From Pandoraea pneumonica (GTDB lineage Bacteria; Pseudomonadota; Gammaproteobacteria; Burkholderiales; Burkholderiaceae): a stretch of DNA of 64,000 bases. Positions 1 through 64,000 of this stretch are shown one piece after another. The stretch covers positions 558,001 through 622,000 of the forward strand of contig NZ_CABPSK010000003.1 in the NCBI RefSeq assembly GCF_902459645.1. The letters are read 5' to 3'. How positions within the stretch are numbered: position 1 is the stretch's first letter; the number at the start of each line of letters is the position of its first letter. The position numbers and the translations under genes were made by a program. The notes under the pieces were generated by a model. That model was not told the DNA's origin. It saw only the letters and a list, made by a program, of their open reading frames with translations, and ran no database searches.

Positions 1-945
1 GCGAATCTTGCGCTGCTCGTTGTTGATCACCATCGGCACAGCGGCGCGCATCGCCTCGACAAAGCGCAGCAGGCGTGCCGGGTAGTGCTTCGCGTAGGGA
101 TAGATCAGGTTCATCGGCAGCGCCGTCGAGCGCCATTGCGGCAACAGTTGAATCAGCCGCCCTTGCGCCACGTCTTCGGCCATCACCCATGCCGAACTCA
201 CCCCCACGCCCAGCCCGCGCAATGCGGCACTGCGCAATACGTACAAGCTGTCGGTACTCATGCGCGCGTCGAATGCCACCCGCGCCCGCTCGCCGGTCGT
301 CTTGTGCGTGAGCGTGATGTCGTTGCGATAGAACGTGGTGAGCGCCAGCCACGGCATCTGCACAAGATCCTGCGGATGCGCAGGCATGGGCCGGTCTTGC
401 AGCAGATCGGGCGACGCCACGACGATACGCGGCACATCGGTCAGTGTGATCGCCACGTTCGACGGATCTCGCAACTCGCCCACATGGATGGCGCAGTCGA
501 TGCCTTCCGCAATGAAGTCCGGTTCGCGGTCCGACAAGAACCAATGCACCTTGATGCCTGCGTAGCGCTCGAGAAAGCTGACGAGCGGTGCGACCAGCAG
601 TTCCTGCCCAAACGCGTGCGGCGCCAGTACACGCAACGTGCCTTCGGGTTCTTCGCCAGTGCCGCGCAAGTCGGCCTCGAATGCCTCCCAGCTTGCCACC
701 AGTTCTTTCGCACGGACAAAACATCGCTCGCCGTCTTCGGTGAGCTTCATCTGGTGGGTGGAGCGTTGCAGCAGCCGAAGCCCGAGCGAGCGCTCCAGCA
801 TTTGCAGGCGGCGGCTGACCGTCGGCTGTGTGGTCCCCAGCAGCGCCGCTGCCGCCGACAGGCTGCCCGCTTCGACGATGCGCACGAAGGTCTGCATCAG
901 TTCGACACGGTCGGCCCCGCCGCCCTTCGGAGCTGGGGTGTCCAT
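1..945 (-). CDS. LysR-family transcriptional regulator (C-terminus cut by window edge)
   Basis: The reverse strand reads open from an ATG at 945 to base 1, and the frame is still open at the edge, so the C-terminus is missing. The first 65 residues hold a LysR winged HTH (ALLGTTQPTVSRRLQMLE around residues 38-55), followed by a LysR substrate-binding domain with the usual LAPHAFGQELL start. A protein of about 315+ residues is normal for the CrgA/DmlR-like group. It is divergent from the MFS transporter at 1088, and a palindrome with a T-N11-A LysR box lies between them (986-1000), so it probably controls that transporter and itself. The inducer cannot be deduced. Confidence 0.9.
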   Translation of the reverse strand, partial: MDTPAPKGGGADRVELMQTFVRIVEAGSLSAAAALLGTTQPTVSRRLQMLERSLGLRLLQRSTHQMKLTEDGERCFVRAKELVASWEAFEADLRGTGEEPEGTLRVLAPHAFGQELLVAPLVSFLERYAGIKVHWFLSDREPDFIAEGIDCAIHVGELRDPSNVAITLTDVPRIVVASPDLLQDRPMPAHPQDLVQMPWLALTTFYRNDITLTHKTTGERARVAFDARMSTDSLYVLRSAALRGLGVGVSSAWVMAEDVAQGRLIQLLPQWRSTALPMNLIYPYAKHYPARLLRFVEAMRAAVPMVINNEQRKIR

Positions 946-985
946 TGAGATGCTGGGCGAATTCGGCACTTCCGGGGCTTTGGTC

Positions 986-1000
986 ATACGTCACACGTAT
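986..1000. promoter_or_regulatory. Putative LysR operator (inverted repeat with T-N11-A)
   Basis: ATACGT-CAC-ACGTAT is a perfect 6-bp inverted repeat in the divergent LysR/MFS intergenic region. It contains T987-N11-A999, the classical LysR-box spacing. Function is inferred from position and symmetry. Confidence 0.5.
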
Positions 1001-1087
1001 AAAGGTTCTACGGATTATAGGTCTACCGTTGCACCGCACCAAGGGCGAAACTACGCGCCGTACTGTGTCCTCACTGGAGCAACACAC

Positions 1088-2317
1088 ATGAGTTCCGCCC
1101 AACTTTCGAATGCCAGCCCGTCAGACGTCCGGCCTCAGCCGGAACTGTCGGCACGGCTGATCCTGCTACTTGCCGCCGGTGCGGGTTTGACCGTGGCCTC
1201 GCTGTACTACGCCCAGCCGATGCTCGGCATCATGACCGACGACATCCATGCGGCGAACACGACCGTCGGCTGGGTGCCCACGCTCACGCAATTGGGTTAC
1301 GCGCTCGGCATCTTGCTGCTTGTGCCGCTGGGCGATCGCTTCGACCGCCGCCGTATCGTGCTGATCAAGGGTGCGGCACTGGCGCTGGCCTTGCTCGTCG
1401 CCGCTGTCGCGCCGGGAATCGGCACGCTGCTGGCCGCGAGCCTCGCTATTGGGCTGACGGCGACCATGGCGCAAGACATCGTGCCCGCCGCTGCCGCGCT
1501 CGCCCCCGAGTCGATTCGTGGGCGCGTCGTCGGCACGGTGATGACCGGCCTGCTGATGGGCATCCTCCTATCGCGGGTGATTTCAGGGTTTGTCGCGCAG
1601 AACTTCGGCTGGCGCGCCATGTACGTCGTCGCGGCCATCAGCGTGGCGGGGTTTGGCGTGGTGGCGTGGCGCGGCCTGCCGTCGTTCCATCCGACTACGC
1701 AGATGACTTACCGCCAACTGCTCGGCTCCGTCATCGGCCTGTGGCGCAAGCACTCGACACTGCGCCGTGCCGCGCTCGCACAGGGCTTGCTTTCGGTGGC
1801 GTTCAGCGCGTTCTGGTCGACGCTGGCGGTCATGCTCCACGAAGCGCCGTTCCATCTGGGCGCGGCAGCCGCTGGCGCGTTCGGTCTGGCCGGTGCCGCA
1901 GGTGCGCTCGGCGCGCCGCTGGCCGGGCGTATTGCCGATCGCAAGGGCCCGCAGGTGGTGACGCGCCTCGGCGCTTCGCTCGTCGCGATCTCGTTCGCCG
2001 CCATGCTGTTCGCGCCGTTGCTCAGTGCCCATGCGCAGTTGTGGCTGATCGGGCTGGCCGCCATCGGTTTCGATCTGGGCGTGCAGGTCGCGTTGGTCTC
2101 GCATCAAACCATCGTGTACGGGATCGAGCCGCCCGCACGCAGCCGCCTCAATGCGGTGCTCTTCGTCGGCGTGTTCATCGGCATGTCGGTCGGTGCGGCG
2201 CTCGGCGCGCAGGCGTTGGCGCACTGGGGCTGGACGGGCGTGGCGTCGCTGGCAACCCTCGCCTCGCTTGGCGCACTGGCAGTGCGCATGTGGCCGGGGA
2301 CGACCGTCGCCGATTGA
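1088..2317 (+). CDS. MFS transporter (DHA1-like drug/solute efflux)
   Basis: 409-residue polytopic inner-membrane protein with about 12 predicted TM helices. The MFS motif A variant GDRFDRRR is at residues 82-89 between TM2 and TM3. The ATG at 1088 was chosen because the family-like N-terminus begins here; the open frame extends upstream but that part overlaps the divergent regulator. It is divergent from a LysR gene that probably controls it. Conserved motif and length fit DHA1-type proton-driven efflux; the substrate is unknown. Confidence 0.88.
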   Translation: MSSAQLSNASPSDVRPQPELSARLILLLAAGAGLTVASLYYAQPMLGIMTDDIHAANTTVGWVPTLTQLGYALGILLLVPLGDRFDRRRIVLIKGAALALALLVAAVAPGIGTLLAASLAIGLTATMAQDIVPAAAALAPESIRGRVVGTVMTGLLMGILLSRVISGFVAQNFGWRAMYVVAAISVAGFGVVAWRGLPSFHPTTQMTYRQLLGSVIGLWRKHSTLRRAALAQGLLSVAFSAFWSTLAVMLHEAPFHLGAAAAGAFGLAGAAGALGAPLAGRIADRKGPQVVTRLGASLVAISFAAMLFAPLLSAHAQLWLIGLAAIGFDLGVQVALVSHQTIVYGIEPPARSRLNAVLFVGVFIGMSVGAALGAQALAHWGWTGVASLATLASLGALAVRMWPGTTVAD

Positions 2318-2371
2318 TTCGCGCAACCATCGCCGGTGTGCTCAGGTGGGGCGGATGGCGATGGCGACAAA

Positions 2372-2412
2372 ACAATGGCCGCGTCCCTCACGGGAGGCGG
2401 CCATTGTGTTTT
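2372..2412. terminator. Bidirectional intrinsic terminator
   Basis: An 11-bp stem ACAATGGCCGC / GCGGCCATTGT (2372-2382 and 2397-2407) is flanked by AAAAC on the left and GTTTT on the right. It sits between the convergent MFS and N-acetyltransferase genes and can serve both. Confidence 0.8.
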
Positions 2413-2414
2413 GT

Positions 2415-3263
2415 TCAGTTGGCGGCAGCAGCGGCTTTGGCAGCACAAGCCTGCACACGTCGGAACAGATCGTCGATATCGATCTGCGTGACGTTCAGGC
2501 CGAAGCGATCGCGCAATAGCTGTTCCAGTTGCGCGGCCGATGCAATTTCTGATTCGCCGATCGCTTCCCCCCGCGTATTCCGCTCGGTCAGCCGGGTGTT
2601 CAACACGGCGAGGCGGCCGTGCGGCAAAGCACGCGTGAGGATCAGGTTGTTGCGGAACACCGAATCGGGCGCGGTTGACGTGAACCAGTTGCCGAGCTTG
2701 TAATCGACCCACTCGGCCGGGCGCGTCACGAAGCGATACACCGGCAACCATTTGTCGGCCGATTGCACGCTTAGGTGAAACTCGCCATCAGGCGCGGTGG
2801 CGAGACGATAGGTTTCCAGCGGCGTCTCTTGCGGTTGCGTCGAATGCAGGCGCAGCGGCGCTGTGAGCGTGACCGAACCGAAACCTACATCGGCGAGCCA
2901 CGTCTCGCCCTCCAGCGCGACGCGCAGCAGCATGTGCGTCTGCCCGGCTTCCGCATCGAACGAGCGCCCCCACACCACGCGGCCAATCATCGGCGTGACG
3001 TCAAAACCGAGGTGCTTGAGCGCCGTCGCGAAAATCAGGTTCTGCTCGAAGCAGTAGCCGCCGCGACCGCCATCGATCAACTTGGCGACAACAGACGGCA
3101 AATCGACGTGGACGGCGAGTTCCCGAATCGGATTCAGGTTTTCGAACGGAATGGCGAGCGGATGCAAAGCGTGAATGCGGCTAAGAACATCGAGCGTCGC
3201 TTCGCGCGGGCCGGTATAGCCAATGCGCTGAAAGTAGCGCGCCAGATCGAATGCATCGGACAT
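2415..3263 (-). CDS. Arylamine N-acetyltransferase
   Basis: 282 residues from an ATG at 3263, preceded by GGAAG about 10 bases upstream; a longer open frame exists but lacks family similarity. The Cys-His-Asp triad of NATs is visible: C71 in GGRGGYCFE, H110 in GQTHMLL and D125 in LADVGFG. The enzyme transfers acetyl (or another acyl) from CoA to arylamines or hydrazines in the cytoplasm; the physiological substrate in this organism is unknown. It is transcribed alone, convergent with the MFS gene and divergent from the GFA-family gene. Confidence 0.93.
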   Translation of the reverse strand: MSDAFDLARYFQRIGYTGPREATLDVLSRIHALHPLAIPFENLNPIRELAVHVDLPSVVAKLIDGGRGGYCFEQNLIFATALKHLGFDVTPMIGRVVWGRSFDAEAGQTHMLLRVALEGETWLADVGFGSVTLTAPLRLHSTQPQETPLETYRLATAPDGEFHLSVQSADKWLPVYRFVTRPAEWVDYKLGNWFTSTAPDSVFRNNLILTRALPHGRLAVLNTRLTERNTRGEAIGESEIASAAQLEQLLRDRFGLNVTQIDIDDLFRRVQACAAKAAAAAN

Positions 3264-3495
3264 TTCAAGCACTTCCAGTAACGAGAGATGCCGGTACGTT
3301 ACCGCATTGGCTGCATGCGCGGGCAAAGCCCCGATTTGGCCAGGGCCATTCGTGCCTCGCATAGGCGGCGAAGCCTGCGATTTTCGGTAGGCGTCGCCAA
3401 GCGCCGGGTGCCGTATGCTCAAGCCTTCGCGCTTCGGGCGCACTCAATATGGCCACGGAACGTCGACAACATGACGCCGGGCCAGAACGGTTTCA

Positions 3496-3930
3496 ATGAA
3501 TTCAGCAACCCATACGTTGTCTGTGACCTGCCAGTGTGGCGGCGTCACGATGCATCTGCACGGCGCACCCGCCGCCCGCGCCAACTGTCACTGCAACGCC
3601 TGCCGAGATTTTTACGGCGCGCCAGTGCTGGCCGCGACGGCGTGGTCGCCCGAGCAAGTGGGTGTCGATGGTGCGACGCAGGTTTTCGCGCATCCGTCGC
3701 GCAGCCTCACGCGCCGCTTCTGCCCGCAATGCGGCGAGACGATGCACGGCACCAACCGGCTCGACATGTGTGTTGTGCCGAACGCGCTGCTCGCGCGGGC
3801 GCACGACGGCAAGCTGCCTGCCGAACTGCAACCGACGATGCATCTGTTTTATCGCCACCGTGTGCTCGACGTGCGCGACGCCCTGCCGAAGTATCTCGAC
3901 GGCTGGGACGGCCCTGTACACGACGAATGA
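3496..3930 (+). CDS. GFA/CENP-V family zinc-binding protein
   Basis: 144 residues with the Cys arrangement of the GFA (glutathione-dependent formaldehyde-activating enzyme / CENP-V) fold: C12-x-C14, C31-x-C33-x2-C36 and C76-x2-C79, which bind two zinc ions. Members are typically small cytoplasmic proteins. A few are implicated in formaldehyde-glutathione chemistry, most are uncharacterised. Nothing in the surroundings (no glutathione-dependent formaldehyde dehydrogenase) supports a specific role. Confidence 0.85.
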   Translation: MNSATHTLSVTCQCGGVTMHLHGAPAARANCHCNACRDFYGAPVLAATAWSPEQVGVDGATQVFAHPSRSLTRRFCPQCGETMHGTNRLDMCVVPNALLARAHDGKLPAELQPTMHLFYRHRVLDVRDALPKYLDGWDGPVHDE

Positions 3931-3967
3931 CCGCGACGGCAGCACCGACGCGGTCATTGGCATTGGC

Positions 3968-4504
3968 TTAGTCTTTGGATTCGCAGAACCGAATGCGGTT
4001 ATTGAACGGGTCGGTGACCGTCATTTGATTGCCCCAGTCGAGCTCCTCGATGCCGGGGTTCATATTCGGGTACCGCTTGCCGGAGAGTTCTTGCTGATAG
4101 GCCATGACGCCGTGCATAAACACGAAGGTCGTGGCACCGGGGCTCGCGTCGCCGAAGTGACCGGAGAGATGCAGCGTCATGCCCGCGCGCGAGACCTGAC
4201 AGTAGAGCGGCATGCCGTCGGCAAAGCGGTGTTCCCAGTCGAGCCGGAAGCCGAGAAAGTCGAGATAGAACTCACGCGCTTTCGCTTCGTCGAAAATCCG
4301 GTGAATCGGTGCGACGGTGTTGAAGACAATGCCGTCGGCGCCCGAGGCAGATGCCAGTTTCGCGGCGAGCACGTTCCAGTCCGCAAAGCCGAATTGTGCG
4401 GCGACGGATTCTAGTGCCTGAGCGTGGGAGATATCGATGCCCTCGCGTGCCAAACGTTCGCGCAGGGACTTCGCCATGATCTTGGCGTCGAGATAAGTTC
4501 GCAT
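3968..4504 (-). CDS. Glyoxalase/VOC superfamily protein with N-terminal glyoxalase-related domain
   Basis: 178 residues. Residues 1-50 (MRTYLDAKIMAKSLRERL and on) form a helical domain of the glyoxalase-related type, which carries an FADWNVLAAKL motif. The remainder is a single VOC fold like bleomycin-resistance/glyoxalase proteins, with TVTDPFNNRIRF near the C-terminus. I chose the ATG at 4504 because AAGGA lies 8 bases upstream; an ATG at 4513 has the Shine-Dalgarno directly abutting it. Enzymatic activity and ligand are unknown. Confidence 0.8.
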   Translation of the reverse strand: MRTYLDAKIMAKSLRERLAREGIDISHAQALESVAAQFGFADWNVLAAKLASASGADGIVFNTVAPIHRIFDEAKAREFYLDFLGFRLDWEHRFADGMPLYCQVSRAGMTLHLSGHFGDASPGATTFVFMHGVMAYQQELSGKRYPNMNPGIEELDWGNQMTVTDPFNNRIRFCESKD

Positions 4505-4847
4505 GTTAGCCATCCTTGATAGCGTTCTACGGCGACGGATGCGTTCAGTGCTCGCGTTGCTGATGCGTGTCGCCAATGGAACGGGACGGACATGCGAATT
4601 GCGATGCTTTCACCGTGCCCGGGTTGCGGGTGCGAGCGGCAGGCAACATCAGCCTTGCCGGCGATTCTAGCAGCATCGCTCTCACCAACGGAAGTCCCCA
4701 AGCGATGCCGAAATGCGATGACCTGCGCGCGAATTCCAGATTGGCCGTAGCCGCGGCAGGCCGGTATAGTGGCGCTCGTTATCACCGTCCCCCGTCACCC
4801 TCCTCTCCCCTGAGGGGCCGGTTGCCGTATTGCGGAGCCTTATTCTC
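4505..4847. other. Intergenic stretch without recognised gene
   Basis: 343 bp between the divergent glyoxalase-like gene and the ATPase gene. It must carry both promoters. I see a short CCCC-TGA-GGGG hairpin at about 4807-4817 but no convincing ORF, RNA gene or repeat. Confidence 0.5.
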
Positions 4848-5903
4848 ATGATCGACGCCGCGCGCGTTACGCAAGCGCTGGCTGAGCGCCACGTTTCTCC
4901 CGATGTCCGCCAGCGCGAGGCCATTGCCGCCCTCACCGCGCTAGGCACGTCAATCGCCAGCCATGCTGGCAGCACGTTCGACGGCGTGTATTGCTACGGC
5001 TTGCCCGGACGCGGCAAAAGCCTCGTCGTCGATATGGCATTTAGTGTCGCCGCGTGCGAAAAGCGCCGCGTCCATTTCCACGAATTCCTGCGCGATATCC
5101 ATCGCCAGCTCGTGCGCGAACCGAAGTGCGACGACCGGCTGGCTGCGGTGGCCAATCGTTGGTTATCTGGCGTCGAGTTGCTTTGCTTCGATGAATTCCA
5201 TGTGCACGACATTGCCGACGCTTTTCTCATCGGCCGTTTTCTCGACATTGCGCTCGCCCGAGGCGTGAAGCTGGTGCTGACGTCGAACTATGCGCCGCAG
5301 AACCTGTTGCCCGATCCGGAATTTCATGAACGGTTCGAGCCGACGATTGCCGTCATTCTCCAGCGCTTTGCCATCGTGCATTTCGATGGGGCGACCGACT
5401 ATCGGATGGGGGGCGAGGCGGCAACGATCCCCCGCTGGTTGGCACCGCTCGATGTGGCGGCGGCGATGCTGCCGCAACACTTCGCCACGTTGGAAGGCGC
5501 GCCAGCGGGTGACGCCGCTGAAGTCTCGCTGGCGGGACGCCCGCTTGCCGCGCGCAGCGCAGGCGAGCGTGTGCTGTGGGCCAATTTCGACGATCTGTGC
5601 GTCGCGCATCGCTCACACCTCGACTATCTCGCGCTGGCGGAGCATTGGCAGGCGTTGATCGTCGACGCGCTGCACGTCGAACAATTGCGACGCCCCGACA
5701 CGTTGCAGCGTTTTCTCTGGCTGGTGGATATTTGCTACGACCGGCAGCGCACGCTGCTCATTGCGTCGGATGCGCCGCTGATTCCAGCACTCGATGCGAT
5801 GCGCGACTGGCGCGATCTCTCGCGCACGATCAGCCGGCTGGCCGAGATGGGTTCGCTCGATTACGAGCAGCGCACGATTGCCCCGCTTACTCGACCTCGC
5901 TGA
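4848..5903 (+). CDS. AFG1/ZapE-type AAA+ ATPase
   Basis: 351 residues from an ATG with GGAG about 10 bases upstream. Walker A GLPGRGKS is at residues 51-58 and Walker B LLCFDEFHV at about 111-119; the DEF-HVHDIADA stretch and LTSNYAPQNLLPD are typical of the ZapE/AFG1 family. ZapE stimulates Z-ring dynamics during constriction under stress in E. coli, and the mitochondrial homologue AFG1/LACE1 handles respiratory chain proteins. Here Walker A is GLPGRGKS where the family usually has GxVGRGKT, so it may be a second, diverged paralogue. It stands alone with no division genes nearby. Confidence 0.85.
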   Translation: MIDAARVTQALAERHVSPDVRQREAIAALTALGTSIASHAGSTFDGVYCYGLPGRGKSLVVDMAFSVAACEKRRVHFHEFLRDIHRQLVREPKCDDRLAAVANRWLSGVELLCFDEFHVHDIADAFLIGRFLDIALARGVKLVLTSNYAPQNLLPDPEFHERFEPTIAVILQRFAIVHFDGATDYRMGGEAATIPRWLAPLDVAAAMLPQHFATLEGAPAGDAAEVSLAGRPLAARSAGERVLWANFDDLCVAHRSHLDYLALAEHWQALIVDALHVEQLRRPDTLQRFLWLVDICYDRQRTLLIASDAPLIPALDAMRDWRDLSRTISRLAEMGSLDYEQRTIAPLTRPR

Positions 5904-5927
5904 TTGTTCTCGACAAAGCCTCGTGCG

Positions 5928-6818
5928 CTACACCGCGTTCGCGATTCGCTCTCGCAGCCATTGATGTGCCGGGTCGCGATGCACGCGCTCGTGCCACAGC
6001 ATCGAGATTTCGAATCCGGGGACATCGATAGGTGCCGTCACGATTTGCAGGGCCGGATCGTTGCGCACTAGCCGCTCGGGGGCCATCGCCACGAGATCGG
6101 ACGCGGCCACTGCGGCGCGCGCGATCAGAAAGTGCGGCACCGACAGTACGACCCGGCGCGCATGTCCCAACCCCGCCAGCACCTCGTCGGTGCCCGCCTG
6201 AAACCCACCGCTCTGCGACACCATCACGTGCTCAAGTTCGCAAAACTGTTTGAGTGTGGGACGGCGGCGCAACTTAGGGTGCTCGCGGCGCCCCACGAGC
6301 ACGTAGCGCTCGGTGAACAGCGTGCGGCGGCGCAGCCCTTCCGGTGAGCCGTCCGTCGTGTGAAACGCGAGATCGATGTCGCCCTGTTCCGCCTGCTTCG
6401 TCATCAGGGCTGGCGCCATCTCGACTAGGGCAAGCCGCGTATTCGGTGCGACTGCGCGCAAGTCGCCAAGCATCGGCAGCACCACCGTCGACTCGGTGTA
6501 GTCGGTGGCGGCGATGCGCCATGTTCGATCGGCGCTCGCAGGATCAAACGGATCTGCGGGGGCAACGGCCTTCGAGAGCGCCGCCAACGCTTCGCGAAGC
6601 GGCGCGCGTAACGCTTCCGCGCGCGCGGTCGGACGCATACCGCGCGGCCCCGGCAACAGCAGCGGGTCGCCCAGCAGATCGCGCAACTTCGCCAGATGCA
6701 CACTCACGGCCGGTTGCGAGAAGTGCAGCCGCTGCGCCGCACGTGTCACGTTTTGCTCGGCCAGAAGCACGTCGAGCGTGACGAGCAGGTTCAGATCGAG
6801 GCTTCGCAAATTATCCAT
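5928..6818 (-). CDS. LysR-family transcriptional regulator (NodD/NahR-like)
   Basis: 296 residues. The N-terminus MDNLRSLDLNLLVTLDVLL with the HTH RAAQRLHFSQPAVSVHLAKLR (written here in two parts: RAAQRLHFSQ, then PAVSVHLAKLR) is typical of the NodD/NahR/PcpR branch of LysR. The C-terminal effector domain ends at a TAG at 5928-5930. It is divergent from the quinone reductase-like gene at 6923, with an ATATTGG-N10-CCAATAT inverted repeat between them, so it probably controls that gene. The inducer is unknown. Confidence 0.92.
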   Translation of the reverse strand: MDNLRSLDLNLLVTLDVLLAEQNVTRAAQRLHFSQPAVSVHLAKLRDLLGDPLLLPGPRGMRPTARAEALRAPLREALAALSKAVAPADPFDPASADRTWRIAATDYTESTVVLPMLGDLRAVAPNTRLALVEMAPALMTKQAEQGDIDLAFHTTDGSPEGLRRRTLFTERYVLVGRREHPKLRRRPTLKQFCELEHVMVSQSGGFQAGTDEVLAGLGHARRVVLSVPHFLIARAAVAASDLVAMAPERLVRNDPALQIVTAPIDVPGFEISMLWHERVHRDPAHQWLRERIANAV

Positions 6819-6831
6819 GGTTATACCTGCA

Positions 6832-6855
6832 ATATTGGCAATTCATTTCCAATAT
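6832..6855. promoter_or_regulatory. Inverted repeat between divergent LysR and flavoprotein genes
   Basis: ATATTGG (6832-6838) and CCAATAT (6849-6855) are separated by 10 bases and framed by two direct copies of ATACCTGC. Placement suggests a LysR operator; not proven. Confidence 0.4.
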
Positions 6856-6922
6856 ACCTGCTAGCCGCCTAAGCTGCCTTCATTCCCTGAACGAATTGAT
6901 GAATTGGTAATGGAGGTTGGTC

Positions 6923-7699
6923 ATGAATGTCCTGATTGTCTACGCGCACCCCGAACCGCGCTCACTGAACGGCGCGCTGCGCGACTTCGCTGTGCAACGC
7001 CTCGAAGCGGCTGGACACCACGTGCAGGTTTCGGATTTGTACGCGATGCAGTGGAAAGCCGCAGTCGATGGGGACGACTCGCTCGTGCACGAAGCCAGCA
7101 CGCCGTTCAACCCGTCGCTCGCGTCGAAGCACGCTTTTGAGAACGGTCAACAGCGTGCCGATATTGCGCGTGAACAAGACAAGCTGCGCTGGGCCGACAC
7201 GGTGATTCTGCAATTCCCGCTGTGGTGGTTCTCGATGCCCGCCATCATGAAAGGCTGGATCGATCGCGTTTATGCCTATGGGTTCGCCTATGGCGTCGGC
7301 GAGCATTCGGACGCACGCTGGGGCCTGCGTTATGGCGAAGGTTCGATGGCAGGCAAGCGGGCGATGCTCGTGGTGACGACTGGCGGCTGGGACTCGCATT
7401 ACAGTCCGCGCGGCATCAACGGCCCGATTGACGACATCCTTTTCCCGATTCAGCACGGCATGCTGTTCTACCCAGGGTTCGACGTGCTGCCGCCGCATGT
7501 GATCTATCGCGCCGGCCGTATGGATGACGCCAGGTTCGAGCAGACTACGCGTGAACTGGGTGAGCGTCTCGACACGCTGGCGACGACGCCGCCGATTCCG
7601 TTCCGTCGCCAGAACTACGGGCAGTACGAGATTCCGGCACTCACGCTCAAGGACGATGTGGCCCCGGGCAAGCGCGGATTTGCCGCCCATATCGGCTGA
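6923..7699 (+). CDS. NAD(P)H dehydrogenase (quinone)-like flavoprotein, NQO/MdaB family
   Basis: 258 residues with a flavodoxin-like fold: MNVLIVYAHPEPRSLNGAL at the N-terminus binds the FMN/FAD phosphate, and FPLWWFSMPAIMKGWIDRV is the conserved active-site strand-loop of this family. Members reduce quinones by two electrons, protecting against redox stress. The ATG at 6923 follows GGAGG with a 6-base spacer; an upstream TTG is disregarded. Divergent from a LysR gene, a common arrangement for inducible quinone or nitroaromatic reductases. Confidence 0.9.
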   Translation: MNVLIVYAHPEPRSLNGALRDFAVQRLEAAGHHVQVSDLYAMQWKAAVDGDDSLVHEASTPFNPSLASKHAFENGQQRADIAREQDKLRWADTVILQFPLWWFSMPAIMKGWIDRVYAYGFAYGVGEHSDARWGLRYGEGSMAGKRAMLVVTTGGWDSHYSPRGINGPIDDILFPIQHGMLFYPGFDVLPPHVIYRAGRMDDARFEQTTRELGERLDTLATTPPIPFRRQNYGQYEIPALTLKDDVAPGKRGFAAHIG

Positions 7700-7800
7700 A
7701 TTGGCTGAATCTCCAAGGCTGGCGGGCGGTCCGCCGGCCGCTTGCCGACGCCGGGGTTATCTGCAAGACTGGCACCCGATCCCCTTTCCGGTGCCTCGCC

Positions 7801-8427
7801 ATGCAACTCTCCACGCTTGCGATTTACGCCACCGCCGCGCTGATCGGCGGCCTGATTCCCGGCCCGACCACGCTACTGGCGTTGGCCAACGGCGTTTCCG
7901 GTAACTGGCGAGTGGTGCTGGTAGGGATGGCTGGCGCGGCGCTTTCCGACCTCGCGATCGTTGCGGCCGTCGGTGCTGGCCTTGGCGCCCTGCTCATGGC
8001 ATCGGCGACGCTCTTCGCCACGGTGAAATGGGTGGGTGTGCTCTATCTCGTGTGGCTGGCGGTGCAGTTGTGGCGCAGTCATCCGAAGGATTTGAGTCAG
8101 GTGCGCATCAAGGCCGATCTCAGCGCCCGCCGCGTCTTCCTGCGCAGCTTCGGCGTGACGCTCACCAATCCGAAGATTCTGCTGTTCCTGTCGGCGTTTC
8201 TGCCGCAGTTCGTCAACACGTCTGAGGCACTGGTGCCGCAGTACGCCACGCTGGCGGTGGTCTTCGCACTGGTCGATATCGTGGTGATGACGCTTTACGC
8301 GACCGGTGGCGTGCAAGCCGCACGCCTGATGACGGCACGTGGCCTGAAGCGCCTGAACCGCGTATGCGCTGTGGTGATGTTCTCGTTGGCGGGCGGGCTG
8401 GCGTTGTACCGAAAATCGGGGAATTGA
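7801..8427 (+). CDS. LysE/RhtB-family amino acid exporter
   Basis: 208 residues with about six TM helices and the conserved GGLIPGPTTLLALANG near the N-terminus (PGP motif, residues 20-22), typical of LysE/RhtB exporters that extrude amino acids or related metabolites. The region TNPKILLFLSAFLPQF in the middle is also characteristic. It follows the quinone reductase gene by about 100 bases and may be co-transcribed. The substrate cannot be assigned. Confidence 0.9.
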   Translation: MQLSTLAIYATAALIGGLIPGPTTLLALANGVSGNWRVVLVGMAGAALSDLAIVAAVGAGLGALLMASATLFATVKWVGVLYLVWLAVQLWRSHPKDLSQVRIKADLSARRVFLRSFGVTLTNPKILLFLSAFLPQFVNTSEALVPQYATLAVVFALVDIVVMTLYATGGVQAARLMTARGLKRLNRVCAVVMFSLAGGLALYRKSGN

Positions 8428-8630
8428 CACCTCCGGCACCGCCTGGACGCGGCCCTCCACGGCCATCGTCCATTTGAAGGATTCCCAACCTTTTTCGTTT
8501 CCCCTATTTTCTGACGCAGCCGTTCGTTTTAGAAAATCAAGCCCCAGCCTGACGCCGTCGACCGATCGCGGGCATGGGTCAAAAATAATGACGATGCTGT
8601 ACCGGCGCCCAGCGCCGCAGGGGAAACGTT

Positions 8631-9272
8631 ATGAATCGGTATTCGGCCATCACCGCCATCAGTGCGGTGGCCATCGCCTTGCTGCCCACGCAGGCCCTCG
8701 CGGCTGACACTTGTACTTCCGAGGCGTCGCTGTTGAACACAGGGGTTAGCACCCCGCAGCTCAAGCCGTTGTTTGCCCCCTCAAAGCCCGATACGGCATT
8801 GGTCAGTGAGCTTCAGATCAAGCCCGAGCAACTGAACGAACTAGAAACCACGCTCACGACCTATCAGGTCATCGATGGCGTAAAGCTGGAGGCCGTCGTA
8901 GGTCAGGCGACCGGTAGCAGCGACCAATTCCTGACGATCTACTCGTTCAAGCAATACCGCTCCGACGGCGGGAAGAAATACGGCGTGTCGATCGAGATGC
9001 GAATTCGTTACAAATCCAAGTCGGGTTCGATCTCGCTCTCCAATCTGTTCGGTTTCCTCTCGGCGTCGGGTAATGCCAGCAAGTTCGACGGCAGCATCAG
9101 TTTGTCGGTCCACGGTATCGGCAACGCGAAAACGGCGGCCTTATTGCCGATGCCATCGAAACTGGATGAAAGCGCGGCAGCCATGTATTTCGGCTACATG
9201 GGCACACTCAAAAGCCTGATCACGGATCAAGGCACGCAGATCATCCCGGTAATTCTCTCCGAGTGCACTTAA
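8631..9272 (+). CDS. Secreted protein of unknown function
   Basis: 213 residues starting with a clear Sec signal peptide (MNRYSAITAISAVAIALLPT, cleavage likely after ALA at about residue 25). The start follows AGGGGA at 7 bases. The mature part has two Cys (CTSEAS near the N-terminus and one at the end, SECT) that could form a disulfide. I recognise no domain. It lies 35 bases before the 3D-domain protein, so the two are probably one operon of periplasmic or exported proteins. Confidence 0.75.
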   Translation: MNRYSAITAISAVAIALLPTQALAADTCTSEASLLNTGVSTPQLKPLFAPSKPDTALVSELQIKPEQLNELETTLTTYQVIDGVKLEAVVGQATGSSDQFLTIYSFKQYRSDGGKKYGVSIEMRIRYKSKSGSISLSNLFGFLSASGNASKFDGSISLSVHGIGNAKTAALLPMPSKLDESAAAMYFGYMGTLKSLITDQGTQIIPVILSECT

Positions 9273-9307
9273 GCACCCCGGCCAATCGACTTGCATAAGG
9301 ACGCACG

Positions 9308-10066
9308 ATGACGCTTCGCTATCTGGCGGCTGTCACGCTACTCATTTCGCCTGCGCTGACCTTTGCAGGCACCGCGCAGCAATCCGACTTCGATCTGCCT
9401 GCACCGGCGGCCATCACGACGCCTAAGCAGCTTTGGGCAACGCACTACTACGTTCATGTCGCGGCAAGCGCGCCGACGGGCATCCCTTACCGCGATGCGG
9501 CGGGCAACGCGCTGTCGGACAACATTTCCCCGAAGGACTGGTGTCTGGGCGCCATTGAGGGGACCGTGCAGGTGACTCTGGGGACGGAGAAGCGAACACT
9601 GAATTACGACGGCAAGGGTGCCCAACAGGTCGATTGCAAGGCAACGCTCAACGCCAACGTCAAGAAAACGCCGTGGATCACCAGCACGGGCAAAAGCTAT
9701 TTCAAACTCGCGAAGGGGCCGTTTGGCGACGGCGTGAACGACTTTCAATTGGTGCCACTTCGCACCATTGCGGTGGATAAGAGCGCCATTCCGTATGGGT
9801 CAGTCATCTATGTCCCAGCGGCGCGAGGTGCGACGTTCGAGATCGATGGCCAGAAACTCCAGCACGACGGCTACTTCTTCGCCGGGGACACGGGAGGCGC
9901 CATCAAGGGCAATCACGTTGACGTGTTCTGCGGTGCCACCACGGCCAACTGCCTGCCGGGCATTATCACGAGCAACGACAAGCGCACGTTCGATGCCATC
10001 GTCGTCACAGACGCGAGCATCGTGAGCCGCTTGCGCGCGTTGCACGAAGGCAAGTCCACGCCGTAA
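9308..10066 (+). CDS. Exported 3D-domain protein (MltA/RlpA-like barrel)
   Basis: 252 residues with a signal peptide ending near TFAGTA (about residue 21). The C-terminal half has the 3D (Asp-Asp-Asp) signature: GSVIYVP, then FAGDTGGAIKGNHVDVF with the conserved Asp residues, as in the C-terminal domain of the lytic transglycosylase MltA and in related cell-wall proteins. The catalytic MltA insertion domain is absent. A role at peptidoglycan is plausible from the family. Start follows AAGGA. Forms a likely operon with the preceding secreted protein. Confidence 0.82.
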   Translation: MTLRYLAAVTLLISPALTFAGTAQQSDFDLPAPAAITTPKQLWATHYYVHVAASAPTGIPYRDAAGNALSDNISPKDWCLGAIEGTVQVTLGTEKRTLNYDGKGAQQVDCKATLNANVKKTPWITSTGKSYFKLAKGPFGDGVNDFQLVPLRTIAVDKSAIPYGSVIYVPAARGATFEIDGQKLQHDGYFFAGDTGGAIKGNHVDVFCGATTANCLPGIITSNDKRTFDAIVVTDASIVSRLRALHEGKSTP

Positions 10067-10093
10067 TCGCGTCGCGGTCTTGCCTCCCCGACG

Positions 10094-11578
10094 TCACGCC
10101 TTGATTGCGCCCAGCGAAGCGATATCCGCCGCGTTATCCAACTTCTCGACGTGCCAGCACGCATCGATCAAACGATGCGCCTGTGCGTCGGGCAGGATAC
10201 CGTTCACCAGATCGAGGAATTTGGTTTCGAGTTGCTTGTCGGTCATCGGCACTTCCAGGCTGCCGATGGCGTGCTCGATGAACTTGTGCAGCTTGCGGCC
10301 GTCCTTGAGCGTGATGGTCATGTCGACCTGTTCCGGCTTGATCGACGGCACGATGGTCGCCGTCACACGATCGCGCAAAGCGATCACGGCCGGGTCTTGC
10401 ACCGCGCGGTCGCTGTACTGACGCTCGCCCGCTGCGCCTTCGATGATGGCGACCGCCACCGAGTGATACACGCTGAACTTGCCCTCAAGCCCGATGCGCG
10501 GCGTCTTCTTACCGGTCAGTTCGATGACGAGCGGATTGACCTTCAACTCGATGCCCGCGATCTGATCGGCCGTCAGCTTGTACTCGTTGCGCAACTGAAT
10601 CGCCGCATCGATCGCCGGGTGAATCACGATGCCGCACGCGAACGGCTTGTAAGTGTTGAGCGCCGCCTCGTAGCGCTGCCCCAGCCCTTCGGTGATTTCG
10701 CGATAGTCCTGCTTAGTGCTGATCGCATTCGCCCAGCCGCGCTTCGCTTCGATCATGCCGTCCGAACTCGTGAAATCTTTCGCCGCGAGCAGCGCTGCAA
10801 ACAGCCCGTTGCTCGCCGCGCGCCCCGGGTTGAAGCTCTTGTTCATCGAGCCGAACGACTCACGCAACCCCACCGGCTGCGACGCCGCCAAGCCCAGCGC
10901 CCAGACCATCTGCTGCTCGCTCAGCCCCAGCACTTTGCCCGCCGCTGCTGCGGCACCGAACACGCCTGCCGTGCCCGTAATTTGCCAGCCCACATCGTAG
11001 TGATTCGGATAGACGGCGTTGCCGATGCGGCATTCGGTTTCCACGCCGAGCACCAAGGCGTTCAGAAAATCGCGGCCGGAGATCGGGTGATATTCCGACA
11101 GCGCGAGCAATGCTGACGTGACCGGACCCGCCGGGTGAATGATGGTCTTCAGATGGGTGTCGTCGTAATCGAAGATATGGCTGGCGACGCCATTGAGGAA
11201 CGCGGCATTCATGATGTCGAAGCGTTCTGTGCGGCCGAGCAGATGCGCTTGCGCAGGCCCGGAGAACGGCGTGAGTGCGGCGACTGCACGATCGACGGTC
11301 TCGTGACGCGAGCCGCCCACGGCGACGCCGATCCAGTTCAACAGCGTGCGCGTGCCTTCCTTGCGCACCTTCGCGGGCAGGTCTTCATAGCGCGCGGTGA
11401 CGATGTATCGCGCCAGCGTGCGCGTCACGCCCTGCCCCGCAGTGCCCGCGTCGCTGCTGGCGGCCGACGCCGCTGCCGGAGCAGGTGCGGCCATGCTGCG
11501 CTGCATGAGCCCTTGCGCCGCAGCGATGGAAACCACGGCACCCGCCTTCAGGGCCGCGCGGCGATTGATCGTGTTCAT
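10094..11578 (-). CDS. MmgE/PrpD family protein with Tat-type export signal
   Basis: 494 residues from an ATG with GGAGG 8 bases upstream. Residues 1-45 look like a twin-arginine signal (NRRAALKAGAVVSIAAA), followed by an Ala-rich linker. The rest is an MmgE/PrpD fold: the family includes 2-methylcitrate dehydratase, cis-aconitate decarboxylase and iminodisuccinate epimerase, all acting on small di/tricarboxylates. Conserved DYDDTH and HPAGPV are present. Periplasmic location would be unusual for a PrpD-type enzyme. Divergent from a LysR regulator at 11697 that probably controls it; no other prp genes are adjacent. Confidence 0.88.
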   Translation of the reverse strand: MNTINRRAALKAGAVVSIAAAQGLMQRSMAAPAPAAASAASSDAGTAGQGVTRTLARYIVTARYEDLPAKVRKEGTRTLLNWIGVAVGGSRHETVDRAVAALTPFSGPAQAHLLGRTERFDIMNAAFLNGVASHIFDYDDTHLKTIIHPAGPVTSALLALSEYHPISGRDFLNALVLGVETECRIGNAVYPNHYDVGWQITGTAGVFGAAAAAGKVLGLSEQQMVWALGLAASQPVGLRESFGSMNKSFNPGRAASNGLFAALLAAKDFTSSDGMIEAKRGWANAISTKQDYREITEGLGQRYEAALNTYKPFACGIVIHPAIDAAIQLRNEYKLTADQIAGIELKVNPLVIELTGKKTPRIGLEGKFSVYHSVAVAIIEGAAGERQYSDRAVQDPAVIALRDRVTATIVPSIKPEQVDMTITLKDGRKLHKFIEHAIGSLEVPMTDKQLETKFLDLVNGILPDAQAHRLIDACWHVEKLDNAADIASLGAIKA

Positions 11579-11696
11579 GTGTCTTTCCTCCATGTGTGTC
11601 TTGTTGGTGCACCCTGCGATGGGGCGGTCTTCGATCATGCGCGATATCCCGACGCATTAGAATCGCAAAAATCACAACCATTAGTGCACCGTACGC

Positions 11697-12602
11697 ATGA
11701 ATCTAGAACTGAGCGATCTGCGCGCCTTCGTGGCGATTGCCGAGCGGGGAAGCTTCCGTGCGGCGGCCGAGGAAATTCATTTGTCGCAATCGGCGCTGTC
11801 GCGACGTATCGCCAAGATGGAGAGCACGCTCGGCGTACGCCTGCTTGAGCGCACGACGCGCCGCGTCGATTTGACGGTGTTCGGGCGCGATTTCGCCCGT
11901 AAGGCGCGCGACCTACTGAACGAGTTCGAAGACAGCCTGCGAGGCCTGACCGATGGCGCGACGCGCATGGGCGGCGAAGTGACGCTGGCCTGCGTGCCGT
12001 CTGCGGTGCGTCACTTCCTGCCGGAAGTACTTCGCCGGTATCACGAGACTTATCCGCGCGTATTGATTCGCGTGAGCGACACGGGCGCGAGCGATGTGCT
12101 GTCGAGTGTGGTGCGCGCGGAGGCGGACTTCGGTCTGAATTATCTGGGCGCGCAGGAAGAGAACATCGAGTTCCAGCCGATTCTCAACGAGCCGTTCGTG
12201 CTGGCGTGTCGGCACGATCATCCGCTCGCTGCACGCAAACGCGTGAAGTGGTCGGAGCTGAAGGAGCACGAGTATTTGGCGGTAGCGAAGGCCAGCGGCA
12301 ATCGGTTTGTTCTCGATCTGGCGCTTGCGGAGACGCCCGACTTGCCGCGCTCGTTTTGCGAGGTTCGGCATGTCATGAGCGTCGTGAGTCTGGTGGAAGC
12401 GGGGCTCGGCATCGCCGCCGTGCCGCGTTTGGCGATGCCGCCCGGCGACCACCCCACGCTCAGAAGCGTGCCGTTGGTGGATCCCCCGGTCACGCGCACG
12501 ATGGGGCTGATTCGCCGCCGGGGGTTGGTGCTATCGAGCGCCGCGCAGCATCTTTACGACACGATTCTGGCGTTCGCCGAGCGGCCGGGTAAAAAGCGTT
12601 AA
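11697..12602 (+). CDS. LysR-family transcriptional regulator
   Basis: 301 residues. The HTH FRAAAEEIHLSQSALSRRIA lies near residues 20-39 after MNLELSDLRAFVAIAERGS, followed by a substrate-binding domain typical of the CynR/CbbR-like branch. Divergent from the MmgE/PrpD gene with a 118-bp spacer that carries two copies of GTGCACC, which suggests it regulates that gene. No strong Shine-Dalgarno precedes the ATG; the start is chosen by alignment to the family N-terminus. Confidence 0.92.
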   Translation: MNLELSDLRAFVAIAERGSFRAAAEEIHLSQSALSRRIAKMESTLGVRLLERTTRRVDLTVFGRDFARKARDLLNEFEDSLRGLTDGATRMGGEVTLACVPSAVRHFLPEVLRRYHETYPRVLIRVSDTGASDVLSSVVRAEADFGLNYLGAQEENIEFQPILNEPFVLACRHDHPLAARKRVKWSELKEHEYLAVAKASGNRFVLDLALAETPDLPRSFCEVRHVMSVVSLVEAGLGIAAVPRLAMPPGDHPTLRSVPLVDPPVTRTMGLIRRRGLVLSSAAQHLYDTILAFAERPGKKR

Positions 12603-12620
12603 GCGAGCGCTAAGCAAGCA

Positions 12621-14249
12621 TTAGGCGCGACCGGTGCCATCTCGGCGCGGGCGGCGCAGCGTGAAGTGTTCGAACGGCGCAATTTGCCCGTCTATGCCCA
12701 CCACGTCGTAGTAGGTCACACGAATCTCGGTCATGTCGCCGGGGCGGCGTCCCGGGTCGACATCGAACGAGGCGAAGCCATAGGCGCGTGCGGCGTTGCG
12801 CACGGCTGACCACGGGGCGTCTTCCTTCACGTAAATCGGTGGGCGTTTGCCGGTCTTGGCATCGCGCTCGCCCACGCCCGTGATGACGCGGCAGCAAGGC
12901 GGGTTGAACAGCAACTGATTGGACGGCGCAGACGTGCCCCCGCCACCGATCACCATGTGCACGGTGCCTTGCGTGGTGTCGATGACTTCGGTGCCCATTG
13001 CGACAGGAATCGGCGTGAGCGTGCCGTTGGCTTGCTGGCCGCGGATGGGATGCGAGCGCTCGTAATGGTGCTCGTGACCGCAGACGACGAGATCTACGCC
13101 GTATTTGTCGAAGAGCGGCAGCCATTCCTCTCGGATCCCCAGATCGGCGCCGTTGAATTTATCGGCGGTCGAGATCGCGACCTGGTGCATGCAGACGATC
13201 AGCCAGTCGATCGATCGGTCGGCGCGGGCGGCGGCCAGCTCTTTTTCGAGCCATGCCTTTTGCGCGCCGTTGGAATAGCCGCGCACGTAGGTGTCACCGG
13301 CGTCCTGATAGCAGACGTCGTCGTTGGCAATGGCGATCACTCGCACTGCGCCTGCGGTGAAGGCGTACCAGAGGCCACGCGTCACGTCGGTCTGGCCGTC
13401 TGCGGGCGGCAGCGAGAAATAAGTCTGGTAGGCCTGATAGCCGATCGGCCCGTTGCCGAGTTCGTTTTCGTGATTGCCCGGCGACGGCATCCACGGACGA
13501 TTGCGTGCGCTGCGGGTGTTGTTGTTCCAGAAGTCCCACCACGTGCGCACGCGATCTTGCGAGAGGTTGGCGTAGCAGAGGTCGCCGTTGAACAGATGGA
13601 ACAGCGGACGCAAGCGTTCGACGCCGAGCACGGTGTCGCCAGCGACGGGGGAACCGAGGTTATCGTTCACGTAGGTCGGCGGCAGCGTGACGCCTTCGGG
13701 CGGCGTGAAGAGCTTGCCGAGGGTCGGCGTGCCCTGATCGCCGAAGCTGGTGAAGCGCAGCGGCTGACGACCGCGCGGTGCAGTACGGAAAGTGCCGAAT
13801 TGCGGTTCTGCACCGTCGTGCAGCGCGGCGTAGAGATAAGCGGAGTCGGAGGCGAGACCGGTGATCTTCGCGTGATAGGCGTAGACGGTTTGCTTCGATT
13901 TGCCGTCGACATAGCGGACTTCGTCGGCGGCGACCGTCTTCTCGAGTCGCCCGTCGGGTCGGCCGAGGATGGCGCGCGGGTGCTTGACCGGTTGGAGTGA
14001 ATGCCAAGACACGACGATATCGCGCGAAGCATCGGCACCGAACTGGAGATGCAGGCCTGCGACCGGGGGCGTTGCGACGGGATCGATTGGGGTGGCCGCG
14101 TGTGCCGATGCCAGCGGCGTGGCGGTGCCCTTGCCTGCTGCCTCAGCGCTAAGCGGCGCGATCAATCCAACGGCACCGATGCCCGCGGCGGCCAACAACC
14201 GACGGCGTGCGAGATCGGGGTTGACGTCGTTTTTGTCCAGAGCAGTCAT
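12621..14249 (-). CDS. Tat-exported purple acid phosphatase (metallophosphoesterase)
   Basis: 542 residues. The N-terminal LARRRLLAAAGIGAVGLI is a twin-arginine signal. A fibronectin-like domain spans about 65-160, followed by the two-metal phosphoesterase core with all purple acid phosphatase blocks: GDQG (170-173), GDLCY (222-226), GNHE (258-261), H355 in CMHQ, and GHEHHYER (391-398). The Tyr in GDLCY is the metal-ligating Tyr that gives the Fe(III) charge-transfer colour in this family. It likely hydrolyses phosphate esters in the periplasm. Single gene, convergent with the LysR gene. Confidence 0.93.
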   Translation of the reverse strand: MTALDKNDVNPDLARRRLLAAAGIGAVGLIAPLSAEAAGKGTATPLASAHAATPIDPVATPPVAGLHLQFGADASRDIVVSWHSLQPVKHPRAILGRPDGRLEKTVAADEVRYVDGKSKQTVYAYHAKITGLASDSAYLYAALHDGAEPQFGTFRTAPRGRQPLRFTSFGDQGTPTLGKLFTPPEGVTLPPTYVNDNLGSPVAGDTVLGVERLRPLFHLFNGDLCYANLSQDRVRTWWDFWNNNTRSARNRPWMPSPGNHENELGNGPIGYQAYQTYFSLPPADGQTDVTRGLWYAFTAGAVRVIAIANDDVCYQDAGDTYVRGYSNGAQKAWLEKELAAARADRSIDWLIVCMHQVAISTADKFNGADLGIREEWLPLFDKYGVDLVVCGHEHHYERSHPIRGQQANGTLTPIPVAMGTEVIDTTQGTVHMVIGGGGTSAPSNQLLFNPPCCRVITGVGERDAKTGKRPPIYVKEDAPWSAVRNAARAYGFASFDVDPGRRPGDMTEIRVTYYDVVGIDGQIAPFEHFTLRRPRRDGTGRA

Positions 14250-14388
14250 CTCGGAGACCCACCAGCTTTGAAGGGACTCCCACTTTAAGGACGTTGTGTG
14301 ACAGCCGATGGATTACGCGGCGGAAATACAGCCCACTGTGATTTGTCTCAGTTTCCCCAAATCCGGTCGGCGGGTATCTTTGAATCAA

Positions 14389-14413
14389 CTCGCGGAATCA
14401 ACCAACCCGCGAG
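14389..14413 (+). promoter_or_regulatory. Leader hairpin ahead of small ORF
   Basis: CTCGCGG (14389-14395) and CCGCGAG (14407-14413) form a 7-bp GC-rich stem with an 11-base loop, ending 30 bases before the small-ORF start. It could influence mRNA stability or translation; no function is shown. Confidence 0.4.
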
Positions 14414-14443
14414 ACCGATGAAACCCAAGACTGGAGGTGTGAC

Positions 14444-14551
14444 ATGCCCTGGATGGCAATTCTCGACGGAATGGTGACGGTGGGTACGTGGGCTAGCCGG
14501 GCCGCACCGGTGGCAAAGTTCTTCTCGGATGTGGCGAGCCTGTTCATGTAA
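14444..14551 (+). CDS. Small ORF, 35-residue hydrophobic/amphipathic peptide
   Basis: ATG at 14444 is preceded by GGAGG with a 6-base spacer, one of the best ribosome sites in the window. The product starts MPWMAILDGMVTVGTW and ends FFSDVASLFM: 35 residues, five Met, two Trp, three Phe, two acidic and two basic residues, no Cys, no signal-peptidase site. It could be a small membrane-associated or amphipathic peptide. It sits alone between the divergent purple acid phosphatase and a secreted PsiF-like protein, 114 bases before the latter. No function can be assigned. Confidence 0.6.
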   Translation: MPWMAILDGMVTVGTWASRAAPVAKFFSDVASLFM

Positions 14552-14665
14552 GACCTAGCGCGTGGGGCAGACACATGTCCTTCATATCGTGGATGCGCAG
14601 CGGATCTCCCCGTGGCACCATGCGCACATCTCGGAGGCACACAAACCAAATATCAGGGGGAGAGG

Positions 14666-15319
14666 ATGCGACGACATTCACTGATCGGCATGCTGACATG
14701 GGGCGTCCTGTTCGTCGCGGCTGACGCGGCCGCTCAGGCGCCTACGGCGAACCAACTGCGCATGAAGCAATGTGCCGACTTGGCGGGTTCACGCCAAGGC
14801 AGCGACCGCACGGCTTTCATGCGGGCGTGTATCACGAGCGATTCGCCACCGTCGGCGCCTGCTGACGCGCAGACCCAAGGCAATCTGACGGCATCGGGCT
14901 TTTCGGGAACCGCAGATGGCTTCGAGTTTTCCGTGGACGGATCGCAGGCGGTCGGCGTCGGAGGGCCGTGCGTAAGTGCGGGCATCAAACGATTTACGTT
15001 CACCGTCGTGCCGAGCTTCGTGCAGTGGCAACGCGGCACGTTCCGCACTCAGTACGTGTTGACCGGCCATGGGGAGCTGCCTCAGAACTCCGGCCCGCCG
15101 CTTGACGTGCTGTACACCTTCGACGCGAATTTCGACTGGGCAGGTCAACTGGCGGCAGTTGCGCAACAGCGCCGTCGCCTGTCGGACGGCGGCGCGCCCA
15201 TTGAATGCCTTGCGCGCAGCCACAGCAAATACGTCGAAGCCGCCGAGAACTGGATGCGAATCAACAAATCGATGATTCAAAAACAGTGGGGCGCGCAAAT
15301 CAAGGAAATGACCCACTAA
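14666..15319 (+). CDS. Secreted protein with PsiF-like repeat
   Basis: 217 residues; signal peptide ends at about residue 24 (ADAAAQA). Residues 28-55 (NQLRMKQCADLAGSRQGSDR followed by TAFMRACI) resemble a PsiF repeat, a two-Cys motif found in small periplasmic proteins first described as phosphate-starvation inducible. The rest is unrecognised beta-rich sequence with two further Cys. The ATG at 14666 follows GGGGGAGAGG. The proximity of the purple acid phosphatase makes a phosphate link tempting, but that is only inference. Confidence 0.75.
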   Translation: MRRHSLIGMLTWGVLFVAADAAAQAPTANQLRMKQCADLAGSRQGSDRTAFMRACITSDSPPSAPADAQTQGNLTASGFSGTADGFEFSVDGSQAVGVGGPCVSAGIKRFTFTVVPSFVQWQRGTFRTQYVLTGHGELPQNSGPPLDVLYTFDANFDWAGQLAAVAQQRRRLSDGGAPIECLARSHSKYVEAAENWMRINKSMIQKQWGAQIKEMTH

Positions 15320-15558
15320 CTCCCTCCCCCTAACCCGCTAATACGGGCGGGACGGGGGACGCGCTCGTTTCACCCTGCGGCACCGCGCCAAGCCGTCTCC
15401 TGTGTGATGCAGATACGCAACAAAAAGGGAAACCCCTTAGTCCTTTTCCCGCCCAGATGAAAGCTGGTCGAAGGATTGCGCTCCGTAAAATCGCCGAAAA
15501 GATACCGCTGCCCCCCCTCCCTTCGTTGGGGAGCACAGCGGCACATTCGGAGACAATC

Positions 15559-16985
<1,427 letters not shown>

Positions 16986-16989
<4 letters not shown>

Positions 16990-17678
16990 AGCTGCTGCTC
17001 GTTGAAGACAACGCCGAGCTTGCCCACTGGGTCATCACGCTGCTGCGCGACGAGCACTTTGCCGTCGATTGCGCCGAACACGGTGAAGCAGCGGAAGTGA
17101 TGCTCACCACGCAACTCTACGATGCGGTACTGCTCGATATGCGCTTGCCCGGCATGAGTGGCAAGGAGGTATTGGCTCGCCTGCGACGCCGATGCGACAA
17201 CGTGCCGGTACTGATGCTGACCGCGCACGGCTCGACGGACGACAAGGTCAGTTGCCTCAACGCGGGCGCTGACGACTACGTGGTCAAACCCTTCGACGCC
17301 CGTGAACTAGTGGCGCGCATCCGGGCGTTGATCCGACGGCAATCGAGCAACCGGTCGGGCGAGATGCGCTGTGGCGACCTGCAATACCTGTTCGGTGCGC
17401 GTGAATTCCGCCATAACGGCACACCCATCGCCCTACGGCGTCGCGAGCATGCCTTGCTTGAAGCCTTGATGTTCCGGCAGGACAAGGCGGTCTCGAAAGT
17501 CCTGTTGATGGAAAGCGTTTTCTCGCACGACGACGAACCGAGTGTCGACGCAATCGATCTTTACGTCCATCGTCTGCGCAAGCACCTAGCGCCCTCCACG
17601 GCGCGCATCCTGACCCTGCGCGGCTTCGGCTACGTGCTGCGCGAGCATGTCATGGCCGACGCCATCCTTGCGCCATAA
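16986..17678 (+). CDS. OmpR-family response regulator (TctD/QseB-like)
   Basis: 230 residues; ATG overlaps the kinase stop as ATGA, showing translational coupling. Receiver domain 1-115 with acidic pocket E7/D8 and phospho-acceptor D51 (LLDMRLPG), then a winged-helix DNA-binding domain (REHALLEAL, DLYVHRLRKHL, LRGFGYVL). It would be phosphorylated by the adjacent kinase, which is broken here, and may then depend on reinitiated kinase, cross-talk or acetyl phosphate. The following gene is a porin, a plausible target as in Tct-like systems that control uptake of carboxylates. Confidence 0.93.
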
Positions 17679-17693
17679 GAGCGAATCGGCCGA

Positions 17694-17721
17694 CGCGTCG
17701 CGGCAGATTGGCCGCGACGCG
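17694..17721 (+). terminator. GC-rich hairpin after the response regulator
   Basis: CGCGTCGCGGC (17694-17704) and GCCGCGACGCG (17711-17721) form a perfect 11-bp stem with a 6-base loop 16 bases after the stop codon. There is no U-tract after it, so it may stabilise the mRNA end rather than terminate by itself. Confidence 0.5.
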
Positions 17722-17744
17722 ATTCCCCCCGCAGCAGGCCTGCG

Positions 17745-17803
17745 CGGCCGTGAATCCGCATTTCCCCTGAGTTGTCTTCACCGGCCGTGAAAGGATGGTG
17801 AAG
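17745..17803 (+). promoter_or_regulatory. Repeated elements upstream of porin (possible response-regulator sites)
   Basis: Two direct copies of CGGCCGTGAA (17745-17754 and 17782-17791) and an inverted repeat CTTCACC / GGTGAAG (17776-17782 and 17797-17803) lie 130-190 bases before the porin start. Direct repeats are the usual form of OmpR-family sites. Functional role is inferred only. Confidence 0.35.
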
Positions 17804-17931
17804 GATTGCCCTCACTACGATGGACATCGATGGTTTCGCCCTGAATTCGAGTGACTTCGCGAGAGGCACCACCCGGCAAACCATCGACATGGCGACACAT
17901 AAAACCCATCCATTGAGAGAGGTACGAGGAG

Positions 17932-19065
17932 ATGCGCTTGAAGAACCCCACCCTGGCACTTGCTGCCGCGGCTGTTTCCCTGTGCGCGGGCCACGCCCAA
18001 GCCCAGTCGAACGTGACGCTTTATGGCTTGATCGACATGAGCGTGCCGACCTATCAAAGCAACGCTGGCCCCAACGGCGCGAAATCGTTCGGCATGGGGT
18101 TTGGCGGTGAACCCTGGTTTAGCGGCTCGCGCTGGGGCCTGAAAGGTGCCGAGGATATTGGCGGCGGCAACCACATCATCTTCCGGTTAGAGAGCGAGTT
18201 CGTGGCCGCCAACGGCGAGATGGAAGATCCGGGTCAGATTTTCGACCGCGACGCCTGGGTCGGGATCGAGAACGATACCTTCGGCAAGTTGACCATCGGC
18301 TTTCAGAACACCATCGCCCGCGACGCATCGACCATCTACGGCGATCCGTACGGCAGCGCCAAGTTGACCACCGAAGAGGGCGGCTGGACGAACGCCAACA
18401 ACTTCAAGCAGTTGATCTTTTACGCTGCCAGTGCGACCGGCACGCGATACAACAACGGCGTCGCGTGGAAGAAGCTGTTCAACAACGGGTTGTTCATGAG
18501 CGCCGGATACGCGTTCGGCAACACCACGAATTTTGCGGTCGGCTCGAACTATCAGGTGGCGCTCGGCTATAACGGCGGTCCGTTCAACGTGTCCGGCTTC
18601 TACAGCCACGCGAATCGTGCCGGTTTCACGAATCAGTCGTACTCGGTGGGCGGCAACTATACGTGGGACATCTTCCGGGTGAACGCGGGCTACTTCCACT
18701 ACACGGGTGATCAAGGGGCCCTCGGGCAGCGCCGCGACAACGCCTGGACAGTCTCGTTCAAGCTCGCGCCAAAAGGCCGCTTCGACTACGAACTCGGCTA
18801 TCAGCAAATGCACACCAGCAACGCTGCCTATAACGCCGATGGCTTCGTGCCGAACGCCAATAGCGGCGCCTTCAGCATGACGTCTGGCGTGGGCAGCGGC
18901 TATAAGGAAACCCTTTACGCGTCGGTGTTCTACCACCTCTCGAAACGCACTGAGGTCTACGTCGCCGCCGACTATATGAAGCTGCACAGTGGCTATACGG
19001 TGGCTGGCACCAACGGCGCGAATAATCAGGTTGAGGCGACAGCCGGTATCCGAACCCGCTTCTGA
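17932..19065 (+). CDS. Gram-negative trimeric porin (Burkholderia OpcP/OmpC type)
   Basis: 377 residues. Signal peptide MRLKNPTLALAAAAVSLCAG ending at AQA, then the hallmark mature start QSNVTLYGLIDMSV of the beta-proteobacterial porin family, 16 predicted beta strands and a C-terminal Phe (GIRTRF) required for outer-membrane insertion by BamA. It forms a general or anion-selective diffusion pore. It lies directly downstream of the Tct-like two-component system, which may set its expression. GAGAGG about 9 bases upstream serves as ribosome site, although GAGGAG also abuts the ATG. Confidence 0.95.
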   Translation: MRLKNPTLALAAAAVSLCAGHAQAQSNVTLYGLIDMSVPTYQSNAGPNGAKSFGMGFGGEPWFSGSRWGLKGAEDIGGGNHIIFRLESEFVAANGEMEDPGQIFDRDAWVGIENDTFGKLTIGFQNTIARDASTIYGDPYGSAKLTTEEGGWTNANNFKQLIFYAASATGTRYNNGVAWKKLFNNGLFMSAGYAFGNTTNFAVGSNYQVALGYNGGPFNVSGFYSHANRAGFTNQSYSVGGNYTWDIFRVNAGYFHYTGDQGALGQRRDNAWTVSFKLAPKGRFDYELGYQQMHTSNAAYNADGFVPNANSGAFSMTSGVGSGYKETLYASVFYHLSKRTEVYVAADYMKLHSGYTVAGTNGANNQVEATAGIRTRF

Positions 19066-19114
19066 TGGATTTCTGATGTGCTGTGCGCGCGCTCGTGACG
19101 TGCGCTTGCCCCTT

Positions 19115-19154
19115 GCGCCCCACCCTGTCGAGTCGTTGATTCAGGGGTGGGCGC
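19115..19154 (+). terminator. Hairpin after porin gene
   Basis: GCGCCCCACCC (19115-19125) pairs with GGGTGGGCGC (19145-19154) with one bulged C, 50 bases beyond the porin stop. The following bases are only moderately T-rich, so it is a weak candidate terminator. Confidence 0.45.
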
Positions 19155-19224
19155 TATTGTCTTCTGCGATTGCAGCGCATCGAACGTTTTTGCACTTCGA
19201 CTTCGGGGGCCAGCGTGTAAGCGC

Positions 19225-19908
19225 TCAATTCGAACCCGCCTTCGCGCGGTCCGACTGCGCGATGCGCAGCGCCCTGAGCTGGATATCAAGGGCTCGTGCC
19301 AGTTGTTCCTGCTCGACACGCACTTGTGCCAGCCGCTTTTCGATGTCGTCCTGCTTGCTCTGCGGTGTGGACACGGGTTGCGCTTGCGCGATGGGCGCAT
19401 CGTTGAGCACCACCAACCCGAGATTGCCTTCCTTGGTATTGGCGAGCCCTTCCGAATTTAGCGTCGGGCGCCCGGCCCGCTCCCATTCGTCTTGTGTCAT
19501 CGGGCACTGCACCCCCGTCACTGCCAACGCATAGCGGTTCTCGGCGATGGTGCACAACACGGCGACCGATGCTTTCACCTGCCCCATGCTGCGCAGTTCT
19601 CGTGCGTTCTTGAGCGTCTCGCAATGATGGTCCGTCCACGTGGTGCCAATGGAAAAACCGAACATCGTGCCCGAGCCGCCGACGCTGGTCGATCCCATGC
19701 AGGTATCGGTCGATGTTGTCAGTGCAGGGCCCACAGCGGTGGATGCCGAGAAGCGTGTGTCGGTGTTGTAAATCGCGTGTGAATCCATATTGAGCGAGCC
19801 GCCGGTCGCTCCCGATGAAGCGGTACCGCTGCCCATGCCGGTCATCGATTGCCCGAGCGCCGAGAACGCAAGCGTGACGAGACCGATGAAGAGCGCAATC
19901 TTCTTCAT
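19225..19908 (-). CDS. Secreted protein of unknown function with C-terminal coiled coil
   Basis: 227 residues from the ATG at 19908, preceded by GAGGGGAAAC; a longer frame is ignored because the signal peptide MKKIALFIGLVTLAFSALGQ starts here. The mature N-terminus is Gly/Ser/Thr-rich, the middle has four Cys (CMGS, HHCETL, VLCTIA, VQCPMT) and the C-terminus (QDDIEKRLAQVRVEQEQLAR) is a charged helix likely to form a coiled coil. No domain recognised. It lies 134 bases behind the Ser/Thr/Gly-rich secreted protein on the same strand, probably a shared locus. Confidence 0.72.
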   Translation of the reverse strand: MKKIALFIGLVTLAFSALGQSMTGMGSGTASSGATGGSLNMDSHAIYNTDTRFSASTAVGPALTTSTDTCMGSTSVGGSGTMFGFSIGTTWTDHHCETLKNARELRSMGQVKASVAVLCTIAENRYALAVTGVQCPMTQDEWERAGRPTLNSEGLANTKEGNLGLVVLNDAPIAQAQPVSTPQSKQDDIEKRLAQVRVEQEQLARALDIQLRALRIAQSDRAKAGSN

Positions 19909-20042
19909 GATGTTTCCCCTCAATGTGTTTTGTGTGTGCTCTCGTGTGGCGGGCGAGGTGCCGATGATGCGAGTGACACCTGCCCGCTCTTGCACGTCAT
20001 GCGTTGTCGACGCGGTGTTGTCGACGTTCGCCAACCGACAAC

Positions 20043-20834
20043 TTAGTGGGTCGGCGTAGGCAGTTGGACGACCGACAGCGGCGACGTGTTGTCGGCCTTG
20101 ACCGTCACACCAAACGACGCATTGCTGCTCGCCGTGTTATGCAGCGTGTTGGTGAAACCCGACGACTCGTTGTAGGTAGCGCCCGCGCCGATCTGGTTCA
20201 CGTTCGGGATGTTGGCGAGATTGATGTTCGCGCTCGTGAGCGCGGCAAGCCCGGTCGCGGCGATGTTATCGACACTTGCACTGCCGCCTGCGCTCGTGGT
20301 GTTCGTCACCGAGAATCCGTTGTACTGCGGCCCGGTGTAGGCGACGTCTTGTTGAATGCTGCTGTAGAAATTCGCGCCGCTCGCCGACGCGTTCGAGTTG
20401 GCTTCGTTACTACCAGCCTGCGCGTAATTGGATGTGCCGGACGTGGCGCTACCGGTACCGGTGCCATGTGCGCTCGGAAACGCGAGCGTGCCATTTGCCG
20501 TCGAGCTTGTCGTGCCCTGTGCGATGGCACCGCCACTGCCGCCGCCCACCGATGCGTTGAATGCCAGTGCCGAGCCTGACGTTTGCGTCGTTCCCACGAG
20601 ATTCATCTGCGTGCTGGCGTAGGTGTTCGTCGTCGTACCGGGTTGCAGCGTGAACGACGACATCTGCGTGGCGCTAGCACCGGTGTACGACTGCCCGGGC
20701 GCCACGGAGGCGGCAGAACCGGAAACACTGGTGGTGTTGCTAAGAATGCCGGTGCCCGAAGCGCTCGGTACTTGGGCATGTGCGACGCCAATCGACGCGA
20801 ACAGAGCGAGCAGGGTCAATGAGACTTTTTTCAT
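20043..20834 (-). CDS. Exported Ser/Thr/Gly/Asn-rich low-complexity protein
   Basis: 263 residues, ATG at 20834 after GGAGAAG. Signal peptide MKKVSLTLLALFASIGVAHA. The mature protein has no Cys and is dominated by Ser, Thr, Gly, Ala and Asn (for example GSATSGTSNYAQAGSNEANS), similar in character to surface adhesin passengers or curlin-like secreted proteins, but no recognised repeat, autotransporter barrel or anchor is present. It pairs with the downstream secreted coiled-coil protein and is divergent from a lipoprotein gene. Confidence 0.7.
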   Translation of the reverse strand: MKKVSLTLLALFASIGVAHAQVPSASGTGILSNTTSVSGSAASVAPGQSYTGASATQMSSFTLQPGTTTNTYASTQMNLVGTTQTSGSALAFNASVGGGSGGAIAQGTTSSTANGTLAFPSAHGTGTGSATSGTSNYAQAGSNEANSNASASGANFYSSIQQDVAYTGPQYNGFSVTNTTSAGGSASVDNIAATGLAALTSANINLANIPNVNQIGAGATYNESSGFTNTLHNTASSNASFGVTVKADNTSPLSVVQLPTPTH

Positions 20835-21455
20835 GGTGTGGCTTCTCCAATTTTGGTTCTGTGATTGAGCTTCAAAGCACTGGAGATATGGCCACTGAGC
20901 ACGTGCGAACGATGCGTCGCCTCGTGTGTGATCATCCCCCCGAGACGACCTGATCACTGGTGAACGCGTTATGGTTGCGTCCGATCCAGCTTGCCGTTCG
21001 TCTACAGAGAGGCTCAGCAACTTGTATGCCAATCACGAATCGGGATTGAAAAACGTCATCAGGGTTTAGACCGAGAGACACGCGGCTTCGCCATGTCTGT
21101 CTTCAGTTGATCGAGACGATTGAATGTGAATAATTCGATCGGTGTGCGCAACGTTCGAAGGACTGCGAAGCGGCGCGAGTCGATCAAAGCGTTACGAAGG
21201 GCGAATACGTAACGTAACGAGATGGGGACGCCTTGGAACATCGGCGAAACGGCGCGTTACTGGGTGCTTCAGAGATGTTGCGCGCGCGTAATGCGCCACC
21301 TTGGAAGTGCGGTCAATACTGCATTTGAGGGATAAGCGGAAAAGAAAGCATTTGAATGATCGAGGGATCGACGGACTTCCTTCAATTGAATGATGTCTTT
21401 GCGAAATCAGCCTCCTAGAATCCGCAAACAAGTGAATTCGACGTTGGGGATTCGT
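20835..21455. other. Long intergenic region between divergent secreted-protein genes
   Basis: 621 bp, visibly less GC-rich than the coding neighbours, separating two divergent gene starts. It contains a 60-codon reverse frame (21059-21241) with no ribosome site or recognisable product. I see no RNA gene, hairpin terminator or repeat here. It should carry both promoters and possibly their regulatory sites. Confidence 0.5.
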
Positions 21456-22409
21456 GTGAAGAAGAACCTTTCGCAACGGCTTCAAATCGCCGCGATCGCA
21501 AGCATTGCCGTCATGCTGACGGGCTGCGGACTGCCCGGACCCACACACAAGAGCAACGCCCAGATCGCGTTGGATAACCGCCCCGATTGCAGCGTATTCG
21601 GTGTTTGGGAACATTACACGTGGTCGGGCGAATGCCAGGGCGGTCTGGCCAGCGGGCAAGGCACGCTGCTCGGTTACGCTGGCTCGACGCTGATGCTGCG
21701 CTACGTTGGCGAGATGAAGGCCGGTCTTCGCGACGGCTGGGGCGAAATGTGGATCAACGGCGACAAGATTCACGGCGGCCCCACCACACGATCAGGACGC
21801 TTCGCGCGCGGGGGTCTTGTGACTGGCGCCGAAACGAACAACTACAGCGTTAGGAACTACACGAACGGCGAGAACTCGAGCACGACGTATACCTCCGAAA
21901 AAAGTGAGTCGTCTTCGGGGGTCGGCTCGATGACAGCAGGCCTACTAGGCGCAGTCGCGCTGGGCGCGGCGGCCGGTGGCGGTAAGAACGCAGCGCAGTT
22001 GCAAGCCATGGGCTCCGCACTACAGGGCACAGCATCTGCCAGTCCACCGATACGTTCGACATCGGCAGGCACGAACAACGGGGCATCGAGTGCAGACACC
22101 AGCCCACCGGTCAACGGCTGCGCGCACCTGACGCCGGTATTGAAGCCTGCGTACAACGACGCCGATATGTTCATCGAGAACACCTGCTCGTATCCGATTG
22201 TCGTTGTCGTATGCAATGTTGCTGCGACATCGCAGTCCTGCACGCACCAGTACTCGCAAGTCAAACCTAACGCCAGATATGGGCTGGGGGGCGGGTTTGC
22301 GCCGAAGACCACGTATGCGTCCTTCAGTTGCAAGGCGCCGTACTACCCCAACGTCCGACTCGCGGGCGGCGTGTTGTCGGGTGGATGCACCAGTGTCCCG
22401 GCTTATTAG
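21456..22409 (+). CDS. Lipoprotein with MORN-like segment
   Basis: 317 residues if the GTG at 21456 is used (GGGGA 8 bases upstream). This start gives a clean lipoprotein signal: KKNLSQRLQIAAIASIAVML followed by the lipobox LTGC. An ATG at 21390 in frame would add 22 charged residues and spoil the signal. After the acylated Cys comes a Gly/Tyr/Trp-rich stretch (GQGTLLGYAG, GLRDGWGEMW) resembling MORN repeats, then a Ser/Thr/Gly-rich linker with a hydrophobic segment, and a C-terminal domain with four to six Cys (NTCSYPIVVVVCN). Function unknown. Confidence 0.7.
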   Translation: MKKNLSQRLQIAAIASIAVMLTGCGLPGPTHKSNAQIALDNRPDCSVFGVWEHYTWSGECQGGLASGQGTLLGYAGSTLMLRYVGEMKAGLRDGWGEMWINGDKIHGGPTTRSGRFARGGLVTGAETNNYSVRNYTNGENSSTTYTSEKSESSSGVGSMTAGLLGAVALGAAAGGGKNAAQLQAMGSALQGTASASPPIRSTSAGTNNGASSADTSPPVNGCAHLTPVLKPAYNDADMFIENTCSYPIVVVVCNVAATSQSCTHQYSQVKPNARYGLGGGFAPKTTYASFSCKAPYYPNVRLAGGVLSGGCTSVPAY

Positions 22410-22461
22410 CGGCTGCCGGAGCGTCCTCCCGAAATCGTCCCCCGCTTTGGAAACACGCAGA

Positions 22462-22491
22462 TTGCCAAAAACCCCCGACCCCGCTTAGAAT
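22462..22491 (+). promoter_or_regulatory. Probable promoter of the tRNA-Gly gene
   Basis: TTGCCA (22462-22467) and TAGAAT (22486-22491) are spaced by 18 bases and end 10 bases before the tRNA 5' end, a good sigma-70 arrangement. Confidence 0.55.
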
Positions 22492-22501
22492 GTCGATCTT
22501 C

Positions 22502-22575
22502 GCGGGCGTCGTATAATGGTAATACCCTAGCTTCCCAAGCTAGAGCCGTGGGTTCGATTCCCATCGCCCGCTCCA
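22502..22575 (+). tRNA. tRNA-Gly(CCC)
   Basis: 74 bases including an encoded CCA. Acceptor stem GCGGGCG / CGCCCGC, D stem GTAT / ATAC, anticodon stem CTAGC / GCTAG with loop TTCCCAA (anticodon CCC), T arm GTGGG-TTCGATT-CCCAT, discriminator T. All stems pair, with one G-T pair in the T stem. It reads GGG codons, frequent in such a GC-rich genome. It stands alone between the lipoprotein and the radical SAM gene; no integrated element follows it. Confidence 0.96.
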
Positions 22576-22688
22576 ACACCCTCTCTGCTATTTTTCCCCT
22601 AGATTGCTCCGCCACTGACGTCGCACCGACGCCTTGAGCCTCTGTCCGTCCGGCCGGTCCGTATCTGGTGGAGTAAAATCCGCTTCCC

Positions 22689-23723
22689 ATGCGCTTCTCT
22701 GACTTCGACCAACGCCTCGCCGCACTCGGCGCTCAACCTGTCCATCGCGGGCGGGTGGCTCGCGTCTGGCTGAACGGTCAGGCACTCGATACGGGTACGC
22801 GGCGACGAAGCTCAGAACACTTCCTGCCGCTCGCGCTGCGAAACGCCCTTCCCGCGTTGACCGCAGAACTCGACGGCCTTGCCCGCGTCCGCTCGGAACA
22901 CACCGGCAGCGACGGCTCGCGCCTGCTCGTCGAACTCGCCGACGGGCAAATGGTGGAAAGCGTACTGCTGCCGCGCGACGGACTCTGCGTCTCCACTCAA
23001 GTCGGTTGCGCCGTCGGCTGCCGCTTCTGCATGACCGGCAAGAGCGGCCTGATCCGCCAGATTTCGAGCATGGAAATCCTCGCCCAAGTCGTGCTGGCCC
23101 GCCGTTTGCGCGCAGTGAAGAAAGTCGTGTTCATGGGCATGGGCGAACCCGCCCATAACCTCGACAACGTCCTCGAAGCCATCGACCTGCTAGGCACTGA
23201 AGGCAATATCGGCCACAAGAACCTCGTGTTCTCCACCGTGGGCGACCAGCGTGTGTTCGACGCCCTGCCCCGGCAACGTATCAAACCTGCGCTTGCACTC
23301 TCGCTTCACACGACCAAAGCAGACCTGCGCGCCCACCTGCTGCCGCGCGCGCCGAAGATTGCGCCGGATGCCCTGATCGAACTCGGCGAAAAATACGCCC
23401 GCGATACCGGCTACCCCATCCAATACCAGTGGACGCTGCTCAAAGGCATCAACGACGGCGACGATGAACTCGACGCCGTCGTGCGTTTGCTCAAGGGGAA
23501 ATACGGCGTGCTCAACGTCATCCCCTTCAATAGCCTTGAAGGCGACGACTACCAGCGCCCCGATCGCGAACGCATCCGCGAGATCGTCCGCTATCTGCAC
23601 AGCCGCGGTGTGCTGACCAAAGTGAGAGACAGCGCTGGCCAAGACGTCGACGGCGGTTGCGGACAGTTGCGCGCCCGCGCCATCGGCGAGACGAAAGTGA
23701 TTGAACTGCGCCGCACGCAGTAA
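22689..23723 (+). CDS. RlmN/Cfr-family radical SAM RNA methyltransferase (paralogue)
   Basis: 344 residues. The radical SAM cluster motif C107-x3-C111-x2-C114 is in GCAVGCRFCMTG, the conserved Glu of VESVLLP is at residue 90, and the second catalytic Cys that carries the methyl-enzyme intermediate is C324 in DVDGGCGQL. RlmN methylates A2503 of 23S rRNA and A37 of some tRNAs. This protein is shorter than typical RlmN and has GEPAHN where RlmN has GEPLxN, so it looks like the second RlmN-like protein of Burkholderiales rather than RlmN itself. Target RNA unknown. Confidence 0.88.
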   Translation: MRFSDFDQRLAALGAQPVHRGRVARVWLNGQALDTGTRRRSSEHFLPLALRNALPALTAELDGLARVRSEHTGSDGSRLLVELADGQMVESVLLPRDGLCVSTQVGCAVGCRFCMTGKSGLIRQISSMEILAQVVLARRLRAVKKVVFMGMGEPAHNLDNVLEAIDLLGTEGNIGHKNLVFSTVGDQRVFDALPRQRIKPALALSLHTTKADLRAHLLPRAPKIAPDALIELGEKYARDTGYPIQYQWTLLKGINDGDDELDAVVRLLKGKYGVLNVIPFNSLEGDDYQRPDRERIREIVRYLHSRGVLTKVRDSAGQDVDGGCGQLRARAIGETKVIELRRTQ

Positions 23724-23749
23724 GCACGCGACGCAGCAAGGCCGTAAGT

Positions 23750-24586
23750 TTATGCCGCGTTGGCGCGCGAGAGTTCGCGGAAATTCATCCAGTGCGAACT
23801 CACCAGCCACCCCGCATCCACCGGCAAGCTCACCCCCGTAATCGCACTCGACTGATCGCACATCAGGAAGCTGACGGCCGCCGCAATCTCGTCGGTACCG
23901 ACCAGACGACCCAGCGCCGAGTGCGCTTCAATCGCCGTGGCGCTGCGCTTGCCGGTCGCAAGCTTGTCTTCGAAGATCGGCGTGAGCGTGAAACCCGGCG
24001 CAACCGCATTGACACGAATACCCGACGCCCCCAACTCACCCGCCGCCAACTGGGTCAGCGCACCCAGCGCCACCTTCGTCGGCGAATAGGCGTGAAGCGG
24101 CAACGGCCGCAGTTCATTGATCGACGTGATATTGACGACCGCACCCGCGCCCGCCTGCGTCATCAGCGGCGCAAACGCCCGCAGGCAATGCTGGGCACCG
24201 AAATAGTTCACTTCCCACACGCGACGCTGCATGGCATCGTCCATCTCCAGCATCGGCATGACGTCTTGCAGCAGGCCGGCCACGTTCACCAGCCCGGCAA
24301 CGCCGCCACGCTCGCGCAACGACGCCGCAAGCGCATCGACCGACACATGGTCGGTCACGTCGAGCGCCGCCAACGTCATTCGCGGCTCGCTGGCACGCGC
24401 ACCGAAGACATCGCGCAACCGGGAAAGGTCGAGATCCGTGGCCACGACGTGCCAGCCATCGTCGAAGAGGCGGTTCGCCACCGCCAAGCCAATGCCGCCG
24501 CTCGCACCCGTCACAACAACGGCGTGTCCGCTATCGCGCAGTGCGTCCAACGATTTGCGCTTCGCGCGCTCAGGGGATGGGGTCAT
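23750..24586 (-). CDS. SDR-family oxidoreductase
   Basis: 278 residues with a Rossmann fold: TGASGGIG at 26-33 binds NAD(P), D51 suggests NAD preference, and S155-Y167-K171 form the catalytic triad (NITS, AYSPTK). It oxidises or reduces a hydroxyl/keto group. It is preceded by CTAAAC-N5-GTTTAG at 24625-24641, related to the palindrome in front of the aldolase operon at 25388, so it is probably controlled by the TetR regulator immediately upstream on the same strand and acts in the same pathway. Confidence 0.9.
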   Translation of the reverse strand: MTPSPERAKRKSLDALRDSGHAVVVTGASGGIGLAVANRLFDDGWHVVATDLDLSRLRDVFGARASEPRMTLAALDVTDHVSVDALAASLRERGGVAGLVNVAGLLQDVMPMLEMDDAMQRRVWEVNYFGAQHCLRAFAPLMTQAGAGAVVNITSINELRPLPLHAYSPTKVALGALTQLAAGELGASGIRVNAVAPGFTLTPIFEDKLATGKRSATAIEAHSALGRLVGTDEIAAAVSFLMCDQSSAITGVSLPVDAGWLVSSHWMNFRELSRANAA

Positions 24587-24624
24587 ACATGCGTCTCCGT
24601 CAGGGGGTGTTGTCGTTTTAATTT

Positions 24625-24641
24625 CTAAACAATTCGTTTAG
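24625..24641. promoter_or_regulatory. TetR-type operator candidate upstream of SDR
   Basis: CTAAAC (24625-24630) and GTTTAG (24636-24641) are separated by 5 bases. The half-sites match those of the 18-bp palindrome at 25388-25405. Confidence 0.6.
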
Positions 24642-24666
24642 TTTATCAACACCCCCATCCGACGCG

Positions 24667-25365
24667 TCAAGCCTTTTTTGCCGCACCCTTTGCGCGCGAG
24701 GTCTTCGCAGGCGCGGCTTTTGTGCCCCGTGTGCTTTTCGCCGCCATCGCGGGCACCTTGCCGTTCGGACCGATCAGGCCTTGCATGACAAGGTCGACGT
24801 GCTCGCGCACAAACGCTCGTGTCAGCGGCTTATGCCCGACGAGCAGACGGTAATACAGCGGTGCATACAGGATGTCGAGTACCACGTCGGGGTCGCCCGG
24901 CTTGATCAGACCGCGTGCTACCGCGTCGCGCACGATCTCCACGCCCTGCTGGCGGCGAGCCGACACGTATCCGTCACGGAAAGCTTGCGCGATTTCAGGA
25001 TCGGACTGCCCCTCCGCGATCAGCGCGCTAATCATCGTGCCCATCGGCCCGCAAAACTCCTCGGCCATCTTGAGCAGGCGCGCAAAAATGCTGTCGAGTT
25101 GCAACTCCTCCGGATACGGCAACGCCTGCCCCGCTTCCCTCAGGAAAGCCGTCATGATCACCGACGCGCGGTTCGGCCACCACTTGTAGATCGTGGCCTT
25201 GCTCACACCCGCTGCCGTCGCAATGGATTCCATCGTCGTCGCGGACAACCCCTGCTCGAGCAACAAACGATAAGCCGCATCGAGCACGGCGCGCTCTGCT
25301 TCAACGCTGCGTTTGCGTCCGCGCCGGCCTGCCGCGGGAGATTCGGGATTCAACTGACTTGACAT
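24667..25365 (-). CDS. TetR-family transcriptional regulator
   Basis: 232 residues. Residues 17-63 form the TetR HTH (SATTMESIATAAGVSKATIY followed by KWWPNRASV), and the C-terminal ligand domain ends in a Lys/Ala-rich tail (TKAAPAKTSRAKGAAKKA). It lies between the SDR gene and the divergent aldolase-MFS-ligase operon, with related palindromes next to both. The simplest reading is a repressor of both units relieved by a pathway intermediate, perhaps an acyl-CoA. Confidence 0.92.
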   Translation of the reverse strand: MSSQLNPESPAAGRRGRKRSVEAERAVLDAAYRLLLEQGLSATTMESIATAAGVSKATIYKWWPNRASVIMTAFLREAGQALPYPEELQLDSIFARLLKMAEEFCGPMGTMISALIAEGQSDPEIAQAFRDGYVSARRQQGVEIVRDAVARGLIKPGDPDVVLDILYAPLYYRLLVGHKPLTRAFVREHVDLVMQGLIGPNGKVPAMAAKSTRGTKAAPAKTSRAKGAAKKA

Positions 25366-25387
25366 TCGTTATGCCCAGACAAATACT

Positions 25388-25405
25388 AAACTAAACGTTT
25401 AGTTT
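25388..25405. promoter_or_regulatory. Perfect 18-bp palindrome, TetR operator candidate
   Basis: AAACTAAACGTTTAGTTT is a perfect palindrome located 22 bases before the TetR start codon and 58 bases before the aldolase start. It shares half-sites with 24625-24641. Confidence 0.72.
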
Positions 25406-25463
25406 ATAAATTTCGTCACCGCTTCGAAAGCCCCTTGAGCGGTACGTCGGTTTGGAGAACGGA

Positions 25464-26261
25464 ATGCAGAAGTCTGACACAGTTTTTTCTTCATTTGCCC
25501 TGCCCGCTGGCGAAGCGCTGGCCGATACCGGCATCACACCGGCCGAGCAACGGGTGCGAGAAGACCTCGCCGCAGCGTATCGGCTCTGTGCGCTCAACGG
25601 CTGGGACGACTTGATTTACACGCACTTGTCTGCGCGCGTGCCGGGCCCGTCGCATCACTTTCTCGTGAACCCGCTTGGTCTGGCATTCGACGAAATCACT
25701 GCCTCGAACCTTGTGAAGATCGACCTCGACGGCCGCGTCATCGGCAACTCGTCGTATCGTCCCAATGCCGCCGGTTTCGTGATTCACGGGTGTATCCACG
25801 CGGCGCGTGAAGATGCCGCATGCGTGATGCATTTGCACACCGAGGCCGGTATGGCGTTATCGGCGTTGGAAGACGGTCTGCTGCCCATCACCCAGCACGC
25901 CATGCGTTTTGTGGGACGGCTGGGTTATCACGATTACGAAGGCATTGCGCTCACCATCGGCGAGCGCGAACGGCTGCTTACCGACTTGGGCAGCCATGCG
26001 GCCTTGATTCTGCGCAATCACGGCACACTCACCGTGGGACGCTCAGTAGGTCATGCGTTTGTGGAAATGTTCTATCTAGAGAAGGCGGCACGCGCGCAAC
26101 TGCTCGCACAGGCGACGGGTGCCCCGCTGCGAATTCCGGCACCGGACATCGCCGCGTTGACGGCCCATCAATGGGTGACGGATCTACGCGGCTCGGGCGA
26201 TCGCGAGTGGCCGCCCCTGCTGCGCCAACTCGATCGCCATGGCGATGGCTACAAGCGCTAG
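25464..26261 (+). CDS. Class II aldolase/adducin family protein
   Basis: 265 residues, ATG at 25464 after GGAG with a 6-base spacer. The metal-binding histidines of class II aldolases are visible: H123 and H125 in VMHLHTEAG and H186 in LRNHG. Family members cleave or decarboxylate small phosphorylated or keto substrates, or act as dehydratases; many in such clusters are unassigned. It heads an operon with an MFS importer and an acyl-CoA ligase and is divergent from the TetR gene with the shared operator. Confidence 0.9.
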   Translation: MQKSDTVFSSFALPAGEALADTGITPAEQRVREDLAAAYRLCALNGWDDLIYTHLSARVPGPSHHFLVNPLGLAFDEITASNLVKIDLDGRVIGNSSYRPNAAGFVIHGCIHAAREDAACVMHLHTEAGMALSALEDGLLPITQHAMRFVGRLGYHDYEGIALTIGERERLLTDLGSHAALILRNHGTLTVGRSVGHAFVEMFYLEKAARAQLLAQATGAPLRIPAPDIAALTAHQWVTDLRGSGDREWPPLLRQLDRHGDGYKR

Positions 26262-26369
26262 TGTTGCGACGATGTTGTGCAGTACGAGTAGGAAAGACGA
26301 ATTACGAAAGACGAAATGGGCAGTTGGCAGCGACCAGCAAACATAACAGAACCATGACGGAGACACCCC

Positions 26370-27767
26370 TTGAACCCGACCCTTGCATCACAGGCGCGCC
26401 AACCGGTCGCCGGTGGCGATAACGCCGCCGCACTGGACTCCCGCATCGCGCAGGAGACGATTGGCCAGCTATTCCGGCGCATTCTGCCTTTCCTGATCCT
26501 CTGCTACATCGTCGCTTTTCTCGATCGCGTGAACGTCGGCTTCGCCGCCTTGCACATGAACGGCGATCTCGGGTTCACCGCCACCGTCTATGGCTTCGGG
26601 GCGGGCATCTTCTCGATTGGCTACTTCGTGTTCGAGGTGCCGAGCAACCTGATCCTGCACCGAGTGGGCGCACGCATCTGGATCGCCCGCATCATGGTGA
26701 CGTGGGGCTTCGTGTCGGCAGGGTTTGCATTCATCTCGGGCGAAACGTCGTTCTACGTGATGCGCTTTTTGCTGGGCGTGGCCGAGGCAGGATTTTTCCC
26801 CGGCATCGTGTTGTATCTAAGCCTCTGGTTCCCGGGGCGCGCCATGGCGCGGGCGACGGCCATCTTCATTCTGGGGCTGCCGCTGGCCGTGCTGATCGGT
26901 GCGCCGCTCTCGACGGCCATTCTTACGTCGTTCCACGACTTCGCAGGCCTGCGCGGCTGGCAATGGATGTTCCTGCTCGAAGGGACATTGGCCGTCGTGG
27001 TCGGCGTCATCGCGTACTTCGTCCTCGGCAGTTCGCCGGACAAGGTCACGTGGCTAACCGAAACGCAACGCGACTGGCTGGTGCGAACGCTTGCGCAGGA
27101 GCGCGCCGCGAAGGAAAGTGCGCGGCAATATAGCGTGATGCAGACGCTGCTCTCGGGCAAGGTGCTGCTGTTGGCGCTGGCGATCTTCTGCAACATCACC
27201 GCACTGTTCGGCATCACCTTGTGGATGCCGCAGATCATCAAGGGCATCGGCGGGCTCGACAACACCCGGGCCGGGCTGCTCAGTGCCGTGCCGTACGTGT
27301 GTGCTGGCATTGCGATGGTGATCAACGCACGGCACTCCGACAAGACCGGTGAGCGCCGTTGGCACATTCTCGTGCCCGCAGCGATCGGTGCGGTCGGCTT
27401 GGTGATGGCCGGTAGTGCGTCATCGCCGTACGTCGGCATCATCGGGCTGTGCATCGCGGCGGCGGGCATTCTGGCATCGAACATTCTGTTCTGGCCGCTT
27501 GCCCCGATGTTCCTGACGGGTGCCGCTGCGGCGGCCGGCATCGGACTGGTGAACTCCGTCGGCAATCTGGGAGGCTTCGTCGGCCCGTACCTGACCGGCT
27601 GGGCGAAAGACACCTTTGGCGGATACAGCGCCAGCATGAACACGCTTGGCGTCATGGTGCTGGTCTACGGCCTGCTGCTCTTTGCATTCCTTACCGTGAC
27701 GACGCGACGTGCAGGCAGCGCCAGCGCAAGCGTTGCCACGCCCGTGCAAGGTACGGCAGCGCGCTGA
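26370..27767 (+). CDS. MFS transporter, anion:cation symporter (ACS) family
   Basis: 465 residues with 12 predicted TM helices and the ACS hallmark start LDRVNVGFAAL after TM1, as in phthalate, tartrate and hexuronate permeases. The start is TTG at 26370, with CGGAGAC just upstream; the nearest in-frame ATG lies inside TM1. It most likely imports an organic acid that the aldolase, ligase and SDR of this cluster degrade. Confidence 0.9.
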   Translation: MNPTLASQARQPVAGGDNAAALDSRIAQETIGQLFRRILPFLILCYIVAFLDRVNVGFAALHMNGDLGFTATVYGFGAGIFSIGYFVFEVPSNLILHRVGARIWIARIMVTWGFVSAGFAFISGETSFYVMRFLLGVAEAGFFPGIVLYLSLWFPGRAMARATAIFILGLPLAVLIGAPLSTAILTSFHDFAGLRGWQWMFLLEGTLAVVVGVIAYFVLGSSPDKVTWLTETQRDWLVRTLAQERAAKESARQYSVMQTLLSGKVLLLALAIFCNITALFGITLWMPQIIKGIGGLDNTRAGLLSAVPYVCAGIAMVINARHSDKTGERRWHILVPAAIGAVGLVMAGSASSPYVGIIGLCIAAAGILASNILFWPLAPMFLTGAAAAAGIGLVNSVGNLGGFVGPYLTGWAKDTFGGYSASMNTLGVMVLVYGLLLFAFLTVTTRRAGSASASVATPVQGTAAR

Positions 27768-27839
27768 GCCTGCCACCTCTGCCCATCGATCCCGTTTCTT
27801 TACTTTGCCCGAGCGCGCGCCGCGCGCTCGGTTCTTGCC

Positions 27840-29360
27840 ATGAATATTGCTAACACCCTTGCCCGTGCCGCTGCCCGGCATCCTTCGCATATCGCAACTT
27901 ATGTCGGCGACGCGCCGCAGCTCGACTACGCCACCCTGGCGCGTCGTTGCGCCGGTATCGCCAGCGGCCTTCGTTCGTTAGGGCTGGCCGAAGGCGCTCG
28001 GGTAGCGCTATGGATGCGCAATCGTCCCGAGTACCTCGAATGGCTCTACGGCATCTGGTGGGCAGGTCTCGTGGCGGTGCCCATCAACGCGAAACTGCAT
28101 CCGCGCGAGGCGGCGTTCATCGTCGATGACGCGCAAGCGGACGTGGTACTCGCAGAAGCTGAGGACGCGCAGGCGCTTCTCGAATGTCTGACGACGCAGG
28201 CCATTTGCCTCTCGCCGGAAGACGATCGGGTTCGGGAATGGGTGAAGACGGATGCGTCGCCCACCGTGCCTGCGGCATCGCGCGAGAACACGGATCTTGC
28301 GTGGATCTTCTACACGTCTGGGACCACAGGGCGGCCCAAGGGCGTCATGCTCTCGCATCGCAACCTCTGGTCGATGGCGGCATGCTACCTCGCCGACGTC
28401 GATGCGATCGGCCGTGAAGACCGCACGCTGTATGCCGCGCCGATGTCGCATGGTGCGGGCCTGTATAGCGTTGTGTTCATGATGCAGGCAGCGGGGCACG
28501 TGTTTCCTGCCTCGGGCGGGTTCGACGCACCGGAGATGTTTGCGCTCGCCGATTCGCTCGGCGGCATCTCATGCTTTGCCGCGCCCACGATGGTCAATCG
28601 GCTGGTGCGTCACGCGCAGGCAACCGGCGCGTCGTCCGACGGGTTCAAGACGATCGTGTATGGGGGCGGCCCGATGTATACGGCGGATATCGAATGCGCG
28701 TTGTCGGTGATGGGCTCACGCTTCGTGCAAATCTATGGTCAGGGCGAGTCACCGATGACGATTTCGGTGCTACCGCGCGATAGCATCGCGGCACGTGAGC
28801 ATCCGCGTTGGCCGCAACGTCTGGCGTCGGTAGGGCACGCGCACGCGATGGTGGAAGTCGAAGTGGTCGACGACAAGGGCGCGCCCGTACCGACGGGGAC
28901 CGCGGGTGAAGTCGTGGTCCGCGGCGATGTGGTCATGCAAGGCTATTGGCGCAACGCGGAAGCCACAGCAAAGACGCTGCGCAACGGCTGGCTATGGACG
29001 GGCGATATCGGCGTGCTCGATGACGACGGCTTCCTCACGCTCAAGGACCGGTCGAAGGACGTGATCATCTCTGGTGGCACAAACATCTATCCGCGCGAAG
29101 TGGAAGAGGTGCTCTTGCGCGCCGACGCTGTCGCCGAGGTCGCTGTCATTGGAGAACCGGATCCGGAATGGGGTGAAGTGGTCGTGGCTTACGTCGTCTG
29201 CACGCCCGGTGCTGCGCTGGATAGCGCCGAGTTGGATAGACATTGTCTGGCGCACATCGCGCGATTCAAACGCCCTAAACGCTACGTACCCGTTGATGCC
29301 CTGCCGAAGAACCACTACGGGAAGATATTGAAGACGGCGTTGCGAGGTGACGGCACTTGA
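27840..29360 (+). CDS. AMP-dependent acyl-CoA synthetase/ligase
   Basis: 506 residues of the ANL superfamily. The P-loop-like motif TSGTTGRPKG is at 159-168, YGQGE replaces the usual YGxTE, WTGDIG and DRSKDVIISGG mark the hinge region, and the catalytic Lys is in NHYGKILK near the C-terminus. It would activate a carboxylic acid to its CoA thioester through an acyl adenylate. Last gene of the TetR-controlled operon; the acid could be aromatic or aliphatic. Confidence 0.9.
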   Translation: MNIANTLARAAARHPSHIATYVGDAPQLDYATLARRCAGIASGLRSLGLAEGARVALWMRNRPEYLEWLYGIWWAGLVAVPINAKLHPREAAFIVDDAQADVVLAEAEDAQALLECLTTQAICLSPEDDRVREWVKTDASPTVPAASRENTDLAWIFYTSGTTGRPKGVMLSHRNLWSMAACYLADVDAIGREDRTLYAAPMSHGAGLYSVVFMMQAAGHVFPASGGFDAPEMFALADSLGGISCFAAPTMVNRLVRHAQATGASSDGFKTIVYGGGPMYTADIECALSVMGSRFVQIYGQGESPMTISVLPRDSIAAREHPRWPQRLASVGHAHAMVEVEVVDDKGAPVPTGTAGEVVVRGDVVMQGYWRNAEATAKTLRNGWLWTGDIGVLDDDGFLTLKDRSKDVIISGGTNIYPREVEEVLLRADAVAEVAVIGEPDPEWGEVVVAYVVCTPGAALDSAELDRHCLAHIARFKRPKRYVPVDALPKNHYGKILKTALRGDGT

Positions 29361-29404
29361 ACTTGGCCTTTGCATGCCGCCTAAGGCCAAACCCACAACC
29401 CAGG

Positions 29405-29456
29405 TCCGGTTATTGGAACATTCGTTAAAAAATAACCTATAGTTCCGACTACCGGA
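29405..29456. promoter_or_regulatory. Inverted repeat framing a promoter upstream of TetR gene
   Basis: TCCGGTTATTGGAAC (29405-29419) and GTTCCGACTACCGGA (29442-29456) match as inverted repeats at 12 of 15 positions. A promoter-like TTGGAA (29413-29418) and CTATAG (29437-29442), 18 bases apart, lie inside, so binding here would block transcription of the TetR gene. Confidence 0.5.
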
Positions 29457-29520
29457 CTGGCGTGATTTGTCGCACCCCGGCGTTCGTTCCTGACTCCCCA
29501 TTTCGCCGAGGGCCATTCAC

Positions 29521-30102
29521 ATGAGCGGCAGACCACGAGAATTCGACGACGCGGCCGTTATCGACGCGGCCATGGACGCGTTCTGGACCCACGGCTATGA
29601 AGGCACGTCGGCGCAGACGCTCGTCGAATGCACGGGGCTCGGGCGCGGCAGTCTCTACAACGCCTTCGGCAACAAACTCAACCTCTATCACGAAGCCCTC
29701 GAGCGCTATCAGACGCTCGGGCTTCAGACACAAGCGGATATCCTCAACGCGCCCGGTCTCGTGAAAGACCGGTTGCGCGCACTCATGCAATGGGGCATCG
29801 ACGAAGACCTCGATCCCCAGAAAGAGCGCGGCTGCATGGCGCTGTTCGCCGCACTCGAACGCGGCGGCAAAGACCCCAAGGTGCGCCAGATCAGTCAGGC
29901 CTATCTCACGCGCATCGAGCAAGTGCTCGTGCATCTGATCGCCATCGGTCAACACAGCGGCGAGTTGTCCTCCGACCGGCCCGCTCTGCTCGTCGCGCGC
30001 ACCTTTCTCAGTAGCTATTACGGACTGCGCGCACTGGGACGTACCGTTTGCGAGCGCAAGTTCCTCGAAGACATCATGGAAGGCACGCTCGCCCAACTCT
30101 GA
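29521..30102 (+). CDS. TetR/AcrR-family transcriptional regulator
   Basis: 193 residues; N-terminal HTH (GTSAQTLVECTGLGRGSLYN) followed by the FGNKLNLYHEALERY helix typical of the TetR group that includes NemR-like regulators. The inverted repeat at 29405-29456 suggests autoregulation. An intrinsic terminator follows at 30149. The MFS efflux gene at 30185 on the same strand is the likely other target. Confidence 0.9.
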   Translation: MSGRPREFDDAAVIDAAMDAFWTHGYEGTSAQTLVECTGLGRGSLYNAFGNKLNLYHEALERYQTLGLQTQADILNAPGLVKDRLRALMQWGIDEDLDPQKERGCMALFAALERGGKDPKVRQISQAYLTRIEQVLVHLIAIGQHSGELSSDRPALLVARTFLSSYYGLRALGRTVCERKFLEDIMEGTLAQL

Positions 30103-30148
30103 CGCGCCCCGCCACGCACATCCAACACGCAACCTCCGACATTCGCTC

Positions 30149-30168
30149 AAAGCCCTTTGGGCTTTTTC
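30149..30168 (+). terminator. Intrinsic terminator
   Basis: AAAGCCC-TTT-GGGCTTTTT, a 7-bp stem with a run of T, 46 bases after the TetR stop codon and just before the MFS gene. Confidence 0.75.
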
Positions 30169-30184
30169 TTCCCCCCGATATGGA

Positions 30185-31384
30185 ATGATCGTTACAGATA
30201 TGACGCAAAAATCCACGATGCCACCCGTCGTCTACTTACTAGGGCTCACCGTCTTTGCGATGACCACGGCCGAATTCATGGTCGCCGGCATGATGCCCGC
30301 GCTCGCCCATGCGATGAACGTCGGCATTGGCGACATCGGCAACTTGATTTCGCTTTATGCCCTCGGCATGACCATTGGCGGCCCAGTACTCACCGCCCTG
30401 CTGCTGGCCTTGCGCACGCCGCACAAGCAAGCCCTCGTATGGCTGCTCATCATCAACGTCGCCGGTGGTGTGTTGGCCGCCGTTGCTACGCGTTATGAAG
30501 TGATGGCGCTCGCGCGCATCATCATGGGCGTGGCCAGCTCCGCCACCTTTGGTGTCGCCCTCACGTTGTGCGCCGACCTCGTCGCCCCGTCGGTGCGTGG
30601 GCGCGCCGCCTCGTTCGTGCTTGGCGGCTTGATGTTCTCGCCCGTGGTCGGCGTGCCGCTCACCGCATTCATCGAGCAGCACTATGGCTGGCGCGCCAGC
30701 TTCTGGCTTGTCGCCGTGCTCGCTGCCCTGTGCACCGTGGCCGTCGCGCTGTGGGCCCCGGCCACAGAAAAGCGCGAGACGGTGAGCCTCGCCGCCGAAT
30801 TCCGCTCGCTGCTCAATCGGCCGCTATGGGCTGCATTCATCACGAGCGGTCTGATCATCGGTGCCACGTTCGCCGCGTTCAGCTACTTCTCGCCGATCTT
30901 TCTGAACGTCGCCGGGGTCTCGGCGGCCACGATCCCGAATCTGCTCGCCATGTACGGCATCGCCAACATCATCGGCAACGCCGTGACCGGACGCTTTGCG
31001 GACCGTCACACGCTGACCGTTCTGATCGTGGGGTTGAGTGTGCTGGCGCTTGCGTTGGTGAGCTTCGCGTTGTGGGCACAGATCACGCCCATCGGCATCG
31101 CCGCCTTCGCCGCAATCGGTCTGACCGGCGTGTCGCTTAACCCCGCCATGGTGGCGCGCGTGATGCGCGCTGCTGCGCCGGGGCCACTCGTGAATACGAT
31201 GCACACGTCGGTGATCACCGCTGGCTTGGCATTCGGCACGTGGGCAGGCGGGTCGGCCATCGATGCGGGCTACGGCATGCGCGCGCCGCTGTGGATCGGT
31301 GCTGCCATGGCAGCCGTCGGTCTGACCAGCCTGCTGCCGTATCTTCGTTCCGGGCTGGCACAAACGGCTGACGCCACCTGCTGA
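30185..31384 (+). CDS. MFS transporter (AraJ/DHA1-like efflux)
   Basis: 399 residues, 12 predicted TM helices. The N-terminus FAMTTAEFMVAGMMPALA is typical of the AraJ/YdhP/chloramphenicol-efflux branch of DHA1 transporters. Two ATGs (30185 and 30200) are possible, neither with a strong ribosome site; the first is used. It follows a TetR gene and an intrinsic terminator, so it has its own promoter or depends on read-through. The substrate is unknown. Confidence 0.88.
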   Translation: MIVTDMTQKSTMPPVVYLLGLTVFAMTTAEFMVAGMMPALAHAMNVGIGDIGNLISLYALGMTIGGPVLTALLLALRTPHKQALVWLLIINVAGGVLAAVATRYEVMALARIIMGVASSATFGVALTLCADLVAPSVRGRAASFVLGGLMFSPVVGVPLTAFIEQHYGWRASFWLVAVLAALCTVAVALWAPATEKRETVSLAAEFRSLLNRPLWAAFITSGLIIGATFAAFSYFSPIFLNVAGVSAATIPNLLAMYGIANIIGNAVTGRFADRHTLTVLIVGLSVLALALVSFALWAQITPIGIAAFAAIGLTGVSLNPAMVARVMRAAAPGPLVNTMHTSVITAGLAFGTWAGGSAIDAGYGMRAPLWIGAAMAAVGLTSLLPYLRSGLAQTADATC

Positions 31385-31438
31385 TCCGAAGCAGCGGCCA
31401 TCTCGTCTGCGCTATCTGAGTTTCACGCCGTCTCTGGG

Positions 31439-32344
31439 CTACCCCTGCGCGATCTCCGCATCGATGCTTTCGCGCAAATACGTCCAGAGACGGTTCGCCA
31501 CGGGGCCGTGCGGGCCGTCGGTGCGCCGGGCAGCGACGATTTCCTCGGTGTGCACAGGCAGGTATTTCCCTGCGATGGACTTCAGCGCGCCGCTTCGCAG
31601 TTCCTCCTCGATCAGATGCGCGGGCAAATGCCCCCAGCCCAAACCTTGCAAGATGACATCCTTCTTCATCGCCTGATCGGCCACCGTGCATTGATGCGCG
31701 CCTTCGATTACGAAGAAGCTTTCACCACTCGATGCCCGCGCCGAATCTCGCATCACACATTGCGTGTAGCCGCGCATATCCACTGGGCGCACCGCTCGGG
31801 GCAACGGCGTGGTGAGCATCTGCGGCGCCACTACCGGTACGAGCCGCACGTTGCAAAGATCGATCCATGCGATGTCGGCGTCGCGTTTATCGACGCGATG
31901 CAAGATGAGGTCCGCATCGCCCGCTTTGAGCCGCTCCATCGGGCCGCCAACCGTCTCGAAGTGCAGTTGCAAGCGCGTGTGCGAGCACTGCGCGAAAAAG
32001 CGCGCAAGCAACCCCAGCAACGTCTCACGCGGGCATAGGTCACCAATCACCACGTTCAACTCGCTTTCCTCGCCCATCGCCAACTGCGCCGCGTGATGCC
32101 GCAACCCGGCCGCTTCGCGCAACAGCGGCTGCGCGCGCGCGTAGAACGACTGTCCCGCTTCGCTCAACTTCACGCGATAGCCGCTTCGGTCGAACAACAC
32201 GAGCGCAGTCTGACGCTCCAGCCGCGCCACCGCAGCGAAGACCGCCGGATGCGTGCGATGCAATACCTCCGCTGCCGCCTGAAAACTGCCTTCGCGGATA
32301 ACGGCGTCGAAGCATTGCAGGTCATGCAGGGTGAAATCCATCAT
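31439..32344 (-). CDS. LysR-family transcriptional regulator
   Basis: 301 residues from the ATG at 32344 (AGAG upstream; a second ATG follows directly). HTH QAAAEVLHRTHPAVFAAVAR is unusual in having His-Pro-Ala-Val where LysR proteins commonly have Gln-Pro/Ser-Ala-Val/Leu. The effector domain is otherwise regular. Divergent from the alpha/beta hydrolase gene, with a 26-bp inverted repeat just 12 bases before this start codon. Confidence 0.9.
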   Translation of the reverse strand: MMDFTLHDLQCFDAVIREGSFQAAAEVLHRTHPAVFAAVARLERQTALVLFDRSGYRVKLSEAGQSFYARAQPLLREAAGLRHHAAQLAMGEESELNVVIGDLCPRETLLGLLARFFAQCSHTRLQLHFETVGGPMERLKAGDADLILHRVDKRDADIAWIDLCNVRLVPVVAPQMLTTPLPRAVRPVDMRGYTQCVMRDSARASSGESFFVIEGAHQCTVADQAMKKDVILQGLGWGHLPAHLIEEELRSGALKSIAGKYLPVHTEEIVAARRTDGPHGPVANRLWTYLRESIDAEIAQG

Positions 32345-32355
32345 GTCATCTCTTT

Positions 32356-32381
32356 TTACAAAGATCGTTCGATCTTTGTAA
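32356..32381. promoter_or_regulatory. Long perfect inverted repeat, operator candidate
   Basis: TTACAAAGATCG (32356-32367) and CGATCTTTGTAA (32370-32381) are perfect 12-bp arms around TT. It lies between the divergent LysR and hydrolase genes. Confidence 0.65.
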
Positions 32382-32454
32382 TTTAAATCATTTCTCGCCT
32401 CGACCAGAATGGTCTTCACCAACTGACCCAGTTGAATTTCTTCCGGAGACTACG

Positions 32455-33279
32455 ATGGACAACTATTCCTTCTTCGACACCACCGACGGCGCTCGCATCG
32501 CTTACCGCATTGATGGCGGCAGCAAAGACGCGGCGGACAAACCCGTGCTGGTGCTCTCCAATTCGATCGGCACCGATCTGCATATGTGGGACGCGCAAAT
32601 TCCCGCGTTCTCCCAACACTTCCGCGTGCTGCGCTACGACGCGCGCGGCCACGGCGCGTCGAGTGTGCCGCCCGGGCCGTATTCGCTCGACCGTCTCGGT
32701 GAAGATGTCGTCGACTTGCTGGATCATCTGCATATCGCCCGCGCGCACTTTCTCGGCCTGTCGCTCGGCGGCATCGTGGGGCAGTGGCTTGGGGTGCATG
32801 CGGCCACGCGCATCGATCGCCTGATTCTGAGCAACACGGCGCCCTATCTTGGTCCGGCAGAAGTTTGGGACGCGTCCATCGCCGCCGTGCTGCAAGCGAG
32901 AGATATGCGCGAGACAGCGCAGACGTTCCTGCGCAACTGGTTCCCGGCTCACATGCTTGGCGACGGAGATTCGGCTAACGATGCGGCCCACGCGCTCGTC
33001 GCCCCGTTCCGTAAAACGCTGCTCGCGACGAATCGTCACGGGCTCGCCGGGTCTTGGGCGGCGGTGCAACAAACCGATCTGCGGCGCGCGATTGCCGACA
33101 TCACGCGGCCCACGCTTGTGATTGCCGGAGAACACGACACGGTGACCGCCGCCGCCTTCAGCAGGACGATGGTGGAGACGATTCCAGGCGCACGCCTGCA
33201 TGTCTTCCCGGCAGTGCATTTGTCGAATGTGGAATTCCCGGAAGCGTTCTCGGCGGCAGTCATCGCGTTTCTCGAGTGA
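32455..33279 (+). CDS. Alpha/beta hydrolase, 3-oxoadipate enol-lactonase-like
   Basis: 274 residues with a canonical alpha/beta hydrolase fold: nucleophile elbow GLSLGG, acid in AGEHDTVT, and the catalytic His in FPAVHLSNVE. LSNSIGTDLHMWDAQIPAF near the N-terminus and the oxyanion region strongly resemble PcaD (3-oxoadipate enol-lactonase) of the beta-ketoadipate pathway. None of the other pca genes is next to it, so the true substrate may be another lactone or ester. Start follows GGAG. Probably regulated by the divergent LysR. Confidence 0.85.
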   Translation: MDNYSFFDTTDGARIAYRIDGGSKDAADKPVLVLSNSIGTDLHMWDAQIPAFSQHFRVLRYDARGHGASSVPPGPYSLDRLGEDVVDLLDHLHIARAHFLGLSLGGIVGQWLGVHAATRIDRLILSNTAPYLGPAEVWDASIAAVLQARDMRETAQTFLRNWFPAHMLGDGDSANDAAHALVAPFRKTLLATNRHGLAGSWAAVQQTDLRRAIADITRPTLVIAGEHDTVTAAAFSRTMVETIPGARLHVFPAVHLSNVEFPEAFSAAVIAFLE

Positions 33280-33402
33280 ATCCACCAAACAACGCGACGG
33301 ATTTCGATCGGCAACAACATTTTGAGATGCCATGGAAATGATGGGCTGCGGGCTGCCATAATCGCCTCATTCTTGCGCGCGCCCCTCACGTCCAATTAAA
33401 AA

Positions 33403-34026
33403 ATGACGCCCAATCGAAGACCCATAAAATCGCGTTCGAACGAAATCATCCGTGGGTTGGCGAGCCGCCTCGCCACTTGCGGCATCACACCGAATCAGGT
33501 CTCGACAGCCAGCGTTGCCTTTGCCGCTATCGCGGCAGCCGCACTCTTGTACAGCCACACCTGGCCCGCGATGTTGATCGCGATTCTGGGTATTCAACTT
33601 CGCTTGCTTTGCAACGTGGTCGACGGTCTGATCGCCGTGGAGGGCGGCAAGAAATCACTGCTCGGCGCGCTCTACAACGAATTCCCCGACCGGATCGCCG
33701 ACAGCCTGTTGCTGGTGGCATCCGGTTACGCCGCAGGAATTCCCTGGCTCGGTTGGCTGAGCGCGCTGCTCGCGGCGTTGACAGCCTATGTGCGCGTGTT
33801 CGGTGGCGCGCTCGGCCTCGAACAGCGCTTTCTCGGCCCGATGGCAAAGCAACAGCGCATGGCACTGCTGAGTGCCGCTTGCCTTTTGGTAATTGTTGAG
33901 ACCGCGTTGCAGCGTCCCTATTACGCGATGGGCATCGCCCTTGCGGTCATTGCCGCGGGTAGCGCTTTGACTTGCGTCACGCGCACCCGCGCAATTGCGC
34001 GCGATCTGGCGGCAGCATCCTCATGA
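33403..34026 (+). CDS. CDP-alcohol phosphatidyltransferase family protein
   Basis: 207 residues, about six TM helices. The family motif D-x2-D-G-x2-A-R-x8-G-x3-D-x3-D is recognisable but altered: N71 for the first Asp, D74-G75 kept, V79 for Arg, then G88 and N92-EFP-D96-RIA-D100. Members transfer a phosphatidyl group from CDP-diacylglycerol to an alcohol. The substitutions suggest a divergent subfamily or altered metal coordination. It is the first gene of a coupled three-gene lipid module (ATGA overlap with the acyltransferase). Confidence 0.82.
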   Translation: MTPNRRPIKSRSNEIIRGLASRLATCGITPNQVSTASVAFAAIAAAALLYSHTWPAMLIAILGIQLRLLCNVVDGLIAVEGGKKSLLGALYNEFPDRIADSLLLVASGYAAGIPWLGWLSALLAALTAYVRVFGGALGLEQRFLGPMAKQQRMALLSAACLLVIVETALQRPYYAMGIALAVIAAGSALTCVTRTRAIARDLAAASS

Positions 34027-34646
34027 ATAACTTCCAGCAAAGACGGCTGCTCGGTCTGGTGCGGCTCGTGGTGGGCGCACATGGCCGGTTTCTCTTGCCC
34101 CCATCGGCATGCCAGACGATCTACTTCGCCAACCATACGAGTCATATCGACACGCTGGCGATTCTGGCCGCATTGCCGGAGTCGCTGCGCGAGAACGTGC
34201 GCCCGGTGGCCGCGCGCGACTACTGGGACAGCTCGCCCAGCAAGCGCTATATCGCACAGCGAATGCTCGATGTCATTCTCATCGACCGCTCGGGTGAGCG
34301 CACTGCGGAGAACGCCACGGATCCGCTGGCACCCGTCGACGCGGCGTTAGATGTCGGCGAGTCGGTCATTCTGTTTCCCGAAGGCACCCGCAATGCCGAC
34401 GGCGAAGTACACGCATTCCGAAGCGGACTGTACTGGCTCGCCAAGCGCCACCCGGATGTCGATCTGGTGCCCGTCTATCTGTCGAATCTCGCACGTGCGA
34501 TGCCCAAGGGCCGCTTTTTGCCGATTCCATTCATGTGCGAAGCCATGTTCGGCAGCCCCTTGCATCTTCTGCCCGACGAACCGAAGGCCGCGTTTCTCGA
34601 CCGCACTCGCCAGCACATCATCGATCTCAGAGACCGCAAGGGATAA
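34023..34646 (+). CDS. Lysophospholipid acyltransferase (PlsC-like)
   Basis: 207 residues; the ATG overlaps the previous stop (ATGA). The acyltransferase motifs are NHTSHID with H38 and D43 (HX4D) and FPEGTR at 118-123. Such enzymes acylate lysophosphatidic acid or similar acceptors at the inner membrane. Together with the flanking CDP-alcohol transferase and CdsA-like protein it would form a self-contained route from a lysophospholipid through phosphatidate and CDP-diacylglycerol to a phospholipid. Confidence 0.9.
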   Translation: MNNFQQRRLLGLVRLVVGAHGRFLLPPSACQTIYFANHTSHIDTLAILAALPESLRENVRPVAARDYWDSSPSKRYIAQRMLDVILIDRSGERTAENATDPLAPVDAALDVGESVILFPEGTRNADGEVHAFRSGLYWLAKRHPDVDLVPVYLSNLARAMPKGRFLPIPFMCEAMFGSPLHLLPDEPKAAFLDRTRQHIIDLRDRKG

Positions 34647-34649
34647 GCC

Positions 34650-35588
34650 ATGCCTACCATCTTCTGGCAAACGATCATCGGTGTGATCGGCCTGCTGGCC
34701 GTGGCATCGATCGCCGGTTACTTGCTCAAACGCCGACACGGACCGGATAACGACACGATCCGCAATCTCAATCAACGGGTGGCCGCATGGTGGCTCATGG
34801 TGATCGTGATCGCCGGCGCACTGCTGCTCGGCAACTACGCGACGATCGTCTTGTTTGCCATTTGTGCGTTCTTCGCGCTGCGGGAATTCATCACGCTCAC
34901 CCCCACCCGGCCTGCCGATTACTGGCCGCTGGTGCTCGTCTACTACGTGGCGCTCCCGGGCCAGTTCCTGCTGCTCGGTCTTGGCTGGTACGGCTTGTTC
35001 ACGGTATTCATTCCCGTGTACGTGTTCTTTGCACTGCCCGCCGCCGCGGCGTTGGCGCAGGACACGAATGGCTTTCTCGAGCGCAATGCCAAGGTGCAAT
35101 GGGCGGTGATGGTCTGCGTGTTTTCGCTTAGCCACGCCCCGGCATTGCTGATGCTGCAAATTCCGGGCTACTTCACGACGAACGCGCCGCTGTTGCTGTA
35201 CTTCCTGCTCGTCGTGCAGTCGAGCGACGTCTTTCAGTATGTCTGCGGGAAGCTTTGGGGCAAGCGCAAGCTCTCTCCTCACGTCAGTCCATCCAAAACG
35301 TGGGAGGGACTGCTCGGCGGCGGCGCAATGGCCGTCGTACTGGGCGCGCTGCTCCATGGCCTAACGCCGTTCCATCACTGGTGGCAATCGACCCTGATGG
35401 CCTTCGTGATCGTGATCGGTGGGTTCATCGGCGGGCTGGTGCTCTCAGCTGTCAAACGCTCGCTCGGCGCCAAGGATTGGGGGGTCATGCTGACCGGACA
35501 CGGCGGCATGCTCGATCGCCTCGACTCGATCTGCTTCTCCGCCCCGATCTTCTTTCACCTGACCCGGTACTTCTTTACACCGGCGTGA
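34650..35588 (+). CDS. Phosphatidate cytidylyltransferase (CdsA-like)
   Basis: 312 residues, polytopic. The CDS signature occurs near residues 267-290: SAVKRSLGAKDWG, then GHGGMLDRLDS, and an upstream HVSPSKTWEG. It makes CDP-diacylglycerol from phosphatidate and CTP. It starts 3 bases after the acyltransferase stop, clearly the same operon. Since the essential housekeeping cdsA normally sits near dxr/uppS/bamA, this is probably a second, dedicated copy. Confidence 0.9.
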   Translation: MPTIFWQTIIGVIGLLAVASIAGYLLKRRHGPDNDTIRNLNQRVAAWWLMVIVIAGALLLGNYATIVLFAICAFFALREFITLTPTRPADYWPLVLVYYVALPGQFLLLGLGWYGLFTVFIPVYVFFALPAAAALAQDTNGFLERNAKVQWAVMVCVFSLSHAPALLMLQIPGYFTTNAPLLLYFLLVVQSSDVFQYVCGKLWGKRKLSPHVSPSKTWEGLLGGGAMAVVLGALLHGLTPFHHWWQSTLMAFVIVIGGFIGGLVLSAVKRSLGAKDWGVMLTGHGGMLDRLDSICFSAPIFFHLTRYFFTPA

Positions 35589-35690
35589 GCGATCACTGCG
35601 CTCGAACGTCAAGAGTGCACACAACGGGCACAAACCGGGGTGGCAAGGGCCGCGCAGTGTAAACTGCTGGGTTTTTGACCCCCCAGTGGA

Positions 35691-36497
35691 ATGGTGCAAG
35701 TGCCCCGGCGTCCTGTAATCAGCGCCCCGACACTCATACGCTCTCTGGCCCGTCTGAGCACGTTCACGCCGCCTGAGGCCGCGCCGTCGCTCTCGGACCG
35801 CATGAGTGAGTGGCTGGGCTGGACCGACGCCATCGCCCTGTCGTCGGCTCTCAAAGCCTCCCCGCCGGCCGAAACGCCCGGCGCGCGGGCGGCTGCGCCT
35901 GTCGCGACCGGCGCGGCGCAAGCCCTCGCACGCGTGCGCACGGACCTCGCCGCAGCCATCGCCCGCGATTGCGGACTGGCCGCAGCGCCCGGCGGGCAAA
36001 TTCGCGCCATGAGTGCCGCCGAGCGTCAACGGGCCGCTTCGTTTGCCGAATTTCCCGCTTATCGGCAGCGCTACGCCACGTCGCAACAGACGATGGACAC
36101 GGCCATCAGTGCCTTGCGCACCCGCCTGCGCGCACAACTGGCGTTGATGTCGCCAGATGCCGCCAAGCTGGCCGGCGTCGATGCCGTGATGGAGCGCGTG
36201 CTGGGCGCCCGCGAGCGCACCCTGCTGGCCGGCGTGCCGAATCTGCTCGAAAGCCATTTCGTGAAGCTGCGAGATACCGAGCAGGCCGCCCTCGCCGCGC
36301 CGCGCGTGCCCGGTGCCCCGCCGCTCGCCCCGGCAGGCACGTGGCTCGACACCTTCCACCGGGATATGCAGAGCATCCTGCTCGCAGAACTGGATATCCG
36401 CCTTCAACCGCTTGAAGGGCTGCTCGCCGCCCTGCTCGCGAATGAACTCGGCGAAAACGTTTGTGAACCCGGACAACATGACCCGTTACCTCGTTGA
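35691..36497 (+). CDS. DUF3348 family protein
   Basis: 268 residues, no signal peptide and no TM segment, so presumably cytoplasmic. Ala/Arg-rich helical protein; the C-terminal part GTWLDTFHRDMQSILLAELD followed by IRLQPLEGLLAALLANE is the best conserved-looking block. It begins a four-gene unit whose neighbours are a MotA/TolQ-like membrane protein, a MotB/OmpA-like protein and a DUF2894 protein; its stop overlaps the next start by 20 bases. I recognise it by position and sequence as DUF3348 but no function is known to me. It may be a cytoplasmic adaptor of the complex. Confidence 0.82.
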   Translation: MVQVPRRPVISAPTLIRSLARLSTFTPPEAAPSLSDRMSEWLGWTDAIALSSALKASPPAETPGARAAAPVATGAAQALARVRTDLAAAIARDCGLAAAPGGQIRAMSAAERQRAASFAEFPAYRQRYATSQQTMDTAISALRTRLRAQLALMSPDAAKLAGVDAVMERVLGARERTLLAGVPNLLESHFVKLRDTEQAALAAPRVPGAPPLAPAGTWLDTFHRDMQSILLAELDIRLQPLEGLLAALLANELGENVCEPGQHDPLPR

Positions 36498-39400
36498 TCT
36501 CATTGCCTTTGTCGCCGGACTGGCCGTTGTCGGCTGGATCGCCATCGGCTATGCCGGCACCAACACCCTCGCGCTGGCCGTCACGCTGCTCATCGCAGCC
36601 GTCTATCTCATCGGTGCGCTCGAACTCAAACGCTTCCACCAGTCGTCGGACGCGCTCGCAAAAGCCGTCGGCGGCCTGAGCACCGCTCCTGCGTCACTGC
36701 CGTCGTGGCTCGACACACTGCCCGCTGGCCTGCGCACCGCCGTGCGCCTGCGCGTGGAAGGCGAGCGCGTCGGCTTGCCCGGCCCGGCACTCACGCCGTA
36801 TCTGGTCGGCCTGCTCGTGCTGCTCGGCATGCTCGGCACCTTCCTCGGCATGGCCGCCACGCTGCGCGGCACCGGCATCGCCCTCGAAGGCGCGACCGAC
36901 CTGCAAGCCATTCGCGCATCGCTCGCCTCACCCGTCAAAGGCCTCGGCTTCGCGTTCGGCACCTCGGTCGCCGGTGTCGCCACGTCGGCTATGCTCGGCC
37001 TGCTCGCCGCACTCGCGCGTAAGCAGCGCGCCCAAGTCGTGCAAGCGCTCGACGCACGCATCGTCACCACGCTGCGCGGCTTCTCGCAGCAGCATCAGCG
37101 CGAAACCACCCTGCAACTGCTCCAGCAGCAAGCCGCTGCAATGCCCGCGCTCGTCGACCGCCTGCAAGAGATGATGGCCGCCATGGAGCGCCAAAGTCAG
37201 GGCCTCGGCGAACGCCTCGTGGCCAATCAAGACGCGTTGCACGCCCGTACCGATGCGTCGTACGCGCAACTCACCAGTGCGATGCAGCAGTATCTGAAAG
37301 ACAGCGTCGCGACGACGGCCAGCGCCGCCGGTGCCGCCATCCGCCCGGAAGTCGAGGCGACGATGGCCAGTCTGGCGCGCGAAACCGCGTCGTGGCATCA
37401 AACCGTCTCGGGCGCAATGCAAGATCGGATGGACGGCTTGTCCGATCGCTTTGAAGCGACGACGGCTCGCGTGGCCAACGTCTGGAAAGATTCGCTCGAC
37501 GCACAGTTGCGCACGAATGCGTCGCTCGCCACCGATTTGCGCGGCGCGCTCGGCGAATTTGCGCAGACGTTCGAGTCGCGCTCGGCCCGCCTTATCGACG
37601 ACGTTGCGACGCGATTGGAAGGCGCGACCTCACAGGTCAGCACCGCGCACGCCGGTGTCGCACAAACGTGGGAAACGTCGCTCGCAGCACAACAACGCAC
37701 CAGCGATGCGCTCGCCAAGGAGCTGGGCGCCACGCTCACACAATTTGCGCAAACGTTCGAGACCCGCTCCGCTGGCTTGCTGGCTGACGTGACCACGCGT
37801 CTCGACAACGCGACCGGCAGCATCGCCACCGCACAGACGACCGTCGCGCAAGCCTGGGAACAAGCGCTCGCGCAACAGCAGAGCGCTCACAACGCGCTCA
37901 CGCAAGACCTCGGTGTGGCCCTGGCGCATTTCGCGCAAACCTTCGAAGCCCGCTCGACGGCGCTGCTCGGCGATGTGGCTGCCAAGCTCGATGCCACGAG
38001 CGGCAACGTCACGGGCGCTCACGAACGCGTGGCGCAGGTGTGGGATCAAGCGTTGACGCAACAACGCGCCGCGCACGACACGATGGCGCAAGCACTCGGC
38101 ACGGCGCTGGAACGCTTCGCACAGACCTTCGAGACACGCTCGAATGCGCTGCTCAGCGATGTGGCGGTGAAGCTCGACACCACCAGCGGGAATGTGTCCG
38201 GGGCGCACGAGCGCGTGGCGCAAGCATGGAACGAATCGCTGGCGCTGCAAAAGGCCGCCAACGCCGCGCTGACGGCCGATCTCGGCACCGCTTTGGCGCA
38301 ATTCACCGAAACGTTCGAACAGCGTTCTGCGCACTTGGTCGACGGTGTGAGCACGCGCACGGAAGGGGCGATGCAAAGCGTCGCCGAAACGGCAGCCGTG
38401 GTATCCGGCGAGTGGAAGCAAGCCATCGGTGCGCAGCAACAAGCCAACGATGCCCTCACGCAGAACCTCGCCGCCGCCCTTGAACGCTTCGCAGACACGT
38501 TCGATACGCGTTCGACACAGTTGCTGCAAGGCGTCTCGACGCAAATGGACAGCGCCTCGACCAATGTCGCCCAAGCTTGGCGCGAGGCCATCGCCGACCA
38601 CGCCCGCGTAAGCGAACAACTGGCCAGCGGCAACCAGCAACTCGTCGCCGCAACGACGACGGCATTCACCGAACATAGCGCATCGCTGCTCGACGCGCTG
38701 AGCGCTGCCAACGCCGCGCATCACGACGCCACGGCGCAGCGCGAAACTCAACGTCTGTCGGCATGGACCGAAACCCTCGAAGGCACGCTCGCCACGCTGC
38801 GCGAACAATGGCAGCAGATGGGCGCACAAACGGCCAGCCAGCAACAAACGATTTGCGAGACGCTCACGCGCACCGCGCTCGACATGTCGGAACAAACGCG
38901 CCGCAACGCGAGCGACACCATCGCCGAGATTTCTCGCCTGATGCAGACCGCTGCGGAAGCCCCGAAGGCCGCCGCGGATATCATCGCCGAGTTGCGCCAG
39001 AAGCTTTCCGAGAGCATGGTGCGCGACAACGCGATGCTCGAAGAGCGCTCGCGTCTGCTGGAAACACTCGGCACGCTGCTCGACACCGTGCGCCACGCGG
39101 GCAACGAACAACGCGCGGCGGTCGACGAGCTCGTCACCACGTCCGCACAGTTGCTCGAACGTGCCAGCGCCAATCTGGGCGACACCATTGCCGCGCAAAC
39201 CGAGAAGCTGGCCGCCGCGTCGGCGCAAGTCACCGGCAGCGCCGTGGAAGTCGCAAGCCTGGGCGACACGTTCGGTGCCGCCGTGCAGGCCTTCGGCGAA
39301 TCGAACACACAACTGCTCGACCATCTGCAACGCATCGAAGCCGCGCTCGACAAGTCGATGGCGCGCAGCGACGAACAGCTTGGCTACTACGTCGCACAAG

Positions 39401-39504
39401 CACGCGAAGTGGTGGAATTGAGCGTGATGTCGCAAAAGCAGATTCTCGAAAACCTGCAACAGCTCGGCGGTGCCCGCGCGCAACCGGGTAGCGCGGCAGC
39501 ATGA
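36478..39504 (+). CDS. DUF802 protein: four-TM MotA/TolQ/ExbB-like membrane protein with long repeat-bearing tail
   Basis: 1008 residues from the ATG at 36478 inside the end of the DUF3348 gene. TM1 about 5-25, TM2 30-48, TM3 104-128 (LVGLLVLLGMLGTFLGMAAT, the LGT-x-G signature of MotA/TolQ/ExbB) and TM4 152-180 (GLGFAFGTSVAGVATSAMLG). Residues 185-1008 are a long, almost Pro-free, Ala/Gln/Thr/Ser-rich helical tail. Six tandem repeats of about 62 residues each begin with Trp at 336, 398, 460, 522, 584 and 646 (last one 55). This is the layout of ZorA of Zorya systems: stator channel plus long cytoplasmic tail. Translationally coupled to the MotB-like gene behind it. Confidence 0.88.
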   Translation: MTRYLVDLIAFVAGLAVVGWIAIGYAGTNTLALAVTLLIAAVYLIGALELKRFHQSSDALAKAVGGLSTAPASLPSWLDTLPAGLRTAVRLRVEGERVGLPGPALTPYLVGLLVLLGMLGTFLGMAATLRGTGIALEGATDLQAIRASLASPVKGLGFAFGTSVAGVATSAMLGLLAALARKQRAQVVQALDARIVTTLRGFSQQHQRETTLQLLQQQAAAMPALVDRLQEMMAAMERQSQGLGERLVANQDALHARTDASYAQLTSAMQQYLKDSVATTASAAGAAIRPEVEATMASLARETASWHQTVSGAMQDRMDGLSDRFEATTARVANVWKDSLDAQLRTNASLATDLRGALGEFAQTFESRSARLIDDVATRLEGATSQVSTAHAGVAQTWETSLAAQQRTSDALAKELGATLTQFAQTFETRSAGLLADVTTRLDNATGSIATAQTTVAQAWEQALAQQQSAHNALTQDLGVALAHFAQTFEARSTALLGDVAAKLDATSGNVTGAHERVAQVWDQALTQQRAAHDTMAQALGTALERFAQTFETRSNALLSDVAVKLDTTSGNVSGAHERVAQAWNESLALQKAANAALTADLGTALAQFTETFEQRSAHLVDGVSTRTEGAMQSVAETAAVVSGEWKQAIGAQQQANDALTQNLAAALERFADTFDTRSTQLLQGVSTQMDSASTNVAQAWREAIADHARVSEQLASGNQQLVAATTTAFTEHSASLLDALSAANAAHHDATAQRETQRLSAWTETLEGTLATLREQWQQMGAQTASQQQTICETLTRTALDMSEQTRRNASDTIAEISRLMQTAAEAPKAAADIIAELRQKLSESMVRDNAMLEERSRLLETLGTLLDTVRHAGNEQRAAVDELVTTSAQLLERASANLGDTIAAQTEKLAAASAQVTGSAVEVASLGDTFGAAVQAFGESNTQLLDHLQRIEAALDKSMARSDEQLGYYVAQAREVVELSVMSQKQILENLQQLGGARAQPGSAAA
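37483..38577 (+). repeat. Six tandem coding repeats of about 186 bp (62 residues)
   Basis: Within the DUF802 protein, residues 336-700 consist of six units. Each starts W-x3-(L/I)-x-(A/L)-Q-x-(R/Q/A) or a close variant, carries FAQTFExRS or a variant (for example FTETFEQRS, FADTFDTRS) at unit positions 26-34 and ends V-A-Q or a variant. Five units are exactly 62 residues; the sixth is 55, one heptad shorter. Confidence 0.85.
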
Positions 39505-40166
39505 GCCACGACTTCGACTCCGACTTCGCCGACAGCGATGTTGGCGCCGCAGCGCCGACGTGGGCCGTCTTCGGCGACTTGATGTCGGTCATGCTCGGTG
39601 CGTTCGTGCTGATCATGCTCGGCGTCATCGGCGTGCAGCTCGAACTGTCGGCCAAGCTCGAGCGCGAAGTGAAAGAGCGTCAGGCCGAAACGCAACGCCG
39701 CGAGACGCTGGAAAAAGCGCTCGCCGGACCGCTCGCGGGTGGACGCGTCACGATCGTGAACGGCCGCATCGGCATCAGCGGGAACGTGCTGTTCGCGCTG
39801 AACTCCGACCAATTGCAGCCGCAGGGGCGCGAAGTGCTGCGCAGCCTCGCCGCACCGCTTGCCGCCTATCTCAAAGTGAGCGACGAGATTCTGATGGTCA
39901 GCGGCTTCACCGACGACCAGCAAGTGCGCGAAACGAACCGGCGATTTGCCGATAACTGGGAGCTGTCCGCACAACGGGCGCTCACGGTCACACGCGAATT
40001 GATCGCGGCGGGCATTCCGCCGTCGTCGGTGTTCTCCGCCGCGTTTGGCGCCGAGCAACCCGTCACGTCGAACGCCGACGAAGCCGGTCGCGCGAAGAAC
40101 CGGCGCGTAGAAATTGCCCCGATGCCACGCAGCAGCGCGGGGAATACCGGGAAGTCGAATGGCTGA
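39501..40166 (+). CDS. MotB/OmpA-like protein, partner of the MotA-like gene
   Basis: 221 residues; start overlaps the DUF802 stop (ATGA). One TM helix at about 24-45 is introduced by FGDLMSVMLGAFVLIMLG: D26 sits where MotB has its proton-carrying Asp (ADFMTAMMAFFLVMW context). A short charged helix follows, then an OmpA/MotB peptidoglycan-binding fold from about residue 90 to 210 (NVLFALNSDQLQPQGREVLR, GFTDDQ, NRRFADNWELSAQRALTVTR, RAKNRRVEI). Thus it likely anchors the complex to the cell wall and carries ions through the TM Asp. It functions with the preceding four-TM protein. Confidence 0.9.
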   Translation: MSHDFDSDFADSDVGAAAPTWAVFGDLMSVMLGAFVLIMLGVIGVQLELSAKLEREVKERQAETQRRETLEKALAGPLAGGRVTIVNGRIGISGNVLFALNSDQLQPQGREVLRSLAAPLAAYLKVSDEILMVSGFTDDQQVRETNRRFADNWELSAQRALTVTRELIAAGIPPSSVFSAAFGAEQPVTSNADEAGRAKNRRVEIAPMPRSSAGNTGKSNG

Positions 40167-40956
40167 CGATCCGCGCGATCTCCCGGAAACGTTGACGGCG
40201 CCAGAAGCGTCCGTCTGGCAAGCGCAACTCGACGGCTGGCGTGCACAGCAAGCCGACAAGCGGGATCCGGTTCGCTTTCACCTTATTGAAACGTTGGCTC
40301 GACGCGCGGCCACCTTCACGGGCGAAACGCGGCGCGTGCTGGACGAGCGCTTGCAAGTGCTAGTCGATGCGTTCACGAAGGCGCTGGCGGCGCGCGAGGT
40401 CTCAGTCACTGATGACAGCGCGGCGACGCCACAAGGCGCACCGTCGCCGCTTTCCCTGCTGATCGCGGATATGACCCAGCGCGTTGGTGAGCGGCCCGCG
40501 CAAGCGATGCCGCCGATCAAGCGCCCAGTGCAGTCAGCGCCTGCCGCGCGGCAAGCGGGGCCCGCTGGATCGGCCGCGCCGACAGTTTCGGCGGCTTCGA
40601 CAGTTTCGCCCGCACCGGTCACCACGCCCACGGTCATCTCGACCGGCGACGGTTTCGAAGACATGGACGTGCTGGAGTATTTCCGCGAAACGTGGTCGAA
40701 GCTCAGCACCGACGGCAATCTGCGGCAGTCGCTCGCCCAAGTGCCAGAGAATGCCGGGCCGTTGAATTCCAGCCACCTCGTGCACCGCGCGCTCTCGCTC
40801 ATGCACGACGTTTCGCCCGACTATCTGCGCCACTTCCTGCGCCATGCCGATGCCCTCTCGTGGCTCGAAGACATGGACACAGCAGGTGCGATGCGCAACA
40901 AGAGCGCGGCACGTGTCGCGGCGTCGGGCAAGCCGTCGCGCGCGAAGGCGCGGTAA
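40159..40956 (+). CDS. DUF2894 family protein
   Basis: 265 residues, start inside the end of the MotB-like gene (8-base overlap). No signal peptide or TM. N-terminal helical region (1-75), a Pro/Ala/Ser/Thr-rich linker (about 115-155) and a conserved-looking helical C-terminal block (LEYFRETWSKLSTDGNLRQS, then NSSHLVHRALSLMHDVSPDY followed by LRHFLRHADALSWLED). Ends in a basic tail. Likely a cytoplasmic or membrane-peripheral partner of the stator-like complex. Function unknown. Confidence 0.85.
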   Translation: MADDPRDLPETLTAPEASVWQAQLDGWRAQQADKRDPVRFHLIETLARRAATFTGETRRVLDERLQVLVDAFTKALAAREVSVTDDSAATPQGAPSPLSLLIADMTQRVGERPAQAMPPIKRPVQSAPAARQAGPAGSAAPTVSAASTVSPAPVTTPTVISTGDGFEDMDVLEYFRETWSKLSTDGNLRQSLAQVPENAGPLNSSHLVHRALSLMHDVSPDYLRHFLRHADALSWLEDMDTAGAMRNKSAARVAASGKPSRAKAR

Positions 40957-41213
40957 TCGGCTTTGGCCAACGTTTGCGGAATCGGCGGCATTGGCGACAT
41001 CAGGCGGCAGTGGGCCCCGCCGGACGCCAACTTGCCAGTGAAGGCCGTTCCGGGCGATAATCGCGCTCGTTCCCGCTGCCAACGCGCGGGAAAATCCTTT
41101 GAAAATCATCGTGTTGGGCGTAAGTCACCCGTACGCTGGCATCACTTGCCGAGCGCGCCGCCCGCCGCAGCACTTCCTCGATAAGCCCTCGCACCCGACG
41201 GCTTTCTGCTTCC

Positions 41214-42014
41214 ATGACGAACCACGGACACCCGCCGGCTGACGACGCGCAACCGGCCCACGACGACGCTGCCGACCTCGACGCGCCGCAAACTTCTGAC
41301 GCGCAAGACGGCGACACCCAAGTCGGCCCGGACGGCGTTGCGCATCCGCGCCGCATTCGCAGCTTCGTGCGCCGCGCTGGCCGTAGCTCGGAAGCGCAAA
41401 AGCGCGCCTTCGATACGCTCGGCCCGCAGTTCTTGGTGCCCTATACGCCCGACGCCCTCGACTGGCCCGCAGCGTTCCATCGCCCGAATGCGCCGCGTAT
41501 CCTCGAAATCGGTTTCGGCATGGGCGACGGCACCGCGCACATTGCGAAAGTGCGTCCCGACGACGATTTCCTCGGCGTGGAAGTGCACGAACCCGGCGTG
41601 GGCGCACTGCTCAAGCTCATCGGCACGACCCCGCTCTCGAACGTGCGCATCATTCAGCACGACGCCGTGGAAGTGGTGGAGAACATGCTGCCCGAAGCGT
41701 CGCTCGACGGCGTGCACGTGTTCTTCCCGGACCCGTGGCACAAGAAGCGCCACCACAAGCGCCGCCTGCTCCAACCGCCGTTCGTAGCACTCCTCGCTTC
41801 GCGCCTGAAGCCGGGCGGCTATCTGCACTGCGCGACCGACTGGCAGGAATACGCCGAGCAGATGCTTGAAGTGCTGGGCGCTGAGCCGACGCTCGAGAAC
41901 ACCGCAGCCGATTACGCACCGCGTCCCGACTATCGTCCGGTGACGAAGTTCGAGAATCGCGGCCTGCGTCTCGGTCACGGCGTGTGGGATCTGGTCTTCA
42001 AGAAGCGCGGCTAA
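41214..42014 (+). CDS. trmB: tRNA (guanine-N7)-methyltransferase
   Basis: 266 residues. SAM-binding [15 protein letters not shown] and the TrmB signature [16 protein letters not shown] are both present. It makes m7G46 in the variable loop of tRNAs. The N-terminal 50 residues are an Asp/Ala-rich extension not needed for the fold. Convergent with uppP, separated by a bidirectional terminator. Confidence 0.96.
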
Positions 42015-42044
42015 ACGACGCGATTGAAAGGCTGAGGCATACGA

Positions 42045-42073
42045 AAAAGGGCACCGCGAGGTGCCCTTTTTTC
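42045..42073. terminator. Bidirectional intrinsic terminator
   Basis: AAAAAGGGCACC (42045-42056), loop GCGA, GGTGCCCTTTTT (42061-42072): a perfect 12-bp stem with A and T tracts, between convergent trmB and uppP. Confidence 0.9.
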
Positions 42074-42104
42074 ATTGCGTCAATCTGTGATGCTTGGGTA
42101 ATGC

Positions 42105-42947
42105 TCAGTCGGCCCAGACCACCAGCCCGCTGTAGCCGGTCGCCAGCACCACCAGACCGAACACGATGCGGTACCACGCGAACGCCGTGAAGTCGTGCGA
42201 CGCGATGTAGCGCAGCAGCCAGCGCACGCAAATGAACGCGCTGATGAACGCTGCCACGAAGCCGATACCGAACATACCGATGTCGTCCACCGACAGAATC
42301 GAACGCGATTTATACAGTTCATAAACGGTCGCGGCGAACAGCAGCGGGATCGCAAGGAAGAACGAGAACTCGGTCGCCACCTTGCGCTCCAGCCCGAACA
42401 TCATGCCGCCGATGATCGTGGCGCCCGAGCGCGACGTGCCGGGGATTAACGCGAAGCACTGCGCGAAGCCGACCTTCAGGGCGTCCACCCACGTGAGTTC
42501 GTCGATGGAATTAACGCGTGGCAATTTGCCAGCCTCGACATTACGACGGTTATGCCGCTCGACCAAAAGAATGATCACGCCGCCAACGATAAACGCCGTC
42601 GCCACCACCGTCGGGTTGAACAGCACCGCCTTGATATGCGCACCGAACTGCTTCGCCAACAAAGCCGCCGGCAGGCAACCGAGAATCACGTTGAGCGCGA
42701 AGCGGCGCGACTTGCTATCGCGCGTCAGCCCGGCCACGACGTGCACGATCCTCGCGCGGAATTCCCAGCACACGGCCAGAATTGCGCCGAACTGAATCAC
42801 GATCTCGAAGACCTTGCCCTTCTCGTCGTTAAAGTTGAGCAGACTGCCGGCCAGAATCAGGTGACCGGTCGATGAGATCGGGAGGAATTCGGTCAGACCT
42901 TCGACCACACCGAGAATGATCGCTTTAAGCGCCAGCAACAAGTCCAT
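42105..42947 (-). CDS. uppP: Undecaprenyl-diphosphatase (BacA/UppP)
   Basis: 280 residues, about eight TM helices. Both active-site blocks are present: [17 protein letters not shown] (residues 16-32) and [10 protein letters not shown]. The enzyme recycles undecaprenyl pyrophosphate released by peptidoglycan and glycan polymerisation and contributes to bacitracin tolerance. ATG preceded by AGGAAACC. In this window its carrier is also used by the WecA-like enzymes at 58.5-60.7 kb. Confidence 0.96.
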
Positions 42948-43065
42948 GCAATGGTTTCCTGAGAAGTCTTGAAATCGGAAGAGAGGTTTTACGCGGAAAA
43001 AATTAGGTGAGCCGTAGGGCGCTAAACGGCCGAACGATTTAACGCCGAAGCTTGGCAGCGCCGGA

Positions 43066-43686
43066 TCAACGGGAATCGAATTTGACGTTCACACCGTGCG
43101 AAAGCACGGTGATCTGGCCCGGCTGGCGTGCCACGCCGCCAATGGTGAGTTGCTCGGGCTTGAACGTGTAGATCGGCGCGCCTTGCAGCAATTGCGTGGC
43201 GAGCAACGCCCCCGCCGCGTTCAATTGACGCGACCAGCGCTCCGGCAAGCCATCGATGGTGAACGTCTCGACTTCCGGATCGCGCAGCACCACGGACATC
43301 GTGGCCGGGTCGTAAGCCAACGCGCTGTCGATGGCCAGCGTGCCGGTCAGCGGCGCGCCGCCCAGCGGATGCGTCACCGTGGCGTCGACCGCCACTGCCA
43401 GGCGGTTGCGCTCGGGCAGCAGCGTCAGGCGCGGGTGCGACAGGTTCACATCGAGCACGGCCAGCACGCGGCGATCGAACGGAAACTTACGCTCCAGCGC
43501 GCGCTGCAATTGGCCTTCGGAAAAGGTGTAGTCGTTGCCGAACGGCAAACCGGCACAGGCGGCAAGTCCAGCAGCAAGCGCCGAAGCACCGGCGAGTGTC
43601 AGCCAGCGACGGCGTGCGGGATCGACCGCCTCAGATGCCTCGCACTGCTGATAATTTTCTCGATCCGAATGCGATTGACGCGCCAT
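43066..43686 (-). CDS. DUF1439 (YceB-like) lipoprotein
   Basis: 206 residues. The N-terminus has [20 protein letters not shown] followed by a Cys, combining a twin-arginine pair with a lipobox LAAC at about residue 41, so it may be a Tat-exported lipoprotein. The mature part ([20 protein letters not shown] and on) is a DUF1439 domain as in E. coli YceB, a lipid-binding-like fold of unknown function. The ATG at 43686 follows GGGGAC; a longer frame upstream is less likely. Confidence 0.85.
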
Positions 43687-43774
43687 GTCCCCATCCAAAA
43701 CAGGGCGCCCAGCGCCCGACACGCGCGACTATAGCACTCGCACATGACGTGGAACTACCGGTGCCTATTGGTAC

Positions 43775-44041
43775 CTATTGGTGGTGAACCGGTGCCGTCA
43801 ACGCTTCTAGCTGCGAGAGCCACCGTACGGCTTGCTCTCGGCTGTCACCGCACATTTCTGCTGACGGTTGCAACGAGGCGCACACCGCCGGGCGTTGCGG
43901 GCTGCCGAAAATCTGGCAACGGTCGTCGGCGTCGAGTTGCACGCAACGCGTGTTCGCGGGCTTGCCGTGCGGCATGCCGGGAATGGGCGTGGAGATGGAA
44001 GGCGCGATACAACAAGCCGCGCAATGCGGTCGGCAATTCAT
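43775..44041 (-). CDS. YkgJ-family cysteine cluster protein
   Basis: 88 residues with seven Cys, beginning [20 protein letters not shown]; the CxxxCxxCC pattern with later C33, C42 and others is characteristic of the YkgJ/UPF0153 zinc- or iron-binding family. Function is not known. It lies between the DUF1439 lipoprotein and an SDR gene, all on the same strand but with spacers that do not suggest coupling. Confidence 0.85.
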
Positions 44042-44127
44042 GAAACGTGATGAAGCTGTGGAAACAGTGGATGCCGTGAAAGCAGGCGGCGCATTTTACC
44101 GCGTACGCCGCCTGCCCCCGTTCACCG

Positions 44128-44901
44128 TCACCACGGCAACGCGCCCGCGACGTCGAAGAACCCGCCGTTGACCGGCCCGCGCTCGCCCAGCGCCAGCATC
44201 ACCACGCTGCGCGCCCCGTCTTCCACGCTCTGCTTGCCGCGTTTGCCGTTCAGGTCGGTCGCCGTGTAGCCCGGGTCGACCGAGTTCACCGTGATCGCCG
44301 TCTCGCGCAGGGTGTGCGAGAGCTGCACGGTCAGCATGTTGAGCGCCGCCTTCGACGCGTTGTACCCAATCAGCTTGAACGCCGCATGCTCCCACGCCGG
44401 ATCGCCGTTGTAGGCGAGCGAGCCCAAGCCGCTCGACACGTTGACGATGCGCGCGGCGTCCGAGCGCGACAGCCACGGCAGCATGGCTTGCGTCACCCGC
44501 AACGTGCCGAAGAAGTTGGTCGCAAACACCCGCTCGACGGCCTCGATGGAGGCCCGCTCAGGCACGTCGTCACGCGGATCGGTAATGCCCGCGTTGTTCA
44601 CCAGCACGTCGAGCCGCCCGTGATAGCGCCCAATGCGGTAGGCCGCCGCATGCAGTGTCTCGGGCTTGAGCAGGTCGATGACCAGCGTCTCTGCCTGAAA
44701 CCCCGCCTTGCGCAGCGGTGCCACCACTTCCTCACCCTTGGCCTCGTCGCGTGCCCCCACGACCACCGTCATGCCCGCCTCGGCGAGCGCACGTGCCACT
44801 TCCTGCCCAATGCCCTTGGTCGCGCCCGTCACCAGTGCCACCCGTCCCAGATGGCTTTCGGCGTCCGCTCGCACTGCTTTGTCGATTGCGTCCCGTTTCA
44901 T
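44128..44901 (-). CDS. SDR-family NAD(P)-dependent oxidoreductase
   Basis: 257 residues from the ATG at 44901 preceded by GGGAG. Rossmann motif TGATKGIG at 25-32, NNAG at 102-105, catalytic Ser in NVSSG (156-157), and Y180-NAS-K184. The sequence type (YNASKAALNMLTVQLSHTLR) resembles carbonyl reductase-like SDRs. It is divergent from a TetR gene that probably represses it; TGAAG-N4-CTTCA lies between them. Confidence 0.92.
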   Translation of the reverse strand: MKRDAIDKAVRADAESHLGRVALVTGATKGIGQEVARALAEAGMTVVVGARDEAKGEEVVAPLRKAGFQAETLVIDLLKPETLHAAAYRIGRYHGRLDVLVNNAGITDPRDDVPERASIEAVERVFATNFFGTLRVTQAMLPWLSRSDAARIVNVSSGLGSLAYNGDPAWEHAAFKLIGYNASKAALNMLTVQLSHTLRETAITVNSVDPGYTATDLNGKRGKQSVEDGARSVVMLALGERGPVNGGFFDVAGALPW

Positions 44902-44969
44902 CACTGCTCCCGTCGTCGTACCTGTTGTTCTGCGCCCAGCCGCACGCAAATTTGTTAGCATCGAGTTTA

Positions 44970-44983
44970 TGAAGAATCCTTCA
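44970..44983. promoter_or_regulatory. Short palindrome between divergent SDR and TetR genes
   Basis: TGAAG-AATC-CTTCA, 17 bases before the TetR start. Candidate TetR operator by position only. Confidence 0.35.
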
Positions 44984-44999
44984 GTTTTTCTATTCGCAT

Positions 45000-45689
45000 A
45001 TGAAACCTGACATCCGAGGGGTCTCCGGGCCCCGTAAATCGCCGCAGCAGGCGCGTTCGCGCGTGACGATCGACGCGATTTTCGAGGCGGCCCTTCAGGT
45101 TTTGCTGCTCGATGGCGGGCGTCAGCTCACCACCACTCGGGTGGCCGAGCGCGCGGGGGTGTCGGTCGGCACCCTCTATCAGTACTTCCAGAACAAGCAG
45201 GTGCTGCTCTATGCCGTGCTCGAGCGGCATATCGATCGCATCGTCTGTACGGTGGAGAAGACCTGTCAGGATTCGCACGGCTTGCCGATTGAGGCGATGG
45301 CCCGGGCGCTGGCCGACGCCTACGTCGGCGCGAAGATGACGGATATCGAGGAAGCGCAGGCGCTGTACCGTTTGTCGGAAGATTTGGACGGGCGCGAGGT
45401 GTTCTCCTGCGCCAGCGAACGGATGCACGCGGCGGTCGCCGCCATGCTAGATACCGCGCAGGACGGGCGTTTCGACGATACGAGCACGGTCGCGTTCGTG
45501 TTCCTGAACTCGATGACGGGGCCGATCAAGGCGATTCTCGAAAACCGCACCCCGCCGAATACCACCTGCGACAAGCTGGCCGCCCACATTGCCGATCAGA
45601 TCGCCACGATGTGCGCGGCTTATCTGCATCGCGTGGCGCTTCCTAGCTCACCTTCCAGCGCCTCGCTCAGCGCACCAGTTAAACCTTAA
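45000..45689 (+). CDS. TetR-family transcriptional regulator
   Basis: 229 residues. HTH (LTTTRVAERAGVSVGTLYQY) followed by FQNKQVLLYAVLERH, typical TetR. Divergent from the SDR gene, which it probably controls. The start ATG at 45000 lacks a strong ribosome site but matches the usual N-terminal extension of the family (RKSPQQARSRVTIDAIFEAA). Confidence 0.92.
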   Translation: MKPDIRGVSGPRKSPQQARSRVTIDAIFEAALQVLLLDGGRQLTTTRVAERAGVSVGTLYQYFQNKQVLLYAVLERHIDRIVCTVEKTCQDSHGLPIEAMARALADAYVGAKMTDIEEAQALYRLSEDLDGREVFSCASERMHAAVAAMLDTAQDGRFDDTSTVAFVFLNSMTGPIKAILENRTPPNTTCDKLAAHIADQIATMCAAYLHRVALPSSPSSASLSAPVKP

Positions 45690-45768
45690 GTTCACGCGTC
45701 ATCATGACCGTCGCCCGGAACTGGTAAAATGCGCGGTTGTGTTTGCCTACAATCCCACGGTAATCGAA

Positions 45769-46437
45769 ATGAATTACGAACAGGCCCGCTTTAACATGAT
45801 CGAGCAGCAGATCCGTCCTTGGGACGTGCTCGATCAGCAGGTGCTCAATCTGTTGACGGTGGTCAAGCGCGAAGACTTCGTGCCGGCGCCCTACCGCAAC
45901 CTCGCATTCACCGATGTGAAGATCCCGCTGCGCGACGCCGCCATCGGCAACGACAGCCAGTTCATGCTGGAGCCGCGTGTCGAAGCGCGCATTCTGCAAG
46001 CGCTCGCGCCGAAGAAGAACGAGAACGTGCTGGAAATCGGCACGGGTTCGGGCTACATGGCCGCGCTGCTCGCCTATAACGCGCACCACGTGACGACCGT
46101 CGAATTCGACGCCAACCTGGCGCAAGCCGCCCAGCAGACGCTGCGTGCAAATGGCGTGACGAATGTGGAAGTGGTCAACGCCGACGGCGCGCAAGGCTGG
46201 AGCGCCGCCGCCCCGTACGACGTGATCGCCATCTCGGGCGCGCTGGCGGAACTGCCGCAAGCCTTCCTCGCGCAACTGAAGGTCGGTGGCCGTCTGGCTG
46301 CCTTCGTGGGCGGTTCGCCGGTCATGGAAGCGCAGCTGATCACGCGTCTGTCGGAAAACGAATACCGCACCGAAAACCTGTTCGAGACGCAAGTGGCCTA
46401 TCTGGTCGCGCCGCAACCGTCGAGCTTCAAGTTCTGA
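45769..46437 (+). CDS. Protein-L-isoaspartate O-methyltransferase family protein
   Basis: 222 residues. SAM-binding motif VLEIGTGSGYMAAL at 87-100; the N-terminus MNYEQARFNMIEQQIRPWDV and the KIPLRD loop are of the PIMT-like subgroup common ahead of rhodanese-TolC genes in beta-proteobacteria. PIMT repairs isoaspartyl residues, but this subgroup lacks an established substrate. The ATG at 45769 matches the family start. An AT-rich GGTAAAAT element upstream could be its promoter -10. Confidence 0.9.
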   Translation: MNYEQARFNMIEQQIRPWDVLDQQVLNLLTVVKREDFVPAPYRNLAFTDVKIPLRDAAIGNDSQFMLEPRVEARILQALAPKKNENVLEIGTGSGYMAALLAYNAHHVTTVEFDANLAQAAQQTLRANGVTNVEVVNADGAQGWSAAAPYDVIAISGALAELPQAFLAQLKVGGRLAAFVGGSPVMEAQLITRLSENEYRTENLFETQVAYLVAPQPSSFKF

Positions 46438-46559
46438 GCCCGGCGCCCGGGTGTGTGCTGCCGCCAACTGACGGCGGCGCGCCCCGGAATGCCGTGTGCG
46501 GACCAGCCCCGCGGGGGATCAATGAGGACTGGCCGCCATCTATACGACATACGTTCATC

Positions 46560-46883
46560 ATGCAAAACATTACACCGGCGCAATTGGCCCAGTGGCTCGC
46601 GGATGGGGACCGCAGCCAACCCACGCTACTCGACGTGCGTGAGGATTGGGAAGTGCAGACCTGCCACATTGCGCAGAGCAAGAATGTGCCGCTCGGCGAC
46701 GTGCCGGCCCGTCTGAACGAACTCGACGCCGAAGGCCCCATCGTGTGCATTTGCCATCACGGCATGCGCAGCGCCCGCGCGGCGATGTTTTTGGAACAAC
46801 AAGGTTTTACCCAGCTTTTCAATCTCGACGGTGGTATCGATGCCTGGGCTCGCCAGGTCGACCCGTCGATGCCGACTTACTGA
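46560..46883 (+). CDS. Rhodanese-like domain protein
   Basis: 107 residues, a single rhodanese fold with the active-site loop CHHGMRS (C65) and LLDVREDWE near the N-terminus. Such proteins carry persulfide sulfur on the Cys. Same strand and order as the PIMT-like and TolC genes, a neighbourhood seen in related bacteria; functional link is not known. Confidence 0.92.
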   Translation: MQNITPAQLAQWLADGDRSQPTLLDVREDWEVQTCHIAQSKNVPLGDVPARLNELDAEGPIVCICHHGMRSARAAMFLEQQGFTQLFNLDGGIDAWARQVDPSMPTY

Positions 46884-46892
46884 GCCAGGGCC

Positions 46893-48404
46893 ATGCGCCC
46901 CCCGAGGCTCGCCGCGCATCCGCGCGCGGCCAAGCGTGCGCCTGCCCTGCGCGCGGCGTTTGCAATGCCTGTCGTCTTCGCGACGATGTGCTTTGCCGCC
47001 GCGCCCGCCAGCGCCACCGATCTTCTCCAGCTCTACGGGGAAGCCCAAACCCGCGACGCGCTGATCGCCAGCGCCCGGTCGGCCTATCTCGCGAACGTGG
47101 AAGCGCTGCCCCAGGCACGCGCCGGGCTGCTGCCACAAGTGGTCGCGCGCTGGAGCACCGTCAACACGCACTACGGTTCCGGGAATATCTCGAACACGTT
47201 CGGTAGCAGCGGCTATAGCCTCGCGCTCACGCAGCCGATCTTCCACTGGGATAGCTGGCAGACGTATCAACAAGGCAAGCTCACGGTGGCGGCCGCCGAG
47301 GCGTCGTTCGCCCAGGCAGAGCAAGATCTGATTCTTCGCGTGGCCACGGCGTACTTCGACGTGCTTGCCGCGCAGGACGATCTCGCGCTCGCGGGCACGC
47401 ACAAACAGGCGATTGCCGAGCAACTCGCCGCAGCCAAACGTAATTTCGAAGTCGGCAACGCGACCATCGTTGATGCGAACGAAGCGCAAGCCAGTTTCGA
47501 TCAGGCCACGGCGCAGGAAATCGCCGCGCAGAACACGCTCGACGTTCGCCGCGCCGCCTTCGCTCGCATTGTGGGCCATCAAGTCGGTTCGCTCGCGACG
47601 CTGCGCGCCGGGGCCACGCTCCCGTCGCCGCAACCGAACAATGTCGCGGACTGGGTCGCGCAAGCCGAGCAAGCCAACTACGGCGTGCAATTGCAAACGC
47701 TCACGCTGGAGACGGCACGACGCGAGACGTCGAAGGCGAAATCGGGCTACATGCCGTCGGTAGATCTGGTCGCTAGCGGCGCGCACTCGAACGTGGGCAA
47801 CGCCAACAGTCTGCTGTCGTCGGCCATGTCGAGCCCGTCGAGCCAAGGCTCAGGGCCTAGCTCCGCAGGCCAGATTGGCATCCAGATCAGCATTCCGATC
47901 TTCTCCGGCGGCTCGGTGCAAAGCAAACTGCGTCAGACACTCGCGCTCGAAGACAAAGCGCAAAGCGATCTCGACGACGCACGCCGCCTCGCCGTGCTCG
48001 GCGCTCGGACGTCGTATCTGGGGGTATCGAGTGGATTGGCGCAGGTGAAGGCGCTTGAGGCTGCCGAGCAATCGGCACAATCGTCGGTGGCGTCGAACAA
48101 GCTCGGCTATCAGGTCGGCATTCGTATCAACGCCGACGTGCTCAACGCAGAAGACAAACTCTTCACGACCCGCCGCGATCTCGCCAAAGCCCGCTACAGC
48201 ACGCTGCTCTCCAGCCTTCAGTTGAAAGCTAGCGCGGCAACGCTGGTCGATACGGACCTGCAATTGCTCAATGCGCTGCTGACGGAAAACCCGGACGCTT
48301 CTGCGGCGATGGCCGGTGCTCGGGAGGCGTCACCCGCGAATGCTGGGGCTGGGTTGCCTGAACGAGGCGTGCGGCCCGGGACTTCTGCGCCGTTGCGACG
48401 CTAA
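46893..48404 (+). CDS. TolC-family outer membrane efflux protein
   Basis: 503 residues. Signal peptide ending at PASA (about residue 41); an in-frame ATG at residue 25 could be the real start. Two TolC repeats follow: ATDLLQLYGEAQTRDALIAS and the second helical hairpin near residue 310-420, with the beta-barrel segment GYSLALTQPIFHWDSW. It provides the outer-membrane tunnel for type I secretion and RND/MFS efflux. Starts 9 bases after the rhodanese stop, so co-transcribed. The C-terminal 35 residues are low complexity. Confidence 0.93.
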   Translation: MRPPRLAAHPRAAKRAPALRAAFAMPVVFATMCFAAAPASATDLLQLYGEAQTRDALIASARSAYLANVEALPQARAGLLPQVVARWSTVNTHYGSGNISNTFGSSGYSLALTQPIFHWDSWQTYQQGKLTVAAAEASFAQAEQDLILRVATAYFDVLAAQDDLALAGTHKQAIAEQLAAAKRNFEVGNATIVDANEAQASFDQATAQEIAAQNTLDVRRAAFARIVGHQVGSLATLRAGATLPSPQPNNVADWVAQAEQANYGVQLQTLTLETARRETSKAKSGYMPSVDLVASGAHSNVGNANSLLSSAMSSPSSQGSGPSSAGQIGIQISIPIFSGGSVQSKLRQTLALEDKAQSDLDDARRLAVLGARTSYLGVSSGLAQVKALEAAEQSAQSSVASNKLGYQVGIRINADVLNAEDKLFTTRRDLAKARYSTLLSSLQLKASAATLVDTDLQLLNALLTENPDASAAMAGAREASPANAGAGLPERGVRPGTSAPLRR

Positions 48405-48412
48405 CTGCAACC

Positions 48413-48442
48413 CCGGTTCGTCCCTTCTCCGGGACGGACCGG
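48413..48442. terminator. Hairpin between convergent tolC-like and waaA genes
   Basis: CCGGTTCGTCCC (48413-48424) and GGGACGGACCGG (48431-48442) make a 12-bp stem with one G-T pair. No T tract on either side, so terminator function is only likely. Confidence 0.5.
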
Positions 48443-48461
48443 CATACGCATGCGGTGCCGC

Positions 48462-49760
48462 TTAAGCCACCGCCGCTTCCAGCCAACGGCCCAAAGCACC
48501 CACCGTTCGGCCCGTTGCGCCCTGATGCTGTCGTGCGAATAACGTTGCGGCAGTACGCATCGCCAGCCGACGGTCATCGTTGACCAACAAGTCGGCCAGC
48601 GATGTCGCCAGTTCGCTCGCATCGCTCACCCGTCGCGCAGCACCCGCCGCCAACGCGTTTTCGCTCGCCTGCGTGAAGTTGAACATGTGCGGGCCGAAAA
48701 TCACCGGCGTACCTGCCGCACACGCCTCGATCAAATTCTGCCCGCCCAACGGCAACAAACTGCCCCCGATGAAGGCCATGTCCGCCGCGGAAAAATACGC
48801 CGCCATCTCGCCCATCGAGTCGCCCAATACCACCTCGACGTCGGCAGGCAACGGGGCACCGTCATCCGGCCACGCACTGCGCCGCACGTAATTCAGCCTG
48901 AACTTCTCGAGCATCGCCGCGACTTCGTCGAACCGTTGCGGATGACGGGGCACCAACACCAACAACGCCCGCCGACCTTCGTCGGACGCCGCCGCCAGCA
49001 TGGCTCGCGCCTGCAACACCTGGGCTTCTTCACCGTCGCGCGTACTGGCCGCCAACCACACCTTGCGGTTGCCAAAGCGTTCACGCCACTGCTTACCCAG
49101 CATCAGGAGCGCGGGCGGTGGCGTCATGTCGAATTTCAAATTGCCCAGCACGTCGACGTCGTGCGCACCCAGCATGCGCAGTCGCTCTGCGTCGGCATCG
49201 CTCTGCGCCAGCACCCGCGTGAAGCCGCCGAACACCGGACGTGTCGCGTCGCCAAACTTGGCCGCACGTTTGAATGAACGCGCCGACATACGTGCATTCG
49301 CCAGCACCAACGGCACGCCCTGTTCGCGGCACGTGAAGATCAAATTCGGCCAGACCTCGGTCTCCATCACCACACCGACGCTCGGCCGCCACTGCTTCAA
49401 GAACCGGCGAATCGATCCGACCATGTCGTACGGCAAATAGCACCGCAACACCCGATCGCCAAACAAGCCCTCGCCCGTGGCGCGGCCCGTGGGCGTCATG
49501 TGCGTGAGCAGCACGCCGTGCGATGGATATTTCTCCAACAAGGCTTCGATCAGCGGTTGCGCGGCGCGCGTCTCGCCAACGGAGACGGCATGCACCCAGA
49601 TCAGCGGGCGGCCGGTGTACGGCGGCGCATCGTAGAAGCCGAAACGCTCGCCAATATGACGGCGATACCCCGGCTCGAATCGGCCACGCCACCACAGACG
49701 AATGACCGCCAGCGGGGCCACGATCCACCACAACGCACCATAGACGAGACGCAGCAGCAT
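48462..49760 (-). CDS. waaA: 3-deoxy-D-manno-octulosonic acid (Kdo) transferase
   Basis: 432 residues. N-terminal membrane anchor MLLRLVYGALWWIVAPLAVI, then the GT30 fold with WVHAVSVGETRAAQPLIEAL and the C-terminal GGSLLPLGGQNLIEACAAGT donor site. It adds Kdo to lipid IVA, the first step of LPS core synthesis. The ATG overlaps the stop of the Kdo hydroxylase gene by one base (TGATG), so waaC, kdoO and waaA are one translationally coupled unit. Confidence 0.95.
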   Translation of the reverse strand: MLLRLVYGALWWIVAPLAVIRLWWRGRFEPGYRRHIGERFGFYDAPPYTGRPLIWVHAVSVGETRAAQPLIEALLEKYPSHGVLLTHMTPTGRATGEGLFGDRVLRCYLPYDMVGSIRRFLKQWRPSVGVVMETEVWPNLIFTCREQGVPLVLANARMSARSFKRAAKFGDATRPVFGGFTRVLAQSDADAERLRMLGAHDVDVLGNLKFDMTPPPALLMLGKQWRERFGNRKVWLAASTRDGEEAQVLQARAMLAAASDEGRRALLVLVPRHPQRFDEVAAMLEKFRLNYVRRSAWPDDGAPLPADVEVVLGDSMGEMAAYFSAADMAFIGGSLLPLGGQNLIEACAAGTPVIFGPHMFNFTQASENALAAGAARRVSDASELATSLADLLVNDDRRLAMRTAATLFARQHQGATGRTVGALGRWLEAAVA

Positions 49761-50719
49761 CAGATGAGCGTCCGGTCGGTAAGGCGTTGCAATACCGCCA
49801 GCGGCGAGCACTCGGGGTGCACCATCGCTTCGGCGGGCAGGAAGAAGGTCTGCTCCATCATGAACTGCCCCGACATCACGGCGTGCGACGTTTGGTCGGA
49901 GAAGCAAATCCACACGCTGCCCGGTGGGAACGGCATGGTCTGCTGATCGGCATCGTGCTGATACGTCATGTCGGCCTTCATGCCGTCGTGCAAATTCAGC
50001 ATGATGTGGTCGTAACCGCTGCGCGGACGCTTGGTAATGCCCAACGCATTTTGCAGCCACGCCGAACCCGGCCACTGCGTGGGCACCTTCGGCAAGAAGC
50101 GCTTGGCCACGTCTTCGAACGGCTCACCCACACGCCATACGCGCGGCTGCCCTGCCGGGTTGATATTCGTGAACACGCGCAAGATGCGCTCGCCGTAGTT
50201 CGGTCGCGACGGGAACGCGTCGACGTGCAAACGGCTATCATCCTTGCGCCACGAGGTCTGGCGCGTCTCGACCTGATGCAGCCGCAGACTCGTCGGCGCA
50301 GCACGCAGCTTGCCGCGATACTCGGGCAGCAAACCGTCGATCAGGCTGCATGCCTGCGTGTAGTAACGCTTCACGAGTTCGTGCACGGCACGTTGCGTGG
50401 CCTCATCGGCGGCGACGCCCACGAGGACGTCGGTCTTCGGATCGAGGCTGATGTTCTTGCGCTTCGGATCGGCGATGGCCGGATCGAGCAGACGTTTTTC
50501 ATCCGCACCGATGGCAAAGGCCAGATGCGGGAAATACAGCACTTTGCCCGCTTCGACGTCGGCCACGAGCGTCTCGCGCGGCAGCGACAACTCGCCGCCC
50601 TGCCAATTGCCCGACTCGACGGTCACGATCTGACTGCTCGCCTGCGCGGCGCCCTCGGGATTCGCTGGATTCGCGGTACGTCCCGCGTTCGCTGCGTTCG
50701 TTGGGTTCGTTTGGCTCAT
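49760..50719 (-). CDS. kdoO: Kdo hydroxylase (KdoO-type Fe(II)/2-oxoglutarate dioxygenase)
   Basis: 319 residues. The His-x-Asp...His iron site is visible: H165-V-D167 in RLHVDAFP and H279 in DQTSHAVMSG. The overall sequence matches the Kdo hydroxylase family that converts the Kdo side chain to the 3-hydroxy sugar Ko in Burkholderia and Yersinia LPS, lowering outer-membrane permeability to cationic peptides. Located between waaC and waaA with 4-base and 1-base overlaps, which supports the role. The first 25 residues are low-complexity Asn/Ala/Pro. Confidence 0.9.
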   Translation of the reverse strand: MSQTNPTNAANAGRTANPANPEGAAQASSQIVTVESGNWQGGELSLPRETLVADVEAGKVLYFPHLAFAIGADEKRLLDPAIADPKRKNISLDPKTDVLVGVAADEATQRAVHELVKRYYTQACSLIDGLLPEYRGKLRAAPTSLRLHQVETRQTSWRKDDSRLHVDAFPSRPNYGERILRVFTNINPAGQPRVWRVGEPFEDVAKRFLPKVPTQWPGSAWLQNALGITKRPRSGYDHIMLNLHDGMKADMTYQHDADQQTMPFPPGSVWICFSDQTSHAVMSGQFMMEQTFFLPAEAMVHPECSPLAVLQRLTDRTLI

Positions 50720-51747
50720 GCGTTTCGATCCTCCCCTGAATGCCCCGATGCGGCGACGCCAGTCAATGGCGCGACCGGCAATAGCGGCGCGAACTCGCGC
50801 ACGGTATCGCGCACCTGAGCGAGCGTGGGTTTGTGCTCGGCGTCGCCGAGATTGACGATGTGCGGCGACCAGAACCCTCCGGTGCGCCACGCCGTGCTGA
50901 AATTGTATAGCTCGATCGTGGGACGGTTCAGCGCTGCGGCAATATGTACCAAACCGGTATCCACGCCGACGGTAATCGCCCCGCGATCGATCAGCCCGAC
51001 CACCTGCGACAAATTCATCTTCGGCGGCACCCAGGCGTGCTCGCCCAATGCCGCCGCCAATCGTTCAGACACCACGCTCTCGGCTGCACTGCCCCACGGC
51101 AGCACGATCAGCAGGCCCTGCCCCACGAGATCGCGTCCCAGCGCAATCCAATCGTCTTCGGGCCACGTCTTGTCGTCGCGCGACGTCGCGTGCACGAACA
51201 CGGCATACGGACGGTCCGGACATTGGCTGTGGTCGGCACGCTCGGTTGCAATACCGAAGTCGATATCGCCCGGCACCTTGAAACCCAGCGCCTGGGCCAC
51301 GAGCAAGCGCGAGCGCGTCACCACGTGCGTATGCGGCTCGATGCGCACCATGTGCTGATAGAGCAGCCGCACCGGCCATTCGTAGCTGGCACCCTCGGTG
51401 CGGTTGCCCAGCCCCCACACCGCGCCGCGTGCCGTACGCGCAATCCAGCCGGTTTTCACCAGCCCTTGCGTGTCGATCACGTAGTCGTACGGGGTCTCGC
51501 GCAACGCACGACGGAACGCACCGATTTCCTGCCACGTTTGGGCGGCAAACGGCTTCTTGCGCCAGCGGCGCAAAGCAAAGGGAATAACTCGGCGCACACC
51601 GCGCACGAGTTTCACGAGATCAACGAAGCCCTCTTCCACAACCCAGTCGATCTGGGCATCGGGATAGTGACGCAGGATGTCCTGCACCACGGGCATGTTG
51701 TGAACGACGTCGCCGAGCGACGAAACTTTGACGATCAGAACCTGCAA
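50716..51747 (-). CDS. waaC: LPS heptosyltransferase I
   Basis: 343 residues of the GT9 fold: MQVLIVKVSSLGDVVHNMPV at the N-terminus with the conserved SSLGD, and the ADP-heptose site region GAITVGVDTGLVHIAAAL with DTGLxH. It transfers the first heptose to Kdo. First gene of the waaC-kdoO-waaA unit; its stop overlaps the kdoO start (ATGA). Confidence 0.95.
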   Translation of the reverse strand: MQVLIVKVSSLGDVVHNMPVVQDILRHYPDAQIDWVVEEGFVDLVKLVRGVRRVIPFALRRWRKKPFAAQTWQEIGAFRRALRETPYDYVIDTQGLVKTGWIARTARGAVWGLGNRTEGASYEWPVRLLYQHMVRIEPHTHVVTRSRLLVAQALGFKVPGDIDFGIATERADHSQCPDRPYAVFVHATSRDDKTWPEDDWIALGRDLVGQGLLIVLPWGSAAESVVSERLAAALGEHAWVPPKMNLSQVVGLIDRGAITVGVDTGLVHIAAALNRPTIELYNFSTAWRTGGFWSPHIVNLGDAEHKPTLAQVRDTVREFAPLLPVAPLTGVAASGHSGEDRNA

Positions 51748-51943
51748 CCGAACGCTCCGGCGGTTCGGCCGGGCCTCGTGAGCAAAACCGCGATTTTACC
51801 CCGACACGGCCCGCCAATCATGGCTTCGGTAACGGTTTGGTATGGGGTTCGGTATGGGGTTGAGTACGAGGTGCTATACGGCGTCGGGCCCGGCGTCACC
51901 GCTTGGCGGCGAGCACCGGGCCCGAAAGTCCCGCGAAACCCCG

Positions 51944-53341
51944 TTAGAACGGCAGCTTGGCGTCCGGCTTCACTGCCAGAATGGCCGCGCGGAAATCGTC
52001 CTGAATACGCTTGATGGCGGCTTCGCTATCGGCTTCGAAACGCAGCACGACCACCGGCGTGGTGTTTGAGGAACGCGCCAGGCCAAAGCCGTCGGGGTAT
52101 TCCACGCGCACGCCGTCGATCTTCACAATCTCCTGCGCCCCTTCGAACTTGGCGGTCTCGCGCAGCTTGTCGATCAGCGCGAAGTTCTCGCCTTCGGCCA
52201 GCGGGATTTGCAGCTCAGGCGTGGAGATCGAGTTCGGCAGCGCATTGAGCACCGCGCTCGGATCGGCCGATTTCGACAGAATTTCGAGCAGACGTGCGCC
52301 CGTGTACAGGCCGTCGTCGAAACCGTACCAGCGGTCCTTGAAGAACACGTGACCGCTCATTTCGCCAGCGAGCGGTGCGCCCGTTTCCTTGAGCTTGGCC
52401 TTGACCAGCGAATGCCCGGTCTTCCACATGAGCGGCTCGCCGCCATGCTCACGCACCCAGCTCGCGAGATTACGCGTGCACTTCACGTCGTAAATGATCT
52501 TCTCGCCCGGGTTGCGGCTCAGCACCTCGGCGGCAAACAGCATCAATTGGCGATCCGGATAAATGATCTGGCCGTCCTTCGTGACCACGCCCAGACGGTC
52601 GCCGTCGCCATCGAACGCCAGACCGATTTCGGCGTCGGTGGTCTGGAGGGTGCGGATCAGGTCCTGAAGGTTCTCAGGATGTGCCGGGTCCGGGTGATGG
52701 TTCGGGAATGTGCCGTCGACGTCGCAGAACAGTTCGATCACGTCGCAACCAAGCGCGTGGAACAGCGCCGGCGCGTACGCCCCGGCCACGCCATTCCCGC
52801 AATCGACCGCAATCTTCATCGGACGCGCCAGATGCACGTCGTTCGAAATACGCGAGCGATACGACTCGCCGATCTCGTCGGCCGTGTAAGTGCCCTGGCC
52901 AGTCTCGAAGTCCTGCTGCTCGATGAGCTTCGCCAGGCCTTGAATGGCATCGCCGTAGATGGCGCGGCCGCGCAGCACCATCTTGAAACCGTTGTAGTCC
53001 GGCGGGTTATGGCTGCCGGTGACCATGATGCCCGAGTCGACGACGCGCCCGTGCAGGGTCACGTTCGTTGCGAAATAAACCATCGGGGTGACGACGACGC
53101 CGATGTCGACCACGTCGACGCCGGCAGCGCGCAGGCCGTCGGACAGCGCACCGACCAGCTCAGGGCCGGACAGACGGCCGTCACGGCCGACAACGACGGC
53201 GTTGCCGCCTTCGCGACGCAGCGCCGTGCCGAAAGCGCGACCGATCAGGTGCGCGACGTTGGCATCGAGTGTCTTGCCGACGATGCCGCGAATGTCGTAT
53301 GCCTTGAAAATCGCAGGCGAAACTTGCGTGGTTTGCGTCAT
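51944..53341 (-). CDS. Phosphomannomutase/phosphoglucomutase
   Basis: 465 residues of the alpha-D-phosphohexomutase family. Catalytic phosphoserine S110 in VTGSHNPPDYNG, metal loop FDGDGDRLGVV, sugar-binding GEMSGHVFF, and the C-terminal phosphate loop RSSNTTP. It interconverts sugar 6- and 1-phosphates to supply GDP-mannose or UDP-glucose for LPS and exopolysaccharide. Resembles AlgC/ManB of proteobacteria, fitting the adjacent core and glycan genes. Confidence 0.94.
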   Translation of the reverse strand: MTQTTQVSPAIFKAYDIRGIVGKTLDANVAHLIGRAFGTALRREGGNAVVVGRDGRLSGPELVGALSDGLRAAGVDVVDIGVVVTPMVYFATNVTLHGRVVDSGIMVTGSHNPPDYNGFKMVLRGRAIYGDAIQGLAKLIEQQDFETGQGTYTADEIGESYRSRISNDVHLARPMKIAVDCGNGVAGAYAPALFHALGCDVIELFCDVDGTFPNHHPDPAHPENLQDLIRTLQTTDAEIGLAFDGDGDRLGVVTKDGQIIYPDRQLMLFAAEVLSRNPGEKIIYDVKCTRNLASWVREHGGEPLMWKTGHSLVKAKLKETGAPLAGEMSGHVFFKDRWYGFDDGLYTGARLLEILSKSADPSAVLNALPNSISTPELQIPLAEGENFALIDKLRETAKFEGAQEIVKIDGVRVEYPDGFGLARSSNTTPVVVLRFEADSEAAIKRIQDDFRAAILAVKPDAKLPF

Positions 53342-53674
53342 GGGAAAGGGTCTCTCGGAAACGAGGGGAAATGAGTACCGAATACGAATGCCTGATGCGC
53401 AGACTTAAGCGCGGCGTGTCGGAGCACGCTCGCCATGCTGCCGTATCAAGAAAAGCCCGCCACGAAGGCAGGCCGGGCACGGCGACATTACGCTAAAATT
53501 ATACGGGACTTCGCTGCGCTGCGGCACGCCCGCGAAACCCTTGTCAGCGAGTGCCTACAATCGCCCGGCGAACCGTACCGGCTCACGATGACAAGCGAGT
53601 GAAGTCTCCCAGCACCGGCCTCTCAAGGCCGGTTTTGCTTATTTCGACAACGAGTGAGCCGCGCGCCCGCCCAC
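53342..53674. other. Intergenic region with two hairpins
   Basis: 333 bp between the divergent mutase and flippase genes. It contains an AT-rich promoter-like patch at about 53490-53505 (TAAAATTATAC), a hairpin at 53614-53633 followed by TTTGCTT, and a reverse-strand GC stem with a TTTTCTT tail around 53451-53478. No gene is recognised; a short RNA or attenuating leader is possible. Confidence 0.5.
53614..53640 (+). terminator. Intrinsic terminator-like hairpin in flippase leader
   Basis: ACCGGCC (53614-53620) and GGCCGGT (53627-53633) with a 6-base loop and a following TTTGCTT. It lies upstream of the flippase operon with no gene before it on this strand, so it would end a short transcript or attenuate the operon. 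Confidence 0.65.
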
Positions 53675-54892
53675 ATGCCTTACCGGACCATCATTCGCAA
53701 CATCCTCTGGATGCTGACCGAGCGCGGCGCGCAAATCGTCGGCGGCATTGTGGTCTCCGGCCTCCTCGCCCGCAGTCTCGGTGCCGCGCAGTTCGGCCTG
53801 TTTCAATACGCGCAATCGCTGGTATTTCTCGCCGCCTCGCTCACGCTGCTATGCGGCAGCGAGGTCGTCGTACCCCGGCTCGTCGGCAAACCCGAAGCCG
53901 AGCAGCGCACGGTCATCGCCCACGCCTTCATGCTGCGGCTGGCCGCCGCTGCCGTGGCCTACGCCGCGCTCGCCATCTACGTCATCGCGTTTGCGGACTC
54001 CGAACTGATGGCCGCCGCCCTCTGGCTCGGCGTCGCGCTCTGGTTTCGCGAGCCGGTCGGCATCGTCATCGCCTGGTTGCAAGCGCGCACGTACAACCGG
54101 CCCAGCGTCACGGCCAATCTGTGCGCGCTCGGTGCAAAACTCGCCCTCGTGGCGGTGTTGTTCGTCACGCATGCAGGCATCGTCGCGTTTGCCGTCGTCT
54201 ACGCCATCGAAGCCATCGTCGCCGCAGCCCTGTTGGCCCGCTATTACTTCCGGCACTCGCCCGCGACACCGGTCGTTTGGCGACGCGATCTGTTGCGTGA
54301 ATTGCTCACCAGCGGCCTGACGTTCTGGGGCGGATTGATGCTGATGATGCTCTTCAAGCGCATCGATCAACTGGTGCTCAAACCCATCATTCCGCTAGCG
54401 GAACTTGGCGCTTACGCCGCCGCGATGCAAATCACGGAGAACTTCGTTCTCGTCGCGCCGATCATCGCAAATTCGCTGGCCCCGCAATTGATCTTTCAGG
54501 CGAACGACAACACACAGGCGCGGCGCAATACCGTGCGCGCCGTATGGCTCATGGTCGCCGCCGGGGCAAGCCTCGCCGTCCCCATTGCCATCCTCGCGCC
54601 GTGGATCGTGCACTTGATTTACGGGGCGGGGTTTGCCGAATCGGCGCAGATTCTGCGCGTCTCGGCGCTCATGGGCATTTTGGTGTTTGCCGATGCCGCA
54701 CTCAACCTGACGCTGATCCGACGCGGTGCAGGCCGTTGGGTCGTCGCCAAATGGCTATGCGCGGCCGTGATCGCGTTCGTGGTGGTGCGTAGTTTCGCGC
54801 CGCAAATCGGGGCCATGGCGGGTGCACTGGGGTATGGCGCGGGTTACGCCGCCGCCCTGGCGCTCGGTATCTGGCTGCTGCGACGGGACTGA
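53675..54892 (+). CDS. Polysaccharide flippase (Wzx/MATE-like, oligosaccharide flippase family)
   Basis: 405 residues, about 12 TM helices, with the family start ILWMLTERGAQIVGGIVVSG and LARSLGAAQFGLFQYAQSL. It would move undecaprenyl-linked oligosaccharide to the periplasm. The ATG at 53675 is used; a GTG at 53654 in the same frame is an alternative and neither has a good ribosome site. First gene of the surface glycan operon; the next gene starts 5 bases after its stop. Confidence 0.88.
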   Translation: MPYRTIIRNILWMLTERGAQIVGGIVVSGLLARSLGAAQFGLFQYAQSLVFLAASLTLLCGSEVVVPRLVGKPEAEQRTVIAHAFMLRLAAAAVAYAALAIYVIAFADSELMAAALWLGVALWFREPVGIVIAWLQARTYNRPSVTANLCALGAKLALVAVLFVTHAGIVAFAVVYAIEAIVAAALLARYYFRHSPATPVVWRRDLLRELLTSGLTFWGGLMLMMLFKRIDQLVLKPIIPLAELGAYAAAMQITENFVLVAPIIANSLAPQLIFQANDNTQARRNTVRAVWLMVAAGASLAVPIAILAPWIVHLIYGAGFAESAQILRVSALMGILVFADAALNLTLIRRGAGRWVVAKWLCAAVIAFVVVRSFAPQIGAMAGALGYGAGYAAALALGIWLLRRD

Positions 54893-54896
54893 CGCG

Positions 54897-56114
54897 ATGC
54901 CTCCTACCACGTCAGCCATGCCCGCCACGCGCCCCCAAACGATCTGCCTGTTTACCGGCACGCTGGCCGCTTTCGCCGGTGCCGAGCGCGCCACCGCTAC
55001 GCTGGCGAATGCGCTCGCCGCGCGCGGACACCGCGTGCACGTGCTGTCCCTGTGGGGCCATACGCCCGTGTTTGCGTTGGCACCCGAAGTCCGGCATCAC
55101 GCGTTGTTCGCCGAACGGGTGGCGTTCAAGCACCACTATTTGCCGATCGTTCGTGACGTCAGGCGATTTGTGAAAGCCCACGGCATCGACGTGATGATCG
55201 ACGTCGACCCGATGCTCGCGCTCTACACGCTCCCGGCGACGTTAGGCCTGCCGATACGGCGAATCGCTTGGGAACACAGCACCTACGCCAGCGACCTCGG
55301 CCGCCGCGCACGCCGTTGGGCGCGGGCGTTGGCCGCACGCCGCTACGACGCCGTGGTGGTACTCACCGATGCGGACCGCGACGCCTGGCAGGCCCACCAC
55401 CCGCACGCGCGGGCGCAGTTCGTGACGTTGCCGAATCCGCTGGGGATTGCTGCCCCGGCCGAACCGCCGTCTCACGACGGCGCGCGCTGCGTGCTCGCCG
55501 TCGGGCGATTGGTGCCGGAGAAGGGATTCGACCGGCTGATCGCCGCCTGGGCCCAAATCGTCACTGACAGCACCGCTAACGTCACCACTGACGCCGCCAC
55601 TGAAATCGCCCTCAATATCACCGCCAGCGGTGGGGACGCCACCCCTGTCACGGGATGGCAAGTCCGCATTGTTGGCGATGGCCCGTTGCGCGACGCGCTG
55701 CGCTCGCAGGCGCAGGCGCTCGGCGTGGGCGACACCGTGCAGTTGCTCCCCGCCGTGGCAGATATCGCGCAGCACTACGCGCAAGCCGCGATTTACTGTC
55801 TGCCGTCGCGACGTGAAAGCTTCGGCCTCGTGTTGCTCGAAGCCCAGGCGTACGCACTGCCGATCGCAGCATTTGCCGCCGACGCCGGGCCGCGAGCGCT
55901 GCTGCACGACGGTATCGACAGCCTGATCGCTGCCGACGGCGACATCGATGCACTGAGCGCCGCCCTGCGCCGCCTGATCGACGATGCGCCACTGCGCAGC
56001 CGGTTGGGTTTGGCCGGTTATCAGCATGCACAACGCTTCCGTCCCGACGCCATCGCGGCGCGCTGGGAGACGTTATGGCAGCCATCGACGGCAAGCGCCG
56101 AGGCTACGTCATGA
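54897..56114 (+). CDS. Glycosyltransferase family 4 protein
   Basis: 405 residues, GT-B fold. N-terminal GTLAAFAGAERATATLANAL, donor-site region LAVGRLVPEKGFDRLI and the E-x7-E block SRRESFGLVLLEAQAYALP. Between these, residues about 222-256 (TDSTANVTTDAATEIALNIT and on) form a Thr/Asp/Ala-rich insert that typical family members lack. Retaining sugar transferase acting at the membrane; the sugar is unknown. Its stop overlaps the next start (ATGA). Confidence 0.9.
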   Translation: MPPTTSAMPATRPQTICLFTGTLAAFAGAERATATLANALAARGHRVHVLSLWGHTPVFALAPEVRHHALFAERVAFKHHYLPIVRDVRRFVKAHGIDVMIDVDPMLALYTLPATLGLPIRRIAWEHSTYASDLGRRARRWARALAARRYDAVVVLTDADRDAWQAHHPHARAQFVTLPNPLGIAAPAEPPSHDGARCVLAVGRLVPEKGFDRLIAAWAQIVTDSTANVTTDAATEIALNITASGGDATPVTGWQVRIVGDGPLRDALRSQAQALGVGDTVQLLPAVADIAQHYAQAAIYCLPSRRESFGLVLLEAQAYALPIAAFAADAGPRALLHDGIDSLIAADGDIDALSAALRRLIDDAPLRSRLGLAGYQHAQRFRPDAIAARWETLWQPSTASAEATS

Positions 56115-57268
56115 AGATCGTTTTGTTCGTCACCGGCTTGCAATTGGGCGGCGCGGAAACGCAAGTGGCCGATCTCGCCCGTGGTTTTCTCGCGCAGGGG
56201 CACGAGGTCGTCATGATCTCGCTGACCGGCGAGTGCGCCGTGCGGCTGCCCGATTCGCCGCGTTTCTCGCTGATTGAATTGCGCGCCAACAAAACGCCGT
56301 GGTCGCTCGCCGCTGCCTTGGCGCAATTCGCGTCGCATATCCGGCGCTTGCGGCCCGACGTCGTGCACGCGCACATGGTGCATGCCAACCTGCTTGCGCG
56401 CGTGGCTCGGTTATTCGTATCGATGCCGGTGCTCGTCACCAGCGCGCACAGCCGCAATGAAGGTGGACGGGCCCGCATGCTCGCCTACCGGCTCACCGAC
56501 CGACTCACCGACCTGACGACGAATGTCAGCGACGACGCCGTGGCCGCTTTCGTCGCCCAAGGCGCAGCCCCCGCGTCGCGCATCGTCAGCATGCCCAACG
56601 GCATCGACACGCAACGCTATCGGCCCGATGCCGCCAATCGCGCGGCGCTGCGTGCGTCGCTGCCCGCATCGCTCGCGCCGTCTGCCGATGGGCACGGCGC
56701 GGTGCCTATCGTGCTTGCTGCGGGGCGTCTGGTCGACGCGAAGGACTACCCCACGCTGTTAGACGCCTTCGCGAACGTGCACCGCGAGATGCCCGACGCC
56801 CGCTTGTTCGTCGCCGGAGACGGTCCATTGCGCGCCGCCTTGCAGGCACGTGTCGACGCTCTGAACCTGGCGCAGACCGTCACGCTGCTCGGCCGTCGCG
56901 ACGATGTTGCCGACTGGATGCGCGCCGCCGATGTCTACGCCATGTCGTCGGCCTGGGAGGGCCTGCCGCTCGTGATCGGCGAAGCCATGGCCAGCGCGCT
57001 GCCGGTGGTTTCGACCGACTGCGGCGGTGTGCGCGAATTGCTTGGCGCGCACGACGGGAATGCCTTGGTTCCCGTCGGCAACGCCCAGGCCCTGGGCGAT
57101 GCCATTCTCCAAACGCTGCGCCTGCGCCAGCACACCCCCGATGCGCTGAACGCCATCGGCGCCACCAACCGCGAGCGCATCGTCACCCATTACTCGCTCG
57201 ACGCCGTCGTGGCGCGCTGGCTCGATTGCTATGCGCAGCTCGCCGTGCGAACCGCCTCAACCTACTGA
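56111..57268 (+). CDS. Glycosyltransferase family 4 protein
   Basis: 385 residues, GT-B fold with GLQLGGAETQVADLARGF in the N-terminal acceptor domain, LAAGRLVDAKDYPTLLDAFA and SSAWEGLPLVIGEAMASALP (E-x7-E) in the donor domain. Coupled to the preceding glycosyltransferase by a 4-base overlap. It extends the glycan built on the carrier lipid; donor and linkage are unknown. Confidence 0.92.
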   Translation: MKIVLFVTGLQLGGAETQVADLARGFLAQGHEVVMISLTGECAVRLPDSPRFSLIELRANKTPWSLAAALAQFASHIRRLRPDVVHAHMVHANLLARVARLFVSMPVLVTSAHSRNEGGRARMLAYRLTDRLTDLTTNVSDDAVAAFVAQGAAPASRIVSMPNGIDTQRYRPDAANRAALRASLPASLAPSADGHGAVPIVLAAGRLVDAKDYPTLLDAFANVHREMPDARLFVAGDGPLRAALQARVDALNLAQTVTLLGRRDDVADWMRAADVYAMSSAWEGLPLVIGEAMASALPVVSTDCGGVRELLGAHDGNALVPVGNAQALGDAILQTLRLRQHTPDALNAIGATNRERIVTHYSLDAVVARWLDCYAQLAVRTASTY

Positions 57269-57274
57269 TCGCCC

Positions 57275-58429
57275 ATGCGCCAGCCCGTTCTGTTTTGCTC
57301 CAATTCGTTCTGGTCGATCCATAACTTCCGTGGTGGCCCTATCCGCGCATTGCTGGCCGACGGTTATCCGGTTCACGTAGTGGCCCCGGACGACGACTAC
57401 TCGCCGCTCTTGCGGGCGATGGGGTGCGTTGTCCACATCATGCCGATGGCGTCGAAGGGGAAAAATCCTTTCAGCGACCTCGCGCTTGCCTGGCGGCTGT
57501 ATCGTCTTTACCGCAGCGTTCGTCCGGCCGTTTGCTTTCACTACACGATCAAACCCAATATCTACGGGGCGATGGCGGCGCATTGGGCGCGCGTTCCCTC
57601 TGTGTCGATCACCACGGGGATGGGCACGGTCTTCATCAACCGCTCTTTCCTGACCCGAATCGTGCGACAACTCTATCGCCACGCGTTTCGCCACACGCGG
57701 GAGAACTGGTTCCTGAACGAGTCGGATTTCGAAGCGATGGTCGGCGGGGGCCTCGTCGATCTGCGTAAGGCACGGCTGCTGCCCGGCGAAGGGGTCAACC
57801 TCAATCACTTTGCCAGTGCTCCGTGGCCTGCCGACGATGGCTCGTTCCGGTTTTTGCTGATCGCACGCATGCTGCGCGACAAAGGCGTGCTGGAATTCAT
57901 CGAGGCGGCGCGCGCGCTGAAGTCGTCGGCACCGCACGTCAAATGCCAACTACTCGGACCGGCAGACGTCGAGAACCCGACATCCATTTCGCACGATCAG
58001 ATCGCCGCCTGGGAGCGTGAAGGGCTTGTCGAGTATTTGGGCGTGACACAGGAGGTGCGACCGGCCATCGCACAGGCGCACTGCATTGTCCTTCCGTCCT
58101 ATCGCGAAGGGCTGTCGCGAACCCTTCTAGAGGCTGGCGCGATGGCGCGTCCAGTGATCACTACCGACGTACAAGGGTGCCGCGAAGTCGTCGACGATGG
58201 CCGTACCGGATGGGTCGTGCCCGTTCAGGACGCCAAGGCCCTGACAGCACAAATGGCAGCAACGTCGAGGATGTCACCTGCCGAATTGGCGGCGGTCGGA
58301 CATGCCGGGCGTGCTAAAGTAGCGCAAAATTTCGACGAAGGTCTGGTGATCGCCGAGTATTTCAGAGTCCTCGGCGAGGTCGATGGGAGCGACAATCGCC
58401 CAAGGCTCTCATCCGATTCAGCGCAGTAA
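57275..58429 (+). CDS. Glycosyltransferase family 4 protein (PglA/WbpX-like)
   Basis: 384 residues. FRGGPIRALLADGYPVHVVA, then HYTIKPNIYGAMAAH and TTGMGTVFINRSF, a motif set typical of GT4 enzymes that add the second sugar to an undecaprenyl-diphospho-N-acetylated sugar, such as PglA. Donor block LPSYREGLSRTLLEAGAMAR. It starts 6 bases after the previous stop. It would act right after one of the WecA-like enzymes encoded downstream. Confidence 0.92.
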   Translation: MRQPVLFCSNSFWSIHNFRGGPIRALLADGYPVHVVAPDDDYSPLLRAMGCVVHIMPMASKGKNPFSDLALAWRLYRLYRSVRPAVCFHYTIKPNIYGAMAAHWARVPSVSITTGMGTVFINRSFLTRIVRQLYRHAFRHTRENWFLNESDFEAMVGGGLVDLRKARLLPGEGVNLNHFASAPWPADDGSFRFLLIARMLRDKGVLEFIEAARALKSSAPHVKCQLLGPADVENPTSISHDQIAAWEREGLVEYLGVTQEVRPAIAQAHCIVLPSYREGLSRTLLEAGAMARPVITTDVQGCREVVDDGRTGWVVPVQDAKALTAQMAATSRMSPAELAAVGHAGRAKVAQNFDEGLVIAEYFRVLGEVDGSDNRPRLSSDSAQ

Positions 58430-58484
58430 GCTGACGCCAGTCACATATAAGAACTAACATCGCGCTCAACGACTTGTCCGTACC

Positions 58485-59582
58485 ATGCTGAACCTGACAG
58501 TGGCCCTCGTAGTCTCGTTTATCACCACGCTGCTGATTGTGCGTTATGCCCACGTGCACGCGCATTTTTCGAGCGATAGCGATACCAAGGGTGTCCAGAA
58601 AGTCCATGCCCATCCGGTGCCCCGGATCGGCGGCTTGGGCATCATGCTTGGACTGCTCGCCGCGGGCACGTTCGCCAACTTTCACTACCCCGGGCCGCTG
58701 GAAGAAATCCTGCTGCTCGCAGCGTGTGCGGCCCCGGTATTCCTCGGCGGTTTCATCGAAGACATTACCAAGCGCGTGTCGCCGCGCATGCGCCTGTTGT
58801 GCGCCATGGTCTCCGCTTTCATCGCCTATCTCGTGCTGGGCATTCACATCAATCGCATCGGTATTGCACCGGTGGATCAGTTGTTGGCGATTCCCGTGAT
58901 TTCGGTGGTGTTGACCGTGATTTGCACGGCGGCGATGACCAACGCCGTCAATATCATCGACGGATTCAATGGTCTGGCGGCAATGGTGAGCATCTTCATG
59001 TTCGCCTCGCTGGGCTATGTGGGTTTTCAAGTCAACGACTACATCGTGCTGGCCACATCGATGATCATGATCGGTGCCGTGCTGGGGTTCTTCATCTTCA
59101 ACTACCCCAATGGCTTGATTTTCCTCGGTGACGGTGGGGCGTATTTTGTGGGCTTCATGCTCGCAGAGCTCGCCATCCTGCTCGTGATGCGCAATCCGTT
59201 GGTGTCGCCGTGGTATCCGGCGCTCATGCTGATCTACCCGATCTTCGAGGTGTGCTTCTCGATTTATCGCCGTCGATTCGTGCGGGGTGTCTCGCCCAGC
59301 ATGCCGGACGGGGTGCACCTGCACATGCTCATCTACAAGCGGATTTTGCGTTGGGCCGTCGGCTCGCGCGTCGCCGCACAGCTCACGCGACGTAACTCGA
59401 TGACGTCTCCGTACCTCTGGGTGCTATGTCTGCTGGCCGTCGTGCCCGCGACGATCTTCTGGCGCCACACGGGTATTCTTGCCGCGTGCTGTTTGGCGTT
59501 CATCGTGACCTATGTCTGGCTGTACCGGAGCATCGTGCGGTTCCGCTCCCCGCGCTGGATGATCGTCAAAAAGAAACGCTGA
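58485..59582 (+). CDS. WecA/WbpL-like undecaprenyl-phosphate sugar-1-phosphate transferase (copy 1)
   Basis: 365 residues, about 11 TM helices, MraY/WecA family. NAVNIIDGFNGLAAM around residue 153 and FLGDGGAYFVGFMLAELAIL around 214 are the metal/UDP-sugar motifs; PDGVHLHMLIYKR carries the HxH of the C-terminal cytoplasmic loop. It transfers a sugar-1-phosphate from a UDP-sugar to undecaprenyl phosphate, starting the glycan extended by the glycosyltransferases upstream. A close paralogue follows. Confidence 0.93.
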   Translation: MLNLTVALVVSFITTLLIVRYAHVHAHFSSDSDTKGVQKVHAHPVPRIGGLGIMLGLLAAGTFANFHYPGPLEEILLLAACAAPVFLGGFIEDITKRVSPRMRLLCAMVSAFIAYLVLGIHINRIGIAPVDQLLAIPVISVVLTVICTAAMTNAVNIIDGFNGLAAMVSIFMFASLGYVGFQVNDYIVLATSMIMIGAVLGFFIFNYPNGLIFLGDGGAYFVGFMLAELAILLVMRNPLVSPWYPALMLIYPIFEVCFSIYRRRFVRGVSPSMPDGVHLHMLIYKRILRWAVGSRVAAQLTRRNSMTSPYLWVLCLLAVVPATIFWRHTGILAACCLAFIVTYVWLYRSIVRFRSPRWMIVKKKR

Positions 59583-59631
59583 ATTTCGCTTCACTCGTTG
59601 ATGGCCCTGCTTCAGGCCATCGGGTCGCCCC

Positions 59632-60723
59632 ATGCTGAGTCTTGCCATCGCCCTCGTGGTGTCGTTTATCACGACGCTGTTCATCGTGCGTTACGCGCAC
59701 GTGCACGCCCGTTTCTCCGGTGACAGCGATGTCGCCGGCGTGCAGAAATTTCACGTACGGCCGGTGCCGCGCATCGGCGGCGTCGGCATTTTGGCCGGAT
59801 TGATCGTCGCGGCGACGGCGCTCGGCTTCCCCTATCCGAAAGTTGCGCGCGACATCCTCCTGCTGGTGGCCTGCGGCCTGCCCGCGTTTCTCGCCGGCTT
59901 CGTCGAGGACGTGACCAAGAAGGTGACGCCTACCGTGCGGCTCGTCTGCACCATGTTCGCCGCGTTGCTCGCCTGGCTGCTGCTCGACATCCACATCACA
60001 CGCATCGACATCGCGCTGGCCGACCGCGCATTGATACTGGCCGCCGTGTCGGTACCGCTCACCGTGCTGTGCGTGGCGGGCATGGCCAATGCCGTGAATA
60101 TCATCGACGGCTTCAACGGGCTTGCCGCCATGGTCGCCATGATCATGTTCGCCTCGCTCGGCTACGTCGGGTTTCAGGTGCAAGACCCCATCGTGCTCAC
60201 CACGTCGATGATCATGGTCGGTGCGATTCTCGGCTTCTTCATCTTCAACTTCCCCGGCGGCCTGATCTTCCTGGGCGACGGCGGCGCCTATTTCGTCGGG
60301 TTCATGCTCGCCGAAATTGCCATCCTGCTCGTGATGCGTAACCCGCAGGTCTCGCCGTGGTATCCCGCGCTCATGGTGATCTACCCCGCCTTCGAGGTCT
60401 GCTTCTCGATTTATCGCAAGCGTTTCGTGCGCGGTATTTCGCCCGGCATTCCCGATGGCGTGCACCTGCATATGCTGGTGTACAAGCGGCTGATGCGCTG
60501 GGCCGTCGGCGTGCGCACGGCGAGCGCGCTCACGCAACGCAATTCCTTGACGTCCCCGTACCTGTGGCTGTTATGCTTGCTGGCAGTGATCCCGGCGACA
60601 GTCTTCTGGCGACACAGTCTGGTGCTCGCACTGTGCTGCGTCGCGTTCATGGTGACGTATGTCTGGCTGTACCTGCGCATCGTCCGATTCAAGGCCCCGC
60701 GCTGGCTGATCTACAAAAAATGA
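59632..60723 (+). CDS. WecA/WbpL-like undecaprenyl-phosphate sugar-1-phosphate transferase (copy 2)
   Basis: 363 residues, colinear with copy 1 over its whole length and highly similar (for example GLIFLGDGGAYFVGFMLAE and SPWYPALM in both). All catalytic motifs are kept (NIIDGFNGLA, GDGGAYF, HLHM). It begins 49 bases after copy 1. The tandem pair arose by duplication; differing substrates (for example UDP-GlcNAc versus another N-acetyl sugar) would explain retention. Confidence 0.92.
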   Translation: MLSLAIALVVSFITTLFIVRYAHVHARFSGDSDVAGVQKFHVRPVPRIGGVGILAGLIVAATALGFPYPKVARDILLLVACGLPAFLAGFVEDVTKKVTPTVRLVCTMFAALLAWLLLDIHITRIDIALADRALILAAVSVPLTVLCVAGMANAVNIIDGFNGLAAMVAMIMFASLGYVGFQVQDPIVLTTSMIMVGAILGFFIFNFPGGLIFLGDGGAYFVGFMLAEIAILLVMRNPQVSPWYPALMVIYPAFEVCFSIYRKRFVRGISPGIPDGVHLHMLVYKRLMRWAVGVRTASALTQRNSLTSPYLWLLCLLAVIPATVFWRHSLVLALCCVAFMVTYVWLYLRIVRFKAPRWLIYKK

Positions 60724-60837
60724 ATGACCACGGGGGGCGACGCGCCTGAGTAGAGGGTAGATAACTCACCAAGGCGCGCGGCCGCAGCACACGGAATCCC
60801 CCTGTTCGGGACAACAAGACAAGACAGCGCCACCGCG

Positions 60838-61854
60838 ATGCGTGACATCTATGCCATCGGCGACCTTCAGGGTTGCCAAACGTCGTTCGAAGAACTCCTT
60901 GCCCTCTTGCCGCAGGATGCCGATCTATGGCTCGCGGGCGATCTCATTAATCGCGGCCCCCGTTCCCTCGATACTCTGCGTCAGGTCATCGCCCTTGGCA
61001 ATCGCGTCACCGCCGTGCTGGGGAATCACGACCTGCATCTGTTAGCCGTTGCCGCCGGGGTGCGCCAAGCGCACGGCAGCGACACGCTCGACGATATTCT
61101 CAACGCGCCGGATCGCGATGCCCTCATCGATTGGGTGCGCCATCGCCCGCTCGCGCATTTCGACCGCGGTCATCTGATGGTGCACGCCGGCGTGCTGCCC
61201 CAATGGGACGCCGCACAGGTCGTGACGCTCGCTCACGACGTCGAAACGCAATTGCGCGGACCGGACTGGCAAACGTTTCTCTCGCGCATGTTCGGCAATC
61301 AGCCCGATCAGTGGCGCGAAGGGTTGCCCGACGAAGATCGCCGACGTCTCACGATCAATGCGCTCACGCGCCTGCGCTTTTGCACGGCAGATGGCCGTAT
61401 CGACTTCAAGCTCAAGGAAGGGGCCGACGCCGCCACGGACGACCTCAAACCGTGGTTCGATGCGCCCAATCGACGCACCGCCGATGTCACCGTCGTGTTC
61501 GGCCACTGGTCGGCCCTCGGTTTGGTCATGCGCGATCGCGTACTCGGGCTCGATACCGGGTGCGTGTGGGGCGGGAAGCTCAGCGCCGTTAAGCTCGCGG
61601 ACGCGCCTGCGCAACGCGACCTGATTCAGATCGACTGCCCGCAAGTGCGTGACCCGTTCGGCTCGGGCGACGGCAAGAAGCGCAGCAAGATTAAGAAGTC
61701 CGAGAAGGCCGAAGATGCATTCAAGGCCGCCAAGGAAGAGAAGCTCGGGAAATCTGCGCGCAAGATCGAAAAGATCGGCAAGAACGCGGAGAAACGCGTC
61801 AAGCTGGAGAAGGTCGAGAAAGTGGAGAAGACGGCCAAGCGCAAAGAGGCGTAA
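60838..61854 (+). CDS. apaH: Symmetrical bis(5'-nucleosyl)-tetraphosphatase with Lys/Glu-rich C-terminal extension
   Basis: 338 residues. Metallophosphatase motifs GDLQGC (8-13), GDLINRGP (34-41), GNHD (62-65), and downstream His in HAGVLPQW and FGHWSAL. ApaH hydrolyses Ap4A to two ADP and removes Np4 caps from RNA. Normal ApaH ends near residue 275; here about 64 residues follow, made mostly of Lys, Glu and Ala (KKSEKAEDAFKAAKEEKLGK), highly charged and probably flexible or coiled. A bidirectional terminator follows. Confidence 0.94.
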   Translation: MRDIYAIGDLQGCQTSFEELLALLPQDADLWLAGDLINRGPRSLDTLRQVIALGNRVTAVLGNHDLHLLAVAAGVRQAHGSDTLDDILNAPDRDALIDWVRHRPLAHFDRGHLMVHAGVLPQWDAAQVVTLAHDVETQLRGPDWQTFLSRMFGNQPDQWREGLPDEDRRRLTINALTRLRFCTADGRIDFKLKEGADAATDDLKPWFDAPNRRTADVTVVFGHWSALGLVMRDRVLGLDTGCVWGGKLSAVKLADAPAQRDLIQIDCPQVRDPFGSGDGKKRSKIKKSEKAEDAFKAAKEEKLGKSARKIEKIGKNAEKRVKLEKVEKVEKTAKRKEA

Positions 61855-61901
61855 GCCGAATCTGGCGACGTTACTTCACCGAACGACATCACACCCCATA
61901 C

Positions 61902-61940
61902 AAAAACGGCACCGCAGTGAATCTGCTGGTGCCGTTTTTT
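61902..61940. terminator. Bidirectional intrinsic terminator
   Basis: AAAAACGGCACC (61902-61913) and GGTGCCGTTTTT (61928-61939) form a 12-bp stem, extended inside by GCAG/CTGC, between convergent apaH and the acyltransferase gene. Confidence 0.9.
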
Positions 61941-61997
61941 GTTGCTGCGTCGCTGCTGGTTATTCGTTGCTTCGTTGACGCTAAAGGGGGCGGCGCA

Positions 61998-62828
61998 TCA
62001 AACCTGCACGGCCTGAGCGGTATCGCCTTCCTCGTCGCCCATTGCAGCGTCGCGCGATCCGACCGAACCGCTTTGCGGCAGTACCGCTTCCGGCAGATAC
62101 CCCTGCAACTGCTCGCCAACCGCCTTCTGCGCGCCGAGCGCCACTTCGCGTCGATGCTGCCCGTCCTGCGGATACTGCGGCTCGCCCACGGCCAAACGCA
62201 CCGTCATCGGGGGCGCTCGCAGAATCATGTCGATCGACTCGATCAGCGTCATCTCACCGATATACGCCGGTGCCATCGTGTGACGCCCGCTTGCCGCATC
62301 CGTATAGAACAGGCACAGCGGCTGCACCGGCTTGCCCGTGCTCACTGGCGCTTGCAGCAGATTCGCGTGGAACGGCAGGAGACTTCGGCCATCGGTCGTC
62401 GTGCCCTCCGGAAACACCGTGATGATGTCGCCGTCACCCAGACAGTCAGATAGGTAATGCATGATGCGGCGCGCGTCGGCACGACGCTCGCGTTGCAGGA
62501 AGATCGTGCGCGTCTGCACGCAAAGCCACCCCACGAGCGGCCAGTGACGAATCTCGGCTTTGGCCACGAAACGCACTGGTTGCCACGCGTTGATGGCAAA
62601 GATGTCGATCCACGAGACGTGATTGCACAACAGCATCACGCCGCCCTCGGGCAACGGCGCAGCCTGCTCGACTTCGAGACGCATGCCGCAAAGCCGCAGC
62701 AACTTCTGCGACCACGCGCGAATGCGGCGATGCTTGCCCGCTTCCGAGAGCATCGGGAAGAGCACCAGTGCAGTCAGCAGACCGCGCGCAAGGTGCAGGC
62801 CCAGACGGAGTTTTTTGATCAACAGCAC
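61998..62828 (-). CDS. 1-acyl-sn-glycerol-3-phosphate acyltransferase (PlsC-like)
   Basis: 276 residues from a GTG at 62828 (AGGA upstream). Acyltransferase motifs CNHVSWID (HX4D) and FPEGTTTDG are present; N-terminal helix LGLHLARGLLTALVLFPML anchors it in the membrane. It acylates lysophosphatidic acid or a related acceptor. It begins 12 bases after the dihydroorotase-like gene and is probably in its operon, an arrangement seen in related genera. Confidence 0.9.
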   Translation of the reverse strand: MLLIKKLRLGLHLARGLLTALVLFPMLSEAGKHRRIRAWSQKLLRLCGMRLEVEQAAPLPEGGVMLLCNHVSWIDIFAINAWQPVRFVAKAEIRHWPLVGWLCVQTRTIFLQRERRADARRIMHYLSDCLGDGDIITVFPEGTTTDGRSLLPFHANLLQAPVSTGKPVQPLCLFYTDAASGRHTMAPAYIGEMTLIESIDMILRAPPMTVRLAVGEPQYPQDGQHRREVALGAQKAVGEQLQGYLPEAVLPQSGSVGSRDAAMGDEEGDTAQAVQV

Positions 62829-62840
62829 GGCTATCGCGTC

Positions 62841-64000
62841 CTAAACGGCAAGAGTTTCATGCGCCACGTGGCCACCGACCAGCGTCAGACGCACGCGTCC
62901 CGGTAATTCGTACCCGAGGAACGGTGTGTTGTGTCCCGCACTACGCAGCAACGCTGGCGATACCGTCCAATAAGCCGACGGTTCGAACACGCACAGATCG
63001 GCAGGCACGCCGACGGCTAGTCTACCCGCTCCGGCAATCCCGATGCCCGATCGGGCGGGTCCGCCAGCGTTGTCCAGCCGCTGTGCGGGGCCATGTGTCA
63101 CGCGCGCCAGCGCATCGATCAACGGCACACGCGCTTCGTCGGCCCATTTCAAGACCAGCGACAGCAGCAATTCGAGCCCCGTGGCGCCCGGTTCTGCCTC
63201 GGCAAACGGCACCAACCGAGCGTCGGCGGCAAGCGGCGTGTGGTCGGAACAAATGGCATCGATCGTGCCGTCGCGAGCGGCATCGCGAATCGCCTCGCGA
63301 TCGCGCTGGCCGCGCAACGGCGGATCGAGCCGGTACTGGGCATCAAAATACCCGATGTCCATGTCGGTGAGATGGAGGTGATGCGCCGCAACGTCGCACG
63401 TGATCGGCAACCCCTCCGCCTTGGCCGCCCGCACGAGCGCGACGCCTGCGGCCGACGACAAACGGCACAGATGCACGCGCGTGCCGGTCACACGTACGAG
63501 TTCGAGAATGGTGTGCAGCGCAATCGTCTCGGCAGCCACGGGAATCCCCGCCAGCCCCAGGCGCGACGCCACCGCGCCGCTGGCGGCCACGCCCCCGGCA
63601 GCGAGGGCGGCATCTTGGGCACGCAGCCAGACGGTCAGCCCAAAGGTGCCCGCATATTGCAGGGCTCGCAATAGCGTGCGGTTGTCGGCAATGGGCGCAT
63701 TGGCCTGCGACAAACCGATGCATCCGGCGGAAGTCAGCTGGGCCATCTCGGTGAGTTCTTTCCCGCCGAGCCCAACCGTGAGGGCACCGAGCGGGTGAAC
63801 TTGCGCATGGTGCATGGCCTGCGCGCGAAGCTGGAGCATCTCGACGAGATCGGGCTCGTCGAGCACCGGATCGGTGTCGGGCGGACACACCACGCGCGTC
63901 ACACCACCGGCGAGCGCCGCCGCCGCTTCGCTCGCCGCAGTCACCTTGCGGGCGGCGAGATCGACCAAGCCGGGCGCCACGACGAGTCCCTTCACGTCGA
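62841..64000 (-). CDS. Dihydroorotase-like protein, non-catalytic (PyrC'/PyrX type), N-terminus cut by window edge
   Basis: About 386 residues are visible and the frame is open at base 64000, so the N-terminus lies outside. The amidohydrolase barrel is recognisable (CSDHTPLAADAR, CPPDTDPVLDEP, RVRLTLVGGHVAHE), but the metal-binding HxH that should follow VAPGLVDL is replaced by AARKV, and the REPG segment is absent. This is how non-catalytic dihydroorotase homologues look that serve as structural partners of aspartate carbamoyltransferase PyrB. pyrB would be expected just beyond the edge. Confidence 0.85.
   Translation of the reverse strand, partial: DVKGLVVAPGLVDLAARKVTAASEAAAALAGGVTRVVCPPDTDPVLDEPDLVEMLQLRAQAMHHAQVHPLGALTVGLGGKELTEMAQLTSAGCIGLSQANAPIADNRTLLRALQYAGTFGLTVWLRAQDAALAAGGVAASGAVASRLGLAGIPVAAETIALHTILELVRVTGTRVHLCRLSSAAGVALVRAAKAEGLPITCDVAAHHLHLTDMDIGYFDAQYRLDPPLRGQRDREAIRDAARDGTIDAICSDHTPLAADARLVPFAEAEPGATGLELLLSLVLKWADEARVPLIDALARVTHGPAQRLDNAGGPARSGIGIAGAGRLAVGVPADLCVFEPSAYWTVSPALLRSAGHNTPFLGYELPGRVRLTLVGGHVAHETLAV

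Follow-up and report, generated by a model that had tools for sequence, protein, structure and literature searches.

Zorya systems of types I and II, the closest well-studied relatives of the locus described here, share a MotA-like ZorA with a long cytoplasmic tail and a MotB-like ZorB with a membrane aspartate and an OmpA-like domain, both of them related by sequence to the proteins of this locus. According to the available part of PMC11890865, these systems are 5:2 motors in which the tail is required for defence and cytoplasmic effectors act on DNA, and component sizes vary little inside either of the two families studied. Zorya type III was described in 2021 by Payne et al. (PMC8565338), with ZorA and ZorB encoded between genes for a DUF3348 and a DUF2894 protein; in the accessible text of that paper these two proteins, ZorF and ZorG, are proposed to regulate ZorAB, and an operon of this type from Stenotrophomonas gave E. 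coli protection against phages. This single case of plasmid-borne expression in E. coli is the published evidence of type III defence found in the sources as available.

The window analysed here, a stretch of 64,000 nucleotides from Pandoraea pneumonica, contains a locus of the same composition (Table 1). Its four genes lie on one strand at positions 35691-40956 and overlap by 20, 4 and 8 bases, as the preliminary description had read them; zorA adjoins zorB through the 4-base overlap, with the DUF3348 gene upstream and the DUF2894 gene downstream. The PADLOC type III models match all four encoded proteins: ZorA is matched by ZorA3 (E=0, 1384 bits), ZorB by ZorB3 (E=1e-112), the DUF3348 protein by PDLC00658 (E=7e-85) and Pfam PF11828 (E=7e-77), and the DUF2894 protein by PDLC00653 (E=2e-88) and PF11445 (E=2e-53). 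ZorC, ZorD and ZorE, the additional genes of types I and II, are not in the operon, and the guess made at the outset, that DUF3348 and DUF2894 take their place, is right and was already published. Judged by its sequence, the locus constitutes a complete anti-phage operon of Zorya type III: the motor is a known one, not new. It had been introduced as a Zorya-like stator of unknown function: the kinship with ZorAB holds, through the ZorA3 and ZorB3 matches and a structural chain discussed below, whereas the "unknown function" is outdated, as type III was named in 2021. In comparison with other members of the type, ZorA is long (1008 residues, against a commonest length of ~698), and nothing breaks the membership.

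Table 1. Coordinates of the operon and its associated elements, counted from the first base of the window.
Feature	Position	Strand	Description
Promoter-like element, conserved	35655..35676	+	Consensus [CA]GTGTAAACTGCTG-NN-TTTTT, upstream of the operon
DUF3348 protein gene	35691..36497	+	268 aa; named ZorF by Payne et al. and ZorG3 by PADLOC-DB
ZorA type III gene	36478..39504	+	1008 aa; membrane head ~1-195, repeat-bearing tail, conserved distal tip ~786-985
ZorA tail spacer, borders approximate	37438..38530	+	62-residue (186 nt) repeats holding Pfam DUF802
ZorB type III gene	39501..40166	+	221 aa; single TM helix carrying Asp26, plus an OmpA-like domain for peptidoglycan binding
DUF2894 protein gene	40159..40956	+	265 aa; named ZorG by Payne et al. 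and ZorF3 by PADLOC-DB

The membrane head of ZorA shows four TM helices, judged from hydrophobic stretches and not by a TM predictor, and the previously noticed LLGMLGTFLGM motif is located at residues 115-125. Residues T121, T162 and S163 are invariant in 23/23 aligned heads and, by analogy, may occupy the pore position, forming a Ser/Thr ring that faces the aspartate. When a profile of the head was searched against all PDB sequences, its sole match at E <= 0.01 was the ZorA chain 8vvn_C (E=5e-5), which bears out the proposed kinship. PADLOC gives ExbBD and TolQR the same MotA/ExbB/TolQ label, but no ExbB, TolQ or GldL chain was found with this profile at that threshold, and the very long tail of ZorA is a further difference. 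ZorB, the partner in the predicted motor, has at residue 26 the aspartate that had been claimed for it, invariant in 23/23 aligned sequences picked from 60 loci and a candidate for the ion site. Its OmpA domain (PF00691, E=1e-17) is predicted to bind peptidoglycan, and its profile aligns almost over the full length with chains 8vvn_B and 8qyd_F. However, MotB, PomB and OmpA-like chains outscore the ZorB chains, so that ZorB by itself is not Zorya-specific.

The flagellar motors MotAB and PomAB share this pairing of folds, and the ZorB profile matches MotB/PomB chains at ~1e-16 to 1e-19. The locus differs from them in that ZorA has no match to Pfam MotA_ExbB at E <= 0.001, and in that the nine neighbouring genes scanned (30185-43722), which are ordinary, include no flagellar family, nor any helicase or nuclease. 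Among the best 25 of 35 matches, the NCBIfam flagellar MotB models PRK09041, PRK07734, PRK06667 and PRK09038 stayed below their cut-offs; a single model scored above its own, PRK09040, which is annotated "hypothetical protein".

The tail of ZorA extends ~800 residues past the head and, with a hydrophobic period of 3.65 in the window copy, is predicted to be helical and cytoplasmic. It bears repeats: Pfam DUF802 (PF05650, 53 positions) matches seven stretches of it, best at residues 321-373, self-comparison gives an identity peak at lag 62, and TRF reports a period-186 array at 37930-38288. DUF802 had initially been assigned to the MotA-like N-terminus, which is wrong, since PF05650 is the tail repeat and the MotA-like part corresponds to the head of ZorA. 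In the conservation profile, the last 200 or so residues at the distal end of the tail come close to the membrane core, whereas its middle falls short of that level. The length of ZorA ranges from 555 to 1229 residues across loci, and the differences are largely lineage-specific steps of 62, 69, 80 and 87 residues that keep the helical register and fall between the conserved head and the conserved distal tip. The rod thus appears to lengthen or shorten by fixed steps between species, and this roughly twofold variation is unlike what is described for types I and II.

Both small proteins are predicted to be all-helical, the AlphaFold model of the DUF3348 protein consisting entirely of helices (pLDDT 82.9, pTM 0.77). 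In an alignment of 51 sequences, the DUF2894 protein comprises an N-terminal helical domain, a variable linker, a conserved GPLNS C-terminal domain and a basic tail, with a mean charge of +5.6 over the last 18 residues. No fold of a nuclease or a helicase was recognised in either protein, and the published model of nuclease recruitment would thus stand here without its nuclease.

The reading that we favour, with a probability of about 80%, is that of a Zorya type III operon, near-core in Pandoraea, whose ZorAB motor and tip-presented DUF3348 and DUF2894 proteins block phage. On the analogy of the type I and II motors, the inner-membrane complex would consist of five ZorA and two ZorB subunits and be driven by ions. 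Once a phage breaches the wall, the periplasmic domain of ZorB would contact peptidoglycan, ions would flow past Asp26, and ZorA would rotate or shift its long helical tail. The conserved distal tip may then present or activate the DUF3348 and DUF2894 proteins, which would in turn stop the phage.

The arrangement of the operon is stable. Neighbourhoods were surveyed, as had been suggested, in two sets of 60 loci (the window copy included) and 80 loci; 57/60 and 77/80 of them have all four genes, on one strand and arranged as DUF3348-ZorA-ZorB-DUF2894, an order that never varied where all four were present. The exceptions in the first set (L081, L084, L099) are each truncated by a contig end, and those in the second (L189, L203, L204) have fewer than 1,300 bases before ZorB; in three of the 77 (L217, L238, L244), the contig start truncates DUF3348. 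That the operon might be a decaying relic deserves next to no credence. Two of the 77 loci look damaged or misassembled (in L193 the frames of DUF3348 and ZorA are broken; in L236 the ZorA frame stops ~1 kb ahead of ZorB), which means that other copies do undergo decay or misassembly. In the window, however, all four frames are open, the DUF3348 matches listed for Pandoraea are all free of inner stops, and low dN/dS values show constraint on all four genes, which already contradicts this explanation.

The same constraint and a very wide distribution weigh against a defensive role, as most defence systems come and go, and they lend some plausibility to a housekeeping motor for envelope surveillance, which would sense wall stress in every cell and signal through the tail, phage protection being a by-product of overexpression. 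The operon behaves as near-core, and the window copy is unremarkable for its bacterial group: it is present in 31/32 Pandoraea genomes and in 98/109 genomes of at least 3.3 Mb from the family sample, compared with 15/150 for Cas1 and 3/150 for another ZorA model above cut-off (NF033915) in that sample, and a paper of 2026 already counts the type III system among those highly conserved in R. solanacearum. Median dN/dS is 0.055 for ZorB and 0.074 for the ZorA head, below the housekeeping neighbours trmB (0.11) and uppP (0.116), and within Pandoraea the operon distances track those of rpoB, like trmB and uppP; together with the ordinary neighbours, this is odd for a defence operon, and so is the lack of a recognised nuclease. 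Constraint is near the level of those neighbours for all but DUF2894, whose dN/dS of 0.30 is faster than theirs and speaks against a housekeeping role. So do the absence of the operon from 11/109 of the larger genomes, which makes it dispensable, and its unrelated sites between genera. In a quick ZorAB tree, moreover, the window's family and f175 share a starred clade with two nested copies from family f14 (same class, other order), a hint of transfer long ago. A related operon also protects against phages (PMC8565338, as far as its available text goes), and we consider the surveillance role unlikely. Abortive infection by ion leak, in which the two small proteins would only gate a ZorAB channel whose opening kills or stalls the infected cell, would suit proteins without a recognised nuclease fold and the regulatory role proposed for ZorF/ZorG. 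It is nonetheless quite improbable, since it accounts neither for the long tail and its conserved tip nor for the basic DUF2894 end, and the type I/II effectors work on DNA, as stated in the available part of PMC11890865.

A tentative further reading, which we would sooner doubt than accept, combines the distribution with the stepwise tail. In Burkholderiaceae, type III Zorya could be a surveillance motor that is fixed and near-core, and its ZorA tail could serve as an evolvable ruler, with a constant head, a constant tip docking DUF3348 and DUF2894, and a spacer that changes by whole register-preserving units, selection tuning the cytoplasmic reach of a nuclease-free effector. As a single straight helix, the tail would reach roughly 55 to 155 nm. 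Natural species represent a ready-made series of tail lengths, and the role of the Zorya tail can be tested with existing variants.

A short putative promoter element travels with the operon. The core TGTA[AC]A[AC][TC] is found at most 70 nt from the DUF3348 start in 122/134 loci, 116 of which have it 30-34 nt ahead of that start, and GTGTAAACTGCTG has a single exact copy genome-wide. In pairs of loci within a genus, homology begins ~35-60 nt ahead of the start codon.

All four products of the operon match the PADLOC models for Zorya type III, with E-values of 0 for ZorA against ZorA3, 1e-112 for ZorB against ZorB3, 2e-88 for the DUF2894 protein and 7e-85 for the DUF3348 protein. The type is defined by such gene content in the available text of Payne et al. 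2021 (PMC8565338), where one or more of the tested phages plated less well on E. coli carrying a Stenotrophomonas copy. The gene coordinates bear out the overlaps of 20, 4 and 8 bases reported in the preliminary description. Its "MotA-like DUF802" is a mislabel, because Pfam DUF802 spans only the repeats of the ZorA tail.

Features of the type III operon and its surroundings (positions in the window)
Feature	Position	Strand	Remark
Upstream cassette	33403-35588		acyltransferase, cytidylyltransferase and CDP-alcohol phosphatidyltransferase-like genes
Promoter-like element	35655-35676		GTGTAAACTGCTG-NN-TTTTT; 22 nt, about 32 nt before DUF3348
DUF3348 gene	35691-36497	same as other three operon genes	
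ZorA gene	36478-39504	same as other three operon genes	
ZorB gene	39501-40166	same as other three operon genes	
DUF2894 gene	40159-40956	same as other three operon genes	
DUF2894 linker	40400-40650		Pro/Ala/Thr-rich

A profile built from 23 ZorA heads (the membrane part; the window's and those of 22 of the 80 named loci) retrieves at E <= 0.01 a single PDB sequence, the type I ZorA 8vvn_C (5e-5), and none of MotA, ExbB, TolQ or GldL; together with the PADLOC ZorA3 and ZorB3 matches, this upholds the proposed kinship with ZorAB. The ZorB profile, made from 23 ZorB out of 60 loci, matches 69 PDB sequences. Among the best 60 of these, the top scores, up to 1e-19, go to MotB, PomB and OmpA-like domains, and the ZorB chains 8vvn_B and 8qyd_F (8QYD being a ZorAB structure) reach about 1e-8 and 1e-7, yet align nearly end to end. 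Since the ZorB chains are outscored, the assignment of the pair to Zorya comes from the ZorA head and the PADLOC models and could not be made on the ZorB profile by itself. D26 of ZorB and T121, T162 and S163 of ZorA are invariant in all 23 aligned sequences of each protein. In the accessible part of PMC11890865, where 8VVN is named as ZorAB, types I and II lose defence when the tail, the peptidoglycan-binding domain or the Asp corresponding to D26 is impaired, and a ZorB His is required for peptidoglycan binding. In the aligned type III ZorB, Phe (Tyr in some) occupies residue 136, ahead of the T/A-D of the OmpA-like domain, at a place where, judged by motif, ZorB of types I and II would carry that His. 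Type III would most likely operate like types I and II as far as the tail, and most likely depart from them in its effectors. Defence and envelope surveillance are both compatible with the sequence as the primary job, and defence is favoured because a related operon has been shown to protect.

The candidate effectors are named inconsistently: DUF3348 is ZorF and DUF2894 ZorG in both papers, and the two are swapped in PADLOC-DB 2.0.0 (models PDLC00652-00658) relative to the defining one, a clash for which the domain names are preferred here. DUF3348 is predicted to be all-helical with fair confidence (pLDDT 82.9, pTM 0.77), and DUF2894 to consist of two helical domains on either side of a variable linker, the model as a whole being of low confidence (pLDDT 70.2, pTM 0.36); a search for known folds recognised none in either protein, and the literature searched offered no mechanism for either protein. 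A GPLN motif is invariant in 51 aligned DUF2894 sequences, and the basic C-terminus, whose last 18 residues average a charge of +5.6, could bind nucleic acid. Among the operon's genes, median dN/dS peaks at 0.30 in DUF2894, whose linker is hypervariable even inside the genus.

The tail of ZorA varies in length largely by discrete steps. ZorA ranges from 555 to 1229 residues across 134 sequences, a set that excludes one broken copy and two truncated at contig ends and in which species present in both collections appear twice. The lengths cluster: 884, 946, 1008 and 1070 in Pandoraea (step 62), about 698, 785, 872, 959 and 1046 in Paraburkholderia and Cupriavidus (step 87), 855, 935 and 1015 in Burkholderia (step 80), and 699 and 768 in Ralstonia (step 69). 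Exceptions include offsets of 4 to 11 residues and several lengths outside any series. Of 129 distinct ZorA genes, 78 contain tail arrays detected by Tandem Repeats Finder, 105 in all, and at least eight changes of unit number are required on the trees of 27 Pandoraea loci. The hydrophobic period of the tails, 3.64 residues, falls between those of heptads (3.5 residues per turn) and hendecads (3.67). Once 24 arrays with a consensus period not divisible by three bases are set aside, nine units recur in at least two arrays (multiples dropped), and their mean distance from whole turns is 0.04 turn against 0.25 expected (p = 0.0005, corrected for the choice of period). With rarer units added (16, multiples dropped) p is 0.003, and five rare units (24, 48, 86, 130 and 133) lie off whole turns. 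In 25-residue blocks of 23 distinct ZorA of 695-702 residues, conservation scores are 0.68-0.80 before residue 101, 0.87-0.97 at TM3-TM4 (101-175), 0.62-0.70 in the mid-tail (326-475), where the additional repeats of the window's ZorA map, and 0.77-0.93 in all blocks from residue 476 onwards. ZorA may thus be pictured as a constant tip on a rod of variable length.

DUF3348 is found in 31 of 32 Pandoraea genomes (in two pieces in one of them), the exception being a genome of 1.2 Mb, and in 98/150, 13/250 and 7/274 genomes of overlapping samples from family, order and class. The 52 negative family genomes likewise lack a true ZorB3 (best score 78.5 bits, against 373 for the window's); 41 of them are of 2.8 Mb or smaller and 11 of 3.6 Mb or larger. 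As the smallest positive genomes are at least 3.3 Mb, the operon is present in 98 of the 109 family genomes of that size or more. Cas1 occurs in 15 of the same 150, and NF033915, the only model used for other Zorya types, exceeds its cut-off in three; eight more have separately placed matches of 67-83 bits that fall short of it, and many weaker matches land on type III ZorA itself. Core status is not wholly new, because the consulted text of PMC13064858 (2026) already reports type III Zorya as a highly conserved defence system in R. solanacearum. A subtype distribution typical of anti-phage systems is described in the available portion of PMC11890865.

The window comes from a Pandoraea, and its closest named ZorB relatives, at 89-92% identity, belong to six records of that genus. 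Within Pandoraea, trmB lies within about 2.5 kb downstream of the operon in 25 of 31 loci; of the other six, two end at a contig end, one has about 8 kb before trmB, and three have diverged, with trmB not found in their available flanks. A quick tree joins 27 Pandoraea copies in one clade. For 325 pairs from 26 of these loci (one excluded for unequal rpoB length), dS of the four genes correlates with rpoB distance at rho 0.56-0.71; trmB and uppP give 0.68 and 0.48 over 276 pairs (Mantel p = 0.001 for every gene). Median dN/dS is 0.055 for ZorB, 0.074 for the ZorA head, 0.099 for whole ZorA and 0.12 for DUF3348, beside 0.11 for trmB (25 loci) and 0.116 for uppP (24 loci). At family level the correlation drops to 0.26, the flanks are dissimilar from genus to genus, and in a quick tree two copies from another order of the class (family f14) share a starred fork with Burkholderiaceae and family f175, their position among Burkholderiaceae having a support of only 80-87%. 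The operon thus seems to have been handed between genera and then retained.

Several loci deviate. In L082 (G023) and L089 (G030), from two genomes of the genus with a size of 4.4-4.5 Mb, ZorAB branches apart from the Pandoraea clade and the available flank shows no trmB, reflecting either operon replacement or a misplaced genus. The Pandoraea genome G026 holds two type III operons, L084 and L085, whose DUF3348 proteins share 52% and 86% identity with that of the window; the diverged copy is truncated at a contig end, and the pair possibly stems from a mixed assembly (89% complete, 4% contaminated). The DUF3348 and ZorA frames of L193 look broken and the ZorA frame of L236 stops about 1 kb short of ZorB, through decay or sequence errors. 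In L096 (6852-6959), from a distant member of the class, the operon starts about 30 nt past a tRNA-Arg gene, which suggests insertion at the tRNA. The cassette just upstream in the window, whose CDP-alcohol phosphatidyltransferase-like member falls slightly below the Pfam cut-off, was not found by tblastn (1e-6) in any of the remaining 30 Pandoraea loci, of which 28 include about 7 kb of upstream sequence.

The core of the promoter-like element occurs in 122 of 134 loci, a set with repeats in which the 12 lacking it include the most distant ones; the element travels with the operon across genera. The genome holds no second exact copy of the core, and the element has one exact match and two with one mismatch there, against five control matches. 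TAAACT is perhaps a -10 box without a -35 box, and transcription might then begin close to the T run; more speculatively, this run could make the start site sensitive to nucleotide pools.
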